This document shows positions 1 to 64,000 of a stretch of 64,000 nt of DNA, one piece after another. The DNA is taken from positions 1 through 64,000 of the forward strand of contig CAIQOO010000153.1 of assembly GCA_903873485.1 (NCBI GenBank), in the 5' to 3' direction. Below the pieces are notes generated by a model. The model saw nothing but the letters and a program-made list of their open reading frames with translations. It did not search any database and was not told the origin of the DNA. Each line of letters opens with the position of its first letter. Within the stretch, counting starts at the first letter, position 1. The position numbers were made by a program, and so were the translations under genes. This stretch comes from an uncultured beta proteobacterium (lineage in GTDB: Bacteria; Pseudomonadota; Gammaproteobacteria; Burkholderiales; Burkholderiaceae_C).

Positions 1-98
1 TCCAGCCAATTGACGGCACGGTCAAATTCTTCTCCTTGCAACTGGCCGTCCACCAGACGCGAGAGCTGGTCCGGCGCTTGATCTAATTTGTCAGACAT
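1..98 (-). CDS. rseA: Anti-sigma-E factor RseA, N-terminal fragment
   Basis: Only the first 32 or so codons are in the window; the gene continues past base 1. The visible N-terminus reads MSDKLDQAPDQLSRLVDGQL, then an acidic EEFDRAVNWL stretch, which resembles the N-terminal sigma-binding helix of RseA-family anti-sigma factors (Ser-x-Leu-(V/M)-Asp-Gly-(E/Q)-Leu). RseA is an inner-membrane protein that holds sigma-E inactive until envelope stress triggers its proteolysis. The start is the ATG at 96-98, 55 bases after the rpoE stop, which is the usual rpoE-rseA order. The assignment rests on this short motif and on position next to rpoE. Confidence 0.8.
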   Translation of the reverse strand, partial: MSDKLDQAPDQLSRLVDGQLQGEEFDRAVNWL

Positions 99-153
99 AT
101 CCAATGGCCTTCATTTGCTTGAACCTGCACCTGTTTTGTTTATCCACACGCTT

Positions 154-798
154 TCACCAGCGCCGCTCGGTCTGCTTGCCAAGCATCGGCTTGATCCTTG
201 CAGATATCGCTTCGCGTGCCCGAAAGATGCGTGAACGCACCGTGCCAACCGGGCAAGCCATTACGCCGGCAATATCCTCATAACTCAAGCCATCGATCTC
301 CCGCAGCGTGATCGCCTGCCTGAGATCATCCGGCAAGGCATCCAGCGCGGCGTTGATGGCCTGCGCAATTTCTTTGGCGGCCAGCACCGACTCCGGCGTT
401 TCGTCAGTGCTTGGTTCATTTTTTGGCTGAAAAGTTTCATCGTCATCGCGATGACGTTCCAGCGTGCTCTGCAACACCGTGGGATCGCGTTTGATGTCTT
501 GCAAAAACTTCTTGGCCGTGTTGACGGCAATGCGGTAGAGCCAGGTATAAAAACGGGATTCGCCACGAAACCTCGGCAGCCCGCGGTAAGCCCGAATAAA
601 GGTTTCCTGGGCAATGTCTTCCACCAGATCAACATCGCGCACCATGCGGCCAATCAAGCGCTGAATCCGGCGCTGGTATTTGATGACCAGCAATTCAAAC
701 GCCGCCGGGTCGCCCGCCACCGTGCGCTCAACCAGCAGCAGGTCGCTGTCAACCGCGTCCTCTTGTGCCTGCTCGGTCGAACTGGCAGGCTCGCTCAA
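154..798 (-). CDS. rpoE: RNA polymerase sigma-E factor (ECF family)
   Basis: ECF sigma factor of 214 residues that directs RNA polymerase to envelope-stress promoters. Region 2 (about residues 35-105) contains FELLVIKYQRRIQRLIGRMV and DLVEDIAQETFIRAYRGL, typical of proteobacterial RpoE; region 4 (about 150-200) has LPDDLRQAITLREIDGLSYE followed by a VGTVRSRIFRAR recognition helix. The start is a TTG at 796-798: an in-frame TGA lies a few codons upstream and no ATG is available before region 2. The TTG overlaps the TGA of the upstream membrane-protein gene, so the two are probably translationally coupled. rseA follows directly. The slightly long acidic linker between regions 2 and 4 (about residues 108-140) is normal for this family. 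Confidence 0.95.
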   Translation of the reverse strand: MSEPASSTEQAQEDAVDSDLLLVERTVAGDPAAFELLVIKYQRRIQRLIGRMVRDVDLVEDIAQETFIRAYRGLPRFRGESRFYTWLYRIAVNTAKKFLQDIKRDPTVLQSTLERHRDDDETFQPKNEPSTDETPESVLAAKEIAQAINAALDALPDDLRQAITLREIDGLSYEDIAGVMACPVGTVRSRIFRAREAISARIKPMLGKQTERRW

Positions 799-1280
799 GC
801 TGACACCCTGTCAGACCGGTGTTGCACCTTCGGCACCCCTTCACCGAGGTCAAGCGCAGGCGGTATTTTGCCAAACACGGCACGCCGAAGCGCCAGCCAG
901 CGCTGGGGCGAGGCGCGCCGCTCCGGCCAAACCCAAAGCCCGGCCAGTCCGGCACCGGCATGCAGGCGCAGCAACAGGCAAGTCTGCCAATCCAGCGTCA
1001 CTTCAGGCACCACAGCCAGACGGGTGTTGGCGCAGGTCCAGCTCCAGCCGACTCCGTCCCAGCTCAGCACACCGACCGGGCTGCTCCAGCCGTGCCAGGT
1101 GGCCAGCCCGGTGCTGGCCAGCCACGCCATCAGGGCCACTCCATGCCGGAGCGTCACCACATCCACCTGCCAGGTCCAGGTCAGCAGGGTCAAGGCACTG
1201 ACCAGCGAAATCAGCAGCACCAGTGCGTCCCGAAAACGCGAACGCCCCACCGGATAGCTGACCGCTGGGGCGCTGTGCAT
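795..1280 (-). CDS. Small predicted membrane protein between fabF and rpoE
   Basis: Protein of 161 residues that I do not recognise as a named family. The N-terminal third holds a hydrophobic segment (LVLLISLVSALTLLTWTW, about residues 20-37) and a second apolar stretch around 48-62; the rest is rich in Trp, Leu and Arg with a basic C-terminus. It starts at the ATG at 1278-1280, 46 bases after the fabF stop, and its TGA overlaps the TTG start of rpoE. That overlap argues it is real and co-expressed with rpoE. It might be an inner-membrane protein linked to envelope homeostasis, but this is inferred only from position. Confidence 0.7.
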   Translation of the reverse strand: MHSAPAVSYPVGRSRFRDALVLLISLVSALTLLTWTWQVDVVTLRHGVALMAWLASTGLATWHGWSSPVGVLSWDGVGWSWTCANTRLAVVPEVTLDWQTCLLLRLHAGAGLAGLWVWPERRASPQRWLALRRAVFGKIPPALDLGEGVPKVQHRSDRVSA

Positions 1281-1326
1281 GGACGCGATGATGATTGAAA
1301 GAGCGCGAACCTGCCGTCAAAACCGC

Positions 1327-2574
1327 TCAAGGCGCGCGTTTGAACACCAGCGAGCCATTGGTGCCGCCAAAGCCAAAGTTGTTTTTGATGGCAACATCAA
1401 TCTTCAGGTCACGCGCGCTGTTGGCACAGTAATCCAGGTCGCATTCGGGGTCTTGCTGAAAGATGTTGGTGGTCGGCGGGCATTTTTGGTGGTGCAGCGC
1501 CAGCACCGTCACCACCGACTCCAGACCGCCGGCCCCTCCGAGCAGATGTCCGGTCATCGACTTGGTAGAACTGACCACAATTTTCTTGGCGTGGTCCCCG
1601 AGTGCCGCCTTGATGGCGTTGGACTCATTGAGGTCGCCCAGCGGTGTCGAGGTGCCATGTGCATTGACATAATCAATCTGGTCGGCATTGACACCGGCAT
1701 TGTCCATGGCGATGGCCATGGCGCGACGCGGGCCGTCCATGTTGGGCGCGGTCATGTGACCGGCATCGGCGCTCATGCCAAAACCGGCCAGCTCGGCGTA
1801 AATTTTGGCACCCCGGGCTTTGGCGTGTTCATATTCTTCGAGCACCATGATGCCGGCCCCTTCACCCAGCACAAAACCATCGCGGTCTTTGTCCCAGGGC
1901 CGCGAGGCGGTGGCGGGATCGTCGTTGCGGGTGCTCAGGGCACGCATGGCGGCAAAACCACCAACACCCAGGGCCGACACGGTGGCTTCCGAGCCGCCGG
2001 CCACCACCACATCGGCATCGCCATATTCGATCATGCGCCCGCCCTGGCCAATGCAATGCAGCCCGGTGGTGCAGGCGGTGACGATGGCCAGGTTGGGGCC
2101 TTTGAAACCAAAACGGATCGACACATGCCCGGCGACCATGTTGACAATTGTCGAGGGTACAAAAAACGGCGAGATACGGCGGGCGCCGCGCGCCACAAAC
2201 TCGCTGTGCATGCTCTCGATCATCGGCAAACCGCCAATGCCGGAGCCGATGACGCAGGCAATGCGCGTGGCCAGTTCGTCAGACAGTGCGTCGCCAGTGG
2301 GCAGACCGGCATCGGCCACCGCTTGCGCTGCAGCAGCAATGCCGTAGTGAATAAAAGTGTCCATGGTGCGCGCCTCTTTGGCGCTCATGTAGGACTCGAT
2401 GCTGAAATCTTTGACCTGACCGGCAATTCTGCAACTGAAGGTGGAGGCATCAAACTTGGTGATCAGACCAATACCGGACTGACCGGCGAGCAGCTTGGCC
2501 CAGGTGGCATCAACCGTATTTCCAACGGGACTGACACAACCCAAACCGGTGACAACGACGCGACGACGGGACAT
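1327..2574 (-). CDS. fabF: Beta-ketoacyl-ACP synthase II
   Basis: Cytosolic KAS II of 415 residues, the usual length, which condenses malonyl-ACP with acyl-ACP during fatty-acid elongation. The thiolase fold is complete: nucleophile Cys in [12 protein letters not shown] (about residue 165), the first catalytic His in [12 protein letters not shown] (about 305), the second in [15 protein letters not shown] (about 340), and a Gly-rich C-terminal [14 protein letters not shown] motif. It begins at the ATG at 2572-2574 with [18 protein letters not shown], the standard KAS II N-terminus. It follows acpP by about 150 bases in the fab cluster, the classical acpP-fabF order. Confidence 0.98.
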
Positions 2575-2725
2575 ATTGATAAAAAGTCAGTGGTTCGTCT
2601 GAGAGTAGCCCGGCGCCGTCAAAAGACGCAGGCGGCGAATCTGTGGCAAGTCAGCAGTGCCCGTCAAAATCAGGGCATCTGTGATGACCGTCTGGCGGCT
2701 TCCAAAAAGCGCCGCCCGACCGGCC

Positions 2726-3001
<276 letters not shown>

Positions 3002-3097
3002 TTAGCCGGGCTTGGAGAGCATCCCCGAAACGGCCAAAGAACGGACAGTTCGACCTCAAGTATGACAGCAAGCCGGGACACTTGAGGCCGAACGATT

Positions 3098-3847
3098 TCA
3101 GGCCATGAACATGCCGCCATTGACATGCAACTCTTGCCCGGTGACATAGGCTGCCTGCGGTGAAGCCAGATACGCCACCGCCTGCGCGATATCGGCTGGC
3201 CGGCCCAGGTGCCCCAGCGGAATCTGGCCGAGCAGCGCTTTTTGCTGCTCATCGCCCAGCCTGGCGGTCATGTCGGTTTCGATCAACCCGGGGGCAATGC
3301 AATTGACGGTGATGTTGCGCGACCCGAGCTCGCGCGCCAGCGCGCGGGTCAGGCCCGCCACACCGGCCTTGGCGGCGGCGTAATTGGCCTGACCCGGGTT
3401 GCCCGAGGCACCGACCACCGAGGTGATATTGACAATCCGGCCATAACGCTGCTTCATCATGGTGCGCATCACCGCCCGGCTCATCCGGAAAACCGCTTTC
3501 AGATTGGTGTCGAGCACCGCATCCCACTCGTCGTCTTTCATGCGCAGGGCCAGGTTGTCACGCGTGATGCCGGCGTTGTTGACCAGAATCTGCAAGCCGC
3601 CGTGCGTTTTGACAATCGATTCAATCAAGGCATCGACACCGGCTGCGTCATTGACGTTCAGGCAGCGGCCGCTGCAACCGGCAAAAGCTGCCAGGCTCTG
3701 GTTAAGTTTGGCCGCACCGGCTTCGGTGGTGGCGGTGCCAATGACCTGGAGACCGCGACCAGCCAGTTCCTGCGCGATGGCCGCGCCAATGCCGCGCGAA
3801 GCACCGGTCACCAGCGCGACTTGTCCGGCAAATGGGATGTCAGCCAT
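3098..3847 (-). CDS. fabG: 3-oxoacyl-ACP reductase
   Basis: Short-chain dehydrogenase of 249 residues that reduces 3-oxoacyl-ACP with NADPH. It shows the TGASRGIGAAIAQELAGRG cofactor-binding loop (about residues 14-32), the NNAGITRDNL motif (about 90-99) with Asn and Asp typical of FabG, the catalytic Ser in ITSVVGASGNPGQ and the Tyr/Lys pair in YAAAKAGVAGLTRA (about 155-168). The C-terminus VTGQELHVNGGMFMA is the FabG signature. Start is the ATG at 3845-3847, only 5 bases after the fabD stop, so the two are likely cotranslated. Confidence 0.98.
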   Translation of the reverse strand: MADIPFAGQVALVTGASRGIGAAIAQELAGRGLQVIGTATTEAGAAKLNQSLAAFAGCSGRCLNVNDAAGVDALIESIVKTHGGLQILVNNAGITRDNLALRMKDDEWDAVLDTNLKAVFRMSRAVMRTMMKQRYGRIVNITSVVGASGNPGQANYAAAKAGVAGLTRALARELGSRNITVNCIAPGLIETDMTARLGDEQQKALLGQIPLGHLGRPADIAQAVAYLASPQAAYVTGQELHVNGGMFMA

Positions 3848-3852
3848 GGAAC

Positions 3853-4806
3853 TCAGGCCTCCAGCGCAGTTTTGACTTCCGCCAGGCTGGCCGGGTCAAA
3901 CAGGGCCAGGCCCTGCATGTCGGCGGCAATGCGCTTGGTCATGCCCGCCAGAACCTTGCCCGGGCCACATTCGACCAGCGTCAACAAACCGCGCGCCCGC
4001 AGCGCCAGCACGCACTCGACCCAGCGCACCGGGCCAAAGGCTTTGCGCACCAGTGCATCACGGATACGGTCAGGGTCTTGCTCAACGGCCACGTCGATGT
4101 TGTTGATCACCGGGATCTGCGGCACGGCCAATTCGGTGGCGTCAAGCTTGATCTTGAGTTTGAGCGCAGCCGACTTCATCAGGCTGGAGTGGAACGGCGC
4201 CGACACCGGCAGTGGCAAAACGCGTTTGGCACCTTGGGCCTTGAGCGTCACACAGGCCTGCTCAACCGCCGCTTTGGAGCCGGCAATCACCGTCTGGCCG
4301 GGGTCGTTGAAGTTAACCGCCTCCACCACTTCGGCGGTATTTTCACCAAAAGTCCCCGTCACCTCAGCGCAGATCGCGATCACTCTGGACGCTTCCATGC
4401 CCAAAACCACCGCCATCGCACCCATGCCAACTGGCACGGCCTCCTGCATCGCCTGCGCCCGAAAGCGCACCAGCGGCGCTGCCTGCGCCAGCGTCAGCAC
4501 ACCCGAGGCCACCAGCGCCGAAAATTCACCCAGCGAGTGCCCAGCCATGGCGGCGGGTGCCACGCCCACCTCGGCCATCCAGACGCGATAGGCCGCCACA
4601 CCGGCCACCAGCATCACCGGCTGGGTGTTGACGGTCAGGGCCAGCGCTTCTTTCGGGCCGCTCTTGATCAGCAAACCCAAGTCTTCACCCAGCGCATCTG
4701 AGGCTTCTTCGAGTGCCGCACGCACCTGCGGGTGATCACCCCAAGCGTCAAGCATGCCGACCGACTGCGAACCCTGACCCGGAAAAACAAAAGCGAATGG
4801 TTTCAT
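3853..4806 (-). CDS. fabD: Malonyl-CoA:ACP transacylase
   Basis: Transfers malonyl groups from CoA to ACP; 317 residues, the usual length. The N-terminus FAFVFPGQGSQSVGM, nucleophile Ser in AGHSLGEFSALVASG (about residue 92), Arg in VRFRAQAMQEAVP (about 117) and His in PVSAPFHSSLM (about 200) make a complete acyltransferase active site. The ATG at 4804-4806 lies immediately downstream of a copy of the window's interspersed repeat (4820-4882), which forms the spacer between fabH and fabD. The fabH-fabD junction is therefore longer than the other joins in this cluster. Confidence 0.98.
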   Translation of the reverse strand: MKPFAFVFPGQGSQSVGMLDAWGDHPQVRAALEEASDALGEDLGLLIKSGPKEALALTVNTQPVMLVAGVAAYRVWMAEVGVAPAAMAGHSLGEFSALVASGVLTLAQAAPLVRFRAQAMQEAVPVGMGAMAVVLGMEASRVIAICAEVTGTFGENTAEVVEAVNFNDPGQTVIAGSKAAVEQACVTLKAQGAKRVLPLPVSAPFHSSLMKSAALKLKIKLDATELAVPQIPVINNIDVAVEQDPDRIRDALVRKAFGPVRWVECVLALRARGLLTLVECGPGKVLAGMTKRIAADMQGLALFDPASLAEVKTALEA

Positions 4807-4819
4807 GTGTTGCTTAAGA

Positions 4820-4882
4820 ATATAAGAGAAATAGGCCTCTGGCCCTTATGCAGCAAGCGATGACAGCTATAATTTAAGTAGC
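4820..4882 (+). repeat. Interspersed ~60-bp repeat, copy 1 (fabD/fabH junction)
   Basis: First of ten copies in the window. In plus orientation the conserved core is AGGCCTCTGGCCCTTATG, then AAGCGATGACAGCTAT. It fills the fabD 5' leader and supplies the last two codons and the TAG of fabH. Confidence 0.85.
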
Positions 4883-5844
4883 ACTGCACCCCAGGTGAAG
4901 CCGCCGCCGACACCTTCAAGCAGCAAGGTTTGGCCCGCTTTGACCTGACCGCTGCGCACCGCCGTATCGAGCGCCAGCGGAATCGACGCGGCCGACGTGT
5001 TGCCGTGCTGATCGACCGTGATCACCACCTTGTCCATCGGCAATTTGAGTTTGCGGGCAGCGCTTTGCATGATGCGGATATTGGCCTGGTGCGGAATCAG
5101 CCAATCGACATCGGACGCGGTTTTGCCGGCTTGGGCCAGCACGGCGCGGGCCGCTTCGTCGAGCACGCCAACTGCCAGCCTGAACACGGCCTGCCCATCC
5201 ATGCGCAGCAGCGGCTGACCCAGAATCTGGCCGCCCGAAACATGGCCGGGCACACACAGAATGTCGGTGTACTTGCCATCGGCATGAATGTCGGTGGCCA
5301 AAATGCCGGGTTCGGTGCCAGCTTCGAGCACCACGGCACCGGCACCATCGCCAAACAGCACGCAGGTGGTGCGGTCCTTGAAGTCCAGAATGCGCGAGAA
5401 AATTTCCGAACCAATCACCAGTGCTTTGGTCGCCGAGCCGGCCTTGATCATGGCATCGGCAATCGTCAGCGCATAAATAAAGCCGCTGCAAACCGCCTGC
5501 ACGTCAAACGCGGCGCCGCCGCGCACACCGAGCTTGCCCTGCAAAATGCAGGCCGTCGATGGAAACACCATGTCGGGGGTGGAGGTGCCGACAATGATCA
5601 GGTCAATGTCCTCGGCATTGCGTCCGGCGGCCTGCAGGGCATTGCGCGCGGCGTACAGCGCCATGTCGCTGCTGAACATGTCAACATCGGCAAAATGCCG
5701 CGCCCGGATGCCAGTGCGCTCAACAATCCAGTCGTCATGGGCCTCAATGCCTTGTGCCGCCAGTTCGGCCACCAGATCGGCATTGGTCAAACGTCGGGGT
5801 GGCAAAAAACTGCCAGTGCCGGTAATGCGTGAGTAAATTTTCAT
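4867..5844 (-). CDS. fabH: Beta-ketoacyl-ACP synthase III
   Basis: KAS III of 325 residues that starts fatty-acid synthesis by condensing acetyl-CoA with malonyl-ACP. The catalytic triad is visible: Cys in [18 protein letters not shown] (about residue 113), His in [16 protein letters not shown] (about 250), and Asn in [14 protein letters not shown] (about 281). The N-terminus [17 protein letters not shown] is typical. The last two codons and the stop (Lys-Leu-TAG) lie in a copy of the interspersed repeat (4820-4882), so the repeat appears to have supplied the gene's end. The start at 5842-5844 is 3 bases from the plsX stop. Confidence 0.98.
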
Positions 5845-5847
5845 ATA

Positions 5848-6909
5848 TCAGAAGGTTGCAACTGCTGCCGGCTCGCTGGCCAAGCCAACCGACACCCCGG
5901 TGGGTGCCAACAAAGGTGCGGCATGGGCAATGCGCACCCTGACTTGTTCGAGCAAATTATTTCGGGCTGCATCATACGCCCGCGCCAGGGCAAAGCTAAA
6001 GGCCAGCGCATCGGCCGAGCCATGACTTTTGAACACCAGGCCACGCAACCCCAGCAGCGCGCCGCCGTTGTAACGCCGGTGGTCCATGCGCTTCTTGAGT
6101 GCCGCAATGATCGGGTACGCCGCCAAAGCTGCCAGTCTGGTGAGCAGGTTGCGTGAAAACTCTTTTCTCAGGAAATCGACAATCATGCCGGCCAGGCCCT
6201 CGCTGGCTTTGAGCGCCACATTGCCGACAAAGCCGTCGCACACCACAATGTCCACCGTGCCCTTGAAAATGTCATTGCCCTCGACATTGCCATAAAAGTT
6301 CAGGTCGCCGGCAGCCGACGCAGCGCGCAGCAGTTCGCCGGTTTTCTTGATGACTTCGTTGCCCTTGATGGCTTCTTCGCCAATGTTGAGCAGGCCAACC
6401 GTCGGGTTTTCGAGTCCGCTGAGCACCGACACCAGCGCCGAACCCATCACGGCAAACTGCACCAGATGCTCAGGCGCGCAATCAACATTGGCCCCCATGT
6501 CGAGCACCGTGGTGCCCAGACCCCGGGCGTTGGGAATTTGTCCGGCAATCGCCGGACGGTCAATGCCGTCGAGGGTTTTGAGAAGGTAACGCGAAATCGC
6601 CATCAAGGCGGCGGTGTTGCCGGCCGACACTGCCGCTTGCGCCGATCCGTCCTTGACCTGGGCTATCGCCACCCGCATCGACGAGTCTTTTTTGCGGCGC
6701 AGGGCGACTTCAAGCGGGTCGTCCATGGTGACCACTTCGCTGGCCGCCAGCAGCCGTGCGCGCGGGTGGGCATAGCCCTTCAGGCTGGCAGGCAGTCCCA
6801 CCACAATGAGTTGGGCATCGGGGTGCTGCTCCAGAAACTGGGTGCAGGCCGGCAGCGTGACACGGGGACCATGATCGCCGCCCATGCAGTCAACAGAGAT
6901 AGTGATCAT
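5848..6909 (-). CDS. plsX: Phosphate acyltransferase PlsX
   Basis: Makes acyl-phosphate from acyl-ACP and phosphate, the first committed step towards phosphatidic acid by the PlsX/PlsY route. The N-terminus [20 protein letters not shown] is the PlsX signature, with further conserved stretches [33 protein letters not shown] and LDMGANVDC. The 353 residues are in the normal range, with a few extra C-terminal residues. It overlaps nothing but sits 3 bases from fabH and is separated from rpmF by a strong hairpin at 6982-7021, which may reduce read-through from rpmF. Confidence 0.97.
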
Positions 6910-6981
6910 GAAAGGTCAGACAACGCAACAAACATCAAAAGGCGCGACAAATCGAGCTTGGGCAGCGAGGGCTGACGCACC

Positions 6982-7021
6982 AAAGCAAAAGCCCGGGGCT
7001 ACGCGTTGGGTAGCCTCGGGC
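6982..7021 (-). terminator. Hairpin between rpmF and plsX, possible attenuating terminator
   Basis: Read on the minus strand, GCCCGAGGCTAC and GTAGCCCCGGGC pair as a 12-bp stem with one mismatch around a seven-base loop (7010-7021 with 6991-7002). The 3' arm is followed by TTTTGCTTT. This is terminator-like, though the T-run is interrupted. Because plsX and the fab genes lie downstream, partial termination or an mRNA processing site is more likely than a complete stop. Confidence 0.55.
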
Positions 7022-7040
7022 CTCGGGAGCCTGAGCTGCT

Positions 7041-7223
7041 TTAGGCTTGGGCCTTGGTGGCGATGACCTTGCGACTGCGATAAAAACCGTTCGGGCTGAT
7101 GTGGTGGCGCAGATGCGTTTCACCGGTGGTGGTATCGACCGTGATGCCGGGCACCACCAGGGCATTGTGCGAACGGTGCATGCCGCGCTTGGAAGGTGAC
7201 TTTTTATTTTGCTGGACGGCCAT
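7041..7223 (-). CDS. rpmF: 50S ribosomal protein L32
   Basis: Ribosomal protein L32, 60 residues, with the standard N-terminus [20 protein letters not shown] and a C-terminus [14 protein letters not shown]. It lacks zinc-binding cysteines, as is usual for proteobacterial L32. The ATG at 7221-7223 is preferred over any upstream extension because it matches the family start and has an AGGAG site upstream. It lies between yceD and plsX, a widely conserved order linking ribosome and lipid synthesis genes. Confidence 0.98.
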
Positions 7224-7345
7224 GGTGGCGCTCCTGAAGACGGTAAGCTGCCGCAAAGTTGGCAACTCGGGATGGTTGAACAGCGCAAATCGGGTGCGCG
7301 CGAAAGCTGGGCAGTATATCTTATCGCCAGCAGCTTGCCTGCCGA

Positions 7346-7897
7346 TCAGTGCGGCAGTGCGGACTGGCCCTTGAGTGGTGCCAATGACGCAAACGGATTG
7401 GGTTTCTCGGGGGTTTCGACAAAATCGGCATCGGCCACCGCCAGCTTGACGGCCACCGGACAGATGTCATGGCGTGGCACCAGCGGCAAGTCCATCAGCA
7501 CCTCGTCTTCAATCAGGCCGGCCAGATCAAATTCGCGGCTGCTGACCAGCAGGTCTTCTTCCGATGCGTCATCTTGCTTCTGCGCTGCGGCTTCAGTTTC
7601 GACAAAGCGAAACCAGCGTTCGATGTCGATGGCCATATCGACCGGGCCGAGACAGCGCTGGCAGGTCAGCGGCAACACCGTGTTGATGGTCAGATGCAGC
7701 CATGGGACAAACTGGCCCGCAGCATCGGCGCGCAGTTGCAGATAGGCTGACCAATTCAGCGTATTTTCATGGCCCAGCCCTTGCGTCTCCTGCGTCAGTC
7801 GCTCGAAATTCAATAGCAAATTCTGACCTGACAAGGAGCAATTTGTGAGTGCAGCATGTTTGACATCGAGTTTGGGAGGGCGCGGATTTTCATTCAT
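7346..7897 (-). CDS. yceD: YceD/DUF177 family protein
   Basis: Member of the YceD (DUF177) family, which is almost always encoded directly upstream of rpmF. The 183-residue protein has the family's [15 protein letters not shown] motif (about residue 93) and the acidic [19 protein letters not shown] motif (about residue 135). The family is linked to 23S rRNA accumulation in bacteria and plants; the biochemical role is not settled. I start it at the ATG at 7895-7897 ([11 protein letters not shown]); a longer version reaching 7948 would overlap maf. Only 26 bases separate it from the divergent maf gene, so each promoter must lie close to or inside the other gene. Confidence 0.9.
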
Positions 7898-7923
7898 GAC
7901 GGGCAGTGTAAGAGAATCAGGCC

Positions 7924-8517
7924 ATGACACATGCTGCCGCTCGCCCACTCATCCTCGCTTCCACCTCGGTTTATCGCCGTGCGCTACTGGAACGTCTTCG
8001 CCTGCCGTTTACCGTCCATCCGTCCGAGGTCGATGAAACCCCGCTGCCGCTGGAGCCCACCGTGCAGATCGCCTGCCGGCTGGCGTTAGCCAAGGCGCAA
8101 TCGGTTGCCGCAATGCACCCTGCGGCGGTGGTGATTGGCTCGGATCAGGTGGCCGATCTGGACGGGCAGGCGCTGGGCAAACCTGGCAGCCATGGGCGCG
8201 CAGTGACGCAATTGCAGGCGATGCGTGGCAGAACCGTGCTGTTTCAGACCGCCGTGGCCGTGGTGTGCGTCGAGTCCGGCTTCGCCCAAACCGAACTGGC
8301 GCAGGTGAAAGTCAAATTTCGCCGCTTGAGCGACGCGCAGATCGAGGCCTATTTGCTGGCTGAAACCCCTTATGACTGTGCCGGCAGCGCCAAAAGCGAA
8401 GGTCTGGGCATTGCGCTGCTGGAGCGCATTGACAACGACGACCCAACCGCACTGGTCGGCTTGCCGCTGATGCGAACCTGCCAGATGCTGGAAGCGGCGG
8501 GGATCAAGCTGTTATGA
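7924..8517 (+). CDS. maf: Maf-family nucleoside triphosphate pyrophosphatase
   Basis: House-cleaning pyrophosphatase that hydrolyses modified or non-canonical nucleoside triphosphates; 197 residues. The N-terminal LILASTSVYRRALLERL is a variant of the Maf AS-x-SPRR loop, followed by FTVHPSEVDETPLP. Further conserved segments are VVIGSDQVADLDGQALGKPG (about residues 70-90) and YDCAGSAKSEGLGIALLERI (about 148-167). The Lys-Ser-Glu segment suggests the YceF-like branch acting on m7GTP, but that is inference. Its TGA overlaps the start of the next gene by 4 bases (8514-8517), indicating cotranslation. Confidence 0.93.
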   Translation: MTHAAARPLILASTSVYRRALLERLRLPFTVHPSEVDETPLPLEPTVQIACRLALAKAQSVAAMHPAAVVIGSDQVADLDGQALGKPGSHGRAVTQLQAMRGRTVLFQTAVAVVCVESGFAQTELAQVKVKFRRLSDAQIEAYLLAETPYDCAGSAKSEGLGIALLERIDNDDPTALVGLPLMRTCQMLEAAGIKLL

Positions 8518-9296
8518 CCATGAACTCTTTGCCTGCCAGCCCACCGGGCAAGCTTTACCTGGTGCCCGCGCCGCTTGATTTTGGCTGCGATGAAACGCCC
8601 GCTTTGCAGGATACGCTGCCGCTGGGCACACTGAAAATCGCCGCCAGCCTGCAGCACTGGATTTGTGAAAACGCCAAATCCACCCGCGCCTACCTCAAGC
8701 GCATCCATCACATCACCCCGCTGTGCCTGAGTCTGCAGGACATGTCACTGGTCGAACTGCCACGCGAAGTGCATAAAAAAGGCGATCACAGCGGCAATTT
8801 TGACGCGCGCCCCCTGCTGCAACCGGCCCTGGCCGGGCACAACCTGGGGCTGGTCAGCGAAGCCGGCATGCCGGCTGTGGCTGATCCGGGTTCGTCGGTG
8901 GTGCGCGCCGCCCATGAACTGAACATTGCCGTGGTGCCGCTGGCCGGCCCGGTGTCGCTGCTGCTGGCGCTCGCTGCCAGTGGTCTCAACGGGCAGAACT
9001 TTGCCTTTGTTGGCTACCTGCCGCAAGATGCCGGCGAACGGGTGCAGCGCATCCGCGAGCTTGAAGCGCTGGCGCTGCGCAGCGGGCAAACCCAGCTCTT
9101 CATCGAGACACCCTATCGCAACCAGGCCCTGTTTCAGGCGCTGGTGCAAACGCTGCAACACAACACCCGGCTGGCAGTGAGCAGCGGACTGACGCTGCAG
9201 TGCGCCCGCACCGCCTGCGACAGCATCAAAAACTGGCGCCACAAGCCAGCGCTGCCAGACAAGGCAACCCCGGCGGTGTTTGCCATCGGTCGCTGA
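8514..9296 (+). CDS. RsmI-like SAM-dependent methyltransferase (tetrapyrrole methylase fold)
   Basis: Protein of 260 residues in the tetrapyrrole-methylase superfamily, related to RsmI (16S rRNA C1402 2'-O-methyltransferase). The family loop appears as LVSEAGMPAVADPGSSVVRAA (about residues 115-135, compare SDAGTP-x-x-SDPG in RsmI), followed by VVPLAGPVSLLLALAASGL and IETPYRNQALFQAL. The N-terminal GKLYLVPAPLDFG replaces RsmI's G-x-LYVVATPIGN, and the C-terminal RsmI domain is missing, so this is a divergent paralogue; the substrate is unknown. Start at 8514 gives an ATGA overlap with maf; an ATG two codons on (8520) is an alternative. It converges on the S49 peptidase gene with no gap. Confidence 0.8.
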   Translation: MTMNSLPASPPGKLYLVPAPLDFGCDETPALQDTLPLGTLKIAASLQHWICENAKSTRAYLKRIHHITPLCLSLQDMSLVELPREVHKKGDHSGNFDARPLLQPALAGHNLGLVSEAGMPAVADPGSSVVRAAHELNIAVVPLAGPVSLLLALAASGLNGQNFAFVGYLPQDAGERVQRIRELEALALRSGQTQLFIETPYRNQALFQALVQTLQHNTRLAVSSGLTLQCARTACDSIKNWRHKPALPDKATPAVFAIGR

Positions 9297-10346
9297 TCAG
9301 CGCACCACCACAGGCGACTGCACCGCCTGCACCACTGCGGTGCCAATCGCCACACCAAAACGCTTGACCAGCCGCTCGGCCACGTTGTCGCGGCGGGTGT
9401 AATCAATCAGTTCTTCGGCTTTGATCACTTCCCGCGCGACAAAGTCAAGGCTGCCCAACTGGTCTGCCAGCCCCAGTTCAATGGCCTGCTGGCCACTCCA
9501 GAACAGGCCACTGAAAGTTTCCGGCGTTTCTTTCAGCCGCTCGCCACGCCCGGCCTTGACGACATCAATGAACTGCCGGTGAATCTGGTTGAGCATGGTT
9601 TGGGTGTATTGACGCTGTTTTTCGGTCTGGGGACTAAACGGGTCCAGAAAACCTTTGTTTTCGCCCGCCGTCATCAACCGCCGCTCAACCCCGAGCTTAT
9701 CCATCAGGCCGGTAAACCCAAAACCGTCCATCAATACCCCGATGCTGCCCACAATGCTGGCCTTATCGACAAAAATCTTGTCGGCTGACACGGCAATGTA
9801 ATAAGCCGCCGACGCACAAGACTCTTCCACCACGGCATACACCGGCTTCTTGTGCAAGGCCTTGAGACGCCTGATTTCGTCATTGATGATGCCAGCCTGC
9901 ACCGGGCTGCCGCCCGGCGAGTTGATCAGCAACACCACCCCTTGCGCGCCGGCATCTTCAAAAGCGCTGCGCACCGCCGACACCACCATCTCGGCGCTGG
10001 CCTCGGCACCCGAGGCAATGTCGCCCTTGATCTCGACTACGGCGGTGTGCGGCGTGGTCACATTTTTGGTACTGCCACCCTCATTCACGCCAAGCCAGAC
10101 CAGCCCGATAAAAAAGCCCAGCCAGGCCAGCCGCACCACGGTATGCCAGCGCCGTGCCAGCCGCTGTTCGTGCAGGCTGGCAAAAGCCAGCTTTTCCAGG
10201 GTGCTGCGCTCCCAATTGGGAGGGCCTCCATCTGCTTCTGTTTTAGTAGCTGACAACGCTTTATCCACGGGGGCTTGAGGCTGATTTACCGTAAAGTCCG
10301 TGATGTTTTGGGGGTTGCCGGCATCAACTTTGAAAGGATTGGTCAT
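9297..10346 (-). CDS. sppA: S49 family signal-peptide-peptidase-like protease
   Basis: SppA-type serine protease of 349 residues, anchored by one transmembrane segment (VVRLAWLGFFIGLVWLGV, about residues 70-87), with the catalytic domain predicted outside the inner membrane. The nucleophile region is ESCASAAYYIAVSADKIFVD, carrying the Ser and Lys of the S49 dyad; LLINSPGGSPVQAG and SIVGSIGVLMDGFGF are further family motifs. The ATG at 10344-10346 gives an ATGA overlap with the Rieske gene, which decides the start over a longer form with an out-of-character leader. About 15 residues of the cytosolic N-terminus (QAPVDKALSATKT region) are encoded by a copy of the interspersed repeat (10240-10287). 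Confidence 0.93.
   Translation of the reverse strand: MTNPFKVDAGNPQNITDFTVNQPQAPVDKALSATKTEADGGPPNWERSTLEKLAFASLHEQRLARRWHTVVRLAWLGFFIGLVWLGVNEGGSTKNVTTPHTAVVEIKGDIASGAEASAEMVVSAVRSAFEDAGAQGVVLLINSPGGSPVQAGIINDEIRRLKALHKKPVYAVVEESCASAAYYIAVSADKIFVDKASIVGSIGVLMDGFGFTGLMDKLGVERRLMTAGENKGFLDPFSPQTEKQRQYTQTMLNQIHRQFIDVVKAGRGERLKETPETFSGLFWSGQQAIELGLADQLGSLDFVAREVIKAEELIDYTRRDNVAERLVKRFGVAIGTAVVQAVQSPVVVR
10240..10287 (-). repeat. Interspersed ~60-bp repeat, copy 2 (inside sppA-like gene)
   Basis: On the minus strand the core reads AGCCTCAAGCCCCCGTGGAT then AAAGCGTTGTCAGCTACTAA. It is more diverged than other copies and keeps the reading frame of the peptidase, encoding part of its cytosolic N-terminal tail. 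Confidence 0.7.
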
Positions 10347-10717
10347 GGGCTGTCGCAAGGTTGGAATTTGTCTGAAGTATGCCAGTGGACCAGACCATCG
10401 GCCTCTGATGTGGCGATCCGAACCAAACCACCGCGGCATGGTCCCAGGCGGCACTGGCCGCTTTGTGGCGCGTACAGGGCACCATGGGTAGCGCACATCA
10501 GCCAATGGCCGGTCAAATCAAAAAACTGGTTGGGCTGGTAATCCATTTCCATCGGCACATGGGTGCAACGGTTGAGATAAGCATAGACCGCGCCCGCATA
10601 ACGCACCGCAAAAGCGGCGCAGCTTTGTGAAAAATACAACAACTCGAAGCGCACCGCGCTGCCGCTGTTGTGCAGTTCGGATGAATGGCATAGAAAAACC
10701 GGCCTGGAGTCAGCCAT
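10343..10717 (-). CDS. Small Rieske [2Fe-2S] protein
   Basis: Soluble Rieske protein of 124 residues, probably an electron carrier or ferredoxin-like subunit. The two cluster motifs are C-T-H in NRCTHVPMEMDY (about residues 53-64) and C-x-x-H in MCATHGALYAPQSGQCRLGP (about 76-95), giving the Cys2His2 ligand set. Between them NQFFDLTGHWLMC is typical of the small Rieske proteins encoded near sppA and rluC in Burkholderiales. The ATG at 10715-10717 overlaps the end of the HAD gene by 8 bases and its own stop overlaps the peptidase start by 4, so the three are one translational unit. Its redox partner is unknown. Confidence 0.9.
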   Translation of the reverse strand: MADSRPVFLCHSSELHNSGSAVRFELLYFSQSCAAFAVRYAGAVYAYLNRCTHVPMEMDYQPNQFFDLTGHWLMCATHGALYAPQSGQCRLGPCRGGLVRIATSEADGLVHWHTSDKFQPCDSP

Positions 10718-11369
10718 AAACCCGCAGCCAGTCATGCAACTGCCCGACCGTGTGCGCCACAAACAGCGGCTGGTGGTCGGCAAACACCGCTGAATCATGC
10801 GCTCCGTAGCTCACCCCGACACTGGCGCAGCCAGCGTTCTGCGCCATTTGCAGGTCGTGGGTGGTGTCGCCAATCATCAGGGTGCGCTGCGCCGGCACGC
10901 CCAATTCAAGCATCAGTTCGCGCAGCATCAGCGGGTCCGGCTTGCCGGCGGTCTGGTCGGCGGTGCGCGAGGCATCAAACATGCCGGCCAGATCCACGCT
11001 GCCGAGGGCCTCGTCAAGCCCGCGACGACTTTTGCCGGTGGCCACCGTCAGCCAATGTCCCCGCGATTTCAATTCAGCCAACAGCGGCAAGACTCCCTCA
11101 AACAGGCAGATTTCATGCTGAATGGCAAAATAATGGTGCCGATAACGATCCCCCAACTGCGGATAAAGCGCCCGTGGCACATCGGGTGCGGCATGGGCCA
11201 GCGCCTGCATCAGCCCCATGCCGATCACATACGAAGCCGCTTCAAAGCTCGGTTCAGTGCCCCCGACATCGCGCACGGCGGCCTGAATGCAGCGGGCAAT
11301 GATGCTGGTGGAGTCAAACAGGGTGCCATCCCAGTCAAAGGCAATCAGATCAAAACGTCGTTGGTTCAT
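10710..11369 (-). CDS. HAD-superfamily phosphatase (Gph-like)
   Basis: HAD subfamily IA hydrolase of 219 residues. Motif I is FDLIAFDWDGTLFDSTSII (DxDGT with the nucleophile Asp at about residue 12), motif II is the Thr in LTVATGKSRRGLDEAL, motif III the Lys in TAGKPDPLMLRELM, and motif IV MIGDTTHDLQMAQNAG. The pattern fits phosphoglycolate phosphatase or pyrophosphatase PpaX-like enzymes; the substrate cannot be told from sequence. It starts 6 bases after the rluC stop and overlaps the Rieske gene start. Confidence 0.9.
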   Translation of the reverse strand: MNQRRFDLIAFDWDGTLFDSTSIIARCIQAAVRDVGGTEPSFEAASYVIGMGLMQALAHAAPDVPRALYPQLGDRYRHHYFAIQHEICLFEGVLPLLAELKSRGHWLTVATGKSRRGLDEALGSVDLAGMFDASRTADQTAGKPDPLMLRELMLELGVPAQRTLMIGDTTHDLQMAQNAGCASVGVSYGAHDSAVFADHQPLFVAHTVGQLHDWLRVYG

Positions 11370-11375
11370 GGTCGG

Positions 11376-12407
11376 TCAGGGTGAGGGGCGCGGCGGCAGC
11401 GCCGTCAGCAAAAATTGTTCCAGTTCGGCGGCCAAGTCTGCCTGCAAATGCAGCCGCTCGCCGGTCACAGGGTGATTGAACTGGAGCCGCCAGGCATGCA
11501 AGAACATGCGCCGCAGGCCCAGGCTAGCACGTGCCAGCGCCTTGTTGAGTTCAAAGTCGCCATATTTGTCATCCCCCGCAATCGGAAAACCGGCGCTCGC
11601 CAGATGCACCCGAATCTGGTGGGTGCGCCCGGTCTTGATGGTGACTTCCAGCAGGGAATAGGCGGCAGACGAGGCACGCAGCTTGACTTGCGTGACCGCC
11701 GGCATGCCGTTCGGGTCATCGCGTGACACCACCTTGACGCGGCGCTCGCCGGCTTGGGCAGTGGGGCCATCGAGCAAATATTTGTGCAGCGGCTGGTCGA
11801 GCAGCTTCAGGCTCGCCGGCCATTGGCCCGACACCAGCGCCAGATAGGTCTTGCCGGTCTGGCGCTGGCGAAACTGGTCTTGCAGATTTTTCAATGCGCT
11901 GCGCTTTTTGGCCACCAGCAAGATGCCGCTGGTGTCGCGGTCCAGCCGATGCACCAGTTCCAGAAACTGGGCGGCCGGACGAGCCATGCGCAGTTGCTCG
12001 ATCACGCCAAAACTGACCCCCGAGCCGCCATGCACCGCCACCCCGGCCGGCTTGCTGATGGCCAGCAGATGATCGTCCTCTTGCAGTACGGCAAAGTCAC
12101 GCACCGGTACACCACGGGCCACCAAGTCGGTCATCGCCTGGTCTTTTTCTGCCACCCGCGCGGACACGCGCACCGGCGGCAGGCGCAGCATATCGCCGGT
12201 TTGCAGCCGGGTGTCGGCGCCAACCCGGCCTTTGTTCACCCGCACCTCGCCACTGCGAATCATGCGGTAGATGTGGGTCTTGGGCACGCCCTTGAGCGCA
12301 CGCAGCAAAAAATTGTCAATCCGCTGTCCGGCGCCCTCATCGTCGATGCAAACGGTTTTGACTTGCGGGTTGGTCACGGCAGGTTTGCCCCCTATAATTG
12401 GTTTCAC
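11376..12407 (-). CDS. rluC: 23S rRNA pseudouridine synthase RluC
   Basis: Pseudouridine synthase of the RluC/RluD family that modifies 23S rRNA (positions 955, 2504 and 2580 in E. coli). It has an N-terminal S4 RNA-binding domain (GQRIDNFLLRALKGVPKTHI, then GEVRVNKGRVGADTRL) and the catalytic motif with the essential Asp in LVHRLDRDTSGILLVAKK (about residue 155), plus KTGRTHQIRVHLA. There is no ATG start: GTG at 12405-12407 gives 343 residues, and a second GTG at 12375-12377 is equally possible. Either start lies on or very near the probable rne promoter, so initiation at the inner GTG is attractive. It is divergent from rne, as in E. coli. Confidence 0.93.
   Translation of the reverse strand: MKPIIGGKPAVTNPQVKTVCIDDEGAGQRIDNFLLRALKGVPKTHIYRMIRSGEVRVNKGRVGADTRLQTGDMLRLPPVRVSARVAEKDQAMTDLVARGVPVRDFAVLQEDDHLLAISKPAGVAVHGGSGVSFGVIEQLRMARPAAQFLELVHRLDRDTSGILLVAKKRSALKNLQDQFRQRQTGKTYLALVSGQWPASLKLLDQPLHKYLLDGPTAQAGERRVKVVSRDDPNGMPAVTQVKLRASSAAYSLLEVTIKTGRTHQIRVHLASAGFPIAGDDKYGDFELNKALARASLGLRRMFLHAWRLQFNHPVTGERLHLQADLAAELEQFLLTALPPRPSP
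12370..12398 (+). promoter_or_regulatory. Probable sigma-70 promoter for rne
   Basis: A perfect TATAAT (12393-12398) is preceded by TTGGTC (12370-12375) with a 17-base spacer. It points towards rne and would start transcription near 12405, giving a leader of about 525 nt. It lies within the first codons of the divergent rluC gene. Confidence 0.6.
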
Positions 12408-12931
12408 TGTCGATGTGCGGTAAGTGGTTGATTTAACTGGTAGTTAATTCGTTAATTGGGTGAAGTTTAGTTCACGCACCACCGGCCTCGCCAGAAAAGT
12501 CGGTACCGCCTGGCACCAAACCCGCAAATTGTTGATCCACGGTCAACAATGGTGGTCAAAGTAAACGGTCAAGACGACGCCTTGAAACCCTGATTCGGAA
12601 TACCCAAAGTTCCCGGCTTGCCGCCGGGAATGGAATGAAGCGATATGTTTGTGTTGATGTCCCCGGTGTGTCATTGCCTGCAGCGCGCAAACCTGCTGCC
12701 TGTTGACGTACATCGGCCATCGGTGCCCGGCAAATGGGCGCAGCCGGCTATTCAAGCCATAGCTCACCCAGCCCCAAACCCGATCGCTCCCCTCCACGCG
12801 CCCATGCCCAGACTCATTGTGTGAGTTTGCGTTCTCCGGCTGTTTCCTCCTCATTTCAAAGCGCCAGTTTGTGTATCCAAAGCTCGATTCCCGAGCTGTT
12901 TGTTGATGTTTGAATTGAAGGAACGCGACCC
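12405..12931 (+). promoter_or_regulatory. Long structured 5' leader of rne
   Basis: This stretch of more than 500 bases holds no convincing gene. I see three clean hairpins: ATTGTTGA (12528-12535) with TCAACAAT (12543-12550), TTCCCGGC (12610-12617) with GCCGGGAA (12623-12630), and AGCTCG (12881-12886) with CGAGCT (12892-12897), the last just before a GAAGGAA ribosome-binding site. In E. coli the long rne leader lets RNase E control its own mRNA decay; by analogy this leader may do the same, although it does not look alike in sequence. Open frames within it are short and without family resemblance. Confidence 0.55.
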
Positions 12932-15900
12932 ATGAAACGGATGCTGATCAACGCCACCCAGGCAGAAGAACGCCGCCTGGCGGTGGTGGACGGGCAAAAA
13001 TTGCTCGACTATGAAATTGAAATTGAAGGGCGCGAACAGCGCAAGGGCAATATTTACAAGGCTGTGGTGACGCGCGTCGAGCCGTCGCTGGAAGCCTGTT
13101 TTGTTGATTATGGCGAAGAGCGGCACGGCTTCTTGCCGTTCAAGGAAATCTCGCGGCAGTATTTCCAGCAGGGTGTCGCGGTCAGCCAGGCGCGCATCCA
13201 GGATGCCATCAAGGAAGGGCAAGAACTGCTGATTCAGGTTGAAAAAGAAGAGCGCGGCAACAAGGGCGCGGCATTGACCACCTTTGTCTCGCTGGCGGGC
13301 CGCTATGTGGTGCTGATGCCCAACAACCCGCGTGGTGGTGGTGTCAGCCGCCGGATTGAGGGCGAAGATCGGGCCGATCTGAAAGAAGCGCTCGATCTGC
13401 TGGACTATCCCGGCGGCATGAGCATCATTGCCCGCACCGCCGGCATTGGCCGCAGCGCGCCCGAGTTGCAGTGGGACCTGAATTACCTGCTCAAGCTCTG
13501 GGCCGCGATTGACGGTGCCGCTAAAGGTGGCAAGGGCGCTTTTCTGATTTACCAGGAGTCGAGCCTGGTGATTCGTGCCATCCGGGATTATTTCAACAAC
13601 GACATCGGCGACATCCTGATCGACACCGACGACGTGTATGACCAGGCGCAGCAGTTCATGGCGCATGTAATGCCCGAACATGCAGCGCGCGTCAAACGCT
13701 ACCGCGATGATGCACCGCTGTTTTCGCGCTTCCAGATCGAGCACCAGATCGAATCGGCCTACGCCCGCACCGTCACGCTGCCCAGCGGCGGCGCCATCGT
13801 GATCGACCATACCGAGGCGCTGGTGTCGGTCGATGTCAACTCGGCGCGCGCCATCAAGGGCGGCGACATCGAGGAAACCGCCACCCGCACCAATCTCGAA
13901 GCGGCCGAAGAAGTGGCGCGCCAGGCGCGTCTGCGCGACCTCGGCGGCCTGATCGTGATCGATTTCATCGACATGGAAGAAAGCCGCAACCGTCGCGATG
14001 TCGAAAATCGCCTGCGCGATGCCCTGCGGCAAGACCGTGCCCGGGTGCAGTTTGGCACCATCAGCAAATTCGGCCTGATGGAAATGAGCCGTCAGCGGCT
14101 GCGCCCGGCCCTCTCTGAAGGGGCCTCCATCCCGTGCCCGCGCTGTGGCGGCTCCGGCCATGTGCGCGACACCGAATCGAGCGCCTTGCAGATTTTGCGC
14201 ATCATCCAGGAAGAGTCCCTGAAAGACAACACCGCCTCGGTACTGTGCCAGGTGCCGGTCGAGGTGGCATCTTTCCTGCTGAACGAAAAGCGCACCGAAA
14301 TCGCCAAGATCGAACTCAAGCAGCGCATCAATGTGCTGATGGTGCCCAACAAGACACTCGAAACACCCAACTACCGGCTGGAGCGACTGAAACACGACGA
14401 TCCGCGTCTCGACAACATCACGCCGAGCTACAAGATGGCCGACGAAGTTGAAGATGCCACCGCCGTCACCCGCCGCACACAGGAACCCACCAACCGGCAA
14501 ACCCCGCTGATCAAAGGCGTGCTGCCCGACGCACCGGCGCCGGCAGCGGCACCCAGGCCAGAGCCGGTGGCAGCACCTGCTCCGGCCAGTCTGCCGCAGG
14601 CAATGCCCGATGTTGCCGCGCCGGCAGTGGTTGAGAAAGGCTTCTTTGGCTGGGTTAAAAGCCTGTTTGCCCCCGAGCCGGTGGTGGTACCGCCGGCGCC
14701 GCCACCGACGGCGCCGGTGGCAGTGTCAATGGAGACACCCAACATTCCGGATGGGCGTGCCGCGCGCGACAACAACCGCCGCAACGAACGCGCAGACAGT
14801 CGCGGGCCGCGACCAGAAGGGCGCGGGCCACGCCCAGAGGGACGCGGACCACGGCAGGAGGGACGCGGACCACGCCCGGACGGGCGCAACGATGGTCGCC
14901 CGGATGGGCGCAACGATGGTCGCCCGGATGGACGCAATGAAGGTCGCCCGGACGGGCGCAATGAAGGTCGCCCGGAAGGTCGCAGCCGCAGCAACTTTGG
15001 CGAGCGCAACGAGCGCAGCAGCGCCCCACGCGAGCGTCAGGAGGTCCAGGCCAGCATGCCGGACACCGAAACCGTGAATCTCGGCGCAAACGTGCCAGCC
15101 CAGGCCAGCGCAGCCGAAGCCGCTCGCAGTGAGGCACGCCCGGAGCGCGGCAGCCGCAGCCCAGATCGTCGGCCACCGCGTGCTGCCAGACCCGATGAAG
15201 AACCCCGTCCAGACGAGTCCGGCCTGGTGCTTGAAGCCACTGATGCGACCGGCACCGCAGCGCCCGAACTGGCCGGCAGCGACAGCAACGCCGGTCATCT
15301 GGGTGAAGCAGCGCCAAGAGAAAAACGTTCGCGCGACCGTTATGGCCGGGACCGCAAGCCACGCGGTGAGCGCCCGGAACGTGCCGCCATGGATGCCGCC
15401 CCCGCCACGCTGGCGCAGGAAGAGATTGCCGCTGCGCAAGGCGTGACAGACAGTGCACCGCGTAAATCTTATTTCACCGCACCCGTCAGCCTGGCACCGG
15501 GCATCCGTGCCGACGTTGCCGAGCCGACAGCCAGCAGCGCTGTCGGGTTTGCGGCTGAACTGGCTGCTGCACCCGTTACGGCACCCGATGCGCCCATAGA
15601 CGATACGGCGACAGCCGTCACCGTCGTGGCAGAGCCGCGCAGGCAGCCACCTGCGGCAAGCCTGCCAGCGCCTGCCCAAGACGACAACGCGCTGCCCGAA
15701 GCAGTGCCGTCAAAGCTGTCCGTGGTACAGGCCTACACCTTGCCGGTGGACGATTTGGTGCAAATGGCCCGGCAGTCCGGCTTGAACTGGATCAATTCCG
15801 ATGCCGCCAAAGTGGCACTGGTTCAGGCCGCCATTGCAGCAGAGCCGCGCGCCGCGCATGTGCCGCGCATGCCCGCACCGGTGATGGCAACGGACGACCG

Positions 15901-15979
15901 GCCACTGATGCTGGTGGAAACCAAGCGTGATTTGCGCCACCTGAACTTGCCGTTCGAGCAAGCCGAGTTGTCGCAATAA
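12932..15979 (+). CDS. rne: Ribonuclease E
   Basis: Essential endoribonuclease of 1015 residues for mRNA decay and rRNA/tRNA processing. The N-terminal catalytic half is complete: MKRMLINATQAEERRLAVVD, an S1 RNA-binding domain (about 35-120), the DNase I-like domain with VIDHTEALVSVDVNSARAIKGG (about 289-310) and the second metal-binding Asp in GGLIVIDFIDMEE, and the Zn-link CPRCGGSGHVRD (about 402-413). The C-terminal half (about 510-950) is disordered, rich in Arg, Pro and Ala, and includes eight-residue Gly-Arg repeats (about 624-685), likely an RNA-binding and degradosome scaffold. The extreme C-terminus QAYTLPVDDLVQMARQSGLN resembles a conserved betaproteobacterial terminal motif. A strong terminator follows. 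Confidence 0.97.
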   Translation: MKRMLINATQAEERRLAVVDGQKLLDYEIEIEGREQRKGNIYKAVVTRVEPSLEACFVDYGEERHGFLPFKEISRQYFQQGVAVSQARIQDAIKEGQELLIQVEKEERGNKGAALTTFVSLAGRYVVLMPNNPRGGGVSRRIEGEDRADLKEALDLLDYPGGMSIIARTAGIGRSAPELQWDLNYLLKLWAAIDGAAKGGKGAFLIYQESSLVIRAIRDYFNNDIGDILIDTDDVYDQAQQFMAHVMPEHAARVKRYRDDAPLFSRFQIEHQIESAYARTVTLPSGGAIVIDHTEALVSVDVNSARAIKGGDIEETATRTNLEAAEEVARQARLRDLGGLIVIDFIDMEESRNRRDVENRLRDALRQDRARVQFGTISKFGLMEMSRQRLRPALSEGASIPCPRCGGSGHVRDTESSALQILRIIQEESLKDNTASVLCQVPVEVASFLLNEKRTEIAKIELKQRINVLMVPNKTLETPNYRLERLKHDDPRLDNITPSYKMADEVEDATAVTRRTQEPTNRQTPLIKGVLPDAPAPAAAPRPEPVAAPAPASLPQAMPDVAAPAVVEKGFFGWVKSLFAPEPVVVPPAPPPTAPVAVSMETPNIPDGRAARDNNRRNERADSRGPRPEGRGPRPEGRGPRQEGRGPRPDGRNDGRPDGRNDGRPDGRNEGRPDGRNEGRPEGRSRSNFGERNERSSAPRERQEVQASMPDTETVNLGANVPAQASAAEAARSEARPERGSRSPDRRPPRAARPDEEPRPDESGLVLEATDATGTAAPELAGSDSNAGHLGEAAPREKRSRDRYGRDRKPRGERPERAAMDAAPATLAQEEIAAAQGVTDSAPRKSYFTAPVSLAPGIRADVAEPTASSAVGFAAELAAAPVTAPDAPIDDTATAVTVVAEPRRQPPAASLPAPAQDDNALPEAVPSKLSVVQAYTLPVDDLVQMARQSGLNWINSDAAKVALVQAAIAAEPRAAHVPRMPAPVMATDDRPLMLVETKRDLRHLNLPFEQAELSQ
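14803..14986 (+). repeat. 24-bp tandem repeats in the rne scaffold region
   Basis: Two related sets of 24-base units follow each other, the first encoding RGPRPEGR-type and the second GRNDGRPD or GRNEGRPD octapeptides. All units keep the frame, and the two sets share the GR register, so the second probably arose from the first by slippage. Confidence 0.85.
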
Positions 15980-16003
15980 CCGGCTTAAGCCCCGTCGGCA
16001 TTG

Positions 16004-16031
16004 AAAAAGGGCGCCTGTGGCGCCCTTTTTT
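16004..16031. terminator. Bidirectional intrinsic terminator between rne and the GGDEF gene
   Basis: Perfect 7-bp stem GGGCGCC (16009-16015) / GGCGCCC (16019-16025) with loop TGT, flanked by AAAAA on the left and TTTTTT on the right. It can end transcription from rne (plus) and from the convergent GGDEF gene (minus). Confidence 0.9.
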
Positions 16032-16042
16032 GATTGACTTTC

Positions 16043-17107
16043 TCAAACACGATCGTGTTTTCGCCGGCTGCTCACATCGCCAAAAAAACCGCGCTGTGCC
16101 AGCCCCAGGTAACTGCTGGCCTTGTTGCCACCGCTGCGGCGCGCGAAGTCCACCGCAAGCAGCGTTTTTTCCAAGGCACTTTTGGGTGAGTCGTCGGCCA
16201 TGACGGTGGTAAAGCCGCAACTGACTGTGACCCGGCCAACCCGTGGAAACTTGAATTTTTCAACGTTGGCACGAAAACGGTCAAAGGCCGACAGCACCAG
16301 CGCTTCGTCCGAACAGTGCATCAGCACCCCAAAGTCTTCACCGGCAAAATGGTAAAGACGATCGTAGGTGCGAAAGGTGTTGCTCATGATGCGCGCCACC
16401 AGTTGCAGCACTTCGTCAACTGCCATGCGCCCATGCTTGTCATGGATCAGGCTGCAGTTATCGACACAGGCCGAACCCAGCCAATAATTGACCGGCACCC
16501 GGTGCCGGCGGTCTTGCTCCGGCAGGTCGGCTGCGACCGGTGCCGCTGTTGCGCCATCCAGATCTTCCAGCACCGCACTGTAAAAGGCGTTGTCCAGTGA
16601 TTTTCGGTTGAGCAGTCCGGTCAGTGGATCGCGATCACTGTATTCCAGCAAGGTGTACATGTTGCGGTAGATCCGGCGCAAATAGTCCACCAGTTGCAAG
16701 TCGTCCGGACTCAGGGCCGCGTCGGAGTGCAGCTCGATCACCCCCTGATCGTCGGCGCGGGAATCTGAAAACAGCGGCAACATGCTGATGCGCGGACCAT
16801 CCGGCCCGGCCCAGGCAATTTCGACCCGCTTGCGGGTTTGCAGGCACTCCAGGCGATCACTGGCATCTTCGAGCTTGACCAGCGATTGAAAATCGACCCG
16901 CTGCGGATCAATCACCCGCCCGCCGCCTTTGGCATCGAGCCGGGCGACTTCCAGCCAGCGTTCAACACCGTCCTCGCGCATCACGCGGGCAATCACGATG
17001 CGCCCGACCGGCAGCAAATCCAGCAGCGCCTTGGCCAGCGTCAACTCCAGCAAATCGCGATCACGATGGTCTGTCAGCTTGACAATGTGTTCAATGAATG
17101 TAGTCAT
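16043..17107 (-). CDS. GGDEF-domain protein with altered signature motif
   Basis: Protein of 354 residues with an N-terminal GAF-like sensory region (about 1-165) and a C-terminal GGDEF domain (about 175-340) introduced by DRDPLTGLLNRKSLDNAFY. The signature loop is AGEDF (in YHFAGEDFGVLM) instead of GGDEF, with the two acidic residues exchanged, and the first metal site reads SACVDNCSLIHDKHG rather than the usual D-I-D-x-F. There is no transmembrane segment. It may be a weak diguanylate cyclase or a non-catalytic GTP/c-di-GMP sensor. I start at the ATG at 17105-17107 (MTTFIEHIV). A Burkholderiales location beside hemY or rne is not diagnostic. Confidence 0.85.
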   Translation of the reverse strand: MTTFIEHIVKLTDHRDRDLLELTLAKALLDLLPVGRIVIARVMREDGVERWLEVARLDAKGGGRVIDPQRVDFQSLVKLEDASDRLECLQTRKRVEIAWAGPDGPRISMLPLFSDSRADDQGVIELHSDAALSPDDLQLVDYLRRIYRNMYTLLEYSDRDPLTGLLNRKSLDNAFYSAVLEDLDGATAAPVAADLPEQDRRHRVPVNYWLGSACVDNCSLIHDKHGRMAVDEVLQLVARIMSNTFRTYDRLYHFAGEDFGVLMHCSDEALVLSAFDRFRANVEKFKFPRVGRVTVSCGFTTVMADDSPKSALEKTLLAVDFARRSGGNKASSYLGLAQRGFFGDVSSRRKHDRV

Positions 17108-17190
17108 TGCCAAATGATAGACTTGAAATCCGCTTGAGTCACGCAAAGAACCGGCGCGAGCCAGTCAATCAGCGGATTTATTGACTTGAA

Positions 17191-18480
17191 TCAGGATTTT
17201 CGGTGCACTTGGGCGGCGTTTCGCCAGGCCAGCGCGGCCTGCACCTCATCGCCCTGGCGCTGTGCCAACTCGGCCAGCACTTGCCAGGCGCGGGTCAGCA
17301 AACCGGCATCGGTCAGACGCGGCAAGGCCTGGCTGATCAACTGCTGTGCCTTGCCCCACAGCTTCAGATGCAGGCACGCCATACCGGCCAGATACAGCAG
17401 CGTGGCATCCCCCGGGTGCATGATCTGGGCCTGCTCGATACGCGCCAGCCAGGCGGCATCAATGGCATCCACGCTGGCCGAAAAACCATTCTCCAGTACC
17501 CGGATCAGCGCAATTTTCTGTTCGGTGCCCAAACCATCGGCAGCGTCAACCAGGCGCTCCCAAACCGGCAGCAACCAGGCAAACGCAGTGTCGGCAGCGC
17601 CACCCAGCCGCAGCAACTGGCTGGCGGCGGCCGTGGCCACCTCGGGCAAAGTTTTTTCAGCCGGCTCCAGCTTGCCCCACAAGGTTTGCAGAACTGCCGG
17701 GTCATGGGCCGTCTGAAGCAACTCCAGCGCCAGCGCGCGCACCAGGCTTTGCCCGGCATTTTTGGAAAATGCCCGGTGCTTGACCAGCAGCCGGGCGGTC
17801 TCCAGCGCGCTGTCGGTTTGGCCGGCCATCCGGGCCACCTTCAGACGCAGGCGCAACGCCACGGTGCGCCGGGCCACGCCCGACGGCAACTGATCGAGCC
17901 AATCGAGTGCCGCAGCCGGGTCCCGGTCTTCCAGTGACCAGCGCACCGCACGCAACAACACCCCTTCGTGCATGCCGCTGGCATCATGCCGCCTGGCCTG
18001 CGCCATCGCCTGCTGAAAATGCGCCTCACGTGCCGCCTGGTCTTGCAACACCTGGGCGCTTTCAGCCGCCAGCAAATGGGACAGCACCCGCAGCCGGGCC
18101 GCATCCACCGCTGTTTCGCCGTTGCGCGTCATCGCCGCCTCGCGAGCCAGCACCAGCTCGGCGGCCTTGCGCGCCCGGATAAATCGCCCGGCGATCAGGT
18201 GCGACAGGGCATCAAGCAGCGCCGAATAAATCACCCGTTCCTGATGCCGGGTGCGCCACAATTTCGCCTGGCCCGGCAGCGCAAACAGGGCTGACAAGGC
18301 TTTCAGCGCCACATGCATCAAGGTAAACAGCAGCCCCAGCAGCAGCAGCACCAGATTGAGCGACAAATCTACCCGGTGCGGTGGCCAAAACACCGTGATG
18401 GTGCTGTTGTTGCCGCTGGCAAACAGGGCCAGCGCCACCGCGACGCCAAACAGCCCCAGAAACCAGATCGTCACACGCAT
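17191..18480 (-). CDS. hemY: HemY protein (porphyrin-associated TPR membrane protein)
   Basis: Inner-membrane protein of 429 residues encoded at the end of the hem cluster. Two N-terminal transmembrane helices (WFLGLFGVAVALALFASG and LNLVLLLLGLLFTLMHVAL, residues about 6-60) are followed by a HemY_N domain (RAARKAAELVLARE type, about 65-130) and a TPR-like alpha-helical region. This is the proteobacterial HemY, not the Bacillus protoporphyrinogen oxidase of the same name. Recent work on E. coli implicates it in organising late haem synthesis; its exact biochemistry is unsettled. It starts one base after the hemX stop. Confidence 0.92.
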   Translation of the reverse strand: MRVTIWFLGLFGVAVALALFASGNNSTITVFWPPHRVDLSLNLVLLLLGLLFTLMHVALKALSALFALPGQAKLWRTRHQERVIYSALLDALSHLIAGRFIRARKAAELVLAREAAMTRNGETAVDAARLRVLSHLLAAESAQVLQDQAAREAHFQQAMAQARRHDASGMHEGVLLRAVRWSLEDRDPAAALDWLDQLPSGVARRTVALRLRLKVARMAGQTDSALETARLLVKHRAFSKNAGQSLVRALALELLQTAHDPAVLQTLWGKLEPAEKTLPEVATAAASQLLRLGGAADTAFAWLLPVWERLVDAADGLGTEQKIALIRVLENGFSASVDAIDAAWLARIEQAQIMHPGDATLLYLAGMACLHLKLWGKAQQLISQALPRLTDAGLLTRAWQVLAELAQRQGDEVQAALAWRNAAQVHRKS

Positions 18481-18481
18481 G

Positions 18482-19576
18482 TCAACGTCCGGCGGCAGCG
18501 GCGGTCAGCACGGCCAGTGTGTCATCAACCCGCGGCAACTGCAGGTTGCGCATTTGCAACTGCACCTGCTGCAGCAAACTGGCCGCCGCCTGCGTTTTGC
18601 GTGCATTGCCGTCAAAGTATTTTTTCAGCGCCGCTTGCGCCACGTCCAGGTCGGCCCGGGCTGACTCGATTTGCCGCGACAACAAGCCAAGCCGGGCATT
18701 AAGCAGCTTGAGCTTGAAGTTTTCCCGCACAAAAAACGACTGCTCGGGTGACAGCAAAACCGCCTCGGGAGCATCAATCCGGCTGACCCGAACCAGGCTG
18801 CCGACCTCATGGAGCGCCAGCGACAGGCCCTGCTGCCACCAGCTCCAGGTTGGCGCACTGGCCGCCTTTTGCGAGCCTTGCGCCTGCCGCTCCGACCCCA
18901 CCGCATTGGCCAGGGCCAACTCATCGGCGAGGCGGATCAGCTCGTCAAGCTTGACCAGCATGGTCGGGGTATCACTCACGGCAGATGACTTGACCCGGTC
19001 AATGTCGCGTGCAATCGCCCGCTGCAGCAAGGCCAGCCGCGGCTGCGCCGCCCGCTGCACCCGCTGGTCGGCACTCTTGAGAGCCGCCAGCAAAGGCTCG
19101 ACACTGCCGGTCAACTGGGCTTGCTGCTGGGCCAGGCGCAACGCCGCTTCAATATCGACCACCAGGTTTTCGTCGCGCGAACGCGACAGGCTTTGCATCA
19201 GTTCATCCAACTGACTGCGTTGCAGCGCGACTTCGCTCAGGCGCGAATCCAGCACGGCGGCGCGTGCCGAGGTTTCCTGCGCCAGCGCCATCGCCTGCCG
19301 GGCCAGGGCACGCGCTTCAAGGGACTGCGCCTGGGCATCGGCACTCTGGCGCGCCAACTGTTCTTGCATGTTGTTGACTTTTTGCCACAGCATCGCCCCC
19401 AGCAGCAGCCCCAGCGCGGCCAGTCCACCAACCCACAAGGTCAGTGAGCGCCCCGGCTCAAACGCCGGTGGCAGCGCGTCGGGCGGGCTGCCTGGAGCAC
19501 CTGGCAGAGCCGCCGTGGCAGGCAAAGTCGCCTGCGGCGCCGGGCTTGGGGAGTCAGGTGGGGTGGCAACAGTCAT
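18482..19576 (-). CDS. hemX: HemX-family membrane protein
   Basis: Protein of 364 residues annotated in many genomes as uroporphyrinogen-III C-methyltransferase, although HemX lacks the SAM-binding methylase motifs and none are visible here. After a Pro/Ala-rich cytosolic tail comes one transmembrane segment (LTLWVGGLAALGLLLGAMLW, about residues 45-64), then a coiled coil (NNMQEQLARQSADAQAQSLE onwards) and a helical HemX domain with RVSRIDAPEAVLLSPEQSFF and FKLKLLNARLGLLSRQIESA. The ATG at 19574-19576 overlaps the hemD stop (ATGA). The frame stays open upstream within hemD, but that part has no family resemblance. Confidence 0.9.
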   Translation of the reverse strand: MTVATPPDSPSPAPQATLPATAALPGAPGSPPDALPPAFEPGRSLTLWVGGLAALGLLLGAMLWQKVNNMQEQLARQSADAQAQSLEARALARQAMALAQETSARAAVLDSRLSEVALQRSQLDELMQSLSRSRDENLVVDIEAALRLAQQQAQLTGSVEPLLAALKSADQRVQRAAQPRLALLQRAIARDIDRVKSSAVSDTPTMLVKLDELIRLADELALANAVGSERQAQGSQKAASAPTWSWWQQGLSLALHEVGSLVRVSRIDAPEAVLLSPEQSFFVRENFKLKLLNARLGLLSRQIESARADLDVAQAALKKYFDGNARKTQAAASLLQQVQLQMRNLQLPRVDDTLAVLTAAAAGR

Positions 19577-20370
19577 GCCAGCGATTCTATCGATGCCAGC
19601 ACACTGGCAAGCGTCGGACTGGCTGGCACAACCCGGCCAAACCCGGCCTGCCGGGCGGCCCCGGCAATGCGCGCATGGGTGGCCACGGCGCGCGCTGCCG
19701 ACCAGTCCTGCCCAGGCAGCAACTGGCGCAAATTGGCAACGGCCTCGGTGCTGCTCAACAGCCAGACTGATCCATCGGTGGCCGCCGCAGCGGCGACTGC
19801 CGCCTGTGCCGTGCTCCAGACCGGGGCGCCACGCTGGTACGCCACAACATGCTCGACCTGCGCGCCGGCCGCTTGCAGGCGCTGCGCCAGCCAGTCGCGC
19901 CCGACTCCCTGCGGGCTGGCAGCCGGGCTGCCGGGGGTGTCGCCACGCACAATCAGCACCCGCGCGCCGGGGCCAATTTGCCCCTGCACCGTCTGCCACA
20001 AGGCTTCTGAATCGAATTGCCCGGCCTCTACCGGTGGCGAATCCACCTGCCCGGCTGGCAGCCCCTGCGCCAGCACTGCGGCACGGCTTGCCGGGCCGGT
20101 TGTCCATGCTCTTATATTGAGAGCTATCAGCGCTTGTCCAGAAAGGGCTAGAGCCTTATTTTGTTCATAAAAATAATTCACCGCATGGGCGCTGACAAAC
20201 ATCACTGCGGTGTAGTGCGCCAACTGCTGCCAGGCCTGTTGCAGCAACTGGGTGTCGGCCAGGCCACGGATGTCGATCAGTGGCAGGGCGACCGCATCGT
20301 GGCCCTGCTGCGCCAGCGCCTGCGCCCATTGCCGGGCTTGCGGCTGCACCCGGGTGACGATCACGCGCAT
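19573..20370 (-). CDS. hemD: Uroporphyrinogen-III synthase
   Basis: Cyclises hydroxymethylbilane to uroporphyrinogen III; 265 residues. HemD is poorly conserved, but MRVIVTRVQPQARQWAQALA at the N-terminus, ALPLIDIRGL, the GARVLIVRGDTPG loop (about residues 133-145) and a C-terminal VWLLSSTEAVANLRQLL fit the family. About 20 residues (the FYEQNKALALSGQALIALN region, about 67-87) are encoded by a copy of the interspersed repeat at 20108-20168, lying in a surface-exposed part of the first domain by analogy. The frame is kept, so the gene may well be functional. Confidence 0.92.
   Translation of the reverse strand: MRVIVTRVQPQARQWAQALAQQGHDAVALPLIDIRGLADTQLLQQAWQQLAHYTAVMFVSAHAVNYFYEQNKALALSGQALIALNIRAWTTGPASRAAVLAQGLPAGQVDSPPVEAGQFDSEALWQTVQGQIGPGARVLIVRGDTPGSPAASPQGVGRDWLAQRLQAAGAQVEHVVAYQRGAPVWSTAQAAVAAAAATDGSVWLLSSTEAVANLRQLLPGQDWSAARAVATHARIAGAARQAGFGRVVPASPTLASVLASIESLA
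20108..20168 (-). repeat. Interspersed ~60-bp repeat, copy 3 (inside hemD)
   Basis: On the minus strand the core is AGGCTCTAGCCCTTTC followed by GACAAGCGCTGATAGCTCTC. The copy is in frame with hemD and encodes about 20 residues of HemD domain 1. Confidence 0.85.
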
Positions 20371-20399
20371 CGGCCACGCCCAACTGGCATCCGTCGGGG

Positions 20400-21329
20400 T
20401 CAGCCAAGGTGGGCCAAACTGCCGCCCTGCGCCAGCACGCTGCGCTTGAGTTCATCGGCCAGGCCCAAGCCGAGTGCTGCGGCGCTGGCCAGATCAGTAA
20501 CCTGTGCCTGTCGGCTCAAGCGCACCAGTGGCAGTCTGCCGGTCACATCGCCCCAGGCGGCATCGAGCACCAGCACACCCTGCTGCAGGGTGGCAAATGC
20601 AGCCAGCGGCATTGAGCAACTGCCACCCATGGCCCGACTGACGGCGCGCTCGGCGGCAATCCGAAGCCAGGTGTCGTGGTGAATCAGCGCTGCCAGCGCC
20701 AGTGCCACATCGGCCCGATCAGTGCGCACCTCAATGCCCAGTGCACCCTGGCCGGCAGCGGGCAACATCTCGGTCGGTTCAAACACGGCGCGAATGCGTG
20801 CGGCAAGCTGCAAGCGCTTGAGGCCGGCCGCCGCCAGCACAATCGCCGCATAGCCACCGTCATCGAGCTTGCGCAGGCGGGTGTCGAGATTGCCACGCAA
20901 CGGCTCAATCTTCAGATCGGGCCGCAGCGCCCGCAACAACGCCACCCGGCGCAGGCTCGACGTGCCAACCACGGCACCCACCGGCAAGTCCGCCAGGCTG
21001 GCATAGCGGCTCGATACCAAGGCATCACGCGGGTCTTCACGTTCCATCACACAGGCCAGGCTGAAACCGTCGGGCAAGGCCATCGGCAGGTCCTTGAGCG
21101 AATGCACTGCCAGGTCAGCACGACCCTGTTCTAGGGCTACTTCAAGTTCCTTGACAAACAGACCCTTGCCACCAACCTGACTGAGTGCGCGATCGAGAAT
21201 CTGATCCCCCAAAGTGGTCATGCCCAGCAGTTCCACCTGATGGCCCTGCTGGACCAGCAAGGCCTGAACATGCCCGGCCTGCCACATGGCCAGCCGGCTT
21301 TCCCGTGTCGCGATGGTAAATTTGCTCAT
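20400..21329 (-). CDS. hemC: Hydroxymethylbilane synthase (porphobilinogen deaminase)
   Basis: Polymerises four porphobilinogens; 309 residues. The N-terminus [20 protein letters not shown] is typical. Catalytic Asp lies in [17 protein letters not shown] (about residue 84), Arg residues in [20 protein letters not shown] (about 131-150), and the cofactor-binding Cys in [16 protein letters not shown] (about 241). The ATG at 21327-21329 is chosen over a form 12 codons longer because it matches the family start. hemD follows 29 bases downstream, then hemX and hemY, making a hemCDXY operon. Confidence 0.97.
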
Positions 21330-21382
21330 AAACGATCCATAGTGCAGTGCCGTGACGTTTGGCAATCCCGACCGGAAAAAAG

Positions 21383-24070
21383 TCAGCTCGCCTGCAACAA
21401 ATGCGTGGCCAGCTTGAAGTCCGGGTCTTCGGGAAATGACTTGATGGAAAAACCCAGGCTGCGCATCAGCTTGAGCATATTGCTGTTGTTGGCCAGCACC
21501 AGTCCTTCGATTTCGGTCAGACCTTTCTCGCGCGCAAAGTCCATGATTGACAGCATCAGCCGCGAGCCTAAACCCTGCCCCTTGAACTCATCGGCCACCA
21601 CCAGCGAAAACTCGCAGGTGCTGCGGTCCGGGTTGGTGATGTAGCGCGAGACGCCGACAATCCGGCTGATCTCTTGCGGCCGACCCTCGGCATTGAGGCC
21701 GGTTTCAGTGTGGATGGCCACCAGCGCCATTTCACGGTCGTAGTCGATCAGGGTAAAGCGCGACAGCATGTTGGCCGGCAGCTCTTGCATCGATGAGACA
21801 AATCTGAAATAGCGGCTTTCGGGTGACAGGCTGCGGACAAAAGCCTGCAGCGTAGTGGCATCATCCGGGTGGACCGGCCGCACGATGTACTCGCCACCAC
21901 CGGCCATCGGGCAAACCTGCTGGTAATGCGACGGGTAGGGCAAGATGGCGAGGTGGCTGTAGTGCCGCACCGAAGGGGCAATGTTGTCAATGACAATCCG
22001 CGCATCGACCGCCAGTGCACCCGAATCATCGACGATGATCGGGTTGATGTCCATCTCGCGCAGTTGCGGCAGTTCGCAGACCATCTCAGACACCCGCAGC
22101 AAAATTTGCTCCAGCGCCACCAAGTCGGCGGGCGCTGCACCGCGCCACTGCCCGAGTGTTTCAAACACCCGCGAGCGCTCAATCAGGCGGCGTGCCAGAA
22201 ACTGGTTGAGCGGCGGCAGCTCCATGGCCCGGTCGTTGATCAGCTCGATCATGGTGCCACCCGCGCCAAACGCGATCACCGGGCCAAACGGCACATCGGT
22301 CACCAGGCCGACACACACTTCGCGACCGCGTTTCTGGTTGGACATGTTCTGGATGGTGATGCCATTGATGCGCGCATCAGGCTGCAAGCGGGCCACGTTT
22401 TGCATCATATCGAGAAACGTGTCACGTACGCCCACCGCATTCATGATGTTGAGCGCGACACCCTGCACATCGGACTTGTGGCTGATGTCGGGCGAGTCGA
22501 TTTTGAGCGCCACCGGATACCCCAGTTGCGAGGCGATCATCATGGCTTCGTTGGGATTGCGCGCCAGGATCGTTTTGGTCACCGGAATGTGAAAGGCGGC
22601 CAGCAGCGCCTTGGATTCCATTTCGGTCAGCACCTTGCGTCGCTCGGCCAGCACGCTTTCGATCAGCAGGCGCGCACCCTCCACATCGGGCTTGGCCAGG
22701 CTTGACAAAGGGGGGGGCGTTTGCAGCAGCAACTGCTGGTTTTGGTAAAACGAAGCCAGGTTGCCAAAGGCCCCCACAGCGGCTTCGGGGGTGCGAAAGG
22801 TCGGCATCACCGCATCGCTGAGAATCCGGCGCGCATCACCGGCGGCTGAGCCCCCCATCCAGCAAGTCAGCAGCGGCTTGTTGGTGTGGCGGCTGAAGCT
22901 GGCAATGGCGGTTGCGATGGCATCGCCGTCAATGCCAATTTTGGGCGAATAAATGCTCAAGACACCGTCGATCTGCGGTGCCTTGCTGGCCACCTCAATC
23001 GCTGCCCGGTACTGCTCGGCACCGGCATCTTCAGACAAATCGATCAGATCACTCAGGGTGGCCAGCGGTGCCAGACGGGGTTTGAGTTGCAATATCTGCT
23101 CGGGTGTCAGGCAACCGAGTTCAATGTGAATTTCGCTGGCCCAGTCGGCCGCCAGCACGCCCGGGCCACCGCCGTTGGTGACAATCGCCAGCCGCCGGCC
23201 GACCGGTTTGTAGCGCGAGGCCAGGCACCTAGCAGCCGAAAACAGCGCCACAAATGAGCGTACCCGCACCGCACCGGCGCGCCGCAATGCCGCATCAAAC
23301 ACGTCATCGCTGCCGACAATGGCACCCGAGTGGGTCAGGGCAGCCCGGTTGCCGCCCGACTTGCGACCGGCCTTGAGCACTATCACCGGTTTGGCATTGG
23401 CGGCGGCACGCAACGCACTCATGAAGCGGCGGGCGTTGGTAATGCCTTCCAGATAGACCACGATGCTGTGGGTCTTGGCATCCGATGCCAAAAAATCCAG
23501 CACCTGCGCCATGTCAACCGCCGTGTTGGGGCCGAGCGACACCACGGTAGAAAAGCCGACCGAGTTGGTTTTGGCCCAATCCAGAATCGCCGATGTCAGG
23601 GCACCCGACTGCGACACCAGCGCCAGCGGGCCCAGATTGGCCAAATCACCCGCCACGCTGGCATTGAGGTTCAGATGCGGTCGCTGAAAACCCAGGCAGT
23701 TGGGGCCAAGCAGGTAAATACCGTCGCGGATCGCCATGCGGTGCAGTTCGGCGGCCTGGGTGGCGTTGATGCCGCTGGAAATCACCAGCGCGGAATGGCA
23801 CTTGATGCGCCCGGCAATCTCCAGCGCTGCCGCCACTTCGGCGGCCGGCAGGGCAATGATGGCCAGATCAGCTTGCGCGGTGGCCAGCTCGGCGAGGGTA
23901 CCGCTGGCATTGACATCCAGAAACATCAGTCGGCCAGCATAGTGTTGCGCGGTCAAGGCCTGGTGCAGGGCGCGTGCCTGCGATGTCTGGGTTTCAGGCT
24001 CTTCTGGCTTGCCGGCAAAGACCGCAATCGAACCGGGCGAAAAAAGAGAGGATAGAAAATGCTTATCCAT
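21383..24070 (-). CDS. Pat-like protein: ADP-forming acyl-CoA synthetase fused to GNAT acetyltransferase
   Basis: Large protein of 895 residues with the architecture of E. coli PatZ (YfiQ, 886 aa). In order: CoA-binding Rossmann domain ([20 protein letters not shown], about 7-130), succinyl-CoA-ligase-like domain (about 150-460) with the His-type loop [17 protein letters not shown], an ATP-grasp domain (about 490-700; [20 protein letters not shown]), and a C-terminal GNAT domain (about 725-890; [19 protein letters not shown] and the acetyl-CoA loop [20 protein letters not shown]). In enterics Pat acetylates acetyl-CoA synthetase and other enzymes, so a role in controlling acetate metabolism would fit the ethylmalonyl-CoA cluster 7 kb away; that link is inference. 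Confidence 0.92.
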
Positions 24071-24201
24071 GAAACTACCTATTGACCAATTGACTAAAGT
24101 ACCGTTGTGTAGAGCTTAACCGGTTCACCCGTCAAATTGGCTGATCTATCTCACTAAATTGTGCACTGCAACATTTTTTTGATGCGCTATTCTTGTGCCC
24201 C

Positions 24202-25434
24202 ATGATTCGCCGCATTGCCCACTTGGACATGGATGCGTTTTACGCCTCTGTGGAGCTGCTGCGCTACCCTCAGCTCAAGGGATTGCCGGTGGTGATCGGT
24301 GGCGGACGCCGCCCGGTCGATGATGCCTTGTTGACCCGGCACATTAACCGGCCGCTCGACAAAATCCCGCTCGACGCGTTTCCCCGGCTGGCAGGCTACA
24401 CCGGGCGTGGTGTAATTACAACAGCCAGTTACGCAGCTCGCCAATCTGGCATTGGCTCGGCCATGGGGCTGATGAAGGCCGCCAGACTTTGCCCGCAGGC
24501 GATTGTGCTGCCGGTGGACTTTGCCCAGTACCGCCAGTTTTCACGCGCCTTCAAGGACATTGTTCTGGAGATCGCGCCGCTGATGGAAGATCGCGGCATC
24601 GACGAAGTCTTTATCGACTTCACCGAGGTTCCGGGTGGTCAACGCGAAGGTGGCCGGGTGCTGGCGCGGCTGATCCAGAAAACCATTTTTCAGCAAACCG
24701 GGCTGACCTGCTCGGTCGGCGTCGCACCCAACAAGCTGCTGGCCAAAATGGCCAGCGAATTCAACAAGCCCAATGGCATTGCCGTCGTTTGGGAGCAAGA
24801 CCTGCACGGCAAGATCTGGCCGCTGGCGTGCCGCAAGATCAACGGCATTGGCCCCAAGGCCGATGAAAAGCTGCAAAGCCACGGCATCCGCACCATCGGT
24901 GAACTGGCGCTGCGCGAACTGGACTGGCTGATTGAGACATTCGGCCAGAAAACCGGTGCCTGGCTGTTTGATGCAGCCCGCGGCATCGACTTGCGTCCGG
25001 TGGAACTGACCAGCGAGCCGGTATCGATCAGCCGCGAAACCACGTTTGATCGCGATTTGCACGCGGTGCGCGACAAGATCGAACTCGGCGCCATCTTTAC
25101 CCGCCTGTGCGCCCAGGTAGCAGAAGACCTGAGCACCAAAGGCTATGTTGGCAAGACCATTGGCATCAAGCTGCGTTACGATAATTTCAAAAGCGTGACC
25201 CGCGACCAGACGCTGAATTTTTACACCAGCGATGCGAAAGTCATTCGCCAGACTGCCGGGCTTTGCCTCAAGCGCGTGCCGTTGCAACAACGCCTGCGTT
25301 TGCTGGGTGTGCGGGTGGCTTCGCTGGCAGCCGCCGCAGATCAGCCAGAATATATGAGAAATCGGCCTGCAGCCCTTATAGACAGTGCGCTAGCAGCTAT
25401 CGATTTAGAAGCATCTGAACCGCAACTGTTTTGA
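24202..25434 (+). CDS. dinB: Y-family DNA polymerase IV
   Basis: Error-prone translesion polymerase of 410 residues. Catalytic acids are in RRIAHLDMDAFYASVELLRY (Asp at about residues 8 and 10) and RGIDEVFIDFTEV (Asp-Glu at about 135-136; most DinB proteins have S-I-D-E-A-Y-x-D). An extra loop (GGRRPVDDALLTRHINRPLD and following, about 34-65) lengthens the finger region relative to E. coli. The end is of interest: residues about 383-403 are encoded by a copy of the interspersed repeat, and the protein finishes EPQLF, resembling a beta-clamp-binding motif. I use the ATG at 24202; a TTG three codons upstream is less likely. Confidence 0.93.
   Translation: MIRRIAHLDMDAFYASVELLRYPQLKGLPVVIGGGRRPVDDALLTRHINRPLDKIPLDAFPRLAGYTGRGVITTASYAARQSGIGSAMGLMKAARLCPQAIVLPVDFAQYRQFSRAFKDIVLEIAPLMEDRGIDEVFIDFTEVPGGQREGGRVLARLIQKTIFQQTGLTCSVGVAPNKLLAKMASEFNKPNGIAVVWEQDLHGKIWPLACRKINGIGPKADEKLQSHGIRTIGELALRELDWLIETFGQKTGAWLFDAARGIDLRPVELTSEPVSISRETTFDRDLHAVRDKIELGAIFTRLCAQVAEDLSTKGYVGKTIGIKLRYDNFKSVTRDQTLNFYTSDAKVIRQTAGLCLKRVPLQQRLRLLGVRVASLAAAADQPEYMRNRPAALIDSALAAIDLEASEPQLF
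25350..25411 (+). repeat. Interspersed ~60-bp repeat, copy 4 (3' end of dinB)
   Basis: Core CGGCCTGCAGCCCTTATAGA followed by GTGCGCTAGCAGCTATCGAT. It encodes the linker just before the C-terminal clamp-binding-like tail of DinB. Confidence 0.85.
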
Positions 25435-25494
25435 CGACCTGCTGATTTGCTTTGGCATACACACTGAATCTGAATTGAGAACTGCCGGGGAAAC

Positions 25495-28400
25495 TCAGTC
25501 AGCCAGCAATTGCGCGTGCATTTCCTGCACCGAGATCACACCGAGTTGATCCATGTAGTGCATGCCTTCCACCGCCGCCTCGGCACCGGCTATGGTTGTG
25601 AAGGTGGTGACCCGTGCCAGCAGGGCCGATGTGCGAATCTGGCGCGAGTCGGCAATCGCGTTGCGCCGCTCTTCCACCGTGTTGATGACCAGGATGATCT
25701 CGTTGTTCTTGATCATGTCCACAATGTGCGGGCGACCTTCGGTGACTTTGTTGACGACACCACAAGGCACGCCCGCTGCCCGGATGGCCGCAGCGGTTCC
25801 CTTGGAGGCGATCACGACAAAATCCATGGCTGCCAGCGCCCGTGCCACCTCGATGGCACGCGGTTTGTCATTGCCCTTGACCGAAATGAACACCTTGCCG
25901 CTGCACTCGCCCGCAGGGGTAAAAGGACGCGGCAATCGGGTGCCGGCGCCCAGTTGCGACTTGACAAAGGCTTCGCCAAAGGTCTTGCCAACGCCCATCA
26001 CCTCGCCGGTGGATTTCATCTCGGGGCCGAGGATGGTATCGACACCAGGAAACTTGACAAACGGAAACACCGCCTCCTTGACGCTGAAATAGGGCGGCGT
26101 CACCTCGCGCGTGATGCCCTGCGTCGCCAGCGTCTGGCCGACCATGCAGCGCGCCGCCACCTTGGCCAGTGGCACGCCGGTGGCTTTGCTGACAAACGGC
26201 ACGGTGCGCGAGGCGCGCGGATTGACTTCCAGCACAAAGATCACATCCTGGCCCCCAAGGTGCTGAATGGCAAACTGCACGTTCATCAAGCCCACCACGT
26301 TGAGCGCCTGCGCCATCGCGGCGGTCTGGCGCTTGATCTCGGTAACGGTATCGGCAGCCAGACTGTAGGGCGGCAGCGAGCAGGCCGAGTCGCCGCTGTG
26401 GACTCCGGCCTGTTCAATATGCTCCATGACACCGCCAATGTAGGTTTGGCCGGTGGCATCGCGCACGCAGTCCACATCGCATTCAATCGCATCGTTTAAA
26501 AAGCGGTCTAGCAACACCGGTGAATCGTGACTGACCTTGACGGCTTCACGCATATAGCGCTCCAGGTCGCGCTGTTCATGCACGATTTCCATGGCCCGGC
26601 CACCCAGCACATAACTTGGGCGCACCACCAGCGGGTAACCCAGGGCGGCAGCTTTTTCGAGGGCTTCTGGCTCGGTACGGGCGGTGGCGTTGGGCGGCTG
26701 GCGCAGCTTTAACTCATGCAGCAGCTTCTGAAAGCGCTCTCGGTCTTCGGCAGCGTCGATCATGTCGGGGCTGGTGCCGATGATCGGCACACCATTGGCC
26801 TCCAGGTCGAGGGCCAGCTTGAGCGGTGTCTGGCCGCCGAATTGCACGATGACACCGGTGGGCTGCTCCTTGTCAACGATTTCAAGCACGTCTTCAAGCG
26901 TCAATGGCTCGAAATACAGCCGGTCCGAGGTGTCGTAGTCGGTGGACACGGTCTCGGGGTTGCAGTTGACCATGATGGTCTCATAACCGTCTTCGCGCAT
27001 GGCCAGCGCGGCATGCACGCAGCAGTAGTCAAATTCAATGCCCTGGCCGATGCGGTTCGGGCCACCGCCAAGCACCATGATCTTCTTGCGCTGGGTCGGC
27101 AGCGCCTCGCATTCGGAGCCTTCAGCCTCGTAAGTGGAATACATGTAAGCCGTGTTGGTGGCAAATTCAGCCGCGCAGGTGTCCACCCGCTTGTAAACCG
27201 GACGCACACCCAGGGCATGGCGACGTGCCCGCACGGCGATATCGGTGGTCTTGAACTGTTTGGCCAGGCGACGGTCGGAAAAACCCTTTTGCTTGAGGGC
27301 ACGCAAGGTGGCGGCATCAATCGCATCCAGCGCGGTGCCAATCACCGGCTGCGGCAAATGCTCAATCTCCAGCTCGATCTTGACGATCTGCTCGATCTGC
27401 ACCAGAAACCAGCGGTCGATTTTGGTCAGATCAAACACCTCATCGACGCTCCAGCCGGCCGCAAAGGCATCGCCGACAAACCAGATACGCTCGGGGCCTG
27501 GCTCGCCCAGCTCTTTTTCCAGCAACTCGCGATCCTGGGTTTTTTCATTCATGCCATCGACACCGACTTCCAGCCCGCGCAGGGCTTTCTGGAACGACTC
27601 CTGGAAAGTGCGGCCCATCGCCATCACCTCGCCGACAGACTTCATCTGGGTCGTCAGGCGGCTGTCGGCAGCGGGGAATTTTTCAAACGCAAAGCGCGGA
27701 ATTTTAGTGACCACATAGTCAATGCTTGGTTCAAAACTCGCCGGGGTGGCACCGCCGGTGATCTCGTTGCGCAGTTCATCGAGGGTGTAGCCAATCGCCA
27801 ACTTGGCCGCCACCTTGGCAATCGGGAAGCCGGTGGCCTTGGAAGCCAGGGCCGATGAACGGCTGACGCGCGGGTTCATCTCGATGACCACCATGCGCCC
27901 ATCCTCGGGGTTGATGGCAAACTGTACGTTCGAGCCACCGGTATCGACACCGATTTCGCGCAACACCGCCAGACTGGCATTGCGAAGGATCTGGTATTCC
28001 TTGTCGGTCAGGGTCTGCGCCGGCGCCACCGTGATCGAGTCGCCGGTATGCACGCCCATCGGGTCCAGGTTCTCGATTGAGCAGACGATGATGCAGTTGT
28101 CCATCTTGTCGCGCACCACTTCCATCTCGAACTCTTTCCAGCCCAGCAGTGATTCTTCAATCAGCAGCTCATTGGTCGGCGAGGCTTCCAGGCCGCGCTT
28201 GCAGATCACGACAAATTCTTCCGGGTTGTAGGCAATGCCGCCGCCGGTGCCGCCGAGCGTGAAGCTGGGGCGAATCACCGTCGGGAAACCGACCGTCTTT
28301 TGCACGCTCCAGGCTTCTTCCATGCTGTGGGCAATGCCCGATTTGGCAGAGCCGAGGCCGATTTTGGTCATCGCCTGCTTGAATTTCAGGCGGTCTTCGG

Positions 28401-28797
28401 CCTTGTCAATCGCCTCGGGCGTGGCGCCGATCAATTCAATGGGCTTGCCGGTGGCAGCCCCGGTGTACTTGTCCAGCACGCCGTTGTGCCACAAGTCAAG
28501 CGCACAGTTGAGCGCAGTCTGTCCGCCCATGGTCGGCAAAATCGCATCCGGGCGCTCTTTGGCGATGATTTTTTCGACCGTTCGCCAGGTGATCGGCTCG
28601 ATGTAAGTCACATCGGCAGTGGCCGGGTCGGTCATGATGGTGGCCGGATTGCTGTTGATCAGGATGACCTTGTAACCCTCTTCGCGCAGCGCCTTGCAGG
28701 CCTGCACGCCAGAGTAGTCAAATTCACAGGCCTGGCCAATGATGATGGGGCCTGCGCCAATGATCAGGACGCTTTGGATGTCGGTACGTTTTGGCAT
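25495..28797 (-). CDS. carB: Carbamoyl-phosphate synthase, large subunit
   Basis: Synthesises carbamoyl phosphate for pyrimidines and arginine, using ammonia channelled from CarA. The 1100 residues are slightly longer than E. coli CarB (1073). The two homologous ATP-grasp halves are clear: [20 protein letters not shown] (about 10-29) and [20 protein letters not shown] (about 580-599), each with a Gly-rich loop and E-x-N-P-R-x-S-R-(S/T) metal site ([38 protein letters not shown]). The C-terminal allosteric MGS-like domain ([20 protein letters not shown], about 960-1095) is present. It is separated from carA by leuE. Confidence 0.98.
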
Positions 28798-28940
28798 GAT
28801 GTCAGACGGCTATTTGGGGGTTACACGCAGCCCTGGGCGGCTGCATGTTCAAGTACATAAACAAGATGGCTCAGTCATGCGTCATTTCCGGCCAGTGCGG
28901 GAATGGCAGACAAGTGGATTGATGGCGCTGTCCATCCGCA

Positions 28941-29621
28941 TTAACTCAGGTTGGCGCTCGCCAGCTTGACACCAAACCAGACAAACAAGCCCCCCACCAG
29001 ACTCGACAGCCCGGCCGAGAGTCGCTTGCGTCGGCTAAAGGTTTGCGCCAGACGGGTACCAGCAAAGATCAGCGCGGTCAGGTAAGCCGCACTGAAGAGC
29101 ATCAAAATGGCGCTCAAGATCAGGAACGGCAACTCAGGATGGGCATAGCCAGGATCGATGAACTGCACAAAAAAAGACAGCAAAAACAGGATCGCCTTCG
29201 GGTTGAGCAGACTGATGACCAGGGCACGGCGAAAGGGACGCTGCAAATGTGCGCTCTTTGAAGCAGATTCCGGTGCCGATAGGGCTGCAACCGTGTCGAG
29301 GGCATCAGCGCGGGACTGCAGACCCGCCAGCGCTGCTTGCAACAAGTTCAGGCCCACCCAGCAAAGATACGCGGCACCCGCATATTTGACGACCATGAAC
29401 AGCGCCGGGTGCGTGCGCAACAGGCTGGCAGCACCCAAGGCGGTACACAGCAGCAAAATGCTGTCGCCGACAAACACCCCCAATGCGCCCTGATAGCCGG
29501 CCCGCACGCCGCGCGCGGTGGCGACCGACAGCACATACAGCGAGTTGGGGCCGGGCAATAAAATAATGCCAAACGCGCCAACAACATAGGTCCAGAGGTC
29601 TGTCACGCCGTAAAAGCTCAT
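28941..29621 (-). CDS. leuE: LeuE/RhtB-type amino-acid exporter
   Basis: LysE-superfamily inner-membrane exporter of 226 residues with about six hydrophobic segments. The family signature near the N-terminus is [20 protein letters not shown] with G-x-R-A-G-Y following (about residues 17-45); the second half has [20 protein letters not shown]. LeuE exports leucine and related residues in E. coli; the substrate here is not certain. Its ATG overlaps the carA stop (ATGA at 29618-29621), and it precedes carB by 143 bases, so an amino-acid exporter is translationally coupled to CarA. Confidence 0.88.
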
Positions 29622-30805
29622 CGACGCGCCCCCATGGATGCAACAAACCGGTCAAACAAATAGCCAATATCATGCGGACCCGGTGAGGCCTCCGGATGGC
29701 CCTGAAAGCAAAACGCAGGCTGGTCGGTGCGCTCCAGACCCTGCAAGGTGCCGTCAAACAGGCTGACATGGGTGGCGCGCAAGTTGGCGGGCAGGGTTTT
29801 TTCATCTACCGCAAAGCCGTGGTTCTGGCTGGTGATGCTGACACGACCACTCATCAAGTCTTTGACCGGGTGATTGGCGCCATGGTGGCCAAATTTCATC
29901 TTGAAGGTCTTGGCGCCACTGGCCAGCGCCATGATCTGGTGTCCCAGGCAGATGCCAAAGGTGGGCGTGCCGCTGTCAATCAGCTCAGCGGCGGCGGCAA
30001 TGGCGTAATCACAAGGCTCGGGGTCGCCCGGGCCGTTGCTCAAGAAGATGCCATCAGGCTGGTGCTTGAGCGCATCCAGCGCCGATGTCTGGGCTGGCAC
30101 CACCGTAACCTGACAGCCGCGCTGGGCCAACATGCGCAAGATATTCTTTTTTACCCCAAAGTCATAGGCGACCACATGGAAGCGCGAGGCAATCTGCTCG
30201 CCATAGCCTGGTTTGCCACCGAGTGAAGCGTTTGACAAGGCCCATTCGGTTTGTGTCCAGGCGTAAGGCGACTTGGCAGAAACCACTTTGGCCAGATCGG
30301 TGCCTGCCATGCTCGGTGCCGCCTTGGCTCTTGCCAGAGCCAAGTCAATGGCTGCCCTGGTGACAGACTCACCTGGGGGCAACGCCAGAATACAGCCGTT
30401 TTGAGCACCCAGCGCGCGCAACTGACGAGTGAGTTGGCGGGTATCAATGTTGGCGATAGCCACCCGGCCTGCGGCCACCAGGTACTGGCTCAGGGTCTGG
30501 GTGGAACGAAAGTTGGAAGCCAGCAGCGGCAAATCCTTGATGATCAGGCCCGCCGCATGAATCTGGTCAGCCTCGATGTCCTCGAAATTGATGCCGTAGC
30601 TGCCAATATGCGGGTAGGTCAGGGTCACCATCTGCTGGCAGTAGCTCGGGTCGGTCAGGATTTCCTGGTACCCGGTCATGGCGGTGTTAAATACCACCTC
30701 ACCCACCGTGGCACCCGTGGCCCCGATGGAATTGCCGACATAGACCGTGCCATCTGCGAGCGCCAGAATGGCGGGTGGGGTATTTCCCTTGAGAGACAAA
30801 AGCAC
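29618..30805 (-). CDS. carA: Carbamoyl-phosphate synthase, small (glutaminase) subunit
   Basis: Releases ammonia from glutamine for CarB; 395 residues. The N-terminal CPSase domain has [20 protein letters not shown], and the C-terminal class I glutamine amidotransferase domain carries the nucleophile Cys in [19 protein letters not shown] (about residue 285), plus His and Glu in [16 protein letters not shown] (about 368-370). The start is a GTG at 30803-30805 with a CGGAGAA ribosome-binding site; there is no suitable ATG. It heads a carA-leuE-carB unit and diverges from the ethylmalonyl-CoA cluster. Confidence 0.97.
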
Positions 30806-31118
30806 TGGGTTCTCCGAAATGGTTTGCGGCTACGCCCATGCACGCTCAAGAGAGGATCTTGGATGAATCTGGAGGGGATGGGGCAGGGTGCCGGGAGCGT
30901 AGGTGGATGCGAATCAGGCCGCGAGTATAGCCGAGGGGATATCTAAAAAGCGCCTTGATCACCCATGAGCCAAGGGTTTACCCTGTGTTTTCCATGGCGC
31001 TGAAATGCTGGCAAACGGTGACCAGACGACCGTCTTGAAAAGCGTATTCATCATTCAAATCAAGTACTTGAATCGTGTTTCTGAGCGCTGCGACTTTATC
31101 ATCGATTAATTAATTTAC

Positions 31119-31135
31119 ATGCTGCAAAGCAGCAT
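31119..31135. promoter_or_regulatory. Palindromic operator candidate upstream of the ethylmalonyl-CoA cluster
   Basis: Perfect inverted repeat ATGCTGC-AAA-GCAGCAT, directly followed by TAATCT and preceded by an AT-rich tract, so it would overlap a promoter. Its TGCAAA centre recalls the TTTGCAAA boxes bound by ScfR-family regulators of short-chain acyl-CoA metabolism, but only loosely. Confidence 0.45.
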
Positions 31136-31329
31136 AATCTGGCGCTAGAATGACTTTGCTTATTTTGGTTTGGTCGTGTTTTGGTGGTGTTCATGGCATC
31201 CCTTTGGCAACAAGTTTTTCGCGTCAAGCGATCAGTTTGTTGTGCCGCAGCAGCCTTGATGACCATGACTGTGCTTTTTGCAGCAACATGAGTCAACGCC
31301 CGTGTTGTGTCGTGACGAAGACTCAAATT

Positions 31330-31378
31330 CACACCCGAACCGAGGGCGTATTTGCAACCGATGACGGGTGTGTTTTTT
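31330..31378 (+). terminator. Terminator-like hairpin in the leader of the ethylmalonyl-CoA cluster
   Basis: Perfect 8-bp stem CACACCCG (31330-31337) / CGGGTGTG (31365-31372), a 27-base loop, and a run of six T (31373-31378). It ends 22 bases before the ATG at 31401. The long loop makes it weaker than a classical terminator; it could be an attenuator. Confidence 0.5.
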
Positions 31379-31400
31379 GCAACAATAACGGAGATAGCAC

Positions 31401-32843
31401 ATGAAGCTCACGCTGACCCATGACGAAATGAGCGCTTACTGCGCCGAACTGCATGAAGCCAATGCAGTTTTCAAGTCCGACTATCCAGCCGACTCCTTCG
31501 AGCGGCAGCCAGTGCATACGGTGTATGGCGGCGCCAATCTGTTCAAGGCCGGGTTTGCCCCCAAGCTGGGGGAGGTGGCACTCAAGACACTTGAAACCTA
31601 TGCACCCAGCTTTAGCGTTTTTGCCAAGGTTTTGGGCCTGCCACGCGCTGAAATGCTGCCGACCAATCCTTTCGAGCTGGGCAGCCTGACGCGTGCGCTG
31701 GAAGCCAATCCCGAGCAGGTGCGCGAAACCAAGCCGGCGGCCTGGCTGGCTTTCACCGTCTATAACCGGGTCGTCAAAAAACTTCAGGCCGAGCCGATCG
31801 AAGACAACCGCATCGACTTTGAGGATGGCTATGGCAACCGTCCCGATGCCGAAGAAGATGCCCATGCGGTGGCAGCGGCCGATGAAGTGGCCAAAGGCAT
31901 GGCTGAAAACCTGCTGTCGCCCTTTATCGGCATCCGGGTCAAGACCTTCTCTGACGAATGCAAGGTACGTTCAATTCGCACGCTGGATATTTTCCTGACC
32001 CGGCTGGCTGAGAAAACCGGCAGCAAGCTGCCAAAAAACTTTATCGTGACGCTGCCCAAGGTCACCATACCGACACAGGTTTCAACCTTTGTCAAAATTC
32101 TCGAAAATCTTGAGGCCCGGTTGGGCTTTGCCAAAGATTCGCTGAAGATGGAAATCATGATCGAGACCACCCAGTCGATCATCAACCACAGGGGCGAAAA
32201 CACGGTTCCGCTGTTGGTGGCTGCGGCCGGTGGCCGCTGCCGCTCGGCGATTTTCGGCACCTACGACTACACCGCCTCCTGCAACATCACGGCCGCCCAT
32301 CAGACTCATACCCATCCGGCCTGCGATTTTGCCCGCCACGTTCTGCAAGTCAGTCTGGCCGGCACCGGCATCACCATCAGCGATGGGGCCACCACCAGCA
32401 TGCCGATCGGGCCACACAAGGCCCCCAAGGACGGTGTGCTGACGGCCCAGCAGATGGACGAAAACCGCTCGGTGGTGCATGGTGCCTGGAAACTTCACTA
32501 TGACAACATCATGCACTCCCTGCGCCACGGTTACTACCAGGGCTGGGACTTGAATCCGGGCCAGTTGCCAGTGCGCTATGCGGCAATGGATGCGTTCTTC
32601 CTCAGCGGGCTGCAAGATGCCTCGGCCCGGCTCAACGCTTTCCTGAACAAGGCCGCGCAGGCCACGCTGGTGGGCAATACCTTCGACGATGCCGCTACCG
32701 GCCAGGGCCTGCTGAACTTCTTCTTGCGCGGCATGGCCTGCGGTGCCATCACCGAGCAGGAAGTTCTGGCCACCGGCATCACACTCGACGAATTGCGCTC
32801 TCGTTCCTTTGTTCGCATTGTCAACAATCGCACCAGCAAATAA
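31401..32843 (+). CDS. CitE-superfamily lyase, candidate beta-methylmalyl-CoA lyase
   Basis: Protein of 480 residues from the HpcH/HpaI-CitE aldolase superfamily, in the group often labelled aldolase/citrate lyase or DUF6986. Visible superfamily features: RIDFEDGYGNRPDAEEDAHA (acidic metal and substrate loop, about residues 137-156), an Arg in FIGIRVKTFSDEC (about 176), IMIETTQSIINHRGE with the metal Glu (about 252), and SAIFGTYDYTASC (about 281). It is much longer than Mcl1-type malyl-CoA lyases (about 320 residues). As first gene of a cluster encoding every neighbouring step, it is the best candidate to cleave beta-methylmalyl-CoA to glyoxylate and propionyl-CoA; this is inference from context. 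The ATG has a CGGAGA site. Confidence 0.7.
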   Translation: MKLTLTHDEMSAYCAELHEANAVFKSDYPADSFERQPVHTVYGGANLFKAGFAPKLGEVALKTLETYAPSFSVFAKVLGLPRAEMLPTNPFELGSLTRALEANPEQVRETKPAAWLAFTVYNRVVKKLQAEPIEDNRIDFEDGYGNRPDAEEDAHAVAAADEVAKGMAENLLSPFIGIRVKTFSDECKVRSIRTLDIFLTRLAEKTGSKLPKNFIVTLPKVTIPTQVSTFVKILENLEARLGFAKDSLKMEIMIETTQSIINHRGENTVPLLVAAAGGRCRSAIFGTYDYTASCNITAAHQTHTHPACDFARHVLQVSLAGTGITISDGATTSMPIGPHKAPKDGVLTAQQMDENRSVVHGAWKLHYDNIMHSLRHGYYQGWDLNPGQLPVRYAAMDAFFLSGLQDASARLNAFLNKAAQATLVGNTFDDAATGQGLLNFFLRGMACGAITEQEVLATGITLDELRSRSFVRIVNNRTSK

Positions 32844-32875
32844 TGGCCGCTCGGCCCATAAGAAAGTGATAGACC

Positions 32876-34555
32876 ATGAGTGATGTCAACAGCCGGATGC
32901 AGGCTGCGTCGCAATATCTCGACGTAGCCGATGCACAAATCAAAAAATCCTTGCTCTGGATAAAGCAGCAATGCCTTGGCGGCAAGGGCGTGTCGGGCGA
33001 GAAGCTTGACGGTCATCAAATGGCCAGTTTCGATCTGGCCTGGTGTGCCGCCGAAGCCACCACGGCGCGTTTTGCGGTGGACTATGCACGCAAGGCCGTT
33101 GCTGCCAGCGAGACACCCGGCGATGCCATCTGCCTTGAAGAGCAAATGACCCTGGTTTTTTGCGCCGAAGCCCTGCAAAACATTCGCAACCGTTTATCGG
33201 CCCGACCGCAGAGTTTTGGCTTGGGCGAAGACGACATTGCGCTGCTCGATGCAGCCGCCCTCACCCGCTTTTGCCGCGCGCAGCTTGATGCGGGCAATCT
33301 GGAGGCGCTCGGTCGGCAAGTGATTGCCATGGATGGTGCCAGCGGGGCCTATCTGCTTGGCGAAGATGCCTTGATGATGCAGGAGTCGTTCCGCAAGCTG
33401 GCCACCCATGTGGTGATGCCCCTGGCCGAAGAAATTCACCGCAAGGACAAGATCATTCCAAAAGAGATTTTGGTGCCGTTGACCGAAATGGGCTGCTTTG
33501 GGCTGTCGATTCCAGAGCGTTACGGCGGCATCCAGAGCGACGATCACGAAGACAACATGGGCATGATCGTGGTGACCGAAGAGCTTTCTCGCGGGTCACT
33601 TGGCGGAGCAGGCAGCCTGATTACCCGGCCTGAAATCCTCAGCCGCGCCCTGCAAAAGGGCGGCACCGAGGCGCAGCGGCAAAAGTGGCTGCCGCAAGTA
33701 GCCATGGGCCATCCGCTGTGTGCCATCGCCGTCACCGAACCCGATACCGGCTCGGATGTTGCAGCCATTCGGCTCAAGGCAACCAAGTGCGAAGGTGGCT
33801 GGCATCTCGATGGTGTCAAGACCTGGTGCACCATGGCCGGCAAGGCTGGCCTGCTGCTGGTGCTGGCGCGCTCCAACCCGGATCGTGCAGCGGCCCACAA
33901 GGGTCTGAGCATGTTCCTGGTCGAAAAAGACTCCTACGAGGGTCATGATTTTGAATTCCGCCAACCACATGGCGGTGTTTTGACAGGTCGTGCCATCGCC
34001 ACCATTGGCTACCGTGGCATGCATTCTTACGAGTTGTTCTTCGACCATATTTTTGTCCCTGATGAGAACCTGGTAGGCGGGCCAGAGGGCGAAGGCAAGG
34101 GCTTTTATTCCACCATGGCTGGCTTTGCTGGCGGGCGCATTCAGACTGCAGCACGCGCCATTGGTGTCATGCAAGCCGCGTTCGAGCGGGCGGTTCTATA
34201 CGCCATTGACCGCAAGGTATTTGGCAAAGCGATTGGCGAGTACCAACTGACACTGGTCAAGCTGGCTCGCATGGCAACCCTGCTGACAGTGTCGCGCCAG
34301 TTCACTTATGCCGTTGGTCGTTTGATGGATCAGGGTGAAGGTCAGATGGAAGCCAGCATGGTGAAACTGTTCACCTGCCGCACGGCTGAGTGGCTGACCC
34401 GCGAGGCGCTGCAAATTCATGGCGGCATGGGCTACGCCGAGGAGTCACCGGTCAGTCGCTATTTTGTCGATGCGCGTGTGCTGTCGATTTTTGAAGGGGC
34501 CGAAGAAACGCTGGCCCTGAAGGTGATCGCACGTTCCCTCATTGATGCCGCCTAG
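32876..34555 (+). CDS. mcd: (2S)-methylsuccinyl-CoA dehydrogenase
   Basis: Acyl-CoA dehydrogenase of 559 residues. The length is diagnostic: ordinary acyl-CoA dehydrogenases have about 380-400, while Mcd has an extra N-terminal helical domain of about 150 residues (here MSDVNSRMQAASQYLDVADA onwards). The core shows CAIAVTEPDTGSDVAAIRLK (FAD-binding, about 280-300), HLDGVKTWCTMAGKAGLLLV, and LQIHGGMGYAEESPVSRYF with the catalytic acid segment RVLSIFEGAEETLALKVIAR near the end. It oxidises (2S)-methylsuccinyl-CoA to mesaconyl-CoA, passing electrons to ETF. It lies between the lyase and mesaconyl-CoA hydratase genes, confirming the pathway. Confidence 0.93.
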   Translation: MSDVNSRMQAASQYLDVADAQIKKSLLWIKQQCLGGKGVSGEKLDGHQMASFDLAWCAAEATTARFAVDYARKAVAASETPGDAICLEEQMTLVFCAEALQNIRNRLSARPQSFGLGEDDIALLDAAALTRFCRAQLDAGNLEALGRQVIAMDGASGAYLLGEDALMMQESFRKLATHVVMPLAEEIHRKDKIIPKEILVPLTEMGCFGLSIPERYGGIQSDDHEDNMGMIVVTEELSRGSLGGAGSLITRPEILSRALQKGGTEAQRQKWLPQVAMGHPLCAIAVTEPDTGSDVAAIRLKATKCEGGWHLDGVKTWCTMAGKAGLLLVLARSNPDRAAAHKGLSMFLVEKDSYEGHDFEFRQPHGGVLTGRAIATIGYRGMHSYELFFDHIFVPDENLVGGPEGEGKGFYSTMAGFAGGRIQTAARAIGVMQAAFERAVLYAIDRKVFGKAIGEYQLTLVKLARMATLLTVSRQFTYAVGRLMDQGEGQMEASMVKLFTCRTAEWLTREALQIHGGMGYAEESPVSRYFVDARVLSIFEGAEETLALKVIARSLIDAA

Positions 34556-34602
34556 CGTCAGTTTCAGTCAGACCCACTGTCAAGCTCAAAGGAATATATC
34601 CC

Positions 34603-35784
34603 ATGTCGCAGGCAATTCGTTTTCAAGCACAGGCTGAACTGGCCGAAAAAGTGAAGGTGGAGGCTCCAAGAGTCCGCTATCCGCACTATGGCCGCTATTT
34701 GGAGGAATTTGTGCCCGGGCAAGTGTTTGTCCACCCCCGTGGTTTCACCTTCCTCCCGGCCCAGATAGAAGCGTTTGCCCGCACCTACATGCAGTGCAAT
34801 CCGCTCTACCTCAATAACCAATACGCCCGGGCCTGTGGCTTTGATGGACTGTTGGCTTCACCGCAGATGGTTTTCAACGTCGTTCTGTCGCTCGGCGTGC
34901 AAAACGACTCCGAAAAGGCGATGGCCAATCTTGGCTACTACGATGCCCAGTATTTGCGGCCAGTCTATGCAGCAGATACCATCCGCTCCCTGACCAAGGT
35001 GATGGATCGCAAGGAACGCGGTGGCGACAAGCCAGGCATCGTGACCATTCGCACCTTGGGGCTTAACCAGAACGACGAGGTGGTGCTGCAGTACGAGCGC
35101 AAAATCATGGTCGCCGGGCAAGGCAGCCGCCCGCCCACCACGCCCTTGCCAAGCTCTACCGTGATGCCGGCCTTCCCTTGGGTTGAACATGCCGAAGTGT
35201 TTCTGCCGAGCTTCCCTGAGCAAATCCCCTCCGGGCTGACCGGCCCCAACTCCTGGTTCGAGGATTTTGTCGTCGGCGACATCATCATCCATGCCAACGG
35301 CAGAACCATCACCGACGAGCATCTGGCGTTGACCTATGCGGTGGGCAACACCCACCCGCTGCATTTCGACCGGGTTTTCAGTTCCGGCCTGTCGGGCAAG
35401 ATGAGCGGCGATCCGATTGTTTATGGCGGGCTAGTTTTTGCCTGGCTCGAAGGCCTGGCCAGTCGCGATGTCAGCGAAAACAGCGTCTGGGAAATCGGTT
35501 TTACCGAGGGTTATCACACCCAGCCGTCGATTGCCGGCGATACCGTTGCCGCCTTGTCGCGCGTACTGGCAGTCGAAGATGCCCCCAGCGCACTCGGTGC
35601 TGCCTTTGGCATCGTGAATTTTCAGTTGATTGGCGTCAAGAACATCAGTGCATCGAACGCCTATGCCAAATATGGTGCGGACTTGTTCATCAAGGAAAAC
35701 GACAAGAAGGCCATCGGCAAAGAGAAAATAGACGAGAAGATTTTCGAAATCGAGCGCCAGCTCGTCATCCGCAAGAGGAGCTAA
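34603..35784 (+). CDS. mch: Mesaconyl-CoA hydratase (double MaoC fold)
   Basis: Hydrates mesaconyl-CoA to beta-methylmalyl-CoA. The 393 residues contain two MaoC-like hot-dog domains: the first (about 30-185) with AFARTYMQCNPLYLNNQYAR and GLLASPQMVFNVVLSLGVQN; the second (about 215-380) with FEDFVVGDIIIHANGRTITD, LTYAVGNTHPLHFDRVFSS and GDPIVYGGLVFAWLEGLASR. It is about 50 residues longer than the Rhodobacter enzyme. An AAAGGAA site precedes the ATG. The gene is followed by ecm after 2 bases, so the two are coupled. Confidence 0.92.
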   Translation: MSQAIRFQAQAELAEKVKVEAPRVRYPHYGRYLEEFVPGQVFVHPRGFTFLPAQIEAFARTYMQCNPLYLNNQYARACGFDGLLASPQMVFNVVLSLGVQNDSEKAMANLGYYDAQYLRPVYAADTIRSLTKVMDRKERGGDKPGIVTIRTLGLNQNDEVVLQYERKIMVAGQGSRPPTTPLPSSTVMPAFPWVEHAEVFLPSFPEQIPSGLTGPNSWFEDFVVGDIIIHANGRTITDEHLALTYAVGNTHPLHFDRVFSSGLSGKMSGDPIVYGGLVFAWLEGLASRDVSENSVWEIGFTEGYHTQPSIAGDTVAALSRVLAVEDAPSALGAAFGIVNFQLIGVKNISASNAYAKYGADLFIKENDKKAIGKEKIDEKIFEIERQLVIRKRS

Positions 35785-35786
35785 TC

Positions 35787-37805
35787 ATGGCAACCACCCA
35801 GAAAAAAAAGGATCAACCCTGGTTGATGCGGACCTACAGCGGTCACAGCTCGGCCAAGGCCTCCAATGCGCTTTACCTCACCAACTTGGCCAAGGGCCAG
35901 ACCGGTTTGTCCGTCGCCTTCGATCTGCCAACGCAGACTGGCTACGACGCCGACAATCCGCTGGCCCGGGGCGAAGTTGGCAAGGTCGGCGTGCCGGTAT
36001 CGCATATCGAGGACATGGATCAGTTGTTTGACCAGATTCCGCTCGACAAGATGAACACCTCAATGACGATCAATGCCACGGCACCTTGGTTGCTGGCGTT
36101 GTACATCGGCTTGGCGCAGCGGCGCGGTATTGACCCAAAGATGTTGAGCGGCACCACGCAGAACGACATCATCAAGGAATACCTCTCGCGCGGCACCTAT
36201 ATTTACCCGCCCGGCCCGTCAATGCGCTTGATCGCTGACACGATCAATTACACCGTCAAACATGTGCCAAAGTGGAACCCGACCAACATCTGCAGCTACC
36301 ATTTGCAGGAAGCCGGAGCCACTCCGGTTCAAGAGTTGGCTTATGCCTTGTGCGCCGCCATGGCGGTGCTGGACCGGGTCAAGGCGTCCGGCGAGATCGA
36401 AGCCGCTGCCTTCCCGCAGGTGGTCGAACGCATTTCGTTTTTTGTCAATGCTGGCATCCGCTTTGTTGAAGAATGCTGCAAGCTCAGGGCTTTCGGCCAG
36501 ATGTGGGACGAGTTGACCCTGGCCCGCTACCAGGTTGACGATCCAAAGCTGCGCCGCTTCCGCTACGGCGTTCAGGTCAACTCTTTGGGGCTGACCGAGG
36601 CACAGCCAGAAAACAATGTGCAGCGCATTGTGCTTGAAATGTTGTCGGTGGTGCTCTCCAAAGGTTCCAGAGCACGCGCCATCCAGCTTCCGGCCTGGAA
36701 CGAGGCCATGGGCCTGCCGCGCCCCTGGGATCAGCAATGGGCATTGCGAATTCAGCAGGTGATGGCGTTAGAGACCGATTTGCTGGAGTACGGCGACATT
36801 CTGGACGGCTCCCCCGTCATTGCGGCCAAGGTGGCCGAACTGATTGAAGGTGCCAACAAAGAAATTGCGAATGTCGAGGCCCAGGGCGGGATCATTGCCG
36901 CCATCGAATCCGGCTACATCAAGCGTGAACTGGTCGGCAGCCACATGAACCGCTTGCGCGCCATCGAGTCGGGCGACCTGAAAATCATTGGGGTCAACTG
37001 CTTCCAGGAAACCGCCCAGTCGCCACTTACCTTGGGCAGCGATGGCGGCATCATGAAAGCCGACCCGGCAGCCGAGCGCGAGCAAATCGAACGTCTCCAG
37101 GCGCATCGCAACCAGCGCGACAACGCAGAAGTCCGCGCCGCCCTGCAAGGCCTCACCGATGCCGCCAACAGCGGCGAAAACATTATGCCGAGTTCGATCC
37201 GCTGCGCCCTTGCAGGTGTCACCACCGGCGAATGGGGTGACACGCTGCGTGCAGTTTTTGGCGAATTCAGGCCACCGACGGGCATCGATATTGCCATCGA
37301 CAGCCGCGTGGTCCTTGGCAAGATGGATCAAGTGACCGATCTCAGAGCCAGAGTGACCAGCACCGGCACTGCGTTGGGCCGCCCCTTGAAGCTGCTGGTC
37401 GGCAAGCCCGGGCTGGACGGGCATTCCAACGGTGCCGAGCAAGTGGCAGTCAAAGCCCGGGATGTCGGCTTCGAGGTCGTTTATGACGGCATCCGTCTCA
37501 CGCCGCAGCAGATTGCCCAGGCGGCACAAGAAGAAGGCGTGCACATGGTCGGCCTGTCGATCCTGTCGGGCAGCCACATGCAACTGGTCGAGTCGGTTTT
37601 GCAGGAAATGCGTCTGCGCGATCTGACCCATGTGCCGGTGATCGCCGGCGGCATCATCCCACCCGAAGATGCTGAAAAACTCAAGACATTGGGCGTTCGC
37701 GCCATTTACACGCCCAAGGATTTCAGCCTGAATGCCATCATGGCGGATATGGTTGATGTGGTTCGTGAATGCAACGGACTTGACCGGCTTGGACTACTTC
37801 AGTAG
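35787..37805 (+). CDS. ecm: Ethylmalonyl-CoA mutase
   Basis: Coenzyme-B12 mutase of 672 residues that converts ethylmalonyl-CoA to methylsuccinyl-CoA. The N-terminal TIM barrel shows PWLMRTYSGHSSAKASNALY (about residues 11-30), FDLPTQTGYDADNPLARGEV and SMTINATAPWLLALYIG; the C-terminal B12-binding domain has the cobalt-ligand His in KPGLDGHSNGAEQVAVKARD (about 533-552) and GLSILSGSHMQLV. The GH-S-x-A sequence near the N-terminus, the compact single-chain form and the extent of similarity to Rhodobacter Ecm separate it from methylmalonyl-CoA mutase. A GAGGAG site overlaps the end of mch. meaB follows at once. Confidence 0.95.
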   Translation: MATTQKKKDQPWLMRTYSGHSSAKASNALYLTNLAKGQTGLSVAFDLPTQTGYDADNPLARGEVGKVGVPVSHIEDMDQLFDQIPLDKMNTSMTINATAPWLLALYIGLAQRRGIDPKMLSGTTQNDIIKEYLSRGTYIYPPGPSMRLIADTINYTVKHVPKWNPTNICSYHLQEAGATPVQELAYALCAAMAVLDRVKASGEIEAAAFPQVVERISFFVNAGIRFVEECCKLRAFGQMWDELTLARYQVDDPKLRRFRYGVQVNSLGLTEAQPENNVQRIVLEMLSVVLSKGSRARAIQLPAWNEAMGLPRPWDQQWALRIQQVMALETDLLEYGDILDGSPVIAAKVAELIEGANKEIANVEAQGGIIAAIESGYIKRELVGSHMNRLRAIESGDLKIIGVNCFQETAQSPLTLGSDGGIMKADPAAEREQIERLQAHRNQRDNAEVRAALQGLTDAANSGENIMPSSIRCALAGVTTGEWGDTLRAVFGEFRPPTGIDIAIDSRVVLGKMDQVTDLRARVTSTGTALGRPLKLLVGKPGLDGHSNGAEQVAVKARDVGFEVVYDGIRLTPQQIAQAAQEEGVHMVGLSILSGSHMQLVESVLQEMRLRDLTHVPVIAGGIIPPEDAEKLKTLGVRAIYTPKDFSLNAIMADMVDVVRECNGLDRLGLLQ

Positions 37806-37813
37806 CCCGCAAA

Positions 37814-38863
37814 ATGCGCCAAGCGGACCTGCCCGATCCCGACCAGTTGGCCTTGCGGATACAGCGCGGGGAACGGGCGGCAGTCGCTGGCGGCTTGAAT
37901 CTGCTGGACAACAAACTGCCCGACGCACGTCGGCGCGCCGCCCGGCTGCTGGCCTTGCTTTCTGCAGAGCGACGGCTCAATAACGGTCATCTCATCGGAG
38001 TCACCGGCCCGCCCGGCACCGGCAAATCTACGCTGGTCTGCGCCATGATTCGGGAGTGGCGGCGCGTTGGCAAGACCGTGGGCGTGCTTGCTGTCGATCC
38101 GTCGAGTCGTCCAGAATTGGGCGGCGGTGCCCTGCTGGGGGATCGCATCCGCATCAAGAATGTCTCCTATGACGAAGGGCTATTCATCCGCTCGCTGGCC
38201 AATCGCAACCAGTTGGGCGGTGTCGCCACCGAAGTCTGGCCGATGAGCTGGCTGATGCTGGCCTGCTTTGACATCGTGGTGATCGAGACCGTGGGTGTCG
38301 GTCAGACCGAAATCGACATAGCCGAGGTGGCCGACACCGTCTGCTATGTGGCGCAACCGGCTTCGGGCGATGCCATCCAGTATCTAAAGTCGGGGATTAT
38401 CGAAATCCCCGATGTGTTCGCCGTCAACAAGTCCGATCTCGGTGCTCCGGCCCAAAAAACAGCCGCCGAAATTGGCCGCAGTGCGCCCCGGCAAGATCGC
38501 CACGAAGAATGGGATTACCCGGTCTGCCTGGTGAGTGCCGCGATGAATACCGGCATCAAGCCATTGCTCGACCATATCAAGCGGCACCGCAGCTTTGTCG
38601 CAGAGGCCGGCTTGCTCGACAAATTGCGCAGCCGCCATCATGCAGCCTGGGTGATGCGCCTGCTAAAAGAAGAATTTGGCACCTTTGGCCTGGAACTTGT
38701 TGGCGGCATGGCCGCTGTCAGCGAACGCCTGGTTCAGCATCAAACCCCGCATTTCGAAGAATACGAACATCTGCGACAGCGTGTTCTTTCCAGATTCCAG
38801 TCGGAAAAACAGTTCAGTAAATTTACCAAAAAGGAGCATTCTGATGAGCAAGCAACTGTATGA
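37814..38863 (+). CDS. meaB: MeaB/ArgK-type GTPase, mutase chaperone
   Basis: G3E-family GTPase of 349 residues that protects or reloads B12-dependent acyl-CoA mutases. The P-loop is [20 protein letters not shown] (about residues 61-80), with [20 protein letters not shown] (switch region), [20 protein letters not shown] (Walker B, about 155-174) and the base-specificity motif [13 protein letters not shown]. Location directly after ecm suggests it serves this mutase. The end overlaps the start of ccr by 20 bases, and the ccr ribosome-binding site lies inside the meaB reading frame. The C-terminal tail ([14 protein letters not shown]) is poorly conserved, as expected for such an overlap. Confidence 0.92.
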
Positions 38864-40598
38864 AGTAGGCGAACAACCCCCTCTGGGCCTGGTTCCGGAG
38901 AAAATGCACGCATGGCTGATCCGGCCAGAGCGCTTTGGCAAGCCAACCGATGCGTTTCAAAAAGAAGTGGTGGACACCCCGAGCATTGCCGACGACGAGG
39001 TGCTGGTGTATGTGATGGCAGCCGGCATCAACTACAACAACGTCTGGGCGGCACTGGGCATCCCGGTGAATGTGATCGCCGCCCGCAACAAGAACGGCGA
39101 GCCTGAGCCGTTTCACATCGGCGGCAGCGATGCTTCCGGCATTGTCTATAAAGTCGGCAAGGATGTGACCAACGTCAAAGTAGGCGACGAAGTCGTGATG
39201 CACTGTGGCACTTTTAATCGCAATTGCGACTGGGTCAAAGGCGGTGGCGACCCAATGTACTCGCCGTCATTCAAAATTTGGGGCTATGAGACCAACTTTG
39301 GCAGTTTTGCGCAGTTCACCCGGGTGCAAGGACAGCAGTGCATGCCCAAGCCCAAACACATGAACTGGGAAGAAGCAGCCTCCTACGCGCTGGTCGCGGC
39401 GACCGCCTGGCGGATGTTGCATGGCTGGGAATCGAGTTCCATTAAAAAAGGCGATGTGGCCTTGATCTGGGGCGGTGCCGGTGGTCTGGGTTCGATGGCA
39501 ATTCAGATTGCCAAGGCGGTCGGTGCGACCTCGGTAGCCATGGTGTCAGGCCAGGACAAGTTTGATTACTGCATGAAGCTGGGTGCCAAAGGCTGCATCA
39601 ACCGCAATGATTTCGACCACTGGGGCATGTTGCCGCACTGGAAAGACAACGCGGGCTATGGCAAATGGCTCAAGGGTGTGCGCTCGTTTGGCGCAAAAAT
39701 CTGGGAAGTGCTGGGTGAAAAACGCGCCCCGAACCTGGTCTTTGAGCATCCCGGTGAAAGCACCATCCCAAGTTCAATTTTTGTCTGCGAAACCGGTGGC
39801 ATGGTGGTGGTCTGCGCTGGCACTTCCGGCTACAACGCGACGGTCGATCTGCGTTACCTGTGGATGCGCCAAAAGCGTCTGCAAGGCTCGCATTTCGCCA
39901 ATACCGTACAGTGCAACGAGATGAACCAACTGGCACTGCGGGGCGAACTTGACCCCTGCATGTCGCGTGCCTTTGTTTATGACGAATTGCCCGATGCCCA
40001 TCTGTTGATGCATGACAACAAGCACCCGCACGGCAACATGGCGGTGCTGATTGGCGCGCCCAAGTTTGGTCTGGGTGCCAGTGGAAAACCGGAGGTTGAA
40101 ATGGTGCATCCCGTGCTGCCCAAGGGCGATGTGCATACCACGCCCCATCCGTATCCGATGTCCGAACCGCTGCCCAGCATCGAGTCGGCCGAATCGATCT
40201 CCATTGTTGATGACGGCACCAAAGTACGCGACCTGATGCATGCCGGCATCATCTCCTGCACGCCAGACGATACGATTGGGTCAGTCGCCAAGATCATGGT
40301 CGACAAGGAAATCCATGCAGTGGTGGTGATGGATGATCAGGGTCAAGCCGTTGGTGTGGTGTCGCAGACCGATATGGTGCTGGCACGCCAGGGCCGCACC
40401 CCCGATCAGGCACGCTCAATGCTGGCCAGGGAAGTCATGACCCCCGGTTGCGCCACTTGCGATGCAGAACTGCTGTTGAGCGATGCGGTCAGCCTGATGA
40501 CCGGTCGACGCATGCACCGCCTGGTGGTCACCGAGAACGACAAGCCGGTCGGCGTGATCTCCATGACCGACGTGGTGCGCAAGATCATCGGCGAATAA
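38844..40598 (+). CDS. ccr: Crotonyl-CoA carboxylase/reductase fused to a CBS-domain pair
   Basis: Signature enzyme of the ethylmalonyl-CoA pathway: reductive carboxylation of crotonyl-CoA with NADPH and CO2. Residues 1 to about 430 match Ccr: [37 protein letters not shown], the nucleotide loop [40 protein letters not shown] and [20 protein letters not shown] (CO2-pocket His). Known Ccr proteins end at about 430-450, but this one continues to 584: a linker (about 432-458), then CBS1 ([20 protein letters not shown] onwards, from residue 459) and CBS2 ([12 protein letters not shown] to [16 protein letters not shown]). CBS pairs bind adenine nucleotides, so allosteric control is possible (inference). 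The ATG at 38844 has an AAGGAG site; an apparent in-frame extension into meaB is rejected. Confidence 0.93.
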
Positions 40599-40634
40599 TC
40601 AACGCCAGATCAAGCCAAGTCGGCGTTGTACTCC

Positions 40635-40709
40635 ATTCCCCCCTTGTTCACGCAATGGGGGAATTTCAACCTCTCCTTCTCGTCTTGCAAGACAGAGAAG
40701 GTTTTTTTT
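40635..40709 (+). terminator. Tandem hairpins after ccr, the second an intrinsic terminator
   Basis: First hairpin: ATTCCCCC (40635-40642) / GGGGGAAT (40657-40664), no T-run. Second: CCTTCTC-GTCTTG (40675-40687) pairs with CAAGAC-a-GAGAAGG (40688-40701), then eight T (40702-40709). The second should end much of the main operon transcript; the following two genes may have their own promoter. Confidence 0.8.
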
Positions 40710-40734
40710 CCAAGACGATCAAGATTCATTTGCC

Positions 40735-41724
40735 ATGCGCGCCATCGTCTGCCATGAACTCACCGGCCCTGCCGCCTTGCGTCTGGAGCAGGTTCCTGAT
40801 CCATGTCCCGGCCCCGGTCAGGTGCGCATTCGTGTGCGTGCCTGCGGGGTCAATTTCGCTGATAGCCTGATCACCCGTGGCCAATACCAAATGCAGCCGC
40901 AACCGCCCTTCAGTCCCGGCTTTGAAGTTGCCGGCGAGGTGCTGGAATTGGGCGCTGGCGTGGTGGGCATCGCTGTCGCAGATCGGGTGATTGCCATGAC
41001 AGCGCACGGTGGCTACGCCGAACAGGTCATCGCTGACATGAATCGCTGTGTACCGATGCCCGCCGCCATGTCATGGGAACACGGCGCGGCCTTTCCTGTG
41101 GTATTTGGCACCTCGCATATTGCCCTGTGGCATCGGGCACGCTTACGCTCTGGTGAAACATTGGTGGTGCATGGTGCATCCGGTGGTGTCGGATTGACGG
41201 CTGTCGCGATTGGCAAGCAATTGGGTGCCACGGTCATCGCCACGGCCAATGGCCCGGAAAAGCTGCAAGTCGCCCGGGCACACGGTGCCGATCATTTGAT
41301 TGATGCCCGCCAAGAAGATGTGCGGGTGCGGATCAAGGCGTTAACCGATGGTCGCGGTGCCGATGTAATCTACGATCCGGTGGGCGGAGACATGTTCACG
41401 GCTTCGCTGCGCAGCATCGCTTTTGAGGGGCGCATCCTGGTCATCGGATTTGCCGGTGGTACCGTGCCGCAGATTCCGGCCAACCATCTGCTGGTCAAGA
41501 ATGTCGATGTGATCGGTGTCAACTGGCCGGCTTACGCTCAATTGAATCCCAAAGTGATGACCGAGAGTTTCCAGACACTGATTCAGTGGTATCTGGCGGG
41601 TGCCATCACACCCCATGTCTCGGCGACCTATCCGCTGGAACAGGCAGTTGAAGCCCTCAATCAAGTGTTGGCGCGCAAATCGACGGGCAAAGTCGTCATC
41701 ACAACCGAATCTGCAAACAATTAG
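40735..41724 (+). CDS. Zinc-independent NADPH:quinone oxidoreductase family protein
   Basis: MDR-superfamily enzyme of 329 residues without structural or catalytic zinc ligands. It shows VRIRVRACGVNFADSLITRG (about 25-44), PFSPGFEVAGEVLELGAGV, the NADPH loop ETLVVHGASGGVGLTAVAIG (about 140-159) and GADVIYDPVGGDMFTASLRS. Members include quinone reductases and some acrylyl- or enoyl-CoA reductases, so a part in acyl-CoA chemistry here is possible, but nothing in the sequence proves it. It lies after a terminator yet in the same direction as the pathway genes; no strong ribosome-binding site precedes the ATG. Confidence 0.82.
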   Translation: MRAIVCHELTGPAALRLEQVPDPCPGPGQVRIRVRACGVNFADSLITRGQYQMQPQPPFSPGFEVAGEVLELGAGVVGIAVADRVIAMTAHGGYAEQVIADMNRCVPMPAAMSWEHGAAFPVVFGTSHIALWHRARLRSGETLVVHGASGGVGLTAVAIGKQLGATVIATANGPEKLQVARAHGADHLIDARQEDVRVRIKALTDGRGADVIYDPVGGDMFTASLRSIAFEGRILVIGFAGGTVPQIPANHLLVKNVDVIGVNWPAYAQLNPKVMTESFQTLIQWYLAGAITPHVSATYPLEQAVEALNQVLARKSTGKVVITTESANN

Positions 41725-41802
41725 CCTGGCGCAGGCTTTGCCTGCGTCATTTTCCCAACGGCGCGGCAGACCCGCGCTTATCATCACCAAAAGGACTTTT
41801 TT

Positions 41803-42252
41803 ATGAATCCCCAAAACGGTTACGATGTTGAAGACATCACAGTCGGCATGAGCGCTGAAATCGCAAAAACGATTACCGATGCCGATATTCTCCTGTTTGC
41901 AGCGGTATCAACCGACACCAACGCAGTCCACATGGACGAAGAGTTTGGTCGCACCACTATGTTTGGCGGACGCATCGCCCACGGCATGCTATCGGCCAGC
42001 CTGATATCAGCAGTGCTGGGCAATCGCCTGCCCGGTCCTGGCACCATCTACATGAGTCAGTCACTGCGCTTTCGCGCGCCGGTGCGCCCCGGCGAGACCG
42101 TTCATGCCAAGGTCACGGTCAAGGAAGTGATTGCCGAGAAAGCCCGCGTGGTAGTCGATACCGTATGCACGGTGGGTGGCAAAGTGGTCATCGATGGTGA
42201 GGCCACGCTGATGGTCACATCAAGCAAAAAACGCGAAGCCGCACCCAAGTAA
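41803..42252 (+). CDS. (R)-specific enoyl-CoA hydratase (MaoC/PhaJ/CroR type)
   Basis: Single hot-dog MaoC hydratase of 149 residues. The hydratase-2 motif is in LFAAVSTDTNAVHMDEEFGR (about residues 32-51, with catalytic Asp and His), followed by GRIAHGMLSASLISAVLGNR and IYMSQSLRFRAPVRPGETVH. PhaJ-type enzymes interconvert (R)-3-hydroxybutyryl-CoA and crotonyl-CoA; CroR does so to feed the ethylmalonyl-CoA pathway from acetoacetyl-CoA reductase and polyhydroxybutyrate. That fits this location exactly, as crotonyl-CoA is the Ccr substrate. An AAAGGAC site precedes the ATG. Confidence 0.88.
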   Translation: MNPQNGYDVEDITVGMSAEIAKTITDADILLFAAVSTDTNAVHMDEEFGRTTMFGGRIAHGMLSASLISAVLGNRLPGPGTIYMSQSLRFRAPVRPGETVHAKVTVKEVIAEKARVVVDTVCTVGGKVVIDGEATLMVTSSKKREAAPK

Positions 42253-42350
42253 CGGCACTTCGCACAGGCTGGCACAGCGATGTCGGCCTGCACTGTGCGT
42301 TCAAGACAAGTCAAACGTAGCCGGTGCAAGCCATCCGTCGGCAATCTGCG

Positions 42351-43115
42351 TCAAAGATTGGCCGAACGCCACCAGTTGGCATGATCTTTCCTGAGTACCG
42401 CTTGCGATGGCATCGGGTAGTGCACAAATTCGGAGGCCAGGCCCACATAGAAACCACCCTTGACCATCCGGAACGGGAACACCAGCGAATGCACCCGGTG
42501 CACCAGCTTGTTGCGCTTGCCTTCGGGCTTGAGTTCCAGTAAAGCCTCGCGCAGGTGCTGCATGAACGAATAGGGCAAGTCGCCCTCTTGACCGTTCTCG
42601 GGGTCACGCGCCAGTGGGCCGAGCTGGAGTTCAACAAAGCATAGCCCAGGAAAATGAAAGAACTTGGAGGGTGCAGTGGTCACATCGGCGCAAAAAGAAG
42701 CTGGATCCAGCCGGCTCACCACCAGGCTGTTGATCGGTGCCAGATCCTGATACATGTGCAGTTCGGGCACTGGTGGCGGAACCTCACTGGCGCGGCTCAA
42801 GCCCAGGGTTGCGCCATTCGCGGTTGACAGGTAAAGCTTGCCCAGACAGACCATGGTCAGGTGCTCCATCACCCGGTACATTGAGATATAAACCGAATTT
42901 TTAGGCGATCCATCGGGCTTTGCAACACATTTGGCCAAGGCCGCATCGATGTCGAAATACGGGTGACGGTACGTCGGATCGATCTCGAAAAACACCGCTT
43001 GCCCCTTCGATTTGAACTTGTGGCCGGTTGCGTAATATTGCCCAAACTGCTCGGGCTCCAGCATGGAGGCGATCAGTGCTTCGGGAATCAGCGAGAAATA
43101 AAGATGAATAGACAT
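42351..43115 (-). CDS. Unknown protein convergent with the ethylmalonyl-CoA cluster
   Basis: Protein of 254 residues that I cannot assign. It has no signal peptide, transmembrane helix or recognisable nucleotide-binding loop. The sequence is even in composition, with aromatic-rich stretches (SIHLYFSLIPEALIASMLEP at the start; KFFHFPGLCFVELQLGPLAR in the middle; FPFRMVKGGFYVGLASEFVH towards the end), which suggests a folded, conserved enzyme or binding protein. I begin it at the ATG at 43113-43115; a longer form would add an unlikely 13-residue leader. It converges on the (R)-hydratase gene. A functional link to the pathway is possible but not shown. Confidence 0.7.
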   Translation of the reverse strand: MSIHLYFSLIPEALIASMLEPEQFGQYYATGHKFKSKGQAVFFEIDPTYRHPYFDIDAALAKCVAKPDGSPKNSVYISMYRVMEHLTMVCLGKLYLSTANGATLGLSRASEVPPPVPELHMYQDLAPINSLVVSRLDPASFCADVTTAPSKFFHFPGLCFVELQLGPLARDPENGQEGDLPYSFMQHLREALLELKPEGKRNKLVHRVHSLVFPFRMVKGGFYVGLASEFVHYPMPSQAVLRKDHANWWRSANL

Positions 43116-43259
43116 GATTGAACACCCTCTTGTAAAAATCGACTTAGGAACCAATATGCACCGCCACGACTACGACCACGCGAATCTGAAGGCGCTTTGT
43201 GGGCAGGGTCGGCTGGGGCGCGCCCATGGCGATATCGGCCAACTGTGCTTGTAGCCCTT

Positions 43260-45770
43260 TTATGCAGTAGCCTCCTTGGCATCAATTCGCATGCCGTAGA
43301 AACTGCGGAACACGAACACCAGGTTGACCAGCAGGAACAGCGCCGCCAGGCCATAGACCACCGTTTGGTGCCCCTGCGCATTGAGCCCGACTGCCATTTC
43401 GACCGCCAGCAGGCCAAACAGCGTGGTGAACTTGATGATCGGATTCATCGCCACCGAGGCGGTGTCCTTGAATGGGTCGCCGACCGTGTCGCCCACCACC
43501 GAGGCATTGTGCAGGTCGGTGCCCTTGGCATGCAGTTCGGTTTCAACAATTTTCTTGGCGTTGTCCCAGGCACCACCGGCATTGGCCATGAAAACCGCCT
43601 GGTAAAGGCCGATGATGGCCAGCGAGATCAGGTAGCCGATAAAGAAAAATGGCTCGATGAAGGCACAGGCCAGGGTGCCGAAAAACACCGCCATAAAGAT
43701 GTTGATGGTGCCCTTTTGCGCATAGATGGTGCAGATCTCAACCACTTTTTTGCTGTCTTTCATGGAGGCCTTGACCACCGTGTCAAGCCGGATGTGGGTA
43801 CTGATGAACTCCACCGCCCGGTAAGCCCCGGTTGACACCGCCTGCGTGCTGGCCCCCGAGAACCAGAAAATGGTGGCCCCGCCCGATACCAGACCAAGCA
43901 GGAACGGCGGATGCAGCAGCGACAGCTTGTCAAGGTTTTCTGTCAGCCCCAACGTCAGCAACATGACGATCGAAAACACCATGGTGGTGGCCCCCACCAC
44001 GGCAGTGCCAATCAGCACCGGCTTGGCGGTGGCCTTGAAGGTGTTGCCGCAGCCGTCGTTTTCTTCGAGCAAAAACTTGGCCGCCCGAAAATCCAGATTG
44101 AAGCCAAAATCGCGCTTGACCTCGGCCTCAATGCCTGGCTCCTGCTCGATCAGCGAGAGTTCATAGACCGACTGTGCGTTGTCGGTGACCGGGCCGTAGC
44201 TGTCAACCGCAATCGTCACCGGCCCCATGCCGAGAAAGCCGAAAGCCACCAGCCCGAACGAGAACACCGCCGCCATCATCACCGCCTTGGTGTGGTCCGG
44301 ATTGATCACGGCGGTCAATTCAAACTGCGACAGGACGTAGGCACCCGACATCAGCCCGACGATGATGACCCCAATCCAGAAGGCAGAAAAGTAGCCCGCC
44401 ACCAGGCCAGACAGGATGTTGAGGCTGGCGCCGCCTGCCTTGGAAGCGGTCACCACCTCGCGCACATGGCGCGAGTGGGTCGAGGTAAAGACCTTGACGA
44501 CCTCTGGAATGATGGCCCCGGCCAGGGTGCCCAGGGTGATGATCAGCGACAGTTGCCACCACAGGTTGGTGTAGGCTGTGCCGGCCAGCGCAAAGTTGGC
44601 CATCAGCAAATAAGACACGATAAAGGTCAGGATCAGCGACACGATGGAGGTGATCCACACCAGCGAGGTCAGCGGTGCCTCGAAATTGAAACGTGGCTTG
44701 TCGGCATACAAAGCCCGTGCCAGCAGGTCGTTGCCAAAGTACGAAATGCCCGAGGCCACAATCATCATCACCCGCATGACAAACAGCCACACCAGCAATT
44801 GCACCTGCACCGCAGGCTCAGGAATAGCCAGCATGATGAAGGTGATCAGCGCCACGCCGGTGACGCCATAAGTCTCAAAACCGTCAGCCGTCGGGCCGAC
44901 CGAGTCGCCCGCGTTGTCGCCCACGCAGTCGGCAATCACGCCGGGGTTGCGGGCATCGTCTTCCTGGATGCCGAACTCGATCTTCATCAAATCCGAGCCG
45001 ATGTCGGCAATCTTGGTGAAAATGCCCCCGGCAATGCGCAGCGCCGCCGCGCCCAAAGATTCGCCAATGGCAAAACCGATGAAACACTTGCCAGCCATCG
45101 CAGGCGACACAAACAGCAGGATGCACAGCATGATCAGCAGTTCGGTCGAGATCAGCAGCATGCCAATCGAAATGCCCGATTTCATCGGAATCGCGTAAAC
45201 CGCAAACGGCTTGGCCGCCAGCGAGGCAAATGCGGTGCGACTGTTGGCCAGCGTATTGATGCGGATGCCAAACCAGGCCACGGCAAACGAGCCGGCGATG
45301 CCGACCAGCGAAAAGGCCAGAATCAGCACCACGTCGGAGGCCGGCAAATGCTGGACGAAGTAAAAATAGCCGATCATCAGCACCGCCGTGCATGCCTGCA
45401 AGATCAGCAGGAATTTGCCCTGGGTGAACATATAGGTCTTGCAAGTCTCGTAGATCAACTCGCTGACTTCGGCCATGGTGCGGTGTACCGGCAAATCGCG
45501 AATCTGGCGGTAGATCACGGCCCCGAAAATCAGGCCGGCCAGGCACACCAGCAGCCCGTAGGACAGCAGCGTGGCACCCGACATGCCGCCCAGAAACGAG
45601 ATCAGCGCGGTATCGCCCAAGTTGGGCAAAACCAGGTCAACCTCGCTGGTGTGGCCGGTGGCGGCCAGCGCCGACAGCGCGCCCGGCCCGATACTACAAA
45701 GCAATAGCAACGACAGCAGGCGCGTCATGCTGCGCCCTGCCAACTCAAGGCAAGAGTGTCTGAATCTCAT
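43260..45770 (-). CDS. hppA: Membrane-bound proton-translocating pyrophosphatase, divergent type
   Basis: Integral-membrane PPase of 836 residues with about 16 hydrophobic helices, coupling pyrophosphate hydrolysis to ion pumping. The Asp-rich core IADCVGDNAGDSVGPTADGF (about 279-298) and the C-terminal VVGDTVGDPFKDTASVAMNP are present. Two features depart from the canonical family: the substrate motif D-V-G-A-D-L-V-G-K-V-E is replaced by DIGSDLMKIEFGIQEDD (about 256-272, one residue shorter), and a Lys follows GNT in GNTFKATAKP (about 576), the mark of potassium-independent enzymes. This points to the divergent, possibly Na+-regulated H+-PPases. An AAGGAG site supports the start at 45770. 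Confidence 0.9.
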   Translation of the reverse strand: MRFRHSCLELAGRSMTRLLSLLLLCSIGPGALSALAATGHTSEVDLVLPNLGDTALISFLGGMSGATLLSYGLLVCLAGLIFGAVIYRQIRDLPVHRTMAEVSELIYETCKTYMFTQGKFLLILQACTAVLMIGYFYFVQHLPASDVVLILAFSLVGIAGSFAVAWFGIRINTLANSRTAFASLAAKPFAVYAIPMKSGISIGMLLISTELLIMLCILLFVSPAMAGKCFIGFAIGESLGAAALRIAGGIFTKIADIGSDLMKIEFGIQEDDARNPGVIADCVGDNAGDSVGPTADGFETYGVTGVALITFIMLAIPEPAVQVQLLVWLFVMRVMMIVASGISYFGNDLLARALYADKPRFNFEAPLTSLVWITSIVSLILTFIVSYLLMANFALAGTAYTNLWWQLSLIITLGTLAGAIIPEVVKVFTSTHSRHVREVVTASKAGGASLNILSGLVAGYFSAFWIGVIIVGLMSGAYVLSQFELTAVINPDHTKAVMMAAVFSFGLVAFGFLGMGPVTIAVDSYGPVTDNAQSVYELSLIEQEPGIEAEVKRDFGFNLDFRAAKFLLEENDGCGNTFKATAKPVLIGTAVVGATTMVFSIVMLLTLGLTENLDKLSLLHPPFLLGLVSGGATIFWFSGASTQAVSTGAYRAVEFISTHIRLDTVVKASMKDSKKVVEICTIYAQKGTINIFMAVFFGTLACAFIEPFFFIGYLISLAIIGLYQAVFMANAGGAWDNAKKIVETELHAKGTDLHNASVVGDTVGDPFKDTASVAMNPIIKFTTLFGLLAVEMAVGLNAQGHQTVVYGLAALFLLVNLVFVFRSFYGMRIDAKEATA

Positions 45771-46127
45771 CAGTGCTCCTTAAAAAAAACTCAACTGAAA
45801 TTGCGTTGCTCCATCAATCGGGTCGTTCAGACAAGACGCCAAGAATTGGGCATGCGGCTGAACTATAACTTGCCGACAAGGCAAAACCACGCCAGCAACA
45901 TTGGCATTCGCCGGTGTCTGATTAATTTTTTTGGCTACCGCGCTATTCCAAATGCCATCAATCCCATTCTCCGGTGACGACAGAACCTCCTGTTCATCGG
46001 CAGTCTGGGCCACACTCGGCAATGGTGGCTGAACGGGCTGACCCAGCCCCCGCCGCCCGCAACGCTTTGCTGGAGCGGCAGCGGGGCGGTTAAAGTCGGT
46101 GACATTCAAACACCGGAGTATTTCTCA
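45771..46127. other. Divergent intergenic region between hppA and the renalase-like gene
   Basis: About 357 bases that must contain both promoters. One minus-strand frame crosses most of it, but it would need a TTG start, has no ribosome-binding site and resembles nothing I know. No repeat or hairpin stands out. Confidence 0.5.
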
Positions 46128-47183
46128 ATGAGCATAGCCCCCCGCCCTTCAAAACACTTTGCCGTCGTGGGCGCTGGCATGGCCGGAATCACCTGTGCCC
46201 GCACCCTGCTGCAAGCCGGCCACAAGGTCACGGTTTTTGAAAAAAGCCGTGGCGTAGCCGGTCGTATGGCAACCCGCGACAGCGCTTTTGGCTCGTTTGA
46301 CCACGGTGCCCAATATTTCACGGCGCGTGACCCGCGCTTTGTGCTGGCGCTGGAAACCGCACCCCAACTGTGCAAGCGCTGGAGCGCCAACAGCGTGCAG
46401 GTGCTCGATGAACTCGGTCGGGTCACTGGCACGGCGCTGCCAGCCACCGATGCCCATTGGGTCGCCGTACCGGGGATGAAATCGCTGGTGAGCGGCTGGG
46501 CCGAGCCGTTGAAAGCGGCTGGACAGATCGAGCTGCAAACCCGGGTCACCCAGATTGAACGCGATGCCGTCAGTCCGACACAATGGCAACTGCGCACCGA
46601 AGCACTAGACGGCGCACAGCATGTGTTCTCGGGGTTTGCGGCTGTGTTGCTGGCGGCACCGGCCTTTCAGGCGCAGGATTTGCTGCAAAAATCAAGGCTG
46701 GCCGGACCTTGGGTTGCGCAAATTGAGGAGGTTCAGGTCGGCCCCTGCTGGACACTGATGCTGGCTTTTCCGCAGGCCATGCAGCCCGGCCTCTCGACCC
46801 TCGGTCCGCAGTGGAATGCTGCCCGCAGCACGCACCACCGCATTGCCTGGCTCGCGCGTGAATCGAGCAAGCCGGGGCGCAGCATGATCGAACGCTGGAC
46901 CGTGCAAGCCAGCTCCGCCTGGTCGCAAGAACATCTGCAAGACGACCCGGCCCGTGTCGAGGCCAAGCTGATCAAGGCGTTTGCCGAAGTCACCGGCATT
47001 CGCGCCGAGCCGGCCCATGTCGATAGCCAGCGCTGGCTCTATGCCAAAACCCTCAAGCCGCTGGGCCAAAGCCATTTGTGGGACAGCAAAAATGGTCTGG
47101 GCCTGTGTGGCGACTGGTGCCTGGGGCACCGGGTGGAAAACGCGTTTGTGTCAGGGCTGGAGCTGGCACTCGCGGTGATGTGA
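46128..47183 (+). CDS. Renalase-like FAD-dependent oxidoreductase
   Basis: Flavoprotein of 351 residues. The N-terminal FAVVGAGMAGITCARTLLQA (GxGxxG, residues about 11-30), VFEKSRGVAGRMATRD and the FDHGAQYFTARDPRF segment are typical of bacterial renalase-like and amine-oxidase-fold proteins; a C-terminal GLGLCGDWCLGHRVENAFVS contains the second FAD motif. Bacterial renalases oxidise off-pathway dihydro-nicotinamide isomers, so cofactor repair is a possible role. The substrate is not proven by sequence. A CCGGAG site precedes the ATG, and gluQ begins 12 bases after the stop. Confidence 0.85.
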   Translation: MSIAPRPSKHFAVVGAGMAGITCARTLLQAGHKVTVFEKSRGVAGRMATRDSAFGSFDHGAQYFTARDPRFVLALETAPQLCKRWSANSVQVLDELGRVTGTALPATDAHWVAVPGMKSLVSGWAEPLKAAGQIELQTRVTQIERDAVSPTQWQLRTEALDGAQHVFSGFAAVLLAAPAFQAQDLLQKSRLAGPWVAQIEEVQVGPCWTLMLAFPQAMQPGLSTLGPQWNAARSTHHRIAWLARESSKPGRSMIERWTVQASSAWSQEHLQDDPARVEAKLIKAFAEVTGIRAEPAHVDSQRWLYAKTLKPLGQSHLWDSKNGLGLCGDWCLGHRVENAFVSGLELALAVM

Positions 47184-47195
47184 TCGGCGCTGCCG

Positions 47196-48188
47196 GTGCG
47201 CGGCTACATCGGCCGGTTTGCGCCCTCCCCCACCGGGCCATTGCATGCCGGCTCGCTGGTGGCAGCGCTGGCGAGCTGGCTCGATGCCCGCGCGCAGGAC
47301 GGTCAATGGCTGGTGCGCATCGAAGACGTTGACCACAGCCGCTGCTTGCCAAACCTCGATCAGTTCATCTTGCAGCAGCTCGCCGCCTGCGGCCTGCACA
47401 GCGACCTGCCACCCGTGTACCAGTCACAACGCGGCAGCCTTTACCAGCAGGCGCTCGATTCGCTGGCGCAGCGCGGATTGGCTTACCCCTGCGCCTGCAC
47501 CCGCAAGGAAATTGCCGCCACGCAAGCAGAACTGGGGCATGGCAGATCTCGTCACAGCGAGTTGATCTACCCCGGAACCTGCCGCTTCGGCCTGCACGAA
47601 CGACCTGCACGCGCCTGGCGCCTGAGAACCGATGTTTATATGAAAAATAGGCCTCCAGCCCTTATGGGACAAGCGCAGACAGCTATATATTCAATAGTAA
47701 ATAAAACCGCTGATGCGCCGCCGAACCTGGTGCTGCGTGCGTCTGCAAACACCCCGCTAAGCTGGACCGACCGCCGTCTGGGCCGACAACAGCAAGACGT
47801 GCAGGCGGCAGTGGGCGACTTCATCTTGAAACGTGCGGATGGCTGTTTTGCCTACCAGTTGGCGGTGGTGGTTGATGATGCAGAGCAAGGCATTAGCGAC
47901 ATCGTGCGCGGCGAAGACCTGGCAGACAACACGGCCCGGCAAATTTTGCTGCAGCAGGCGCTTGGCCTGCCAACCCCGCATTACCTGCACACACCGCTGG
48001 TGCTGGGTGACAACGGCGAAAAGCTCAGCAAGCAAAACGGGGCGCAGGCACTTGACACCCACAACCCGCTGGCCGAATTGAACCGCGCTGCCGCATTATT
48101 GGGTTTACCCGCACAGCAAGATGCCGCCACTGGTCTGGCGCACTGGGTGGCGCAGTGGCGCGCTGTGGCGAGCGTGAGTCAAGGGTGA
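47196..48188 (+). CDS. gluQ: Glutamyl-Q tRNA(Asp) synthetase
   Basis: Paralogue of the glutamyl-tRNA synthetase catalytic domain that attaches glutamate to queuosine in tRNA-Asp; 330 residues. It shows [20 protein letters not shown] (HIGH-like), [10 protein letters not shown], Cys residues in [14 protein letters not shown] and YPGTCRF, and [12 protein letters not shown] (KMSKS-like). The anticodon-binding domain is absent, as in the family. Start is a GTG at 47196; no ATG is available before the conserved N-terminus. A segment of about 21 residues (roughly 148-168; [20 protein letters not shown] region) is encoded by a copy of the interspersed repeat and sits between the zinc-site region and the Rossmann continuation. 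The frame is kept. Confidence 0.93.
47637..47700 (+). repeat. Interspersed ~60-bp repeat, copy 5 (inside gluQ)
   Basis: Core AGGCCTCCAGCCCTTATGGG followed by CAAGCGCAGACAGCTATATA. It is in frame and adds about 21 residues to GluQ. It is one of the best-preserved copies. Confidence 0.9.
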
Positions 48189-48244
48189 ACATGTGACGCC
48201 TGCGGCATGCTGACAAGCTCTGCCGCTGTAACGTTGAGATGCCA

Positions 48245-49501
48245 TCATCCATTAACCGCCTCCAGCGCCAGCAACTCGGCCACCGTTTGCCGGCGCCGAA
48301 TCAGGCGCGGCTGGCCCGCCTCGATCAGCAGTTCCGGAATCAGCGGGCGGGTGTTGTAGTTTGATGACATCGAGGCACCGTAAGCGCCGGTGTCATGCAG
48401 CACCAACAAATCACCGACCTGTGCCACCGGCAGGGCACGCTGCTGCACCACCCCGCCCTCACCCTGGGTGAACACGTCGCCCGACTCGCACAGCGGCCCG
48501 CCGACCACGGTTTCTTGCAGCATGCCGGCAACGCTGGTGCCATCGGCGTGGATCAATTCCATGCCATGAAAACTGCCGTACATGCTGGGGCGCATCAGGT
48601 CGCCAAAGCCGGCATCGACCATCACAAACTGCCGGCTGCCCATGCGTTTGGTGGCGCGCACTTCGGCCACCAGCACGCCGGATTCAGCCACCAGATAACG
48701 GCCCGGCTCAATCTCCAACGTCACCGGGTGACCCAGCCGCCGGGCAATTTGGTTTCTGGCCGCATCCCACAGCGCAAAATAGTGCTGCGTGTCGATTGGC
48801 GACTCACCGGCCTGGTACGGAACCGACAGACCACCACCGGCCGAAATGGCGGCGATGTCCATGCCGAGCGCCGCGACGGTTTCAACCAGACTCACCATCG
48901 CGCCACACACTTGCTGCAAATGCGCGTAATCGACACCTGAGCCGATGTGCATGTGCAAGCCGATCAGTTTCAGGCCATTGGCAGACACCCTTGCCAGCGC
49001 GTCGGGCAAATCGGTGTGCCAGATGCCATGCTTGCTGTGCTCGCCGCCGGTATTGGTCTTGTTGCTGTGGCCGTGGCCAAAACCGGGGTTGATGCGCAGC
49101 CAGACCGGGTGGCCGGGGCTTGCCAAACCGAGCTGGTCGAGCATGTCGATCGAGCCGCAATTCACCGCAATGCCGAGTTCGGCCACCCGTGGCAGCGTGG
49201 CGCGATCCAGCAAATCGGCGGTAAAAACGATGTCGACCGGGCCATCATGCCAGCCCGGCTTGAAGCCAGCGGCCAGCGCGCGCTCGATCTCGCCCAGCGA
49301 CACCGCATCCACCCGCACCCCCAGGCGCAACATCAGCCGCAGGATATGGGTGTTGGAATTGGCCTTCTGGGCAAAACGGATCACGTCAAACTGGCCCAGG
49401 GTGGCAATCTGGCGTGCCATGGTGGCGGCGTCATAGACCCACAACGGGGTGCCATGCTGTTGCGCCAGGGTAGCGAGGGTGTCGGGTAGAAATGGGTTCA
49501 T
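48245..49501 (-). CDS. lysA: Diaminopimelate decarboxylase
   Basis: PLP enzyme of 418 residues that makes L-lysine from meso-diaminopimelate. The PLP Lys is in [20 protein letters not shown] (about residue 45), the phosphate-binding Gly-rich loop in [15 protein letters not shown] (about 224-238), the [19 protein letters not shown] motif at about 263-281, and the substrate Cys-Glu in [15 protein letters not shown] (about 336-350). C-terminal Tyr lies in the [15 protein letters not shown] segment. It converges on gluQ with a 56-base gap and diverges from purL. Confidence 0.96.
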
Positions 49502-49711
49502 GGGCTGATCATGCCCGCCAAAATCAATTCAATCAATGGCTATTTTTCTTATTGCATCAATTCATCAGGGATATGGCCAGCGCAGTGGCAGTCAGGCGCC
49601 ATGGTGCGCCTGGGTGGCACTGGTAAAATTTTTGCCGTCACGGCCCACCCATCGAGCGCGCAGGCCGTGCGTCAATCCCAACCTTGTCAGCCCCCTCAAC
49701 CGGCCCCCATC

Positions 49712-52700
49712 GTGACCCTGCACATCTCCCAATTCGAGGGCGGCAGCGCTCTCAGCGACTTCCGTGTTCAACAACTTTTGCCGCGCCTGCGGGCAGTGCA
49801 TGACAAGATCAGCGGCCTGGCGGCCCGTTATGTGCATCTGGTGGCCAGCTTGCAGCAAGCCACGCCAGCCCTGCAAGCGCAGTTGGCCGCCTTGCTCCGC
49901 TACGGCGCGCCTTACGGCGGCCCGACCGATGGCGCGCTGATTGTGGTGACGCCACGGCTGGGCACGGTATCGCCCTGGGCCTCCAAGGCCACCGACATTG
50001 CGCACAACTGTGGCCTGGCGCTGCGCCGGGTTGAGCGGGTGGTGGAATACCACCTCACGCTCAAGAGCGGCTTGCTCTCCCGGCCGACGCTGACAGCCGG
50101 ACAACTGGCCCGGATCGGCGATCTGCTGCATGACCGCATGACCGAAAGCGTGATGTTTGATCGCGACAGTGCACTGGGCCTGTTCAATCAGTTGCCCGCC
50201 GCCCCGATGGCGCATGTCGATGTGTTGCGGGGTGGCGTGGCGGCGCTGCTGGCCGCCAATACCGAATTTGGCCTGGCGCTGGCCAGCGACGAGATTGACT
50301 ACCTGGTGCAAGCATTCACCCAGTTGCAGCGCAACCCGACCGATGTCGAACTGATGATGTTTGCCCAGGCCAACAGCGAGCACTGCCGGCACAAGATTTT
50401 CAACGCCACTTTCCGCATCGACGGCGTGGCGCAGCCGCACAGCCTGTTTGACATGATTCGTCACAGCCACCAGGCGCAGCCGCAGCATACGCTGGTGGCG
50501 TATTCTGACAACGCCTCGGTGATGGAAGGCGCGCAGATTCAGCGTTTCAGTGCCAAATCGGCCTCCAGCCCTTACGGTGTATGCGCTGCCAGCTATCAAA
50601 AAGAAAGTGCATTGGCGCATGTTTTGATGAAGGTGGAAACCCACAACCACCCGACCGCCATCTCGCCCTTCCCTGGTGCTGCCACCGGTGCCGGCGGCGA
50701 AATCCGCGACGAAGGTGCCACCGGTCGTGGCTCCAGGCCCAAAGCCGGCCTGTCCGGTTTTACCGTCTCCAAAATCAATTGGGGTCAGAGTCCAATTGAT
50801 TCGCCGGATTCAAAAATCGACAACAATTCGACTCTGACCCCAATTTATGGCAAGCCGGAGCAGATTGCCAGCCCGTTGCAGATCATGATGGACGGGCCGC
50901 TCGGTGCGGCAGCGTTCAATAATGAGTTTGGCCGGCCCAATTTGCTGGGCTATTTTCGCGAGTATGAGCAGGCTTTGCGTTACACCGCAACCGATGCCGG
51001 CGGGGTCGCCGTGCCAGTCGAAGAGCAGCGTGGCTACCACAAGCCAATCATGATTGCCGGTGGTCTGGGCGTGATTGATGCCAGCCAGACGCACAAGATC
51101 GCCTTTGCTGCGGGGAGCCTGCTGATTCAGCTCGGCGGGCCGGGCATGCGCATTGGCATGGGCGGCGGTGCTGCCAGTTCCATGACCACCGGGGCCAATG
51201 CGGCGCAGCTCGATTTTGATTCGGTGCAGCGCGGCAACCCCGAGATGCAGCGCCGGGCGCAAGAGGTCATCAACCAATGCTGGCTGCAAGGCCGTGACAA
51301 CCCGATTCTGGCAATTCACGATGTCGGCGCTGGCGGCCTGAGCAACGCTTTTCCCGAGCTGACCCACGACGCTGGCCGTGGCGCGCGCTTTGATTTGCGC
51401 GCAGTGCCGCTGGAAGAAACGGGCATGACCCCTCGCGAGATCTGGTCAAACGAAAGCCAGGAACGCTATGTGCTGGCGATTGCCCCGGCGTCGCTGGCGC
51501 AGTTTCAGGCCTTGTGCGAACGCGAACGTTGCCCGTTTGCCGTGGTGGGCGTGGCCACCGAGGCGCCTGACCTGGTGGTCGGCGATGTCGATCTGGCGCC
51601 AGCCACAGCGGTCGAAACCGCTGATATATCAGCATCCAGCTTGGCGGCCAACTTGCCAGTCAACATGCCAATGAACCTGCTGCTGGGCAAGCCGCCCAAA
51701 ATGCAGCGCGACGTGGCAACCGTGGTGCGCCACTTTGCCCCGGTCAACCTGACCGATGTGCTGCTGCAGCAGGCGGCGCTGGATGTGCTGTCGCACCCGA
51801 CCGTGGCCAGCAAGCGCTTTCTGGTGACGATTGGCGACCGCAGCGTCGGCGGCTTGACGCACCGCGACCAGATGGTCGGCCCCTGGCAGGTGCCGGTGGC
51901 CGACTGCGCCGTGACCCTGGCCGACTTTGCCGGTTTTGCCGGTGAAGCCATGGCAATGGGCGAACGCACGCCGCTGGCCACAGTGAATGCCCCGGCAGCC
52001 GGGCGCATGGCGGTGGCCGAAGCCATCACCAACCTGCTGGCGGCACCGATCGCGCTTGACCGGGTCAAGCTGTCGGCCAACTGGATGGCGGCCTGCGGCG
52101 AGCCAGGCGAAGATGCGGCGCTGTATGCGACGGTGAAAGCGGTGGGGCTGGAACTGTGCCCGGCGCTGGGTATTGCCATTCCGGTCGGCAAGGATTCGCT
52201 GTCGATGCGCACCCAGTGGAGCGAGCCGGCCAGCCCGGCTGGCAGCGCCCGGCTGGCCAAAAAAGTCACTTCGCCGGTGTCATTGATCGTCACCGCCTTT
52301 GCCACCCTCGCCGATGTGCGCGGCACGCTGACGCCGCAGCTTGACAACAGCGCCGACACGTCGCTGATTTTGCTGGACCTGGGGCGCGGCCAGAACCGCA
52401 TGGGCGGCAGCATTCTGGCGCAAACCTTAGGCCAGATGGGCGACCAGGTGCCTGACCTGGACCAGCCGCAAGACCTGGTGAAGCTGGTGGCGGCCGTCAA
52501 CGCCTTGCGCGCTGGCGGGCTGATTTTGGCCTGCCACGACCGCAGCGATGGCGGCCTGTTTGCCTGCGTCTGCGAGATGGCCTTTGCCGGGCATGTCGGG
52601 GTGGCACTGAATGTCGATATGCTGGTCACCGAGGGCGATGGCATTGCCGACAGCCGCATGGATGTCGGCGACAGCAAAAACTGGGCGGGCCAGGTCAGCG

Positions 52701-53908
52701 CCCGGCGCAATGAGTTGACGCTCAAGGCGCTGTTTTGCGAAGAACTCGGCATGCTGCTGCAAGTGCGCAGCGCCGATCGCGGTCCGGTAATGCAAATCCT
52801 GCGCCAGCACGGCTTGAGCCAGCACAGCCATGTGGTCGGCAAAACCCGCCCAGTTGGCTCTGGCATTCAGGCCGGTATCGGTCAGATCCAGGTTTGGCGC
52901 GATGCCAAGGCCATCTTCAGCGCCAAACTGGCCGATTTGCACCAGGTCTGGGATGCCACGAGCTGGAAAATTTGCCAGCGGCGCGACAACCCGGCCGGTG
53001 CCGATGCCGAACATGCAGCGGCGGGTCAGCCCGATGATCCGGGTCTGCATATTTATATGCCAAATCAGCCTCCAGCCCTTGCTGGACAAGCGCTGTCAGC
53101 TATTGAATCAGTAGTTTCTCAGGGTTCGCCTGGATTGCTGCTGGCACGCCCCAAGGTGGCGGTGCTGCGCGAGCAGGGGGTTAATTCCCATGTCGAAATG
53201 GCCTTTGCCTTTACCGAAGCCGGTTTTGAAGCCTTTGATGTGCACATGACCGACCTGCAAACCGGTCGCGCCCGGCTCGCCGACTTCAAGGGCCTGGTAG
53301 CCTGCGGCGGCTTCAGTTATGGCGACACACTTGGCGCCGGCATCGGCTGGGCACGCTCGATCACTTTCAACCCGCTGCTGGCCGACCAGTTCAAGTCCTT
53401 TTTTGACCGAGCCGACACCTTTGCGCTGGGCGTCTGCAACGGCTGCCAGATGTTTGCCGAACTGGCCGACATCATCCCCGGTGCCGACGATTGGCCGCGT
53501 TTCACCAGCAACCAGAGCGAGCGTTTTGAGGCGCGCCTGAGCATGGTCGAGGTGCTGGCGTCGCCGTCGCTGTTTTTGGCCGACATGGCCGGCTGCCGGC
53601 TGCCGGTGGCGGTGGCGCATGGCGAGGGTTATGCCAACTTCAGCCACCGGGGCCATGCTGACAAGGTGATCGCGGCGATGCGCTTTACCGACAATTTTGG
53701 CGCCGCAACACAGGCCTATCCGTTCAATCCGAACGGCAGCCCCGGTGGCCTGACTGCCGTGACCACCCCAGATGGCCGTTTCACCGCCATGATGCCGCAC
53801 CCGGAACGGGTGTTTCGCAACATCCAGATGAGCTGGACCGACCAGCCGGTGTCGGATTTCAGCCCGTGGATGCGCTTGTGGCACAACGCGCGGCGCTGGG
53901 TCGGGTGA
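49712..53908 (+). CDS. purL: Phosphoribosylformylglycinamidine synthase, large type
   Basis: Converts FGAR to FGAM with glutamine and ATP in purine synthesis. At 1398 residues it is about 100 longer than E. coli PurL (1295). All domains are present: N-terminal PurS-like domain, linker, synthetase halves ([54 protein letters not shown]) and a C-terminal glutamine amidotransferase domain (nucleophile Cys in [18 protein letters not shown]; His-Glu in [11 protein letters not shown]). Three segments come from repetitive DNA: interspersed repeats at 50552-50607 and 53051-53115 and a 69-bp palindrome at 50777-50845. I start at the GTG at 49712 ([14 protein letters not shown]) because the upstream in-frame part is not family-like. 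Confidence 0.95.
50552..50607 (+). repeat. Interspersed ~60-bp repeat, copy 6 (inside purL)
   Basis: Core CGGCCTCCAGCCCTTACGGT followed by ATGCGCTGCCAGCTATCAAA. In frame; the encoded [17 protein letters not shown] lies just before the conserved [11 protein letters not shown] active-site motif, in a segment that varies among homologues. Confidence 0.85.
50777..50845. repeat. 69-bp palindromic repeat inserted in purL
   Basis: Arms of 22 bases (50777-50798 and 50824-50845) match 21 of 22 when one is inverted: AATTGGGGTCAGAGTC and its complement GACTCTGACCCCAATT at the ends, spacer 25 bases. This is a family I recognise from betaproteobacterial genomes as REP-like or transposase-associated. It encodes about 23 residues without a stop. 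Confidence 0.85.
53051..53115 (+). repeat. Interspersed ~60-bp repeat, copy 7 (purL interdomain linker)
   Basis: Core CAGCCTCCAGCCCTTGCTGG followed by CAAGCGCTGTCAGCTATTGA. In frame; it encodes about 21 residues in the linker between the synthetase part and the glutamine amidotransferase domain. Confidence 0.9.
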
Positions 53909-53943
53909 CTGGCGCGGCATCAGCCTGGCGGCAGAAAAAATTC

Positions 53944-54024
53944 CGTCATGCCCATACAGGCGGGAATCCAGAGGGACGCGCGACATGTTGAAAAGCCTGG
54001 ATTCCCGCCTGCGCGAGAATGACG
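53944..54024. repeat. Palindromic repeat between purL and the OmpA-family gene
   Basis: Inverted arms of 28 bases: CGTCATGCCCATACAGGCGG continuing to 53971, and a matching arm 53997-54024 ending CGAGAATGACG. The core GGCGGGAATCCAG / CTGGATTCCCGCC is perfect. The family is common in intergenic DNA of Proteobacteria and could also act as a transcription terminator or mRNA stabiliser here. The rest of this 220-base gap holds only the leader of the next gene. Confidence 0.85.
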
Positions 54025-54128
54025 AGTTCTGGCTGATTGAAAAGTCGCCGCTTATGTGACAAAACGCACAGAGAATAGCCCTTGACAACCGTACATTTCC
54101 CCCATTCAACAACCTGCAGGAGTCGATC

Positions 54129-54785
54129 ATGAACACTTTTTTATCCAGTAGCCGCAGTATCGTTTTTGGCCTTGGCAGCATCGCTGCACTGGTCAGCGGC
54201 TGCGCCAACATGTCCGATGCACAGCGCAGTGCCGCCATTGGCGGCGGGCTAGGTGCCTTAGCCGGTGCCGCCATTGGCGACAGCCGACAGGCGACGGTGG
54301 TCGGTGCCGGTCTGGGTGCCTTGGGCGGCTATATCTGGTCAAACCAGATGGCGCAAAAGAAAGCCGCCATGGAGCAAGCCACCGCTGGCACCGGTGTTGC
54401 AGTGACACAAACACCTGACAACCAGCTCAAGCTGAGCATCCCAAGCGACATCTCGTTTGACATTAACCGCTCTGACATCAAGCCCAACATGCGACCGATT
54501 CTGGACCAGTTCGCGCACGGCTTGAGCAGCCAGCCCAATACCGAAGTCCGCATCATCGGGCACACTGACAGCACCGGCTCCGATGCCATCAACAACCCGC
54601 TGTCGGTGAACCGGGCCGCCAGTGCGCGCGACTATGTGGTGTCACGCGGCGTCAACAGCCATCAGGTCCAGATCGATGGTCGGGGTGAGCGAGAGCCGAT
54701 TGCCGACAACAACACTGAAGACGGCCGCGCCAAAAATCGCCGCATCGAGATATTCCTCGCGGAACGTTCCGTCGCGCAAAGGTAA
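54129..54785 (+). CDS. OmpA-family lipoprotein with glycine zipper
   Basis: Outer-membrane lipoprotein of 218 residues, similar to YiaD. The signal peptide ends in a lipobox, SIAALVSGC, with Cys25 as lipidation site. A glycine-zipper segment follows (IGGGLGALAGAAIGDS and VVGAGLGALGGYIW, about 37-70), then an OmpA/MotB peptidoglycan-binding domain (about 100-215) with SFDINRSDIKPNMRPILDQF, VRIIGHTDSTGSDAIN, LSVNRAASARDYVVSRGV and GRAKNRRIEIFL. An AGGAG site precedes the ATG. It likely tethers the outer membrane to the cell wall. Confidence 0.93.
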   Translation: MNTFLSSSRSIVFGLGSIAALVSGCANMSDAQRSAAIGGGLGALAGAAIGDSRQATVVGAGLGALGGYIWSNQMAQKKAAMEQATAGTGVAVTQTPDNQLKLSIPSDISFDINRSDIKPNMRPILDQFAHGLSSQPNTEVRIIGHTDSTGSDAINNPLSVNRAASARDYVVSRGVNSHQVQIDGRGEREPIADNNTEDGRAKNRRIEIFLAERSVAQR

Positions 54786-54861
54786 GCCTGCGCCAAACAG
54801 GCCCTGCGGGATGCCGGGCTGACGGCAAAAAGCGCACTGAATGGCTCGTCCCGCGCCTGTT

Positions 54862-54925
54862 AAATGCTCTATTTTAGATAGCTATTGACGCTTGCCCCAT
54901 AAGGGCTAGCGCCTGAAAAAGCTAA
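54862..54925 (-). repeat. Interspersed ~60-bp repeat, copy 8 (intergenic)
   Basis: Minus-strand core AGGCGCTAGCCCTTATGGGG followed by CAAGCGTCAATAGCTATCTA. It lies between the convergent OmpA-family and desaturase genes and is not coding. Confidence 0.9.
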
Positions 54926-54943
54926 AAAAAAAGAGTTTACCCA

Positions 54944-56134
54944 TCAGGACCGCGCAGCGCGCAGCCGCAGCGAGAACTCTTGCAAGGCGGCAATTCCGCT
55001 GGCTTCGGCGCGCTGGCACCAGGCCTGCAATTCAAGCGTCAGTTGCTCGCGGGTATGGGAGCGGTTCAGCCACATCTGGCGCAGTTCCTCGCGCATCACC
55101 ACCATTTTGTCGAGCACCGGCGAGGCGGCCCGGGCCGCTGCCAGTTGCGCTGCAATCGTTGCCGGCACCCGGTCAACATCGCGGTGCAGCCAGGCTTTGG
55201 CGGCACGAATCATGGTTGCGTCGGCGTGGCGTGCCTTCAGGGCATCCAGCTCGTCGTTGAAGGCGCGGCGCATGCCTTTGGCGTAACCGGCCATCAGTTC
55301 GAAGCGGTTTTGAATCAACGCTTCCAGGGTTTGTTCGTCGGCGACCGGGCGTACCGCCCCCAGCGCCAGCCGCGGCGGGGTCTTTTTGACGGTGGCCAGC
55401 CCGACACGCTGCAGCAGGCTGATGTACATCCAGCCAATATCAAACTCATAACGCTTGACCGACAGCTTGGCCGACGTCGGGTAAGTGTGGTGGTTGTTGT
55501 GCAGTTCCTCACCGGCAATCAGAATGCCCCAGGGCGACAGGTTGGTGCTGGCATCGGGCGCCTCAAAATTGCGGTAACCCCAGAAATGCCCGGCACCGTT
55601 GACAATGCCGGCCGCCATCACCGGCGTCCAGGCCATTTGCACCGCCCACACCGCCAGGCCGGCGGCGCCAAACAGCAGCAGGTCGATCAGCAGCATCAGC
55701 GCCACGCCGGTAAACGAGAACCGGCTGTACAGGTTGCGCTCGATCCAGTCTTTCGGCGTGCCGTGGCCATAGCGGGCTAGGGTTTCCGGGTTCAGCGCCT
55801 CTTTGCGGTACAGCTCGTAGCCCTGCAGCAGCACGGTTTTGATGCCGTAAACATGCGGGCTGTGCGGGTCATCGGGCTGCTCGCACTTGGCGTGGTGCTT
55901 GCGGTGAACCGATGCCCATTCCTTGGTCACCTGCCCGGTGGTAAGCCACAGCCAGAACCTGAAAAAATGCGCCGCCAGCGGGTGCAAGTCAAGCGCCCGG
56001 TGCGCCTGGTGCCGGTGCAAAAAGATGGTGACACTGATCATGGTGATGTGTGTCACGAGCAGCGTGAACAGCACGATTTGCCAGGCAGTCAAGCCCAGCA
56101 AGCCGCAAGAAGCCCAGTCAAGCAATGAAGTCAT
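54944..56134 (-). CDS. Membrane fatty-acid (acyl-CoA) desaturase
   Basis: Di-iron membrane desaturase of 396 residues of the delta-9 type. All three His boxes are present: HRHQAH in TIFLHRHQAHRALDLH (about residue 40), HRKHH in WASVHRKHHAKCEQP (about 75), and HNNHH in AGEELHNNHHTYPTSAK (about 213). Hydrophobic pairs flank them (LTAWQIVLFTLLVTHITMIS; VALMLLIDLLLFGAAGLAVW). The ATG at 56132-56134 (MTSLLDWASCG) is chosen because a longer form adds 46 residues of low-complexity leader. It would unsaturate membrane lipids, for instance in the cold. Its start faces the stop of the RsmB-like gene 43 bases upstream. Confidence 0.93.
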   Translation of the reverse strand: MTSLLDWASCGLLGLTAWQIVLFTLLVTHITMISVTIFLHRHQAHRALDLHPLAAHFFRFWLWLTTGQVTKEWASVHRKHHAKCEQPDDPHSPHVYGIKTVLLQGYELYRKEALNPETLARYGHGTPKDWIERNLYSRFSFTGVALMLLIDLLLFGAAGLAVWAVQMAWTPVMAAGIVNGAGHFWGYRNFEAPDASTNLSPWGILIAGEELHNNHHTYPTSAKLSVKRYEFDIGWMYISLLQRVGLATVKKTPPRLALGAVRPVADEQTLEALIQNRFELMAGYAKGMRRAFNDELDALKARHADATMIRAAKAWLHRDVDRVPATIAAQLAAARAASPVLDKMVVMREELRQMWLNRSHTREQLTLELQAWCQRAEASGIAALQEFSLRLRAARS

Positions 56135-56177
56135 CGGAAAAAATCTCTCTCGGTTAGTTGGAAGTGGTGGGGTTGAA

Positions 56178-57467
56178 TCAGTTGCGCTGCCACGCGGCAG
56201 CAAAAAATCCGTCGGTCTGATGCCGGTGCGGCCACAGGCGCAGATAGCTCTGGCCCGATTCGCCACCGGCACACAGGCTGGCGGCCTGGCTGATTTTCTG
56301 GCCGGTCAGGATGTCGCCCACGGCCTGCGGCACAAAGTCGGGGTTGGCCTGCGAAAACGCCTGCGCAATGGCCTCGTTTTCTTGCGGCAACACACTGCAA
56401 GTGGCATAGACCAGGCGGCCACCGGACTTCACCAGACGTGCCGCACCCTGCAAAATGGCAGTTTGCTTGACCGTCATCTCCTGCACCGACTGTTCGTTTT
56501 GCCGCCATTTCAGGTCCGGATTGCGCCGCAGCGTGCCCATGCCGGTGCATGGCGCATCGACCAGCACCCGGTCGATCTTGCCCGCCAGACGCTTGACGCG
56601 GTCATCGCGCTCATGCGCAATGGCAGCCGGGTGCACATTCGACAGCCCGCTGCGCTTGAGCCGCGACTTGAAGGCATCCAGCCGGCCCGCCGAGGTATCA
56701 AACGCATACAGCCGACCGGTTGAGCGCATGGCGGCACCGAGTGCCAGCGTTTTGCCGCCAGCCCCGGCACAAAAATCGACCACCATTTCGCCGCGTTTGG
56801 CATCGAGCAACAGAGCCAGCAACTGCGAGCCTTCGTCCTGCACCTCGAAGTCGCCGCGCATGAACGCTTCGTGCTTGTTCAAGGCCGGTTTGCCGGCAAT
56901 GCGCAAGCCGCATGGCGAATACGGCGTGGCCAGCGCCTTGATGCCCGAGGCCGCCAGCGCTTTTTGCACCTCGTCACGTTTCGCCTTGAAGGTGTTGACG
57001 CGCAAATCCAGCCCGGCGCCCTTGTTGAAACTCTCCACCAGCGGCCAGAACTCGTCACCCAACTGGTCTTTGAGCGGCTGCACCAGCCAGTCGGGCAGGT
57101 TGTGGCGATGGCGCTCCATCAGGTCTTCGGGCCTGATTTTTTCGCACTGGTCAAGCCAGTTGGTTTCTTGCTCGCTCAAGGCACTGCGCAGAAAATCACC
57201 GGGGCCGTAAAAGCCCAGAATCGCCAGCCGGCGCTCTTTCGGGCCGCTGCCAGACGGAGCAAAGTGGTCAAACAACAGCTTTTTGCGCAGCACGGTATAA
57301 ACCGTTTCGGCCAGGGTGGCGCGCTCGCGCGGGCCAAAGCCGCGGTGGTCCCGAAAAAACCGCGACACGATGGCATCGGCGGGGTGGTCAAATTTGAGAG
57401 TCAGACGAACCAGTTCGGAACAGGCGTCAAGCAAGGCTTTTGGATGCATAAGCCGCAATTGTCCCAT
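56178..57467 (-). CDS. RsmB/NOP-family RNA (cytosine-5) methyltransferase
   Basis: SAM-dependent rRNA or tRNA m5C methyltransferase of 429 residues. It has an N-terminal NusB-like helical part, a linker with LDLRVNTFKAKRDEVQKALA, the SAM-binding loop VVDFCAGAGGKTLALGAAM (about residues 232-250), and the two catalytic cysteines in VLVDAPCTGMGTLRRNPDLK (about 305) and VYATCSVLPQENEAI (about 358). It is related to but shorter in the N-terminus than E. coli RsmB, so target specificity is open. The ATG at 57465-57467 has a GGGGCGA site; an ATG six codons further in is an alternative. Confidence 0.9.
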   Translation of the reverse strand: MGQLRLMHPKALLDACSELVRLTLKFDHPADAIVSRFFRDHRGFGPRERATLAETVYTVLRKKLLFDHFAPSGSGPKERRLAILGFYGPGDFLRSALSEQETNWLDQCEKIRPEDLMERHRHNLPDWLVQPLKDQLGDEFWPLVESFNKGAGLDLRVNTFKAKRDEVQKALAASGIKALATPYSPCGLRIAGKPALNKHEAFMRGDFEVQDEGSQLLALLLDAKRGEMVVDFCAGAGGKTLALGAAMRSTGRLYAFDTSAGRLDAFKSRLKRSGLSNVHPAAIAHERDDRVKRLAGKIDRVLVDAPCTGMGTLRRNPDLKWRQNEQSVQEMTVKQTAILQGAARLVKSGGRLVYATCSVLPQENEAIAQAFSQANPDFVPQAVGDILTGQKISQAASLCAGGESGQSYLRLWPHRHQTDGFFAAAWQRN

Positions 57468-57642
57468 GATCGCCCCGCTTTGGTGCTGCCGGCAAACGCT
57501 GTTTTGCCACGGTGCCAACTTTACAAGACTTCACCTGTCAGCATCCGGTGTTTGATGAACTTGCCGCACAATCTGCCGGGTCCGGGCGGTGCGCAAAAGT
57601 GCCTCTGCCGGCCTCAATTGATGAACCCCTGTTGCCCAAACG

Positions 57643-59049
57643 ATGTTGTTAAATCAAGCCTTTACTGACCCCCGGCGCCTCGCCAGCCAGAGCCGTGCTG
57701 CGGGCCTGGCAGCCGTCATGCTGGCCGGCCTGACGCTGGCGGGCTGCGCCAGTTGGCCGGGTGCCGCCGATGGTCCCGCCAGCACCGGGGCCACCCATGC
57801 AGCAGACTTGGCGCTGGCCGATAACGCCTGGTGGGGTCGCTTTGGCGACCCGCTGCTTGACCAGTTGATCGCGCAGGCGCTGCAGGCCAATACCAGCATT
57901 CGCTCGGCCCAGGCGGCGCTGCAGCAGTCGCGTGCGCTGCGCGATGCCAATGCCGCATCGGCTGGCCCGGGCCTGTCGCTGTCTGGCTCGGCCGGGCGCA
58001 GCCAGACCGAAGCGACTGAGCCGGTCAACAGCTTCAAGGCCGGTCTTGACGCGCGCTGGGAACTCGACATTTTTGGCGGCAACCGCAGCAGCATCAAGGC
58101 CAGTGATGCCGATAGCCTGGCAGCACAAGCCAGCCTGCGGGATGTGCAGGTCAGCGTTGCGGCCGAGGTGGCGCTGGCCTATATCGCCTTGCGTGGCAGC
58201 CAGGCGCAACTGGCAATTGCCCAAAACAACCTGGTCAGCCAGCAGGAAACCCGGCAAATTACCCAATGGCGTGCCCAGGCCGGTCTGGTGACCTCGCTCG
58301 AAGTGGAGCAGGCGCAAGCTGCGGTGGCGCAAACTGCGTCGCAGATACCGGCGCTGCAAACCAGTCTGGCCAAAACCCGGCACAGCCTGGCACTGCTGAC
58401 CGGGCAGCGACCGCTTGAACTGGACCTGCTGCTGACACCGACCCAGCCAGTTCCACAAGCCAGCAGCACGCTAACCCAGCAGATTCCCGCCAACACCTTG
58501 CGACAACGGGCCGATGTGCGTGCCGCCGAGCACCGCATCACGGCGGCGCTGGCGCGGGTGGCGGTGGCCGATGCCGCGCGCTACCCCGGCTTTAATCTGG
58601 GCGGTTCGCTGTCACTGAGTGCCCTGACGCTGGCGGGTCTGTCCAACGGTGCCACACTGGCGGGCAGCCTGCTGGGTGCCGTGTCGGTGCCGCTGTTTGA
58701 CGGCGGTGCCGCCATCAGCCAGGTGCTGGCGCAACAAGCCGCGCTGGAACAATCGCGCGCGGCCTACCAGGCCACCGTGCTCACCGCCCTCAAGGAAGTG
58801 GAAGACGCGCTGATCTCCCTCAACAACGACCGCCAGCGGCTCGGTTGGCAACAACTGGCGGCCGACGCTGCCGGCAACGCCGCTCGGCTGGCAGACCACC
58901 GCTATGCCAGCGGCCTGGTCGATTTCCAGACCGTGCTGCAAACCCAGCGCACGCTGCTGAGTTCGCAAGACAGCGTGGCCAGCCTGCAAGCCGAGATCAG
59001 CGCCGACCTGGTGCGGCTGGTCAAGGCGCTGGGCGGCGGTTGGCATTGA
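57643..59049 (+). CDS. RND efflux outer-membrane lipoprotein (NodT/OprM family)
   Basis: TolC-like outer-membrane channel of 468 residues. A signal peptide with lipobox VMLAGLTLAGC (Cys35) is followed by two repeated OEP domains rich in Ala, Gln and Ser; NAWWGRFGDPLLDQLIAQAL, LDARWELDIFGGNRSSIKAS and LSVSVPLFDGG-type segments (VSVPLFDGGAAISQVLAQQA) are characteristic. The alpha-helical coiled coils (about 190-260 and 380-460) would form the periplasmic barrel. It stands alone: no membrane-fusion or RND pump gene adjoins it, so it probably serves a pump encoded elsewhere. Confidence 0.92.
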   Translation: MLLNQAFTDPRRLASQSRAAGLAAVMLAGLTLAGCASWPGAADGPASTGATHAADLALADNAWWGRFGDPLLDQLIAQALQANTSIRSAQAALQQSRALRDANAASAGPGLSLSGSAGRSQTEATEPVNSFKAGLDARWELDIFGGNRSSIKASDADSLAAQASLRDVQVSVAAEVALAYIALRGSQAQLAIAQNNLVSQQETRQITQWRAQAGLVTSLEVEQAQAAVAQTASQIPALQTSLAKTRHSLALLTGQRPLELDLLLTPTQPVPQASSTLTQQIPANTLRQRADVRAAEHRITAALARVAVADAARYPGFNLGGSLSLSALTLAGLSNGATLAGSLLGAVSVPLFDGGAAISQVLAQQAALEQSRAAYQATVLTALKEVEDALISLNNDRQRLGWQQLAADAAGNAARLADHRYASGLVDFQTVLQTQRTLLSSQDSVASLQAEISADLVRLVKALGGGWH

Positions 59050-59092
59050 AGCGGGGCTTCCCGCGAACGGGGGGGGGTCACGTTCAATTCTT

Positions 59093-60256
59093 TCAGCCCT
59101 GGTTTTGATAACGCATGGCGGCCCCAAGATGCTCGCTGGCGATCCAGGCGCGCAGGGCGGGCGGACTGACCACTTCGATGCGTTGACCAAAAGCCAGCAG
59201 CCACCAGCCCAACTGCATGGTAATCGGCAGGCTGGCGCTCAGGCGATATTGGTCGCTGCCCAGCGATGTCAGCGTTTGCTTGTCAGCCAAAGGGGTTTCC
59301 GCCAGCCGTCGCGCCACATAGGCTGACACATTCACCTCAAGCTGTATCAGTTGACCGCTGGCGAGTTCACCGATGACAAAATCGGCACCCCCGCGCGCGA
59401 TAAAGTTCTCGAAAGAAACCCCTTTGGGCACCTTGGCCTTGCTGCCTTCGTGTACTTCGGCGCGGCGGATGCGGTGCAGTGCAAACATGCGCTCAGCCTG
59501 ACCCTCTGCCGCGCTTTGCGGGCCGTCGCTGGTTTTGCAGGCGATCAAATAGGTTACCGGCCCGCGCATCACCAGTCCGAGCGGGCTGAGCTGGTAAGAC
59601 TCGGTTTGCGCGCTGTCGAGCTTCTGGTAACTCAGCCGGAGCTGGCAGCCCTCAAACAAGGCCTGTAACACTGCGTCGTGAACCGCCTTGAGCGTTTTGC
59701 TGGGCTTGAGCACTTGCGTCGGTGACTGGTTGACGATTTTTTGCTGCCAGTTGCTGTGGCGATTGCCGCCGCCGTCAAATCCGCCAAATTGCTGAATGCG
59801 TCTTTTGGCATCGTCAAAATGCGGCTGCAGGTAGTCGAGCGTAGCCGGGGGCAGTTCTTCTTTCAGCCGCTTTTCAACCATCAGCAGCGCCAGGCAGGCG
59901 TGTTCGTTGGGTGGCGGGATGATCAGCGTGTTTTTGCTGTCTTTCCAGCGCCAGTAGCTTTTGAGGCGGGTTTCCTCGGTACGCTCGACCAAGCCGTTCG
60001 GGCCGTCAACCTCGCTGATCAGCATCGGCCCCCAAGTCATGTCGTCGGCCAGCAGTTTCAGGGTTTTTTGCACCTTGCGCCGCAAGGCTTTGTGATCGTT
60101 TTCGTCTTGGCAGATGCGGCGCTTGTTGGCCAGCAGGTCGTCCATCAGTTCATCCACAGTTTTGCCGCGCTTGTTGTTGCCAGACGGCAACAGGGTCATC
60201 AGCTCAATCTGCCAGTTGGCCACGTTCAAATCGGCGTTGCGGTTTCCGCTGGTCAT
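59093..60256 (-). CDS. WYL-domain transcriptional regulator
   Basis: Protein of 387 residues with an N-terminal winged-helix region (NVANWQIELMTLLPSGNNKR, then DELMDDLLANKRRICQDEND, about 10-75), a central WYL domain (about 200-290; LFEGCQLRLSYQKLDSAQTE, LSPLGLVMRGPVTYLIACKT and MFALHRIRRAEVHEG) and a C-terminal WCX domain (about 310-380). WYL proteins sense nucleic-acid or nucleotide ligands and often control DNA-repair or defence genes. It lies 97 bases after the AAA-ATPase/nuclease-like gene in the same direction, with a repeat copy in between, so the two may form a unit. Confidence 0.88.
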   Translation of the reverse strand: MTSGNRNADLNVANWQIELMTLLPSGNNKRGKTVDELMDDLLANKRRICQDENDHKALRRKVQKTLKLLADDMTWGPMLISEVDGPNGLVERTEETRLKSYWRWKDSKNTLIIPPPNEHACLALLMVEKRLKEELPPATLDYLQPHFDDAKRRIQQFGGFDGGGNRHSNWQQKIVNQSPTQVLKPSKTLKAVHDAVLQALFEGCQLRLSYQKLDSAQTESYQLSPLGLVMRGPVTYLIACKTSDGPQSAAEGQAERMFALHRIRRAEVHEGSKAKVPKGVSFENFIARGGADFVIGELASGQLIQLEVNVSAYVARRLAETPLADKQTLTSLGSDQYRLSASLPITMQLGWWLLAFGQRIEVVSPPALRAWIASEHLGAAMRYQNQG

Positions 60257-60309
60257 GGTTCTGTCCTGTCGTTATAAAAACTCCCACAGTCCTTCACGTC
60301 CGTGAATTT

Positions 60310-60370
60310 GGAGTCAAATCAGCCTCTAGCCCTTGTCATGCTTGCGCTGACAGCTATTTAATCTGTAGCG
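60310..60370 (+). repeat. Interspersed ~60-bp repeat, copy 9 (end of the AAA-ATPase gene)
   Basis: Core CAGCCTCTAGCCCTTGTCAT followed by TTGCGCTGACAGCTATTTAA. It lies between the WYL and AAA-ATPase genes and supplies the TAG stop of the latter. Confidence 0.9.
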
Positions 60371-61958
60371 ATTCAAATTCAAAGCCAACAATATTGCGGC
60401 TGGCTTTACTGAACTCCACGCCAATCAGGTGGATCGGTTCGCCACGCGCTTTGTATTTGTCGGCGTAGCCCTGCGCCTTGATCTGCTGCAGCGCATGGCC
60501 TTTGGGCTCCAGTTCCACCACCTTGAACTCAAACAAAAACACCTGACCGTTGAACAGCACCGTCATGTCGATGCGGCCAAAGCTGGTCGGGTCTTCCAGC
60601 CGAATGTCGAGGCCGAGCGCGGCAAAGTAGCTGTAGAAAATGCTGACGTAATAGCCCTCGAAACTGCTCATCTCGTTCTTGCGATACCAGTCATTGGCAA
60701 TGCTGGCGTAGAAAGCATGGAACAAATCCTTCAAACCGGCAAAGTCTTGTGCCAGCAGCAAATCAAAGAGTCGGCTGATCTGCCGCTCTGGCACATTCTG
60801 GCCACCGGTCAGGCTTTGCAGCAGGCTGTCATTCAAGCTGGCCTGCACTTCCAGGTTGGGGTATTTCAGCGTCAATTGCAGCCGGCCCAGCACCTGGCGA
60901 TGGCTGGCAATGGTCAGGTAGCCGGCCTGAAACATCAGTGCTTCGACCGGTATGTTGTCCACATCAAACGTTGAAAGCAGCGCCTCGGAAGCCACGATGC
61001 GTGTCAGATCAGGCGTGAACTGCTGGCGTTGTTGCAGCAGCTTGATCAAAAAGCTGGGGGTGCCGGTCTCGAACCAGTGCGGCCTGATGGCGCGCGTGCG
61101 AAACAGTTGCAGCAGGCCAAACGGGTTATAGACCGACTCGCCGAGCCAGTTGTAGCCGTTGTACCACTGGCGGATCAGCGCCCGGTCCAGTCCGGGCAGT
61201 TCCGGGGCAAAAACCGTATCAACATCGGTCTCGGTATAGCCGCAAATGTCGCTATACGCTTGCTCCAGCGTGATGTCGGTCAGGTTGTTGAGGCCCGAGA
61301 ACAGGCTGACCTTGCCGAACTTGGAAACTCCGGTCAGGAAGACAAATTTGAGGTGTTCGTCGGAACCCTTGAGCACCGAGTACAGGTTTTTCAGCCCGTC
61401 GCGCATGTCAAGGGCTGCCGCGCTGTGCTCGATGCAGTCGAGAATCGGCTTGTCGTATTCGTCAATCAGCACCACTGCGCGCTGGCCGCTGTGCTGATGC
61501 GCCTGCGCGATAAGTTCTGCAAAGTTGCCTGGCAGGTTGGTTTCAGGCAGACCTGCGGGCAACTGCAAACCCAGCGTCTGCCGGTTGAGGCGCATCGTCT
61601 CGCGAATGCTTTGGTCTAGCTCCTCGCGGTTGCGCAACACCCCGCTGCCAAAACTGATGCGGATCACCGGGTATTTTTTCGACCAGTCCCATTGCGTTGC
61701 AGCCGCCAGACCGGCAAACAGCGCCTGATTTCCTTCAAACATCTCTTTGAGCGTGTCAAGAAACAGGCTCTTGCCAAAGCGGCGCGGACGGCTCAGAAAG
61801 TAATAACTGCCGCTGTCGATCAAGCGCATGGCGTGTGCCGTTTTATCGACGTAATAGCAGCCCTCCTCACGCAGCTTGGCAAAGGTCTGGATGCCAAGCG
61901 GCAACTTGCGCCGGGGCAATGGGCTGGGCGGAGTTGGGGGATTCGGCGTGGAGTTCAT
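60354..61958 (-). CDS. AAA-ATPase-like protein with C-terminal PD-(D/E)XK nuclease-like domain
   Basis: Protein of 534 residues with the AAA-ATPase-like (PF09820) plus PD-(D/E)XK (PF08011) arrangement. N-terminal KLPLGIQTFAKLREEGCYYV, then the degenerate Walker A SRPRRFGKSLFLDTLKEMFE (about 56-75) and Walker B AVVLIDEYDKPILDCIEHSA (about 161-180). The C-terminal domain (about 430-525) has a nuclease-like core: DIRLEDPTSFGRIDMTVLF and VFLFEFKVVELEPKGHALQQ, giving the D...E-x-K arrangement, followed by QIKAQGYADKYKARG. The role of this widespread family is unknown. The last codons and the stop are within a repeat copy, and another copy precedes the start. Confidence 0.88.
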   Translation of the reverse strand: MNSTPNPPTPPSPLPRRKLPLGIQTFAKLREEGCYYVDKTAHAMRLIDSGSYYFLSRPRRFGKSLFLDTLKEMFEGNQALFAGLAAATQWDWSKKYPVIRISFGSGVLRNREELDQSIRETMRLNRQTLGLQLPAGLPETNLPGNFAELIAQAHQHSGQRAVVLIDEYDKPILDCIEHSAAALDMRDGLKNLYSVLKGSDEHLKFVFLTGVSKFGKVSLFSGLNNLTDITLEQAYSDICGYTETDVDTVFAPELPGLDRALIRQWYNGYNWLGESVYNPFGLLQLFRTRAIRPHWFETGTPSFLIKLLQQRQQFTPDLTRIVASEALLSTFDVDNIPVEALMFQAGYLTIASHRQVLGRLQLTLKYPNLEVQASLNDSLLQSLTGGQNVPERQISRLFDLLLAQDFAGLKDLFHAFYASIANDWYRKNEMSSFEGYYVSIFYSYFAALGLDIRLEDPTSFGRIDMTVLFNGQVFLFEFKVVELEPKGHALQQIKAQGYADKYKARGEPIHLIGVEFSKASRNIVGFEFESLQIK

Positions 61959-62346
61959 CGGCGCATTTTAGGCAGCCAGCGCCGACACTTGGGCTTTGCT
62001 ACATTTTATCTAGCTGTCAGCGCTTATTCCGTAAGGGCTAGAGGCCAAAAACATCTAAAAAAGTGACAGTCTTTGCCAATGCTTCAACCGCCATCAAAAA
62101 TTTCTCATTCATTCACATCATCGGCCCATCTTGCGACTCAATTCATCGCACACACGACGGATACTTGCCAGACACCCCCGAATACGCTGCCAGCCGCTCA
62201 CTCCGAACTCTCAAACCTTGATGCGGCCACTGGCTCACCATGAAACAACGACTCTGGCGAGGCAGGTTTTCAAGCCATCGAAGGTGTGATACTTGATCTT
62301 AAGTTGAATTTCCTGTCCGAAAACTCCTAACCAATATTTTTAAAAT
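61959..62346. other. Gene-poor stretch before the AT-rich unknown gene
   Basis: About 388 bases without a supportable gene. The part next to the AAA-ATPase gene holds repeat copy 10 (62000-62062). The rest (62063-62346) becomes AT-rich towards 62330 and should contain the promoter for the following gene, but I see no clear -35/-10 pair or ribosome-binding site. Confidence 0.55.
62000..62062 (-). repeat. Interspersed ~60-bp repeat, copy 10 (intergenic)
   Basis: Minus-strand core TGGCCTCTAGCCCTTACGGA followed by TAAGCGCTGACAGCTAGATA. It lies just upstream of the AAA-ATPase gene, so that gene is bracketed by two copies (9 and 10) in opposite orientation. Confidence 0.9.
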
Positions 62347-62832
62347 ATGAAATCCATCACAGTACTAAACCAATTGAACCAAGTGTTACATGTAACAGCA
62401 GTTGAAACTGAAGACCATAAAATTCATGTTACCAATGCACTGGACGCCTATTATGTTGATCTCGACCCTCAAGACATCATTGATGCTCAATTTATTGCAT
62501 CACCGACAGGAGTGAAAGTTCTCAAAATATACTTTAACTCTGGCGGAATAATTGTGACCCCTGATGATTATGTTTTCAATGTTGTGCAAGATGAGTTTAT
62601 TCAAGTAGATGATGCACCGCCCATGTGTTCAATTACAGAAATGATTGACGGGTTTGAACGCTACATTCTGAATCCCATGCCGTCGGATAATATTGATAAC
62701 TGTGTTGGACTATTTTACATTCATCATTATATTATCAAGAGTGCCAGGAAAAAGGGGTTCAAGGTTGATTCATTCATGGATGCGTTAGATGCGATCGGTG
62801 AAAAGTTTGGACTGAATGTCTGTGATGTATAA
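62347..62832 (+). CDS. Unknown AT-rich gene, possible partner of the following protein
   Basis: Protein of 161 residues that I do not recognise. It has no signal peptide or membrane segment, is acidic and rich in Asp, Ile and Val, and looks all-beta at the start (KSITVLNQLNQVLHVTAVET; VKVLKIYFNSGGIIVTPDDY) and helical at the end (FYIHHYIIKSARKKGFKVDS). The DNA is far more AT-rich than the neighbours (22 G+C of 60 from 62401), which suggests recent acquisition. There is no clear ribosome-binding site. Its last 8 bases overlap the start of the next gene, so the two are probably coupled. An immunity-like or accessory protein is possible but unproven. Confidence 0.75.
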   Translation: MKSITVLNQLNQVLHVTAVETEDHKIHVTNALDAYYVDLDPQDIIDAQFIASPTGVKVLKIYFNSGGIIVTPDDYVFNVVQDEFIQVDDAPPMCSITEMIDGFERYILNPMPSDNIDNCVGLFYIHHYIIKSARKKGFKVDSFMDALDAIGEKFGLNVCDV

Positions 62833-64000
62833 AAATTCACATAATCGGATGCCCGTGGTCGGCAATTCGCTGGCAGAAGCGACAACAATCCTGGATATGG
62901 GTTGTGAAGGTGGCAGCTACACCATTTTTGGCGAGCAGCATCAGGGTCACTTGCGGTTCTGGCACGAGTCAAGTTGGTCCGTGTTTGACGACGATGATGA
63001 TGACGCGACACCCGCTTCCTTGCCAGATGCACCCACGCTCAAGCCAAGCCCGTGCTACGTCCAAACACTCGATGAAGCGCTGGAGTCAATCAAATCCTAC
63101 TGGCCAAACCTGTATCCCATCCAGGTTCATCCGGCCTTTGCCAAGGACATTTGGCAGCGGGCAATCACCTACTGGCGTGACCACGGCGGCCCTCGTGCGA
63201 TCCATGCTGCTTCAAAGTGGAGTCAACTTTGCCTTGGGCGGAAAATTACCAGCCTCGATGATCTGGATCTGTTCCCGTGGGATCTGCCTGCACACTGGCA
63301 TGACTTTGCCAGCGCCCTGCGCAAGACCCTGGCGCACATGGCAGAAGACCAGTTCCTGATCCTGCTGTGCAAAGGCAGCAGCCGTTTTGTGCAATTTGCC
63401 ACCCAGCACAAGCACATCCGGGTTGAGGCTAGCAGCAATCATTTCCTGTCGGGCCGGGATGCCTTGAGCGCCAAAGACATCAAGGCCCTGCGTCGTCTGG
63501 GCTGGCTGCCGCCCACTGGCACCTCCGGGCAAGCCACGCCCGAGCGCGATCCCGATGGTTCGCCCAACTATTTTCTTGAACTGTCACTACCGGTCGATTT
63601 CAGGCAACTGGTCACGCTGGCGATCAAAACCCTGTCGGCGGTGATGGGTGTCCCGCACGATGGCTATCTGGCCTACACCGCGTTTGGTGTGAGCGGCGGG
63701 GGTGATGTGAGCTACCCCGGTCTGGGCATCAAACGGGAAGTGACAGACCCGAACCTGCGCATGGAGGAACTGGCCGAGCGTCTGCTGAGCGTACTTCAGG
63801 AAGCGTCTGGCTGCGCTACGCTGGCATTCGATGACGATGGTGACGTGGCGCTGGACATGGCGGGACAACGCTGCTGGATTCGACTGATCGGGCAGCCACC
63901 GATGGTCAGGTTTTATCTGCCCCTACTGGTCGATATCAAGTCCAGCAAAAAGCTGCTGGAGCAGCTCAATCAACTCAACCTTCGTGGCGCACCGGTGTGC
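62825..64000 (+). CDS. TY-Chap-like (YbjN/type III chaperone-like) protein, 3' end outside window
   Basis: The reading frame is open from the ATG at 62825 to the last base, 392 codons, so the C-terminus is missing. The N-terminal part (about 1-55) is a small domain of unknown kind, then an Asp-run linker (WSVFDDDDDDATP, about 51-63) and a helical segment (about 75-130). From about residue 155 come two domains that resemble the TY-Chap group (YbjN/type III chaperone-like): HDFASALRKTLAHMAEDQFL, CKGSSRFVQFATQHKHIRVE, LSAKDIKALRRLGWLPPTG and SPNYFLELSLPVDFRQLVTL. These are best known as peptide-binding chaperone-like modules of polymorphic or conflict systems. Identification is from motif memory, so moderate confidence. 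A second ATG at 62849 is possible. Confidence 0.6.
   Translation, partial: MYKNSHNRMPVVGNSLAEATTILDMGCEGGSYTIFGEQHQGHLRFWHESSWSVFDDDDDDATPASLPDAPTLKPSPCYVQTLDEALESIKSYWPNLYPIQVHPAFAKDIWQRAITYWRDHGGPRAIHAASKWSQLCLGRKITSLDDLDLFPWDLPAHWHDFASALRKTLAHMAEDQFLILLCKGSSRFVQFATQHKHIRVEASSNHFLSGRDALSAKDIKALRRLGWLPPTGTSGQATPERDPDGSPNYFLELSLPVDFRQLVTLAIKTLSAVMGVPHDGYLAYTAFGVSGGGDVSYPGLGIKREVTDPNLRMEELAERLLSVLQEASGCATLAFDDDGDVALDMAGQRCWIRLIGQPPMVRFYLPLLVDIKSSKKLLEQLNQLNLRGAPVC

Follow-up and report, generated by a model that had tools for sequence, protein, structure and literature searches.

Crotonyl-CoA carboxylase/reductase (Ccr) catalyzes the first committed reaction of the ethylmalonyl-CoA pathway and belongs to a class that is described in the available part of PMC12632816 as the fastest CO2 fixers. 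In the 64,000-nucleotide stretch of DNA from an uncultured beta proteobacterium that we analyzed (hereafter, the window), the gene for this enzyme runs on in frame into a pair of CBS domains. The locus therefore raises the question of whether this tail is genuine and, if so, what it does for the enzyme to which it is attached.

A Ccr gene with a C-terminal CBS pair

The Ccr-CBS gene is the sixth of eight genes that follow one another in an operon spanning 31401 to 42252, from a DUF6986 gene at the head to a MaoC-like gene at the end. Its reading frame begins with ATG and ends with TAA, comprising 584 codons and zero internal stops, and an AAAGGAG site lies upstream of the start codon at 38830-38836. 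The features of the operon and of the fusion gene are as follows.

31401..32843, +, DUF6986 protein, HpcH/HpaI-like aldolase (PF22484, 586 bits; weak HpcH/HpaI match)
32876..34555, +, acyl-CoA dehydrogenase, probably methylsuccinyl-CoA dehydrogenase (Mcd) from its context (PF00441, PF02771, PF02770)
34603..35784, +, mesaconyl-CoA hydratase (Mch) (PF19315, 69.2 bits, cut-off 26.5)
35787..37805, +, B12-dependent, ethylmalonyl-CoA mutase-like protein (Ecm), by operon context (PF01642, PF02310)
37814..38863, +, MeaB-type GTPase (PF03308, 228.7 bits); 20-base overlap with the Ccr start
38844..40598, +, Ccr-CBS fusion gene, single ORF, 584 aa (TIGR01751, 556.5 bits; PF00571, 86.5 bits)
38844..40079, +, Ccr catalytic core, residues 1-412 (TIGR01751 match 17-412; PDB relatives 4y0k, 9kva, 4gi2, 6na3)
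40080..40214, +, linker, residues 413-457, with the motif H-x-TP-x-PYP-x-S-x-PLP at 431-444 (40134-40175)
40224..40385, +, CBS domain 1, residues 461-514 (PF00571, 50.5 bits); putative ligand motif S507-Q-T-D510, 40362-40373
40425..40589, +, CBS domain 2, residues 528-582 (PF00571, 49 bits); putative ligand motif S573-M-T-D576, 40560-40571
40735..41724, +, quinone oxidoreductase-like (MDR) reductase (TIGR02824, 260.1 bits, under its cut-off of 296.8)
41803..42252, +, MaoC-like hydratase, probably an (R)-specific enoyl-CoA hydratase (PhaJ-like) (PF01575, 88.3 bits)

The original prediction held that this is a 584-residue Ccr with a CBS pair in the same frame and that it is longer than characterized Ccr proteins, and both statements are borne out. 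The protein scores 556.5 bits against TIGR01751, whose equivalog cut-off is 378.55, and Pfam places ADH_N at residues 50-171, ADH_zinc_N at 214-363, and CBS in two stretches, the best at 461-514 (E=1.4e-24); a profile search of the host genome resolves the latter into two tandem PF00571 domains, both above the 24-bit cut-off. Because the solved Ccr-like chains in the PDB comprise only 410-467 residues, the extra length is real. The predicted CBS limit at residue 459 (at 40218) also stands, whereas the coordinate given for its start, 40125, corresponds to residue 428 and falls within the linker.

The gene thus lies among others for enzymes of the ethylmalonyl-CoA pathway, with the names Ecm and Mcd assigned from context. 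The DUF6986 gene at the head of the operon occupies the expected place of malyl-CoA lyase, and its product may, judging from the operon, be a candidate for this enzyme, perhaps of an uncharacterized type; in Accumulibacter and Propionivibrio loci, the pieces that match it show 79-94% identity. Near the operon end, on the opposite strand, lies a membrane pyrophosphatase gene (43260-45770, -; NF001950, 1352 bits).

Distribution of the fusion

To find relatives of the tail, we ran a tail-alignment scan of genome_contigs (one genome per species, 84,980 species) using two peptide patterns derived from a set of four sequences, a design that biases the result toward close relatives and makes it no census. 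The scan returned 48 loci, some of them from one genome (e.g., L095 and L096). The fusion occupies a single full-length frame in 42, giving 43 full-length fused genes, as L088 holds two, and the proteins of the fused loci are 65-90% identical to the window Ccr-CBS. Of the other six, L104, L107, and L112 are fragments at contig ends or partial frames, L079 and L109 are frameshifted, and L123 is not a gene. The L112 record, titled Synechococcaceae cyanobacterium SM1_2_3, encodes a Ccr-CBS with 82% identity over residues 76-551 in a broken frame and is probably a misbinned proteobacterial contig. The L123 match (L123:8001-8090) is a stray piece of 90 bases on a Competibacteraceae contig that resembles the Ccr-CBS linker only and lies outside any Ccr gene; it is either a remnant or an assembly error.

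These loci bear on the simplest objection to the fusion, namely that a sequencing frameshift, an assembly join, or misbinning produced it. The host genome is a draft of 243 contigs, and one relative, L079, is itself split by a frameshift, but an unbroken frame is present in 42 of the 48 loci, which come from other records, and leads us to reject a frameshift or join between two genes, which the original prediction had named as grounds for abandoning it. Misbinning of the window contig is likewise rejected, as the carB gene on that same contig is 91-94% identical to those of three congeners. We regard an artifact of any of these kinds as virtually dismissed.

By record title, the loci comprise 12 Accumulibacter, 3 Propionivibrio, 16 Competibacteraceae (Competibacter and Contendobacter included, with L104 and L123 among the 16), 1 Defluviicoccus, 8 other Rhodospirillales or Rhodospirillaceae, 6 unclassified proteobacteria, 1 metagenome assembly, and 1 cyanobacterium. 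The fusion recurs in alpha-, beta-, and gammaproteobacterial lineages. Accumulibacter, Propionivibrio, Competibacteraceae, and Defluviicoccus are names associated with polyphosphate or glycogen accumulation, including in wastewater, and 32 of the 48 loci carry one of them, the trait being taken from the names alone.

Whole-protein queries, which are free of the pattern bias of the tail scan, agree with it. Within the Competibacteraceae family of G501, at E ≤ 1e-90, 22 of 39 genomes yielded 26 matches, 23 of which are full-length fusions and three partial (residues 78-551, and 1-221 and 1-176, the last two at a contig edge); no full-length unfused Ccr occurs among the 26. In the phylum sample, 61 of 398 genomes match, and alignments extend beyond query residue 415 only in the window genome and G1056, the other 59 stopping at or before that residue. 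The class sample holds four matching genomes out of 369, three fused (the window genome, G501, and G631) and one unfused (G471); three match in the order sample (of 399) and three in the family sample (of 250), with the window gene the only fusion in each. On plasmids the fusion was absent, with 0 of 62 matching records covering 80% of the query. Outside the Competibacteraceae family of G501, then, the fusion is rare in the samples searched. We also considered whether the CBS tail is a general feature of Ccr and rejected this on the plasmid records and the 2 of 61 phylum-sample genomes that pass residue 415.

Gene neighborhoods were surveyed by tblastn with the window proteins over flanks of up to 8 kb, several of which ended at a contig edge. 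All eight operon genes are found in 8 of the 48 loci, every one Accumulibacter; the six genes from acyl-CoA dehydrogenase through MDR reductase are present in 15, including four Competibacteraceae; and MeaB, Ccr, and the reductase occur together in 28. Seven loci (L096, L099, L102, L116, L120, L121, and L122) have Ccr without other operon genes, and among these the Contendobacter/Competibacter records L096, L099, and L102 hold additional Ccr-CBS copies.

Conservation of the catalytic core and the CBS pair

Residue conservation was read from an alignment of 37 fusions, consisting of the window protein plus 36 others, taken from the 43 fused frames of full length in the scanned loci, with L082, L084, L094, L099, L100, L113, and L119 left out as near copies. 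In the Kitasatospora setae Ccr, we take the CO2-pocket residues to be N81, F170, E171, and H365, which in an alignment with the corresponding structure (6na3) match N65, Y148, E149, and H350 of Ccr-CBS. The second position is changed from Phe to Tyr, as it also is in 4gi2 and AntE (4y0k), and all four putative pocket residues are identical in 37 of 37 fusions. The entire core and the putative CO2 pocket are thus common to Ccr-CBS and these solved Ccr enzymes, from which it differs by ≈170 additional C-terminal residues that make up the conserved linker and the CBS pair. From its sequence, the catalytic part looks complete, and NADPH-dependent reductive carboxylation of crotonyl-CoA is predicted.

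The tail is also conserved at its putative ligand sites. CBS domains carry a nucleotide-site motif, [ST]-x-x-[DN], and each domain of the tail has one in all 37 fusions (S507 to D510 and S573 to D576). In CBS domain 1, S507, T509, and D510 are invariant and the intervening Gln is present in 36 of 37; in CBS domain 2, Ser573, Met, Thr575, and Asp576 are all invariant. A pair without ligand-binding residues would have told against the original prediction, and these putative S-x-T-D motifs are intact throughout. His558-Arg559 is also invariant, as is His491-Ala492, although the latter lies within a pattern used to find the loci. The same caution applies to the linker motif H-x-TP-x-PYP-x-S-x-PLP, found in 37 of 37 with one scan pattern inside it, yet 8 of the 37 rows lack that pattern and still have the motif. 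One cysteine in each CBS domain, Cys472 (40257-40259) and Cys536 (40449-40451), is present in all 37 fusions and might have a redox or metal role; Cys539 is present in 33.

Structure prediction agrees with the profile matches. An AlphaFold2 model of the tail alone (160 aa; pLDDT 84.5, pTM 0.71) matches solved CBS pairs in Foldseek, the best being 2ef7 (E=5.0e-13), and we predict with good confidence that the tail folds as a CBS pair. The 50 fold matches listed include AMP-bound AcuB, CBSX2, and SSO3205 and, by title, several CBS pairs with AMP, ADP, or ATP. The model of the whole 584-aa chain (pLDDT 59.2, pTM 0.42) was too poor for a domain interface, or any contact between linker, CBS pair, and active site, to be read from it.

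Because S/T-x-x-D recurs in CBS domains that bind many ligands and different nucleotides, the motif does not single out adenylates, and the pair might be regulatory and respond instead to SAM, NAD(P)H, guanine nucleotides, dinucleotides, a CoA ester, or redox state through Cys472 and Cys536. The conserved cysteines fit such a signal, and the fold matches listed also include IMPDH with ATP and ppGpp or ATP and GTP, AcuB with Ap4A, a zinc-containing hypoxic response protein, and sugar-phosphate isomerase pairs. Most nucleotide-bound CBS structures among those matches nevertheless hold adenine nucleotides, a majority that also reflects what was crystallized, and we consider a signal other than adenylates unlikely. 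Less probable still is a structural role, in which the pair stabilizes the oligomer or docks Ecm or MeaB and takes no regulatory ligand. The oligomeric state of such enzymes is variable, tetramer or dimer, according to the accessible text of PMC12632816, and in that of PMC11172384 the CBS pairs of two subunits build four-domain modules, both of which would suit such a role; the invariance of the two putative ligand motifs in 37 of 37 fusions argues against it. We thus favor direct allosteric control through the CBS tail, a likely reading from sequence, with adenylates as a plausible ligand. The energy-charge control suggested in the original prediction is a more specific form of this reading and is no more than plausible.

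Origin of the fusion and selection on the tail

A core-only tree was built from 75 rows (45 fused and 30 unfused), including the partial L112 and leaving out the duplicates L041, L044, L045, L047, and L068, the frameshifted L079, and the fragment L104, with L107, L109, and L123 excluded by a score cut. The fused genes form almost one clade, and the genes nearest to them are L042 and L046, which are unfused and sit on long branches. The tree requires two changes of fusion state, one of them forced by well-supported branches, and a single origin of the fusion appears likely. A donor of the CBS module was not found among plasmid relatives, all 209 of which are under 60% identical, the 12 listed reaching at most ≈36%.

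The window gene falls beside Propionivibrio, within Accumulibacter sequences. The carB identities place the host in neither genus, as the 91-94% shared with three congeners drops to 80-81% for three Propionivibrio genomes and 77% for five Accumulibacter genomes; in the carB tree, the L101 row (wrong reading frame, length 1149, branch 10) was disregarded, and carB pieces of G372 and G471 (L150-L152) were unused. No Ccr over the cut-off was found in 35 congeners, several of which are drafts with gaps. A comparison of the side ahead of the operon, over stretches of 12-18 kb, shows the DNA similarity of three congeners to the window breaking off at ≈30850, just before the operon. The host probably gained the ethylmalonyl-CoA operon horizontally, which is the simplest account. 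The core tree also suggests a transfer from Competibacteraceae to the betaproteobacterial lineages, a direction that we do not claim because a single clade is compatible with the AU test both for Competibacteraceae (p 0.113) and for the 14 window, Accumulibacter, and Propionivibrio rows (p 0.704). In L095 and L096, the linker and CBS DNA are almost identical while the cores have diverged, which suggests gene conversion in the tail.

Selection was gauged with a simple Nei-Gojobori count over 13 pairs. When the window gene is paired with five close relatives, dN/dS comes to 0.04-0.06 in the core (where dS, at 1.0-1.7, is near saturation), 0.07-0.10 in the CBS part, and 0.09-0.36 in the linker, the fastest part. 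Across the other eight pairs, it is 0.02-0.13 in the core, with one near-identical pair at 0.36; 0.08-0.20 in the CBS part of six pairs, with the remaining two, which are near-identical, giving zero or no defined value; and 0.02-0.30 or undefined in the linker. On these counts, the CBS part is under purifying selection. That the tail is a neutral passenger without effect would accord with the CBS-less Ccr being the common form (the 59 of 61 phylum-sample genomes noted above), but the low ratios in the five window pairs and ligand motifs that are invariant across three distant lineages make this very improbable.

A proposed role in phosphate- and glycogen-storing bacteria

Published accounts of the carrier bacteria, each as far as the available portion of the paper goes, suggest where a regulated Ccr would act. 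In Contendobacter, the ethylmalonyl-CoA pathway is a propionyl-CoA source for PHV, and Competibacter is reported to have only five of seven genes of the pathway (PMC8956781). Accumulibacter, especially type I, transcribes its ethylmalonyl-CoA genes more at low phosphate, and the pathway is proposed to serve anaerobic redox balance, whereas type II Accumulibacter and Propionivibrio turn up the methylmalonyl-CoA pathway under that condition (PMC12604563). In Defluviicoccus, the ethylmalonyl-CoA pathway is complete in five genomes and incomplete in others, one of them without ccr (PMC9041414). The response of type II Accumulibacter and Propionivibrio, the gene set of Competibacter, and the Defluviicoccus genome without ccr speak against a redox-valve role.

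Of 17 genomes tested for isocitrate lyase, 15 score over its cut-off, among them the host and three of its congeners, and two Rhodospirillales score below it, so acetate assimilation in the host and most tested carriers need not rest on the ethylmalonyl-CoA pathway alone. Isocitrate lyase does not thereby make Ccr dispensable for acetate, since Paracoccus denitrificans has both and uses both for this substrate (PMC6747724, part of the text). In most tested carriers, the ethylmalonyl-CoA pathway may serve as a facultative outlet for electrons and carbon, one that calls for rapid control at its entry.

We consider it somewhat probable that the CBS pair (Bateman module) is an allosteric valve on this first committed step, with adenylates as its most likely ligands. 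CBS pairs from two subunits would dimerize and bind nucleotide, most likely AMP or ADP in competition with ATP, and the ligand would act by way of the conserved linker on the geometry of the oligomer or the closure of the active site. AMP can be produced when acetate is activated to acetyl-CoA. The weakest step is the sign of the response: that AMP or ADP turns Ccr on and ATP turns it off is a guess that we hold as doubtful. A cell low in polyphosphate would burn glycogen and dump reducing equivalents into CO2-fixing propionyl-CoA and PHV synthesis, and a built-in nucleotide sensor would give quick control of pathway entry. The broadest version of this idea, that an adenylate-gated Ccr arose once and spread with the operon among unrelated phosphate and glycogen accumulators as a valve sending surplus reducing power to propionyl-CoA and PHV when polyphosphate fails, is tentative and, taken whole, rather unlikely.

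If a regulated Ccr is confirmed, it would supply a protein basis for anaerobic redox switching in phosphate- and glycogen-storing bacteria, a practical question in phosphorus removal, as well as a ready-made module for regulating synthetic CO2 fixation. The Ccr-CBS gene may also track the phosphate- or glycogen-storing lifestyle across unrelated lineages.

Comparison with known systems

The original prediction regarded the fusion as previously undescribed, and we likewise found no description of a Ccr with a CBS domain in the open-licence papers searched, which is not proof of absence. Within that literature, papers pairing the ethylmalonyl-CoA pathway or crotonyl-CoA with a CBS domain are unrelated by title and opening of the abstract, the pairing of CBS domain and Accumulibacter was not found, and none of the matches listed joins a CBS domain to an enoyl-CoA carboxylase. 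The term "CBS" is absent from the main text of PMC8956781, PMC12604563, and PMC9041414, and in three open-licence papers that mention both Ccr and the word "allosteric", such control is left for the future in one, is unconsidered in the second, and in the third surfaces as a word in the reference list only. Ccr and CBS are each known families; their union, with such a distribution, appears to be new.

Among systems with a comparable module, AcuB of Bacillus and Geobacillus, with structures containing AMP, ADP, and ATP, has a CBS pair whose fold is close to the Ccr-CBS tail model, but AcuB is a separate protein, whereas the pair in Ccr-CBS is fused to the reductase. IMP dehydrogenase resembles the proposed Ccr-CBS in being an oxidoreductase in which nucleotides adjust the oligomer by way of a Bateman module and differs from it in having the CBS domains inserted in a catalytic domain of unrelated fold. 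A further parallel is the CBS-domain family II pyrophosphatase (CBS-PPase), which, like Ccr-CBS, has one CBS pair per subunit of a metabolic enzyme. In the accessible sections of PMC11172384, AMP and ADP inhibit the tetrameric CBS-PPase and ATP activates it; its pair sits within the catalytic DHH domain, and its regulation is measured, whereas the pair of Ccr-CBS is a C-terminal tail known from sequence. By analogy, Ccr-CBS would read adenylates as CBS-PPase does, with a proposed sign that is the reverse of that in the pyrophosphatase.
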